DNA from: an uncultured Pseudoxanthomonas sp.
GTDB lineage: Bacteria > Pseudomonadota > Gammaproteobacteria > Xanthomonadales > Xanthomonadaceae
Assembly: GCA_946479745.1 (NCBI GenBank)
Contig: CAMLGZ010000036.1
Location: 1 to 16,672, forward strand
Direction: 5' to 3'
Length of the DNA: 16,672 nucleotides
How positions within the stretch are numbered: the stretch's first letter is position 1; each line of letters starts with the position of its first letter. This document shows, piece after piece, positions 1-16,672 of this stretch. The notes beneath the pieces were generated by a model that was given only the letters and a program-made list of their open reading frames with translations, did not search any database and was not told the DNA's origin. The position numbers and the translations under genes were made by a program.

Positions 1-2
1 GT

Positions 3-320
3 TCTAAAAAGTACACGACTCAAGAGTTGACCGATGCAGGTCGCTGCACCGCGCGCGAGGTTGCCCCTGGCCTTTGGTACGCGAAGGGAGTTACGGATAT
101 TCCGGCTATGAGAGCCAGCGCCATGCTGCCGCTTCGATATGAAGCGTTGCTCGTTGTTTTTGACGATCCTAGAGAGCCAGCGGTGCGATCTTTCGGTGAA
201 CAACTATTGCCATGCAGCTTTCGTGTCAACGACGTTGATAGCACGTTAAGCATTGCGCATCGCAGTCTTTGCGGCGAGGCACTCAATCTAACCGGCTTCA
301 AACAAAAGCATGGCATCTGA
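3..320 (+). CDS. Hypothetical integron cassette protein (5' end outside window)
   Basis: The reading frame is open from the left edge to the TGA at 318-320, so the true start probably lies outside the window. A TTG at 27 is the only early in-window start and has no convincing ribosome binding site. The visible 105 residues have no signal peptide or membrane segment and match no family I recognise. A central stretch (LPLRYEALLVVFDDPREP) looks like a strand followed by a charged loop, suggesting a soluble globular protein. The stop codon sits inside the left core of the attC site that follows, which is the usual compact arrangement of an integron cassette and supports this frame over the shadows in other frames. 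Function unknown. Confidence 0.6.
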   Translation, partial: SKKYTTQELTDAGRCTAREVAPGLWYAKGVTDIPAMRASAMLPLRYEALLVVFDDPREPAVRSFGEQLLPCSFRVNDVDSTLSIAHRSLCGEALNLTGFKQKHGI

Positions 321-380
321 CAATTCATTCAAACCGACGCCGCTTTGCGGTAGGCTTTCGACCTGACTCAGGCATTAGAC
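315..380 (+). other. attC site 1 (integron recombination site)
   Basis: The left core resembles RYYYAAC (ATCTGAC) and is followed by AATTCATTCAAACCGACGCC. The right side has GGTAGGCTTTCGACC, TGACTCAGGC and then ATTAGAC. The two halves are imperfectly complementary around the CGCTTTGCG centre, as expected of a folded attC. The first base of the right core is A instead of the canonical G (ATTAGAC versus GTTAGAC). It shares the AATTCATTCAA and TCAGGC blocks with the sites near 1107, 3142 and 3471. Confidence 0.85.
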
Positions 381-419
381 TGCTTCCGCACAATCATTCA
401 ATCTGCAGAGAAATACCCA

Positions 420-1103
420 ATGCGATGCCTCCTAGCGATTCTTGGCGTTGTTGTTCTCACCCTGTTGGCGCCCCAGAGTTTCGCGCAACAGGCTCCCGGC
501 CAGTTTGCCCGCATGGTTGTCCTGAAACCAAAGCCTGGACAAGCATCCGAATTCGCTGACGGGTACGAGCGTCATCTCGCTTGGCACAAGAACAACAAAG
601 ATCCATGGAACTGGTACGGCTGGACATTCATCCTGGGAGAGCGGGTTGGTCAATTCATGGACGGAACTTTTGGTCACGCAGTCACCAACTTCGATCAGGC
701 GGTCAAGCCAAGCGAAGATTCGGCGGACAACAATGTAAATGTGGCGCCTTATGCCGACTTTGTCAGTCACGGCATATATGAGCGATTGGAAGCCGCCAGC
801 ACAGGAACGTTGCTGCCTGACGCCTCCCCGTTTCTGGCGCTCACCACATACACCGTTACTCCCGGCCTGGAGTCGTCGTTTGAGTCCGCTATTACCAACT
901 TGGCAAAACGTTCCGCGGACCAGCGCATGTCGTGGTACAAGCTGCGTATTGGCGGACAACTATCGCAATACGTGCTGATGCGCCCGGTTCAAACATTCTC
1001 GGGAGGAGGCTCGCTCGCTGAGATTGAGCTACCTGCCGGCCTGGTACAACGCGCCCAAAGCGAGCTTCTCAGATATCAGCCAACACTCGGTTATGCGCCC
1101 TAA
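420..1103 (+). CDS. Exported hypothetical protein in integron cassette
   Basis: The 227-residue product begins with a clear Sec signal peptide (hydrophobic 4-17, likely cleavage after SFA near residue 22), so it is probably periplasmic. The mature part contains two similar-looking halves: one starts QFARMVVLKPKPGQASEFADGY, abbreviated here as a strand plus helix near residues 28-50, and the second starts FLALTTYTVTPGLESSFES near residues 138-156. Two such halves are typical of a ferredoxin-like dimeric alpha/beta-barrel fold (ABM/NIPSNAP-like), but this is inference from pattern only. No catalytic motif is visible. The ATG lies 40 bp after attC 1 and has only a weak purine-rich upstream sequence (GCAGAG). 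The stop at 1101-1103 precedes attC 2 directly. Function unknown; confident only that it is an expressed-looking cassette gene. Confidence 0.8.
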   Translation: MRCLLAILGVVVLTLLAPQSFAQQAPGQFARMVVLKPKPGQASEFADGYERHLAWHKNNKDPWNWYGWTFILGERVGQFMDGTFGHAVTNFDQAVKPSEDSADNNVNVAPYADFVSHGIYERLEAASTGTLLPDASPFLALTTYTVTPGLESSFESAITNLAKRSADQRMSWYKLRIGGQLSQYVLMRPVQTFSGGGSLAEIELPAGLVQRAQSELLRYQPTLGYAP

Positions 1104-1106
1104 ACG

Positions 1107-1166
1107 GCCTGACAATTGATTCAGGCCGAAGCCGCTTCGCGGCCCGGCATAGTTCAGGCGTTAGTG
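1107..1166 (+). other. attC site 2
   Basis: A 60-bp site running from GCCTGACAATTGATTCAGGC through the complementary centre GCCGCTTCGCGGC to AGTTCAGGC and the right core GTTAGTG. The core GTT at 1160 is intact although the last bases deviate from GTTRRRY. It begins 3 bp after the stop codon of the preceding gene. Same sequence family as attC 1, 6 and 7. Confidence 0.88.
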
Positions 1167-1221
1167 TTGGGTGCGTCTGACGGGTTACCGATTCCACTAT
1201 CCTCGCTGGAGGAGAAGACTG

Positions 1222-1617
1222 ATGAAAGTGCTGGATTCCGGACCTTTTTTTCACGGCACGAAAGCCGACTTGCGGGTTGGCGACTTGCTTACGGCCGGCT
1301 TCGGATCGAACTACAGAGATAGTGTGGTCATGAACCATATTTATTTCACTGCGTTGCCAAAAGGTGCTGGGCTTGCCGCGGAAATCGCAAAAGGGGATGG
1401 CCATCCTCGGGTCTATATCGTTGAGCCAACAGGAGAATTCGAAAACGATCCGAACGTCACGGACAAGAAATTTCCCGGCAATCCAACGCGCTCATATAGA
1501 AGCCAGTTGCCTTTGAAAATCATCGGTGAACTCAAGAGCTGGGAGCTCTACGACCGGGCATTCGTCCGGCAACTCAGGAGCAGTGTGGAAACAGGCACGG
1601 GTGAAATAATCAATTAG
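1222..1617 (+). CDS. Arr-like NAD+-rifamycin ADP-ribosyltransferase, cassette-borne
   Basis: The 131-residue protein belongs to the Arr family, which transfers ADP-ribose from NAD+ to the C23 hydroxyl of rifamycins. It contains the FFHGTKADL block near the N terminus (His11), VYIVEPTG (65-71), NDPN (Asp76) and KFPGNPTRSYRS (83-93). The His11-Tyr41-Asp76 spacing of 30 and 35 residues equals that of the His19-Tyr49-Asp84 triad of the Mycobacterium smegmatis enzyme as I recall it. The WGAELA helix that is conserved in most Arr proteins is replaced by GLAAEIA, and the C-terminal region is divergent, so substrate range may differ. The start is set by a strong GGAGGAG at 1208-1214, 7 bp from the ATG; an upstream in-frame extension runs back to 1171 without such support. 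It lies between attC 2 and attC 3. Rifamycin inactivation is inferred from homology only. Confidence 0.85.
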   Translation: MKVLDSGPFFHGTKADLRVGDLLTAGFGSNYRDSVVMNHIYFTALPKGAGLAAEIAKGDGHPRVYIVEPTGEFENDPNVTDKKFPGNPTRSYRSQLPLKIIGELKSWELYDRAFVRQLRSSVETGTGEIIN

Positions 1618-1618
1618 A

Positions 1619-1718
1619 GGGTCACATACGTGTCGTTTGGTTGCTGCGTCGGGAAAGCCCGTAAGATCGTAGCTTCGCCGCCGTCGCAAAGTGGTGCGGC
1701 CTGGTTTGGGCGTTAGAC
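1619..1718 (+). other. attC site 3, atypical body
   Basis: The right core GTTAGAC at 1712-1718 fits GTTRRRY perfectly and is preceded by GGCCTGGTTTGGGC. The rest does not share the AATTCATTCAAG block of the other sites, and I cannot place a good complementary left core, so the left boundary (just after the arr-like stop) is approximate. It is read as an attC because it lies in the right position between two cassette genes and ends in a perfect core, 16 bp before the next start codon. Confidence 0.6.
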
Positions 1719-1733
1719 ATATAAGGAGGCATC

Positions 1734-2171
1734 ATGACGGTCAAGCGTATGGACAACGTCGGCATCGTAGTAGAAGACCTCGATGCCGCCATCGAGTTCT
1801 TCACCGAACTTGGCCTGGAACTCGAGGGGCGCGCCCCTATCGAAGGAGACTGGGCAGGTGGGGTCACTGGATTGCGCGACATGCGCGTCGAGATTGCCAT
1901 GCTGCGTACGCCGGACGGTCACAGCCGGCTCGAGATATCCCGCTTCCTCGCGCCGCTCGTGGTCGCCGATCACCGCAACGCTCCGGTGAACGCTTTCGGG
2001 TACCTGCGCGTCATGTTCACTGTGGAAGACATCGACGACACGCTCGCCAGGCTCCGAAAACGCGGCGCGCAACTGGTCGGCGAAGTGGTCCAGTACGAAG
2101 ACACGTATCGGCTGTGCTACATCCGGGGCCCGGAAGGAATTCTTATCGGACTTGCCCAAGAACTCGGGTAG
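1734..2171 (+). CDS. VOC-fold (glyoxalase/bleomycin resistance-like) protein, cassette-borne
   Basis: The 145-residue product has the paired beta-alpha-beta-beta-beta layout of the vicinal oxygen chelate superfamily: an N-terminal unit (MDNVGIVVEDLDAAIEFF, residues 6-23, to SRLEISRF at 64-71) and a second unit (LRVMFTVEDID at 91-101 to PEGILIGLAQEL at 133-144). The superfamily normally binds a metal through His/Glu residues at the start and end of these units. Here the first position is Asn8 in place of His, the third is Arg92 in place of His and the fourth is Gly139 in place of Glu; only Glu67 remains. It is thus probably not a metal-dependent enzyme and may bind or sequester a small molecule, but this is inference. 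A strong AAGGAGG at 1723-1729 lies 4 bp before the ATG. Cassette of the integron array between attC 3 and attC 4. Confidence 0.88.
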   Translation: MTVKRMDNVGIVVEDLDAAIEFFTELGLELEGRAPIEGDWAGGVTGLRDMRVEIAMLRTPDGHSRLEISRFLAPLVVADHRNAPVNAFGYLRVMFTVEDIDDTLARLRKRGAQLVGEVVQYEDTYRLCYIRGPEGILIGLAQELG

Positions 2172-2268
2172 CAGGCTTCCAGGTGCGCACATGTGGCGCA
2201 GAACCGACAGGGGTTTGTACACGCGATGGCTGGTTTCCTTCGCGCTCGGATTAATTCCAGCGTTAGGC
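2172..2268 (+). other. attC site 4, atypical body
   Basis: The right core GTTAGGC at 2262-2268 matches GTTRRRY perfectly. The ~95 bp from the VOC stop to this core contain no gene and do not share the common AATTCATTCAAG block. The left core cannot be identified with confidence, so the left boundary is approximate. As for attC 3, position between two cassette genes is part of the evidence. Confidence 0.58.
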
Positions 2269-2288
2269 CTTGAAAAAAGGAGTGCAAC

Positions 2289-2582
2289 GTGAAGAATCTG
2301 CTGGTACTCGTCATCGTGTGCGCAATCGCCTGGTTCGGCTATGGCAAATACAAATCCATGAGCGCTCCAGCGGCCGTCCCCGATCCGGCATCCGCCGCCT
2401 CCTATTCTCCTGCACCAAATGCTTCTACCTCATCCCCAGCGCAGTTCAGCTGCGATGGGCGAACGCATTGCTCGCAGATGCACTCTTGCGCGGAGGCTAC
2501 CTACTTCATTCGGAACTGTCCAAACACCAAGATGGACGGTGACGAAGACGGTGTGCCCTGCGAGCAGCAGTGGTGCAACTGA
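2289..2582 (+). CDS. Exported Excalibur-domain protein, cassette-borne
   Basis: The 97-residue product starts with an uncleaved-looking signal anchor (hydrophobic residues 3-16), followed by a Ser/Ala/Pro-rich linker (25-51) and a cysteine-rich C-terminal domain. That domain reads CSQMHSCAEATYFI ... CPNTKMDGDEDGVPCE and is the Excalibur domain: DxDxDG (Asp83, Asp85, Asp87) forms a calcium-binding loop resembling an EF-hand, and Cys61, 67, 77, 91 and 96 are available for disulfides. It would therefore sit in the periplasm, tethered to the inner membrane. Start is GTG at 2289, set by AAGGAG at 2277-2282, 6 bp upstream. The role of Excalibur proteins is poorly known. The gene lies between attC 4 and attC 5. 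Confidence 0.85.
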   Translation: MKNLLVLVIVCAIAWFGYGKYKSMSAPAAVPDPASAASYSPAPNASTSSPAQFSCDGRTHCSQMHSCAEATYFIRNCPNTKMDGDEDGVPCEQQWCN

Positions 2583-2590
2583 CTGGCGCA

Positions 2591-2703
2591 AGACCCGGTA
2601 TTCATTCAAGCCGAGCGCGCAGCAGGCCGCCGCTTAAGCTTAGCTCTTCGGCTATATTCGCTCCCAGTCGCCCTGCTGCAGGTCGGCATGATTCAGGCGC
2701 CGC
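2591..2703 (+). other. attC site 5 (long, degenerate cores)
   Basis: The left arm TATTCATTCAAGCCGAGCGC plus CAGCAGG is complementary to the right arm CCTGCTG, TCGGC, ATGATTCAGGCG, giving a roughly 110-bp folded site. The central 2630-2670 stretch is AT-richer. The expected left core CCTAACAAT is replaced by ACCCGGTAT and the right core GTTRRRY by GCCGCCC, so both recombination cores look damaged. It is otherwise the same family as attC 1, 2, 6 and 7. Confidence 0.7.
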
Positions 2704-2706
2704 CCC

Positions 2707-3147
2707 ATGCGTCTCTGGTCGTTACACCCAAAGTATCTCGATCCACAGGGTCTGGTCGCCTTGTGGCGCGAGGCTCTGCTGGCCAAGGCTGTCCTTCGTG
2801 GCGAGACTCGCGGCTATACCCATCATCCTCAGCTGGAGCGGTTCAAGGCCCACGCTCATTCGCGCCTGGCCATCAACTCGTATCTGGCGTCGGTCCATGA
2901 CGAGGCCACCAGGCGTGGCTATTCCTTCGACCGGTCCAAGGTCGGGCCCGTTCGGACCATCCAAGCCATCCCGGTCAGTTCAGGTCAACTCGCGTTTGAG
3001 TGGAATCATTTGCAGCATAAGCTGGCAGAACGCAGCCCGGCCGTGCTTGCCCAATGGAGCAATGTGGCTGCGCCGGCGTGCCATCCGCTGTTTCGCCGAC
3101 GACCTGGATCGGTGGCGTCATGGGAGCGGGTGTCTGATGGCGCCTAA
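2707..3147 (+). CDS. Pyrimidine dimer DNA glycosylase / endonuclease V-like, cassette-borne
   Basis: The 146-residue product matches the bacterial family annotated as pyrimidine dimer DNA glycosylase (Pyr_excise, the T4 endonuclease V group). The recognisable N-terminal block is MRLWSLHPKYLD with QGLVALWREALLA and AVLRGETRGYTHHPQLERF, and the C-terminal block is LAFEWNHLQHKL and HPLFRRRPG. Proteins of this group are proposed to excise UV-induced pyrimidine dimers and nick at the abasic site. The start ATG lies immediately after attC 5 with no ribosome binding site; a purine run is absent, so translation may depend on read-in. The stop TAA (3145-3147) is inside the left core of attC 6. Family assignment is good; biochemical activity of this subfamily is inference. 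Confidence 0.82.
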   Translation: MRLWSLHPKYLDPQGLVALWREALLAKAVLRGETRGYTHHPQLERFKAHAHSRLAINSYLASVHDEATRRGYSFDRSKVGPVRTIQAIPVSSGQLAFEWNHLQHKLAERSPAVLAQWSNVAAPACHPLFRRRPGSVASWERVSDGA

Positions 3148-3200
3148 CAATTCATTCAAGCCAACCTACTTCGCGGGTCGGCTTGGTTCAGGGATTAAGC
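3142..3200 (+). other. attC site 6
   Basis: A 59-bp site with the left core GCCTAAC followed by AATTCATTCAAGCC, a hairpin centre around ACTTCGCGGGT, GGCTTGGTTCAGG and the right core ATTAAGC. The left core is canonical; the right core begins with A instead of G. It contains the stop codon of the preceding glycosylase gene. Confidence 0.9.
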
Positions 3201-3203
3201 GCT

Positions 3204-3476
3204 ATGTGGCAACGCGATCAACTTAGACAAACGATCATCAGCACCGGCTGCGTCGGGGCAGTGTTCGGGTTTTTGCCGGTCCTTGGGCTAATAGTGTTCC
3301 GCTCGGAATATGGCCGTGTCGCAACCCACTCCCGGCCACTCATAACCCAGGCATTTGATCTCGGCTTTCTGTTCATCGGCAGCGTTCTGTTCTGTATCGT
3401 TTTCTTTGGTCTGCTACCAATGGCTTTTCAGTACGGTTTTATATGGGTGGTACGTCGCTGGACCGGGCGATCCTGA
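3204..3476 (+). CDS. Small two-helix membrane protein, cassette-borne
   Basis: The 90-residue product has two predicted transmembrane helices (roughly residues 11-31 and 48-78, the second long and aromatic-rich) separated by a short polar loop (SEYGRVATHSRP). The C terminus is basic (VVRRWTGRS). I do not recognise a family. The ATG at 3204 is 4 bp after the attC 6 core and follows a weak AGGGA at 3190-3194; an upstream TTG at 3183 lies inside attC and is unlikely. The TGA is within the left core of attC 7, supporting this frame as a real cassette gene. Small membrane proteins are frequent in cassette arrays, but nothing here indicates function. Confidence 0.7.
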   Translation: MWQRDQLRQTIISTGCVGAVFGFLPVLGLIVFRSEYGRVATHSRPLITQAFDLGFLFIGSVLFCIVFFGLLPMAFQYGFIWVVRRWTGRS

Positions 3477-3529
3477 CAATTCATTAAAGCCGAACCCGCC
3501 TCGCGGGTCGGCTGTGTCAGGCGCTGGAT
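3471..3529 (+). other. attC site 7 (terminal, degenerate right core)
   Basis: Left core TCCTGAC followed by AATTCATTAAAGCCGAACCC, a perfect complementary centre CCCGCCTCGCGGG, GTCGGCTGTGTCAGGC and right core GCTGGAT in place of GTTRRRY. The loss of the GTT triplet means recombination here is probably poor. No further attC follows, so this is read as the end of the array. Confidence 0.85.
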
Positions 3530-3559
3530 AGTCCCGGTCACAGCTGTACTCACTTTAGA

Positions 3560-3578
3560 TTTTTGGGCGGCCCAAAAA
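3560..3578. repeat. Inverted repeat downstream of the cassette array
   Basis: An 8-bp perfect stem, TTTTTGGG and CCCAAAAA, around a CGG loop. Because both arms carry A/T tracts it has the shape of a bidirectional intrinsic terminator. On the plus strand it is not followed by further T residues beyond the stem; on the minus strand the T run (TTTTT) is part of the stem. It sits 30 bp after the last attC. Confidence 0.55.
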
Positions 3579-3579
3579 A

Positions 3580-3609
3580 CAAAAAAAAGGGAGGCGCTGC
3601 GCGCCTCCC
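3580..3609 (-). terminator. Rho-independent terminator facing left
   Basis: A perfect 9-bp GC-rich stem, GGGAGGCGC (3589-3597) with GCGCCTCCC (3601-3609), around a TGC loop. Read on the minus strand it is followed by eight T residues, then G and six more T-rich bases, which is a strong intrinsic terminator. Read on the plus strand no T tract follows. It is thus oriented to stop minus-strand transcription arriving from the mocR side, or belonged to a lost minus-strand gene. Confidence 0.75.
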
Positions 3610-3708
3610 CACAACAAATTTATACAACACAGGGGGGCTTGCGGCAAGGCCCTGCGCCTAATGCAGTATCGCCGGCCTGCCGATCTGGCAGAAAACCGGA
3701 GCGCCGCG

Positions 3709-4110
3709 ATGACCGATTGCCAAACGTACTACCACGGCACAAAAATCGACCTGAAGGCGGGCGACCTGATCGAACCGGGCTATGCCTCCAACTACGGCAA
3801 AAGAAAGCAAGCGGCTTTCGTCTACCTGACCGCCACACTGGATGCGGCCGTCTGGGGAGCGGAGCTGGCCGTTGGCACGGGGCGTGGCAGGATCTACATC
3901 GTGGAACCGACAGGATCCATTGAAGATGATCCGAACCTGACGAACAAGAGATTTCCCGGAAACCCTACGAAGTCCTACCGTTCCCGGGATCCATTCCGCG
4001 TCGTAGGCGAGGTTGCGGATTGGGAAGGTCACTCACCCGACCGGCTCAAAGAAATGCGCGATCACCTCGAGAACCTCAAGCAACGAGGTGTCGAGGCAAT
4101 TGAAGAATGA
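3709..4110 (+). CDS. arr: Rifampin ADP-ribosyltransferase (Arr)
   Basis: The 133-residue product is a canonical Arr: YYHGTKIDLKAGDLI (7-21), FVYLTATLDAAVWGAELA (37-54), IYIVEPTGSIEDDPNLTNKR (62-81) and FPGNPTKSYRS (82-92). His9, Tyr39 and Asp74 keep the 30/35-residue spacing of the catalytic triad known for this family, and the WGAELA helix is intact. The enzyme ADP-ribosylates rifamycins using NAD+ in the cytoplasm; rifampin resistance is expected but not shown by the sequence. The start at 3709 is preferred over 3661 because GGAG at 3698-3701 lies 7 bp upstream; the longer form would be 149 residues. It lies outside the attC array, about 180 bp beyond the last attC, and has no attC of its own. 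It is a paralogue of the cassette gene at 1222. Confidence 0.93.
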   Translation: MTDCQTYYHGTKIDLKAGDLIEPGYASNYGKRKQAAFVYLTATLDAAVWGAELAVGTGRGRIYIVEPTGSIEDDPNLTNKRFPGNPTKSYRSRDPFRVVGEVADWEGHSPDRLKEMRDHLENLKQRGVEAIEE

Positions 4111-4183
4111 GGTCGGCAACGCACCCAAGGTCGGAAGTTTGTAGTTGCGTATTGATGCGGATTCCGGAAGGCTGATGAAGTGT

Positions 4184-4203
4184 CCGCTTCCGACCCGAAG
4201 CGG
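4184..4203. repeat. Inverted repeat between arr and mocR
   Basis: CCGCTTC (4184-4190) and GAAGCGG (4197-4203) form a 7-bp stem around CGACCC. It sits between the convergent 3' ends of arr and the mocR-type gene. No T tract follows in either direction, so a terminator role is only possible. The rest of the 4111-4242 stretch holds no gene I can support. Confidence 0.4.
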
Positions 4204-4242
4204 CCATGCGAGCGCCGTGCTGGTTCGCAGGTTTTCGAACGT

Positions 4243-5745
4243 TCAAGATGCGCGCTTACGGGCGGTGATATCCGCTAGGACCTTGGACAGCGTCCGCACG
4301 CCCCGGATGATGTCCGCTTCCGGAACGCCGCCGAACCCCAGGACCAGGCCAGGGTCGCCTGTGTTCGCAACGTAGCAGGTAGAGAGTGCGATCGCGCTGA
4401 TACCTCGAGTGAGCGCAAATCGCACGACGTCGACGTCGTCGATACCCGTCGGCAACCGCGCCGTCAGGTGCATGCCTGCGTCCGCGTTGACGATGGTCAA
4501 CACGTCGCCGAGATGTTTTTCGATTTCAGACACGAGCGTATCCCGACGGCTTTGGTAAATCGCACGCATACGGCGCAGGTGCCTCGAGAAATGCCCTTCG
4601 CAAAGAAAGTCCATCAACACCAGTTGATCGAGTGTCTGCGGAAACAGATCCATGGACAGGCGCTGCGCGATGAACTTTTCCACGAGCGGCGGCGGCACGA
4701 CCAAGTAACCCATGCGCAACGCAGGGAAAAGGACTTTGCTGAAGGTTCCCGTATAGATGACCTGGGCCGCGCCATTCATTCCCTGCAGCGCGCCGAGCGG
4801 TCGGCTTGAAAAACGGTAGTCGCTGTCGTAATCGTCTTCAATGATCCATGCTTGGTGACGCCGCGCCCAGCCAAGCAATTCCAAGCGTCGCGACACGTTC
4901 ATCGAAACACCCAGTGGATATTGATGCGATGGCGTCACGTAGACCGCACCCGCTGGACTTTTCGTGGGGCGCATCGATTGCACCATGAGTCCCTCACTGT
5001 CCACCGATACCGGTTGCAACGTCGCACCGGTCGCGGTCAGAGCCGACCTCGCTCCGGGGTAGCCAGGATCTTCAAAGTAGAGCGTATCCCCCGGTTTGAG
5101 CAGCACGCGCGCGCACAAATGCAGTGCCATCTGCGATCCGGAAACAATCAGGATTTGGTTGGCATCGCACGTCACTGCCCTCGAGGTGCGCAGATAATCG
5201 GCCACGGCGTGACGAAGCGGCAGGTGGCCCGCCGGATCGCCATAGGCCATCAGCTGGATCGGCATGCCTCGGGCATGACGCGTTACGAGTCGGGCCCATA
5301 TCTTTTGCGGAAAGCGATCGAGGGCTGGCAAGCTGACACGAAAGGCGCCGAGGTCCTTTTTTTGATCTTGCGCATCCCGCGAGCCAGAGGCGGGTGGGAC
5401 TGCAATACTGCATCTACGCGAGCTGCGCCGATACGCCGATCCCTCACCCAGTGCCGTTGTATCCCGCATGTCGTGTATCGACGACGCCACAAAGGTCCCC
5501 GAGCCCGCTCGTCCTTCAAGATATCCCTCATGCAGCAGTTGCTCGAACGCGGTCAGCACCGGCAGGCGTGAAATGCCCAACTCGCGGGCGAGCGCTCGCG
5601 TCGAGGGAATCCGCTGCCCCGGGCGCAGTCTTCCTTCGAGAATTGCTGTGCGGTATCCGTCGTAGATCTGTCGGTAAAGCGGACGCCCACCCGCCTCGAC
5701 GGTGACGAAGGGAATGACCGCCTCGCGTGCAGAATGCTTGCTCAA
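4243..5745 (-). CDS. MocR/PdxR-type transcriptional regulator with aminotransferase domain
   Basis: The 500-residue protein has a GntR-type winged helix at 20-86 (PLYRQIYDGYRTAILEG, then IPSTRALARELGISR as recognition region, then GYLEGRAGSGTFV) and a fold-type I aminotransferase-like domain at about 140-490. In the latter, EDDYDSDYRF (303-312) carries the PLP pyridine-contacting Asp and TGTFSKVLFPALRMGY (332-347) carries the PLP lysine, Lys337. MocR regulators sense pyridoxal phosphate or its adducts and control neighbouring genes. Start is a TTG at 5745; an in-frame stop lies 24 bp upstream and no ATG or GTG precedes the conserved domain, so this start is forced although the ribosome binding site is poor. 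The gene is divergent from the exported protein at 5833, the usual layout for a MocR regulator and its target. Confidence 0.92.
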   Translation of the reverse strand: MSKHSAREAVIPFVTVEAGGRPLYRQIYDGYRTAILEGRLRPGQRIPSTRALARELGISRLPVLTAFEQLLHEGYLEGRAGSGTFVASSIHDMRDTTALGEGSAYRRSSRRCSIAVPPASGSRDAQDQKKDLGAFRVSLPALDRFPQKIWARLVTRHARGMPIQLMAYGDPAGHLPLRHAVADYLRTSRAVTCDANQILIVSGSQMALHLCARVLLKPGDTLYFEDPGYPGARSALTATGATLQPVSVDSEGLMVQSMRPTKSPAGAVYVTPSHQYPLGVSMNVSRRLELLGWARRHQAWIIEDDYDSDYRFSSRPLGALQGMNGAAQVIYTGTFSKVLFPALRMGYLVVPPPLVEKFIAQRLSMDLFPQTLDQLVLMDFLCEGHFSRHLRRMRAIYQSRRDTLVSEIEKHLGDVLTIVNADAGMHLTARLPTGIDDVDVVRFALTRGISAIALSTCYVANTGDPGLVLGFGGVPEADIIRGVRTLSKVLADITARKRAS

Positions 5746-5789
5746 GTGGCTATCCGAAAAATGTGGCTAGTGGTCATTGTGTCATGACC
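5746..5789. promoter_or_regulatory. Candidate MocR operator region
   Basis: Between the divergent genes lie a direct repeat GTGGCTA at 5746-5752 and 5763-5769 (17 bp start to start) and an inverted repeat GGTCAT (5772-5777) with ATGACC (5784-5789). Direct repeats close to the start are typical binding sites for MocR proteins. No clear -35/-10 pair is visible. Assignment is by position and symmetry only. Confidence 0.4.
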
Positions 5790-5832
5790 GCATGGCCGGC
5801 ATCTTGGGCGCTACCGCCAGAGACGGCTTTAG

Positions 5833-6417
5833 ATGATGCGACGCAGCCCCGGTTCCCACTCCGCCTACCTTGCGCTAGCCATCTACGCATGCATGGGAGT
5901 CGCTCTGCCCGTATCGGCCGTTTCCAAGCCGAGTGGTCAGAGCATAGCGACAGATGGCCAGCACGATTTCGACTGGGAATTCGGAATCTGGAAGACACAT
6001 CTGAAACGGCGTCTGCGTCCGCTGTCGGGCTCACACGATTGGGTCGAATATCGGGGCACCACGACCGTCAGAAAGGTCTGGAACGGACGCGCCAACTTGG
6101 TGGAACTGGACGTGACCGGGCCGGCGGGCCACATCGAGGCCCTCGCGCTGCGTCTCTACAACCCAGAGACGCGCCAATGGAGCCTCAATTTCTCCAATAG
6201 TGCCGGCGGCACCATGGCGATCCCTACGGTCGGCGAATTCAAGGCGGGACGTGGCGAGTTCTATGCCCATGAGACCCTCGACGGCCGCAGCATTCTCGTT
6301 CGCTTCATCATCTCGGAGTTCAGCCAGAAGTCTGCCCACTTCGAGCAAGCCTTTTCCGAAGACGGAGGCAAGACATGGGAAACGAATTGGATCGCAGTGG
6401 ATACCAGAGTGGAGTGA
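5833..6417 (+). CDS. Exported hypothetical protein (DUF1579-like)
   Basis: The 194-residue product has a signal peptide (hydrophobic residues 11-26, probable cleavage near VSA at 27-29). The mature part begins HDFDWEFGIWKTHLKRR (44-60), followed by alternating strands (GTTTVRKVWNG, NLVELDVTGP, GHIEALALRLYNPETRQWSLNF) and ends FSEDGGKTWETNWIAVDTRVE. This is the layout of a small beta-rich lipocalin-like family often annotated DUF1579 or hypothetical; I recognise the family but not its function. Start codons at 5833 and 5836 are both possible, and no good ribosome binding site is seen. The 3' end overlaps the GNAT gene by 43 bp, implying co-translation. It is divergent from mocR, so it may be a regulated target. 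Confidence 0.82.
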   Translation: MMRRSPGSHSAYLALAIYACMGVALPVSAVSKPSGQSIATDGQHDFDWEFGIWKTHLKRRLRPLSGSHDWVEYRGTTTVRKVWNGRANLVELDVTGPAGHIEALALRLYNPETRQWSLNFSNSAGGTMAIPTVGEFKAGRGEFYAHETLDGRSILVRFIISEFSQKSAHFEQAFSEDGGKTWETNWIAVDTRVE

Positions 6418-6887
6418 GTCCTTCGCAGCCGCCACTGGTCGTCCGTGCGTTGCAGGAAAATGACTTCCGCGGGTGGAAGCCCTTGTGGGACGGCTACAAC
6501 GCGTTTTACGGGCGCCAAGCGCAGACCGTCTTGCCTTCGGAGATCACGCAGATCGCCTGGAAAAGATTTCTCGATCCGCGCGAACCTGTTTTTGCGCTTG
6601 TCGCCGAGGCCGCTGGCGAACTGGTGGGTCTAAGCCACTACCTTTTCCATCGCAGCACGATCCGGCTTGAACCTATCTGCTACTTACGCGATCTGTTTAC
6701 GATCGAATCGAGACGCGGCTTCGGAATCGGAAGGGCTCTGATCGATGGCGTGTGTCGGGCGGCGAAAGAGGCCGGCGCGTACGAGGTTTATTGGCAAACC
6801 CACCAGTCCAACATCGCGGCACGGCGCTTGTACGATTCTGTGGCAGAGAACGAAGGGTTCATCGTCTACAGTCATGACCTGAAGTGA
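6375..6887 (+). CDS. GNAT family N-acetyltransferase
   Basis: The 170-residue protein contains an acetyl-CoA binding motif A RRGFGIGRALIDGV (113-126), preceded by the beta-4 strand YLRDLFTIES, and motif B region YWQTHQSNIAARRLYDSV (139-155). It therefore transfers an acetyl group from acetyl-CoA to an unidentified amine, in the cytoplasm. The start at 6375 overlaps the previous gene by 43 bp and is backed by GGAGG at 6364-6368 with 6 bp spacing, so the pair is probably translationally coupled. A later GTG at 6414 is a weaker alternative that would remove 13 residues of non-conserved N terminus. Substrate unknown. Confidence 0.9.
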   Translation: MGNELDRSGYQSGVSPSQPPLVVRALQENDFRGWKPLWDGYNAFYGRQAQTVLPSEITQIAWKRFLDPREPVFALVAEAAGELVGLSHYLFHRSTIRLEPICYLRDLFTIESRRGFGIGRALIDGVCRAAKEAGAYEVYWQTHQSNIAARRLYDSVAENEGFIVYSHDLK

Positions 6888-7070
6888 TGTGGCGATACGT
6901 CGATTGGCGAAACACTCGATCTGCTGAATAGAGTCGACAAATTCGGAAACTTTCTTCTAATCGTCCAACTTTCTTGATTGCGCTTTTTCGCCTACAAACA
7001 AAAATACCATCGTAATTAACCGCGCCGACTCATAAATACAAACGTAATTTCACCATGGAGATCGCGAACA
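6888..7070 (+). promoter_or_regulatory. AT-rich leader with repeats upstream of the metallo-beta-lactamase-fold gene
   Basis: This 183-bp gap is markedly richer in A/T than its surroundings. It carries a 9-bp direct repeat AACTTTCTT at 6948-6956 and 6967-6975 (19 bp apart) and a second repeat CGTAATT at 7011-7017 and 7043-7049 (32 bp apart). These are plausible promoter or regulator sites, but no clean sigma-70 pair can be assigned. GGAG at 7057-7060 is the ribosome binding site for the ATG at 7071. Confidence 0.45.
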
Positions 7071-7952
7071 ATGCTTATCAACAATTCGCTCGGAAGGCTC
7101 CTGATGGTCGCCGCCATTGCTTTGAATCCTGGCGCATTCGGCAATGCCGCGAAGGCTGAGCCTGCCAAGCCGGCGTACCAGACGACCAAGGTTGCACCCG
7201 GCCTCTATAGCTTCGGCGGTGGGTTGGCTTTCAACGCCTTCATGGTTACCGACGATGGTGTGGTCGTCATGGACAGCTTCGACAAGGATTTCGCCAAAGC
7301 CTCGCTTGAGGCCATCCGCAAAGTTACCGACAAACCAATCAGGTATCTCATCTATTCGCACAATCACTACGATCACATCAGCGGTGGTGAAGTGTTCAAA
7401 GCAGAAGGCGCCACGATTCTCAGCCATGAGGCAGCCGCCAGCTGGCTGAAGAGCCATCCTAGCCCGGACGTAACCATGCCCGACAAAACCTGGTCCGGAT
7501 CCAAGTCGGAGCTGAAGCTCGGGAGCAGTCAGATCAACCTTCTGTATTTTGGAGCGAACCACGGCGAAGGCATGACCGTATTCCAGTTTCCGCGCGAGAA
7601 GGCGATCTACACCGTCGATCTTGTCGTGCCGAATCGGGTGGCCTTCGCCTACATGCCGGATTTCTCTCCGAAGGAATGGGAGCGCACGCTTGCTGAGATG
7701 GAAAAACTCGATTTCGACCAGGTGATGTTTGCTCACAACGCGCCTGTAGGGCCAAGGGCGAGCGTAGCGGACCAGCTAAAATTTCTCCAGGACCTGAGGG
7801 GTGCGATTTTCGCTGAATTCAAGAAGGGCACGCCCTTCATGCGGATTCCGAACGCAGTGAAGCTTCCTCAATATGAGGCGTGGGATGGATACGAGGAATG
7901 GTTGCCTATGAACACCTGGCGCGTTCTACTCGAGATTGCGATGGGCGTCTGA
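7071..7952 (+). CDS. Exported metallo-beta-lactamase-fold hydrolase
   Basis: The 293-residue protein has an N-terminal signal (hydrophobic 8-20, probable cleavage after AKA near 29), then an MBL fold. The zinc motif is SHNHYDHISGG: His97, His99, Asp101, His102. Further ligands are His164 (GANHGEGM), Asp183 (TVDLVVPN) and His222 (AHNAPVG). These are the expected two-zinc set. The enzyme is probably a periplasmic hydrolase, but the substrate is not evident; the family includes lactonases, beta-lactamases and other hydrolases, and I would not call it a carbapenemase. GGAG at 7057-7060 lies 10 bp before the ATG. The gene stands alone on its strand in an AT-rich leader context. Confidence 0.92.
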   Translation: MLINNSLGRLLMVAAIALNPGAFGNAAKAEPAKPAYQTTKVAPGLYSFGGGLAFNAFMVTDDGVVVMDSFDKDFAKASLEAIRKVTDKPIRYLIYSHNHYDHISGGEVFKAEGATILSHEAAASWLKSHPSPDVTMPDKTWSGSKSELKLGSSQINLLYFGANHGEGMTVFQFPREKAIYTVDLVVPNRVAFAYMPDFSPKEWERTLAEMEKLDFDQVMFAHNAPVGPRASVADQLKFLQDLRGAIFAEFKKGTPFMRIPNAVKLPQYEAWDGYEEWLPMNTWRVLLEIAMGV

Positions 7953-7967
7953 CAACTGGCAACGGCA

Positions 7968-7983
7968 ACGTTTTACCAAACGT
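7968..7983 (+). terminator. Weak hairpin downstream of the MBL-fold gene
   Basis: ACGTTT (7968-7973) and AAACGT (7978-7983) form a 6-bp stem around TACC. Only a short T run follows (GGATTT), so termination is uncertain. It lies 15 bp after the stop codon. Confidence 0.3.
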
Positions 7984-8057
7984 GGATTTGACCCGTTCGA
8001 GTGCTGGTGAAGCCTTGGCCGTTGTCACGGTCAATCGATAACACGCTCGACACGGCT

Positions 8058-8090
8058 GGCGTACCCGGAGATGCGGCGCTGGGGTACGCC
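8058..8090. repeat. Long-loop hairpin between the MBL-fold gene and the lytTR gene
   Basis: GGCGTACCC (8058-8066) and GGGTACGCC (8082-8090) form a perfect 9-bp stem with a 15-base loop. It lies about 30 bp past the end of the minus-strand response regulator gene and between two convergent 3' ends. A bidirectional transcript-end hairpin is possible, although no T tract is present. Confidence 0.45.
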
Positions 8091-8121
8091 TGCGACAACG
8101 TTCGTCTCCGCTCCCATGTAG

Positions 8122-8901
8122 TCACTCTTCCCGCCGCGTCGACACCAGCCGCAGAAACGTCTCGTGCTGGTAGCGGCTCATGCGCAGTTGCTGGCCGGTA
8201 TCCATGGTGACCACATGGTGCCCGTTGAACCACGGGTGGATGGCCTTGACCCGGCGCACGTTGATGATCGCCGAGCGGTGCACGCGGGCGAAGTGGCGAG
8301 GGTCCAGGCGGGTGACCAGCGCGGCCATCGTCTCGCGTAGCTCGTGCACGCGGTCCGCAAGATGGATCTGTACCGTGTTGCGGCTGGCCCTGATCCAGAC
8401 GATCTCGTCCACGGCGACGAACACCACATGCTCGTCCACGCGCACCGGAATGCGGTCCAGATAGTCGTCGCGCTGGCGTAGCGCGTCCAGCGCCTGCAGG
8501 ATGCGCGCCGAGGCCTGCGGACCGACTGCGTCGGGCGTGGACAATCGCGCCTTTACCCGCTGCAGCGTGGCGGCGAAGCGCTCGCGGCTGAACGGCTTGA
8601 CCAGGTAGTCCACCGCGTTCGCCTCGAACGCGCGTACCGCATACTGCTCGTAGGCAGTGACGAATACCGTCGCCGGCATGCGCTCGGCGCCGATGGTGGC
8701 CACCACGTCCAGGCCGGTGATGGCCGGCATCTGGATGTCCAGAAACACCAGATCCGGCGACTGATTGCGTATCGCCGCCACCGCCGATACGCCGTCGCCG
8801 CATTCGCCCAGCACCTCTATGTCCGGATCGTCGCGCAGCAGACGCACGATCGCGTGGCGCGCGATCGGCTCATCGTCCACCACCAGCGCGCCGATGCTCA
8901 T
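8122..8901 (-). CDS. LytTR family response regulator
   Basis: The 259-residue protein has a receiver domain (1-120: DDE at 9-11, phosphoacceptor Asp55 in FLDIQMP, Thr82, Lys102 in VDYLVKPF) and a LytTR DNA-binding domain (about 150-255: VDEIVWIRASRNTVQIHL, then ARVHRSAIINVRRVKAIHPWFNG). LytTR domains bind direct repeats with about two helical turns between centres, which suits the repeat at 10123-10152. The ATG overlaps the stop of the kinase gene by 4 bp (ATGA), so kinase and regulator are co-transcribed and translationally coupled. Confidence 0.95.
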   Translation of the reverse strand: MSIGALVVDDEPIARHAIVRLLRDDPDIEVLGECGDGVSAVAAIRNQSPDLVFLDIQMPAITGLDVVATIGAERMPATVFVTAYEQYAVRAFEANAVDYLVKPFSRERFAATLQRVKARLSTPDAVGPQASARILQALDALRQRDDYLDRIPVRVDEHVVFVAVDEIVWIRASRNTVQIHLADRVHELRETMAALVTRLDPRHFARVHRSAIINVRRVKAIHPWFNGHHVVTMDTGQQLRMSRYQHETFLRLVSTRREE

Positions 8902-10037
8902 GCAGGGGCCGGCGCCGGCGGGAATTCCGGCGAAAACTCCGGCGCATCGTCAGGTCCTTCCAGTTCGCGGAAGGGAATGCGGATGCGGCAGACCACGCCT
9001 TCAGGGAAGATCATTTCCAGGCGCACCTGCGCGGCCTCGCCGTAAAGCTCCTGCAAGCGCAGACGCGTGTTCGACAGACCGATGCCGTGCCCCGCCGGAT
9101 GGGTCGGTCCGGCAGTCAGCGTGCTGTTGCGGTTGCGCACGTCGATGCATAGCGTATCGCCCTCGCGCCGGCTTTCGATCTCGATATTGTCGCTGCCCAC
9201 GCGCTGGCCGATGCCGTGGTGGATCGCGTTCTCGACGATGGGTTGCAGGATCAGGCTGGGCACCGCGCAATCCAGCGTATCGGGGGCGATGTAGATCTGC
9301 GTGGTCAGCCGGTCCTTGAAGCGCGTGCGCTGGATGCCCAGGTACAGTTCGATCAAGGTCAACTCCTGGCGCAGGCTGATCTCCTGCCCGTCGTAATCTT
9401 CCAGGAACGCGCGCAGCAGTTCGCTCAGGCGCAGCAACATGTCTTCGGCCGACACCTTGTCTTCATCGAGCAGGGTGATGATGGCGTGCAGCGTGTTGAA
9501 CAGGAAATGCGGCTGCAGCTGCGACTTCAACGCCAGCAGCCGCGACTGCGCGAGCTCGGTGGCCAGGCGGCTTGCCTCCACCTCTCGCCGCGCCTTCTCG
9601 GCATGGAAATGGATGGCCTGGTGGATCGCGAACAAAGCCCAATAGGTCAACAGCCCGGTGGCGAAGTGCTGAGCCAGGAAGTACCACAATTGCTCGCTGA
9701 TTCCGCTGGGTTCGAACAACGTAGACACCAGGGCACCGGCCACCATCGCCACGAAGGTGACGCATACGCTGGCCACCAGCTGCGCGCCTAATCCGCGCAA
9801 TCGGAACGGCGCACGCATCGGGTAACGTTCGGCCAGACGGAACACGGTCGGCGCCAGCGCGGCCCAGGTGTACCACTGGATCATCGACCAGCGCAGATAG
9901 GTGAATATCCCGTAGCTGGGACGGTCGCCCAATGCACCGGTCAGGGAGCTCTGGATGGCGAATACCACCGCTACCAGCGTCCAGAGTGCGAAGTAGCGCC
10001 AGAAACCTATTTGGGTAGTGCCGAGGCGGATCTTCAT
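8898..10037 (-). CDS. LytS/YehU-type membrane sensor histidine kinase
   Basis: The 379-residue protein has about four transmembrane helices (roughly 13-30, 45-66, 84-105, 122-140), a short coiled segment (147-170) and a HisKA_7TM/His_kinase domain: LKSQLQPHFLFNTLHAI (170-186, phosphoacceptor His177), PIVENAIHHGIG (266-277, N box) and GHGIGLSNTRLRLQELYG (316-333, G box). It thus autophosphorylates on His177 and passes phosphate to the LytTR regulator encoded next. There is no obvious extracellular ligand-binding domain, so sensing is likely in the membrane. A proline- and alanine-rich tail (365-379) is unusual and its role is unknown. ATG at 10037; the ribosome binding site is weak. Confidence 0.95.
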   Translation of the reverse strand: MKIRLGTTQIGFWRYFALWTLVAVVFAIQSSLTGALGDRPSYGIFTYLRWSMIQWYTWAALAPTVFRLAERYPMRAPFRLRGLGAQLVASVCVTFVAMVAGALVSTLFEPSGISEQLWYFLAQHFATGLLTYWALFAIHQAIHFHAEKARREVEASRLATELAQSRLLALKSQLQPHFLFNTLHAIITLLDEDKVSAEDMLLRLSELLRAFLEDYDGQEISLRQELTLIELYLGIQRTRFKDRLTTQIYIAPDTLDCAVPSLILQPIVENAIHHGIGQRVGSDNIEIESRREGDTLCIDVRNRNSTLTAGPTHPAGHGIGLSNTRLRLQELYGEAAQVRLEMIFPEGVVCRIRIPFRELEGPDDAPEFSPEFPPAPAPA

Positions 10038-10122
10038 TGCAAGTGTCCAAGGTGCCCCGGGTGTCGGAACAAGGCCATCCTAGGCGCGGGGCGCGGCCCT
10101 GAAAAGCACAGAGACGCGCGAC

Positions 10123-10152
10123 TACGATTCGCAACCGCGTAACGACGATTCG
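10123..10152. promoter_or_regulatory. Candidate LytTR operator: direct repeat with 21-bp phasing
   Basis: TACGATTCG at 10123-10131 and GACGATTCG at 10144-10152 are separated by 12 bp, so the repeats are 21 bp apart start to start, exactly two helical turns. LytTR regulators bind two such roughly 9-bp repeats with 12-13 bp between them. The site lies 86-115 bp before the kinase start (minus strand) and about 110 bp before the exported protein at 10262 (plus strand), so it could control both. Confidence 0.6.
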
Positions 10153-10261
10153 TCCCGGATCGATTGCCGGGGTGCCGCCGCTTGGGCCTGATGCATGCGC
10201 CGACCGGCGCAATCCATCGCGATGCCATCGGCGTCCACTCATCCGACCGGAGATCCTCGCC

Positions 10262-10705
10262 ATGCGCCTGACTCGCCCCGCCGTTCTCGCCACACTTCTG
10301 TTCGCCACCGCAGCGCACGCCGGCGCTGGGAAGGACACCCGCTACCTGGACCTGATCAATCGCGCGCACGACAGCGTGACCTCTCTCGAAGTCGCGCCGG
10401 CGGGAAGCGACGCGTTCCAGGAAAAGCCCCTGGGTGCGCCCCTGCGCGGCGGTGGCGATTCGACCACCATAGAAATCGCAGGCGGAAGCTGCCTGTACGA
10501 TATCCGCCTCAAGTTCCGCAACGGCAGGACGCTGGTCTACAAAGACGTGGACATCTGCAGCGGCGGAAAACTGGCCATTCGTCCGTTGCCTCGGGACACC
10601 AGCCTGCTGGTCCGTTCAGAACAACCGGCTGCGCAATATGCCGATGGGCGTGCTTCCGATAGACATGCTCCCGATAGGCATGCTCCCGATAGGCATGCTC
10701 CATGA
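10262..10705 (+). CDS. Small exported protein with C-terminal pentapeptide tandem repeat
   Basis: The 147-residue product has a signal peptide (LAT LLFAT region, likely cleaved after AHA at residue 20). The mature domain (24-115) includes INRAHDSVTSLEVAPAGS, LRGGGDSTTIEIAGG and CLYDIRLKFRNGRTLVYKDVDIC, with Cys77 and Cys99 able to form a disulfide. I recognise this as a family of unknown function common in Xanthomonadaceae. Residues 127-147 form a low-complexity tail with the unit DRHAP repeated three times after a diverged copy. GGAG at 10249-10252 is 9 bp before the ATG; an in-frame upstream extension to 10172 has no such support and lacks the signal peptide. The gene is divergent from the sensor kinase and shares the putative LytTR site. 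Confidence 0.85.
   Translation: MRLTRPAVLATLLFATAAHAGAGKDTRYLDLINRAHDSVTSLEVAPAGSDAFQEKPLGAPLRGGGDSTTIEIAGGSCLYDIRLKFRNGRTLVYKDVDICSGGKLAIRPLPRDTSLLVRSEQPAAQYADGRASDRHAPDRHAPDRHAP
10641..10700 (+). repeat. 15-bp tandem repeat, four copies
   Basis: Four consecutive 15-bp units: CCGATGGGCGTGCTT (10641-10655), CCGATAGACATGCTC (10656-10670), then two identical CCGATAGGCATGCTC (10671-10700). The unit is a multiple of three, so copy-number change keeps the reading frame and alters only the number of DRHAP pentapeptides. The rising identity toward the 3' end suggests recent duplication. Confidence 0.92.
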
Positions 10706-10716
10706 TCCGCACGATT

Positions 10717-11085
10717 TCATAGTTCGGCGTCGGGTATTTCCTCGAACGAGTGATACACCGCTTTGCCGTTCTGCCGGGCAAGGTCGACCATTTCGTCGGC
10801 GCCGGCCGATGGGCCGCCAATACGCAGGCAAGCGTCGCATTTGGCGACCAGGCGGCGCGAGATGGGGTGGAATATCTCGTTGAAGATCGGGTCGCCAACG
10901 CCGGTGGACCCGGCGTGTTCGATCAGCGGCAGGGCATACCATTCGCCCAGGACGGGCAGGTGTCCGGCACGGAACAGACGCAGCGACGCTTCCGTCATCG
11001 CCTCCACGTTTTTCGCGATAAGAACGGGGTCGTCGTTGGTGCCGGATCGGTATGGGCCGGCGACCAGGATCATTTGAGGTTTCAC
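10717..11085 (-). CDS. DUF4406 / nucleoside 2-deoxyribosyltransferase-like protein
   Basis: The 122-residue product starts with MILVAGPYRSG (5-15), then DDPVLIAKNVEAMTEASL (18-35), GHLPVLGEWYALPL (41-54) and ends CDACLRIGGPSAGADEMVDLARQNGKAVYHSFEEIP (83-118). The AGPY start and the GGPSAGADEMV block are characteristic of the nucleoside deoxyribosyltransferase-like superfamily (DUF4406), which binds nucleoside or nucleotide substrates; the actual reaction is unknown. The start is GTG at 11085 with GAGGAG about 6 bp upstream. The gene is convergent with the exported protein and its stop is only 11 bp from that gene's stop, adjacent to the tandem repeat. Confidence 0.85.
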   Translation of the reverse strand: MKPQMILVAGPYRSGTNDDPVLIAKNVEAMTEASLRLFRAGHLPVLGEWYALPLIEHAGSTGVGDPIFNEIFHPISRRLVAKCDACLRIGGPSAGADEMVDLARQNGKAVYHSFEEIPDAEL

Positions 11086-11142
11086 GGATACTCCTCGAAA
11101 ACTTGCGGGTTGCGCTGAGTTGCGAAGCTCAACGTCCGGCGA

Positions 11143-13845
11143 TCAGTGGCCCACCGCGTGTCGCCACTCCGAGCCTGCGCGCTGGAACAGCACGCGTTCG
11201 GGGCGGTGCAGGGCGAAGCCCTGGCCATAGTCCACGCCCAGCGAATGCAGCGACTTGAGCATGTGCTTGGCGCTGACCCACTCGGCCACCACTTTGAGCC
11301 CGCGCTGGTGGCCGATCTGGGTGATGGCGCTGATGATGGTGCGGCTCATCGGGTCGGTGTCCAGATCGCGGACGAAACTTCCGTCGATCTTGATCATGTC
11401 CACCGGCAGGTTCTTCAGGTAGCCGAACGAAGACATGCCGGCGCCGAAGTCGTCCAGTGCGATCAGGCAGCCCGCCTGGCGCAGGCGTTCGATCATGTGC
11501 ACCACCTTGAGCAGGTTGCGCACCGCTACGGTTTCGGTGATCTCGAAACAGATTTTTTGCGCCGGAACCCCGTATCGGGCGATGAGCCCGAGAATGAAAT
11601 CGGCCAGTCCGTCGTCCTCGATGCTGGCGCCGGACAGATTGATGGCGCACGTACCCAGGCGAGCGCCGGCCGGATGCAATTCGGAGAAGTGCGCCAATGC
11701 ATTGCGGATCACCCAGCGGTCGATGGCCGGCATCAGTCCGTAGCGTTCGGCCGCTTGCAGGAACGTGCCCGGCAGCACGATGCCGTCTTCGTCGTCGCGC
11801 AACCGCAACAGCAGTTCGATGGTCGGCGCATCGGTCCGGGCAGCATCGAGCGGAACGATCTCCTGGTAGTCCAGCAGCAGGCGGTCCTGCTCCACCGCCC
11901 AACGCACGCGGTTGGCCCATTCCATTTCGCTTTGGCGGCGAGTGGTTTCATCGTCCTCGCGATAGACGTGCACGCGATTGCGGCCGTTTTCCTTGGCCAG
12001 GTAGCAGGCGGTGTCGGCCCAGGCCAGCAAGTCCTTCAGCGTCGGCTCGCCATGGTCCACCGTCACCACGCCGATGCTGGCGCTGATGGTGTAGGTATGC
12101 GTCTGCCAGGTGAACATCAGTGCTTCGATGGTTTCGCGCAGGTGCTCGGCCAGGATGCGTGCGCCGTCTTCGTCCACCCCGAACGCCAGTAGTCCGAATT
12201 CGTCCCCGCCCAGTCGCGCAAGCACATCGCCGGTTCGCTGTTGCTGGCGCATGGCCAGCGCCAGTTGCGCCAACAGCTGATCGCCGGCCATGTGGCCGGA
12301 GACGTCGTTGATCAGTTTGAACTGGTCCAGGTCGATGTACAGCAGCGCGCACGGATTGGAGCCGGGATGGAGCTTGCGTTCGGTCAGCGCCAGTTCCAGC
12401 CGTTGCTCGAACTCGCGGCGATTGCAGAGTTCGGTCAATGCATCATGGCTGGCCTGGTAGATCAGGCGCTCGGTCAGCTCGCGGTGTTCGGAAATATCGG
12501 TCGCCACCATCAGCAGGTGCCGGGTCCCGTCCATGTCCACCTGGGCGATGGAGGCGTTGACCCAGAAGGGTTCGCCGTCATCGCCCAGCAGAGCTGCGTC
12601 CATGCTGTTCCAGTCTTCGCCCAGGGTCGCCGGATCGCTGGCGCGTCGTCGCAATAAAGGATCGGCGAACAGATCCGCCAGCAAGGGCCGGCCGGTCTCG
12701 CCCAAGCGCAGACGCGCGGCCTGGTTGGCGTAGACGATGCGTCCGTCGCCGCCATCGGCCAGCAACACCAGGGCGGGCAGCAGTTCGTTGAGCTTGCGGA
12801 AGCGGGCTTCGCTTTCGCCGAAGCGTTCGCTCATCCGCTGGCCCATTTTGACCGCGCGGCGGCGGGTGGTGGACAGCGACCAGAGCAACAACGACAACAA
12901 CAGGCTGATGGTGACGCCCGCGACGATGACGGTGCGTACGCGCGTTGCGTCCAGCACGGCCGCGCGCGGCCGCAGCTGCAATTGCCAGCGGCGGCCACCG
13001 AATTCCAGGATCCGCGTATGCGCCGCCTCATCGGCAACGTAAGGGACGCCAGAATCGAAAAAGCCATCGGCCTGGGGCGCATCCATGTCGCGAACGCTCA
13101 CCTGGAAGCGATCGAATATTTGACCGTGCAGGGCTTCGCGCACCAACGGCTCCAGGCGCAGGCTGATCGCCAGCGCACCGATTTCCCGACCGCGGCGCTC
13201 GGCCACGTCGACCGGGATGGGGCCGCGCGAATAGACCGGCAGCCGTACCGTCACTCCGAGCGCGGCGTGCCCCGGGTAATGTTGGAATTGCCGCAACGGG
13301 AACGGTGCGGAAATCACCGGAATGTCCTCGTCCCGTGCACGTTGAAGCGCCAGCAGATTCGGTTTCTGCGAGGCGATGTCGAGGCCGATCACCGATTCGT
13401 TGCCGCGCAACGGTGCGGCCAGTTCATACGGATAGGCCACGCGTTGCGGATCTTTCGGGTCCAACCGGCGGCGGGCGAAGACGGTGGCGACATGGCCGTG
13501 CTGGTTCTCGGTTATGCGCAGATTGTCGGTGTACTGCGCAAACTTCTGCTGGTCCATGTGGTCGTTGGACAGGAACACGGTCTGCATCGCGCGCAGCGTG
13601 GAGGCGGCGTCCTGCAATGGCGCCTGCAGACGCAGTACGCTGCTGTCGGCCAGCGCCGCGTAAGCGGCCTGCGTCCGGTGATGCTCGTCGAGCCATTCGC
13701 GATGCGCCACCCAGGCAGTGAACAGCAGGCCGGCGACCAGCACAGCGCTGGCCCAGACTGCGGGCGGCAGACCCAGCAGCCGTCGCAGGTCGTCCGGGGG
13801 CGTGGCGCCTGCCGCGGGTCGTAGCGGGGGAGAGGCGGCATTCAC
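11143..13845 (-). CDS. CHASE-PAS-GGDEF-EAL cyclic di-GMP signalling protein
   Basis: The 900-residue protein has a TM helix (about 28-47), an extracytoplasmic CHASE domain (about 70-300, with YTDNLRITENQHGH near 105-118), a second TM helix (304-324), a PAS domain (about 345-455), GGDEF (460-630) and EAL (645-885). The cyclase motif LGGDEF (545-550) is intact and the inhibitory I-site RTGD lies at 537-540, five residues before it. The EAL motif is ELLLR (Glu677-Leu-Leu), a tolerated variant; other phosphodiesterase residues are present: Asn736 (INLSG), Glu768 (EITET), Asp798-Asp799 (DDFGAG), Lys819 (KID), Glu855 (AEW) and Gln875 (QGF). Both activities could be retained. It probably senses a periplasmic ligand and adjusts c-di-GMP. 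Start is GTG at 13845. Confidence 0.95.
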   Translation of the reverse strand: MNAASPPLRPAAGATPPDDLRRLLGLPPAVWASAVLVAGLLFTAWVAHREWLDEHHRTQAAYAALADSSVLRLQAPLQDAASTLRAMQTVFLSNDHMDQQKFAQYTDNLRITENQHGHVATVFARRRLDPKDPQRVAYPYELAAPLRGNESVIGLDIASQKPNLLALQRARDEDIPVISAPFPLRQFQHYPGHAALGVTVRLPVYSRGPIPVDVAERRGREIGALAISLRLEPLVREALHGQIFDRFQVSVRDMDAPQADGFFDSGVPYVADEAAHTRILEFGGRRWQLQLRPRAAVLDATRVRTVIVAGVTISLLLSLLLWSLSTTRRRAVKMGQRMSERFGESEARFRKLNELLPALVLLADGGDGRIVYANQAARLRLGETGRPLLADLFADPLLRRRASDPATLGEDWNSMDAALLGDDGEPFWVNASIAQVDMDGTRHLLMVATDISEHRELTERLIYQASHDALTELCNRREFEQRLELALTERKLHPGSNPCALLYIDLDQFKLINDVSGHMAGDQLLAQLALAMRQQQRTGDVLARLGGDEFGLLAFGVDEDGARILAEHLRETIEALMFTWQTHTYTISASIGVVTVDHGEPTLKDLLAWADTACYLAKENGRNRVHVYREDDETTRRQSEMEWANRVRWAVEQDRLLLDYQEIVPLDAARTDAPTIELLLRLRDDEDGIVLPGTFLQAAERYGLMPAIDRWVIRNALAHFSELHPAGARLGTCAINLSGASIEDDGLADFILGLIARYGVPAQKICFEITETVAVRNLLKVVHMIERLRQAGCLIALDDFGAGMSSFGYLKNLPVDMIKIDGSFVRDLDTDPMSRTIISAITQIGHQRGLKVVAEWVSAKHMLKSLHSLGVDYGQGFALHRPERVLFQRAGSEWRHAVGH

Positions 13846-14116
13846 TTCGATACCTGGACTCCCTTGGCTGGGTGAGAAGGGGGCAAGCGATGGCCTGCCC
13901 GTAGATTAGACCCATTGAACACCCATGCATGGGGTATGCCAACCGTTCAGGCGGCGTGATGGAGCTTGGAAATCCAGTGTTTGCGCTATGCACGGTCGAG
14001 ATGCTTGGACCTGGTCAAGTCGCGGGCAGGGTCAGGTTTGGTCCCGTTGCGTCGTTCCCGGTCCGCGTCATCGGCGCCACTACCGAAATCGCCTCTGGAA
14101 CTCGAAGAGTTTCCCG
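13846..14116. other. Intergenic stretch with no supported gene
   Basis: This 271-bp gap lies between the 3' end of the TonB-like gene and the 5' end of the GGDEF-EAL gene, both on the minus strand. It contains open frames in all phases, but none with a coding signal I can support, and no clear terminator or promoter. It must include the promoter region of the GGDEF-EAL gene. Confidence 0.5.
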
Positions 14117-14989
14117 CTACTGGTCGCGCACTTCGCCGCCGGGCAGGAACTGCCAGGTGCGGGTGACGTGCAGGATGTCGATGTTCTCTTCGGTCTTGGG
14201 CAGCGGGGGGAACGGCACCGACAGTTGCACGATGCGCAGCGCGGTGGAGTCGAGCAGCGGAATGCCGCTGGACTGGATGATGCGGGTGTTCTCCACCGAA
14301 CCGTCGCGGCGCACGGCGACGCTGATCACCAACTGGCCCTTCAGGCGTTTGCGCCGGGCTTCGTCGGGATAATTGAGATTGCCTACGCGCTCGGCACGGT
14401 CGACCCACGCGCGCAGGTAGTTGGCGTATGCGTATTCCCTGGTGCTGGCGGAAACGAATTTGCGCTTGGGGCGTTTGGCGTAAAGATCGGAACGCAGGTG
14501 GATCTCGGCGGCCAGGCGCGCCATTTCCGCATCGCGGTCGATCTTCAGATCGCCGCGCGGCAGTTCCGGCCGATCGGGTTCGGGTCTGGTCTGCGCGGGG
14601 GGCACGGCGGTGTCGCCGTTTCTCGAGGTGACCACGCGCGTTTCCGGCGGTGGGGCGACGTCGGGCGACTGCGCGCGCAAAGGTTGCGGGGCCACTCCGG
14701 TCTGCGTCTGCGGCACCCAGCCGGCCTGGCTGTCGCGCGGGCGTTGGGCTTTGTCGTGGTCGCCGCCGCCCTGCTGATTGGCCGCGGCCAGGAAATCGGC
14801 CTGCTTCGGTGTGAGCGGGGTCTGGGTCTGGCTCAGGATTACATCCAGCGTAGGCACCACCGGCGCCGCATCGTCCAGGGCGAAGCCCAGACCCAGCACC
14901 AGCATGCCGTGCACAATCAGCGACAACGCGAGGGTGGCGGTGAGGCGTTCGTTGGAACCTATTTTGGGTGGAGCGGCGACTGCGGACAT
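14117..14989 (-). CDS. TonB-domain energy transducer-like protein
   Basis: The 290-residue protein has a single N-terminal anchor (about 19-37, preceded by basic residues at 9-15), a Pro/Gln/Arg-rich periplasmic linker (about 90-145) and a C-terminal TonB domain (about 200-283). That domain is visible as LNYPDEARRKRLKGQLVISV, DGSVENTRIIQSSGIPLLDSTALRIVQLSVPFPPLP. In TonB proteins this contacts the plug of outer-membrane receptors and transmits ExbB/ExbD energy. No exbB/exbD is in the window, so this may be an orphan TonB-like protein; partner unknown. It follows gshB on the same strand, separated by a repeat, and could be co-transcribed. ATG at 14989. Confidence 0.9.
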   Translation of the reverse strand: MSAVAAPPKIGSNERLTATLALSLIVHGMLVLGLGFALDDAAPVVPTLDVILSQTQTPLTPKQADFLAAANQQGGGDHDKAQRPRDSQAGWVPQTQTGVAPQPLRAQSPDVAPPPETRVVTSRNGDTAVPPAQTRPEPDRPELPRGDLKIDRDAEMARLAAEIHLRSDLYAKRPKRKFVSASTREYAYANYLRAWVDRAERVGNLNYPDEARRKRLKGQLVISVAVRRDGSVENTRIIQSSGIPLLDSTALRIVQLSVPFPPLPKTEENIDILHVTRTWQFLPGGEVRDQ

Positions 14990-15008
14990 TTCAGTGAAGC
15001 ATCAAAAG

Positions 15009-15189
15009 CCCCTCTCCCAGCGGGAGAGGGGTTGGGGTGAGGGTACGGCGAAGTGAGAATGCCGCAGATCCTTGCTCGCGGGCCACAATCAGGTTGGCGC
15101 TTGCTGTTTTGCCATCGAGCACGGCTAGTGCGTCACTCCGCCGTACCCTCATCCGCTCTTTCGGAGCACCTTCTCCCGAGGGGAGAAGG
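15009..15189. repeat. Paired inverted repeat element (REP/MITE-like)
   Basis: The left part has a 10-bp hairpin CCCCTCTCCC/GGGAGAGGGG (15009-15031) followed by GTGAGGGTACGGCGAAGTG (15037-15055). The right part has CACTCCGCCGTACCCTCAT (15134-15152) and a 9-bp hairpin CCTTCTCCC/GGGAGAAGG (15169-15189). The two 19-bp segments are inverted copies matching at 17 positions. The whole 181 bp fills the gap between the tonB-like gene and gshB and contains no gene. Similar hairpin-plus-ggtgagggta elements are common intergenic repeats in Xanthomonadaceae as I recall. Confidence 0.85.
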
Positions 15190-15213
15190 GAGAAGCCGGT
15201 TCGCGCTTCGCAA

Positions 15214-16164
15214 CTACTCACCAGCAATCCGCTTCTCGATCGCATCAAACAACATCCCCGCAATATTCAACCCGAACTGCGCATCCAACTCGCGAGCGCA
15301 GGTGGGGCTGGTGACGTTGACTTCGGTCAGATAGTCGCCAATCACATCCAGGCCCACGAACAGCATGCCGCGGCGCTTCATTTCCGGTGCTACCTGGGCG
15401 GCTATCCAGCGGTCGCGATCGGAAATCGGGCGGCCTTCGCCGCGGCCGCCGGCAGCCAGATTGCCGCGGAATTCGTCGCCCTGCGGGATCCGCGCCAGCA
15501 CGTAGTCCACCGGCACGCCGTCGACCAGCAGAATGCGCTTGTCGCCGTCCTTGATGCCCGGGATGAAGCGCTGGGCCAGGGTCAGATTGCCGCGCCCCAC
15601 CAGTGTTTCCAGGATGACGTTGAGATTGGAGTCGCCGGCGTGGGCGCGGAAGATCGAGCGGCCGCCCATGCCGTCCAGCGGCTTGAGCACGGCCTCGCCA
15701 TGTTCGGCCACGAAAGCCTTGAGCGCCGCCGGATCGCGGCTGACCAGGGTCGGCGGGCAGCATTGGGGGAACAGCAGGGCGGCCAGCTTCTCGTTGAAGT
15801 CGCGCAGGCCCTGCGGATCATTGACCACCAGCGCGCCGGCGCCTTGAGCGATGCTGAGAATGTGGGTGTCGTAGAGGAACTGATCGTCGAACGGCGGGTC
15901 CTTGCGCATCAGTACCGCCTGGCCCGGGCCGAAGGCCAATTCCGCCTTTTCGCCCAGAGTGAACCAGCCGGCCTTGTCGTCCTTCACCGTCAGCGGCGCG
16001 GCCTGTGCCACCGCCCGGCCGTCGCGCAACGACAGGCCTCCGGGCTGCACATAGTGCAGTCGGTGGCCGCGGCGCTGGGCTTCCAGCAGCAGGGCAAAAG
16101 TGGTGTCCTTGGCGATCTTGATGGACCCGATGGGGTCCATCACCACGACGACATCGAGGGGCAT
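15214..16164 (-). CDS. gshB: Glutathione synthetase
   Basis: The product (316 residues) catalyses the ATP-dependent ligation of gamma-glutamylcysteine and glycine. The N-terminal domain begins PLDVVVVMDPIGSIKIAKDTTFALLLEAQRRGH, shown by MDPI and KDTTFALLLEAQRRG. The ATP-grasp region has KPLDGMGGRSIFR, a glycine-rich loop, RFIPGIKDGDKRILLVDG, and the GLDVIGDYLTEVNVTSPT metal/ATP-binding block near the C terminus. The ATG at 16164 is preferred over the ATG at 16173 because a purine-rich GGAA lies about 8 bp upstream, while the longer form would have its purine stretch against the start codon; alignment to E. coli GshB also favours the shorter start. It is divergent from pilG and followed by a repeat and the tonB-like gene. 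Confidence 0.96.
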   Translation of the reverse strand: MPLDVVVVMDPIGSIKIAKDTTFALLLEAQRRGHRLHYVQPGGLSLRDGRAVAQAAPLTVKDDKAGWFTLGEKAELAFGPGQAVLMRKDPPFDDQFLYDTHILSIAQGAGALVVNDPQGLRDFNEKLAALLFPQCCPPTLVSRDPAALKAFVAEHGEAVLKPLDGMGGRSIFRAHAGDSNLNVILETLVGRGNLTLAQRFIPGIKDGDKRILLVDGVPVDYVLARIPQGDEFRGNLAAGGRGEGRPISDRDRWIAAQVAPEMKRRGMLFVGLDVIGDYLTEVNVTSPTCARELDAQFGLNIAGMLFDAIEKRIAGE

Positions 16165-16268
16165 ACAGGGCATTCCAGGGGGTATTCCGTGGCGAAGATG
16201 TTAGCAGGCGCAAAATGAGACGGAGTTCGCATCACGGCGTTCAGCTTCACTCAGACTAAAAGCTCAAC

Positions 16269-16299
16269 TTGACAGTCTGCGCTGGTACTGGGATATAAG
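16269..16299 (+). promoter_or_regulatory. Sigma-70 promoter candidate for pilG
   Basis: A perfect -35 TTGACA at 16269-16274 is followed by either GATATA (16292-16297, 17-bp spacing) or TATAAG (16294-16299, 19-bp spacing) as -10. It lies about 50 bp before the pilG start. Confidence 0.65.
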
Positions 16300-16350
16300 A
16301 GGCTTCGCAGCGGTGCCGATTAAGAAGCGCCGCGCTTGGGGAAAATGGCA

Positions 16351-16672
16351 ATGACAGAACTAGAAAACCCGGCCGGGGGGTTCAGCGGCCTCCGGGTGAT
16401 GGTGATTGACGACTCGAAAACCATTCGTCGCACTGCTGAAACCCTGCTAAAACGGGAAGGCTGTGAGGTAGTCACGGCAACGGACGGCTTCGAGGCGCTC
16501 GCCAAGATCGCCGACCAGCAGCCGCAGATCATCTTCGTGGACATCATGATGCCGCGCCTGGATGGTTATCAGACCTGCGCGCTGATCAAGAACAATCAGG
16601 TCTTCAAGAACACGCCGGTGATCATGCTGTCCTCCAAGGACGGCCTGTTCGACAAGGCGCGCGGCCGCATCG
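16351..16672 (+). CDS. pilG: Twitching motility response regulator PilG (3' end outside window)
   Basis: The frame is open to the right edge and encodes 107 residues of a single-domain CheY-like receiver: VMVIDDSKTIRRTAETLLKR near the N terminus (Asp pair), FVDIMMPRLDGYQTC (phosphoacceptor Asp in DIMMP), and VIMLSSKDGLFDKARGRI at the right edge. The SSKDGLFDKARG block is characteristic of PilG/PilH, which relay signals in the Pil-Chp chemosensory system to type IV pilus extension. A start at 16351 is favoured by GGGGA 8 bp upstream; 16345 is in frame but only 2 bp from it. It is divergent from gshB, an arrangement known in Xanthomonadaceae. Confidence 0.94.
   Translation, partial: MTELENPAGGFSGLRVMVIDDSKTIRRTAETLLKREGCEVVTATDGFEALAKIADQQPQIIFVDIMMPRLDGYQTCALIKNNQVFKNTPVIMLSSKDGLFDKARGRI

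What the first reader, a model, noticed from the sequence alone, without database searches (positions are those of the whole stretch)
1..3529. Tail of a chromosomal integron with seven cassettes
Seven attC-like sites alternate with single plus-strand ORFs. Stop codons fall inside or next to the left cores, and five sites share a common body. This is accessory DNA captured by site-specific recombination, and most ORFs are of unknown function. The integrase should lie to the left.
Basis: partly seen in the sequence, partly recalled or inferred. Interest (0 to 1): 0.72.

Follow-up and report, generated by a model that had tools for sequence, protein, structure and literature searches.

The report
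Fossil cassette array beside rifamycin-resistance gene
The stretch is the worn-out end of a bacterial gene-capture array whose shuffling sites have decayed while its genes look intact, and it abuts a rifamycin-resistance gene that carries, in a Gram-negative bacterium, a control element known from actinobacteria.

Summary
The window is Pseudoxanthomonas. Positions 1-3533 are the distal end of a cassette array. Models built from relatives' attC sites find five of the seven claimed sites; site 4 keeps a right half, site 3 is borderline. None of the five keeps both core triplets, against 27 of 30 counted in the P. yeongjuensis integron, which has a full integrase (p=1.7e-4). At the same locus the relative CF125 has five attC sites and no integrase match. 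I read it as an integrase-less relic (CALIN); the window's left flank is unseen. Cassette 3 encodes an Arr rifamycin ADP-ribosyltransferase, 51% identical to mobile Arr-2. Past the last site a second arr carries an exact 19-bp rifamycin-associated element (RAE), described in Actinobacteria. 61 of 62 arr genes checked in the family have it within 3 mismatches. A stronger-looking antisense promoter opposes the sense one in 58 of 65 loci, and an antisense terminator follows in 59 of 62, suggesting that RNA polymerase itself senses rifamycin. That mechanism is inferred.

The parts
3..320 (+). ORF of cassette 1, cut by the window start; no Pfam or NCBIfam family
313..386 (+). attC site 1, decayed (left core TCTGACA, right core ATTAGAC)
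   Evidence: searches (32.5 bits; 15.2 bits), sequence
420..1103 (+). cassette 2 ORF, 227 aa, signal-peptide-like start by eye, no family; a relative (47% identity) stands next to a VOC gene that is followed by attC sites in genome G018
1105..1170 (+). attC site 2 (right core GTTAGTG, left core GAC)
   Evidence: (66.9 bits)
1222..1617 (+). cassette 3 ORF: Arr, rifamycin ADP-ribosyltransferase, 131 aa, without RAE
   Evidence: (NF033144 149.5 bits, cut-off 130)
1610..1718 (+). claimed attC site 3; not found by either model, right end borderline; DNA matches of the VOC gene to several other genomes begin just after it (1722-1724)
1734..2171 (+). VOC/glyoxalase-superfamily gene; 90% identical to the VOC gene at the end of a P. 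yeongjuensis array
2246..2268 (+). right half (L'-R') of an attC site; no left half recognised
2289..2582 (+). cassette ORF with Excalibur calcium-binding domain
2587..2711 (+). attC site 5, long type, both core triplets lost
   Evidence: (55.3 bits)
2707..3147 (+). cassette ORF, pyrimidine dimer DNA glycosylase family (Pyr_excise); also present at the same locus in CF125 and P. sacheonensis
3140..3204 (+). attC site 6 (left core intact, right core ATTAAGC)
   Evidence: (53.3 bits)
3204..3476 (+). last recognised cassette ORF, 90 aa from the ATG, membrane-like by eye, no family
3469..3533 (+). attC site 7, last recognised site (left core GAC, right core GCTGGAT)
   Evidence: (57.8 bits)
3578..3610 (-). 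terminator-like hairpin followed by eight U, reading away from arr (-20.3 kcal/mol)
   Evidence: such a hairpin in 59 of 62 family loci
3619..3647 (-). antisense promoter-like pair: -35 TTGCCG inside the RAE, 17 bp, -10 TATAAA; not listed by the stock promoter scan
3634..3652 (+). rifamycin-associated element (RAE), exact match to the 19 bp as recalled
   Evidence: the same letters stand upstream of M. smegmatis arr in the oligo table of PMC7882622
3639..3669 (+). sense promoter-like pair: -35 TTGCGG inside the RAE, 19 bp, -10 CAGTAT; not listed by the stock promoter scan
3709..4110 (+). second arr gene (133 aa) just past the array
   Evidence: NF033144 227.4 bits

Best explanation
Positions 1-3533 are the distal end of a cassette array of Xanthomonadales attC type that, in a small group of Pseudoxanthomonas species, sits at a locus next to a LytTR response-regulator gene without a local integrase (a CALIN). 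Cassettes were once inserted by an integron integrase, which still exists elsewhere in several relatives. At this place the recombination sites have since lost bases that an integrase needs, so the cassettes are frozen in place, while their reading frames stay open. One frozen cassette is an arr without RAE. The unit after the last recognised attC is a second arr that brings its own promoter region with an RAE; in two other genomes of the family such a gene is followed at once by an attC-like site, so it is probably a former cassette too. Shown: five attC sites, decayed cores, the locus and one cassette gene shared with two relatives, two arr genes, the RAE letters. Inferred: absence of an integrase to the window's left, immobility, resistance activity, rifamycin control.
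For: Five attC sites by models built without the window. Core triplets: both intact in 0 of 5 window sites and 1 of 5 CF125 sites at the locus, against 27 of 30 counted in P. yeongjuensis. CF125 has five attC sites at this locus and no integrase match there. The Pyr_excise gene is present at this locus in the window, in CF125 (87% aa) and in P. sacheonensis (68.5%), with dN 0.066 and dS 0.601 against CF125. Of 80 tonB loci scanned only CF125 showed several attC sites (single hits in L064 and L003); the P. sacheonensis array lies beyond the 10-kb flank of that scan and was found in a separate fetch. An attC-like site begins 11 bp after the stop of an RAE-bearing arr in G463 (40.1 bits) and G445 (27.3 bits). 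Integrase-less clusters away from the integrase site are reported for about 50% of Xanthomonas genomes (PMC12444791, passages).
Against: The window's left flank is unseen, so a local integrase is not excluded. 0 of 5 is a small sample, sites are not independent events, and sites at the end of any large array may be older. An integrase elsewhere in the genome could still act here. By DNA comparison the arrays at this locus share only one cassette gene between window and CF125, so cassettes moved after their split. In P. sacheonensis two of the four sites at the locus keep both triplets. The attC-like sites behind arr in G463 and G445 have poor left halves (by eye).
Confidence: 0.78

Rival explanations
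1. An active sedentary chromosomal integron whose integrase lies left of position 1; only its oldest cassettes are seen here and have drifted.
For: Integrases over the family cut-off exist in 10 of 16 Pseudoxanthomonas genomes searched, P. sacheonensis among them; a large array with mostly intact sites occurs in P. yeongjuensis.
Against: In CF125 the same locus has no integrase match; in P. sacheonensis the integrase lies on another contig; window sites are decayed from the first visible site onwards.
Confidence: 0.17
2. Not an array but chance repeats between unrelated genes.
For: Sites 3 and 4 fail both models.
Against: Five hits at 20-67 bits, all on one strand in the first 3.6 kb; the best hit elsewhere, echoes aside, is 11.7 bits.
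Confidence: 0.01
3. For the second arr: the RAE is bound by an unknown rifamycin-responsive factor, and the TATA-like box next to it belongs to an upstream sense promoter, so no antisense promoter is needed.
For: PMC12802891 and PMC10719064 (passages) consider a bound factor for actinobacterial genes; in M. smegmatis helD a further sense promoter lies upstream of the RAE; the box could be read in either direction; neither promoter pair passes the stock scan.
Against: The box fits an antisense -10 at 17 bp from the palindrome's other -35 as the best spacing in 64 of 65 loci; a terminator-like hairpin on the antisense strand follows in 59 of 62; a sense reading would put its -35 inside that hairpin (by eye). 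A factor shared by both phyla would be needed.
Confidence: 0.5

Closest known systems
CALIN (cluster of attC sites lacking integrase), as in Xanthomonas genomes (PMC12444791, passages)
   Same: several attC sites, no integrase nearby in the relative, same place in related species
   Different: different locus, core boxes mostly decayed, carries arr; whether those of Xanthomonas are decayed was not looked up
Xanthomonadales-like attC sites (PMC8352920, passages; Pseudoxanthomonas is named there)
   Same: attC sites of the same order; I recognised the body from memory and by homology within the genus
   Different: degenerate R boxes; the part of the resistance-cassette table that I saw lists no arr
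arr-2 and arr-3 cassettes of mobile integrons
   Same: Arr enzyme in a cassette array
   Different: 50-51% amino-acid identity over residues 6-123; no full attC recognised on the right of the window cassette
RAE of Actinobacteria (PMC10719064, PMC12802891, PMC10194278, PMC8655204, passages)
   Same: 19-bp palindrome upstream of rifamycin-defence genes; in M. smegmatis arr the letters lie at -74 to -56 and transcription starts 31 bp before the start codon (PMC7882622, passages)
   Different: here in a gammaproteobacterial family, with an antisense terminator-like hairpin
Dual-promoter rifampicin alarm of Bacillus subtilis helD (PMC12802891, passages)
   Same: stronger antisense promoter opposing the sense promoter of a rifamycin-defence gene
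   Different: there the promoters converge, with -10 boxes 45-55 bp apart in the authors' search motif; here they would be back to back and share the palindrome as -35

Membership tests
Integron cassette array | several attC sites alternating with ORFs in one orientation | tested here: met
   five sites; ORFs
Complete integron | integron integrase gene and attI | tested here: inconclusive
   own genome not held; no integrase match at the locus in CF125; the window's proteins beyond 1-5745 were not searched for it
CALIN | at least two attC sites without integrase nearby | tested here: inconclusive
   met for CF125 at the same locus within 18 kb on its left; left flank of the window unseen
Functional attC sites | conserved AAC and GTT core triplets | tested here: not met
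   0 of 5 have both
Functional attC sites | bottom-strand hairpin | tested here: inconclusive
   of seven stretches folded, sites 2, 6 and 7 fold better than shuffles (z -2.48, -3.28, -4.84), the other four do not
Arr (rifamycin ADP-ribosyltransferase) | family model above curated cut-off | tested here: met
   NF033144: 149.5 and 227.4 bits, cut-off 130
Arr (rifamycin ADP-ribosyltransferase) | rifamycin modification | not testable with these tools
   needs an enzyme assay
RAE | 19-bp palindrome upstream of a rifamycin-resistance gene | tested here: met
   0 mismatches at 3634-3652; motif recalled and checked
RAE | confers rifamycin induction | not testable with these tools
   needs an expression assay

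The most novel reading that the evidence does not exclude
The RAE is not an operator for an unknown transcription factor but the shared -35 of two back-to-back promoters. A stronger antisense promoter, whose short RNA is ended at once by its own terminator, competes with the weak sense promoter of arr. Rifamycin-bound RNA polymerase would upset that contest and switch arr on, so that RNA polymerase itself is the sensor, which would explain why the same 19 bp serve in Actinobacteria and in Xanthomonadaceae. In this family the self-regulated arr has also been carried as an integron cassette.
Probability: 0.33. Interest if true: 0.78.

Novelty: new variant of a known kind. Interest (0 to 1): 0.5.

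Why it matters
The array itself is an ordinary kind of relic, though it shows genes outliving their recombination sites. The neighbour matters more. The RAE's mechanism is described as unresolved in the two papers whose passages I saw (PMC10719064, PMC12802891). Finding the element in a second phylum, with a conserved opposing promoter-like pair and terminator-like hairpin, makes a factor-free mechanism directly testable with purified RNA polymerase. An attC directly behind such a gene would mean that a rifamycin-resistance cassette can carry its own switch.

Tried and rejected
Rfam scan: no family. tRNA scan: none. Plasmid search with the site-3 stretch 1612-1725: no match. The cross-phylum claim is thin on the actinobacterial side: 0 of 13 plasmid-borne arr genes that I fetched (of more than 1,700 plasmid records with an arr match) have the RAE, including Streptomyces xanthii and Arthrobacter. 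For three cyanobacterial ones the annotated gene begins further upstream, so the stretch looked at is partly coding. The claim therefore rests on one published stretch (M. smegmatis) and on reviews. RAE pattern in viral contigs: none. Outside the family sample only 3 of 13 arr genes have the RAE; I do not know the family of those three. Of 20 genomes in the phylum sample of 398 with a site at up to 1 mismatch only 4 have it at arr, and the backwards control pattern also gives occasional hits, so single matches away from arr mean little. In G603 the best RAE match lies 154 bp before arr without the usual boxes, in G548 it has 6 mismatches, and G610, G460 and G548 lack the hairpin. The antisense pair scores no higher than the sense pair in 7 of 65 loci. 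The stock promoter scan lists neither RAE promoter. The random-segment control for the RAE drew from loci that themselves hold RAE copies, so I do not lean on it. The idea that the VOC gene was freshly made into a cassette was dropped: a VOC gene also stands beside attC sites in P. yeongjuensis and G018. The triplet count used 56 of the 97 matches; echoes on the other strand, half-matches of long sites and weak hits were left out. All 20 long sites of alignment A3, most of them from P. yeongjuensis and several of them among those left out, keep both triplets. The enrichment of attC near arr (4 of 35 loci of about 3 kb against 4 of 514 background windows, p=8e-4; without the two weakest 3 against 3, p=0.004) treats related genomes as independent. 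On checking, the right-half scan was found partly out of register and was replaced (34 of 39 rows used, one still off); site 3 moved from within chance to borderline.
Full report
WHERE IT IS. The TonB-like protein at 14117-14989 (PF03544) is 98% identical to those of Pseudoxanthomonas sacheonensis DSM 19373 and Pseudoxanthomonas sp. CF125, so the window is from that genus. No genome is held for it.

THE OBSERVATION. I aligned 19 short attC sites from relatives and built a covariance model without any window site. It finds five plus-strand sites in the window at 20.2 to 66.9 bits; the next hit that is not an echo of a site is 11.7 bits. A second model from 20 long sites scores the site at 2587-2711 at 55.3 bits and recovers the other four. 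The claimed sites near 1610-1718 and 2170-2268 are not found. A half-site scan gives the second of these a right half that none of 100 simulated sequences reaches; the right end of the first is reached by 5 of 100. So the count is five of seven plus one half site.

THE CASSETTES. Pfam finds an Arr, a VOC/glyoxalase protein, an Excalibur domain and a pyrimidine-dimer glycosylase; three ORFs have no Pfam or NCBIfam family at E up to 0.001. The cassette Arr is 50.8% identical to Arr-2 of mobile integrons over residues 6-123 and 84% identical to an Arr on a Burkholderia cenocepacia replicon. The VOC gene is 90% identical to a VOC gene at the end of a P. yeongjuensis array. In genome G018 a relative of the 227-aa ORF lies beside a VOC gene that is followed by attC sites at 43.8 and 37.6 bits.

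A RELIC. In P. yeongjuensis, which has a complete integrase, 27 of the 30 attC sites counted keep both core triplets. In the window none of five does, and in CF125 at the same locus one of five does (Fisher p=1.7e-4 and 3e-3; rows are sites, not independent events). Both CF125 arrays elsewhere that lie beside N-terminal integrase fragments are mixed: 6 of 8 and 1 of 3. At the locus CF125 has a helicase gene (PF13307) and a TsaB-like gene (PF00814; names recalled), then attC sites and ORFs, then the LytTR response regulator. No integrase match falls in the 20 kb fetched there. P. sacheonensis has four attC sites and the same glycosylase gene at this place, two of the sites with both triplets, and its integrase on another contig. 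In 63 of the 71 tonB loci (of 80) where I found the TsaB-like gene it lies within 3 kb of tonB; in CF125 9 kb lie between. Among the 80 loci only CF125 shows several attC sites; L064 and L003 have one hit each, and P. sacheonensis was seen in a separate fetch. The glycosylase gene has dN 0.066 and dS 0.601 against CF125. So the gene was kept while the sites decayed. Integrase-less clusters in conserved places are reported for Xanthomonas (PMC12444791, passages), so this is a further member of a known kind.

THE GENE NEXT DOOR. Some 36 to 51 bases past the last attC a block begins that is conserved up to the stop of a second arr (3709-4110). Its relatives in CF125, P. sacheonensis and P. yeongjuensis lie elsewhere in their genomes. 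The recall is supported by a published stretch upstream of M. smegmatis arr at -74 to -56 (PMC7882622, oligo table), against -75 to -57 here. All 12 zero-mismatch copies of the core pattern found in 38 genomes of the genus lie at arr. In the family sample 62 of 395 genomes have arr. I looked upstream of one arr in each of the 62: 61 have the element with at most 3 mismatches, and the last has 6. Elsewhere it is rarer: 3 of 13 further arr genes of the phylum sample and 0 of 13 plasmid records fetched. The cassette arr of the window lacks it.

ITS ARCHITECTURE. Reading the palindrome as two back-to-back -35 boxes, the best -10 lies 19 bp away on the sense strand in 58 of 65 loci and 17 bp away on the antisense strand in 64 of 65. 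The antisense pair scores higher in 58 of 65. Beyond the antisense -10 stands a hairpin followed by U residues on that strand in 59 of 62 family loci, against 15 of 5000 random segments. In the window it folds at -20.3 kcal/mol. The M. smegmatis stretch, joined by eye, also has a 19-bp sense spacer, and its mapped start is 31 bp before the start codon (PMC7882622). In B. subtilis a stronger antisense promoter opposing the sense promoter makes helD respond to rifampicin (PMC12802891, passages); the arrangement there is convergent. The same paper says that the RAE's mechanism remains to be elucidated. My proposal is that the RAE works by promoter competition for RNA polymerase. Related loci are not independent, the antisense -10 could serve another promoter, the stock scan lists neither pair, and no expression data were available.

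ARR AS A CASSETTE. In G463 and G445 an attC-like site begins 11 bp after the stop of the RAE-bearing arr (40.1 and 27.3 bits), and both genomes have an integrase over the family cut-off elsewhere. In P. yeongjuensis two attC-like sites (50.2 and 22.6 bits) lie just upstream of it. In the window it follows the last attC, with no attC found after it. I infer that this gene has travelled as a cassette with its own promoter.

PRINT. Searches for the element's name and letters showed me no held paper that reports it outside Actinobacteria; one search listed only 20 of 125 papers, and I saw passages of a few. The library lacks most subscription journals, and I did not see the original RAE paper, so this is weak evidence of novelty.

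Noticed in passing
window 3634-3652 and 3578-3669: Exact RAE upstream of the second arr, with opposing promoter-like pairs and an antisense terminator-like hairpin; seen at nearly every arr checked in the family.
   Followed up: yes
   Followed up: partly
L111 7039-7124, L118 82-167: attC sites of two species both broken off at the same place by similar sequence starting CAACTGTCTTG, perhaps an insertion sequence that targets attC.
   Followed up: no
G001 contig C5 near 454000 and 78000 (L108, L109): CF125 has two further attC arrays each beside an N-terminal integrase fragment.
   Followed up: partly
L115 5517-5919: The arr gene of CF125 is split into two frames; intact copies exist in relatives.
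   Followed up: no
window 4110-8100: A GntR/aminotransferase regulator, an ORF without Pfam family, a GNAT and a metallo-beta-lactamase-superfamily protein lie between the second arr and the regulator gene; in CF125 the glycosylase cassette and the regulator region are about 80 bp apart.
   Followed up: no
window 15007-15198: Short repeats shared with a Xanthomonas bonasiae locus (L019), where they occur as several copies next to tonB.
   Followed up: no
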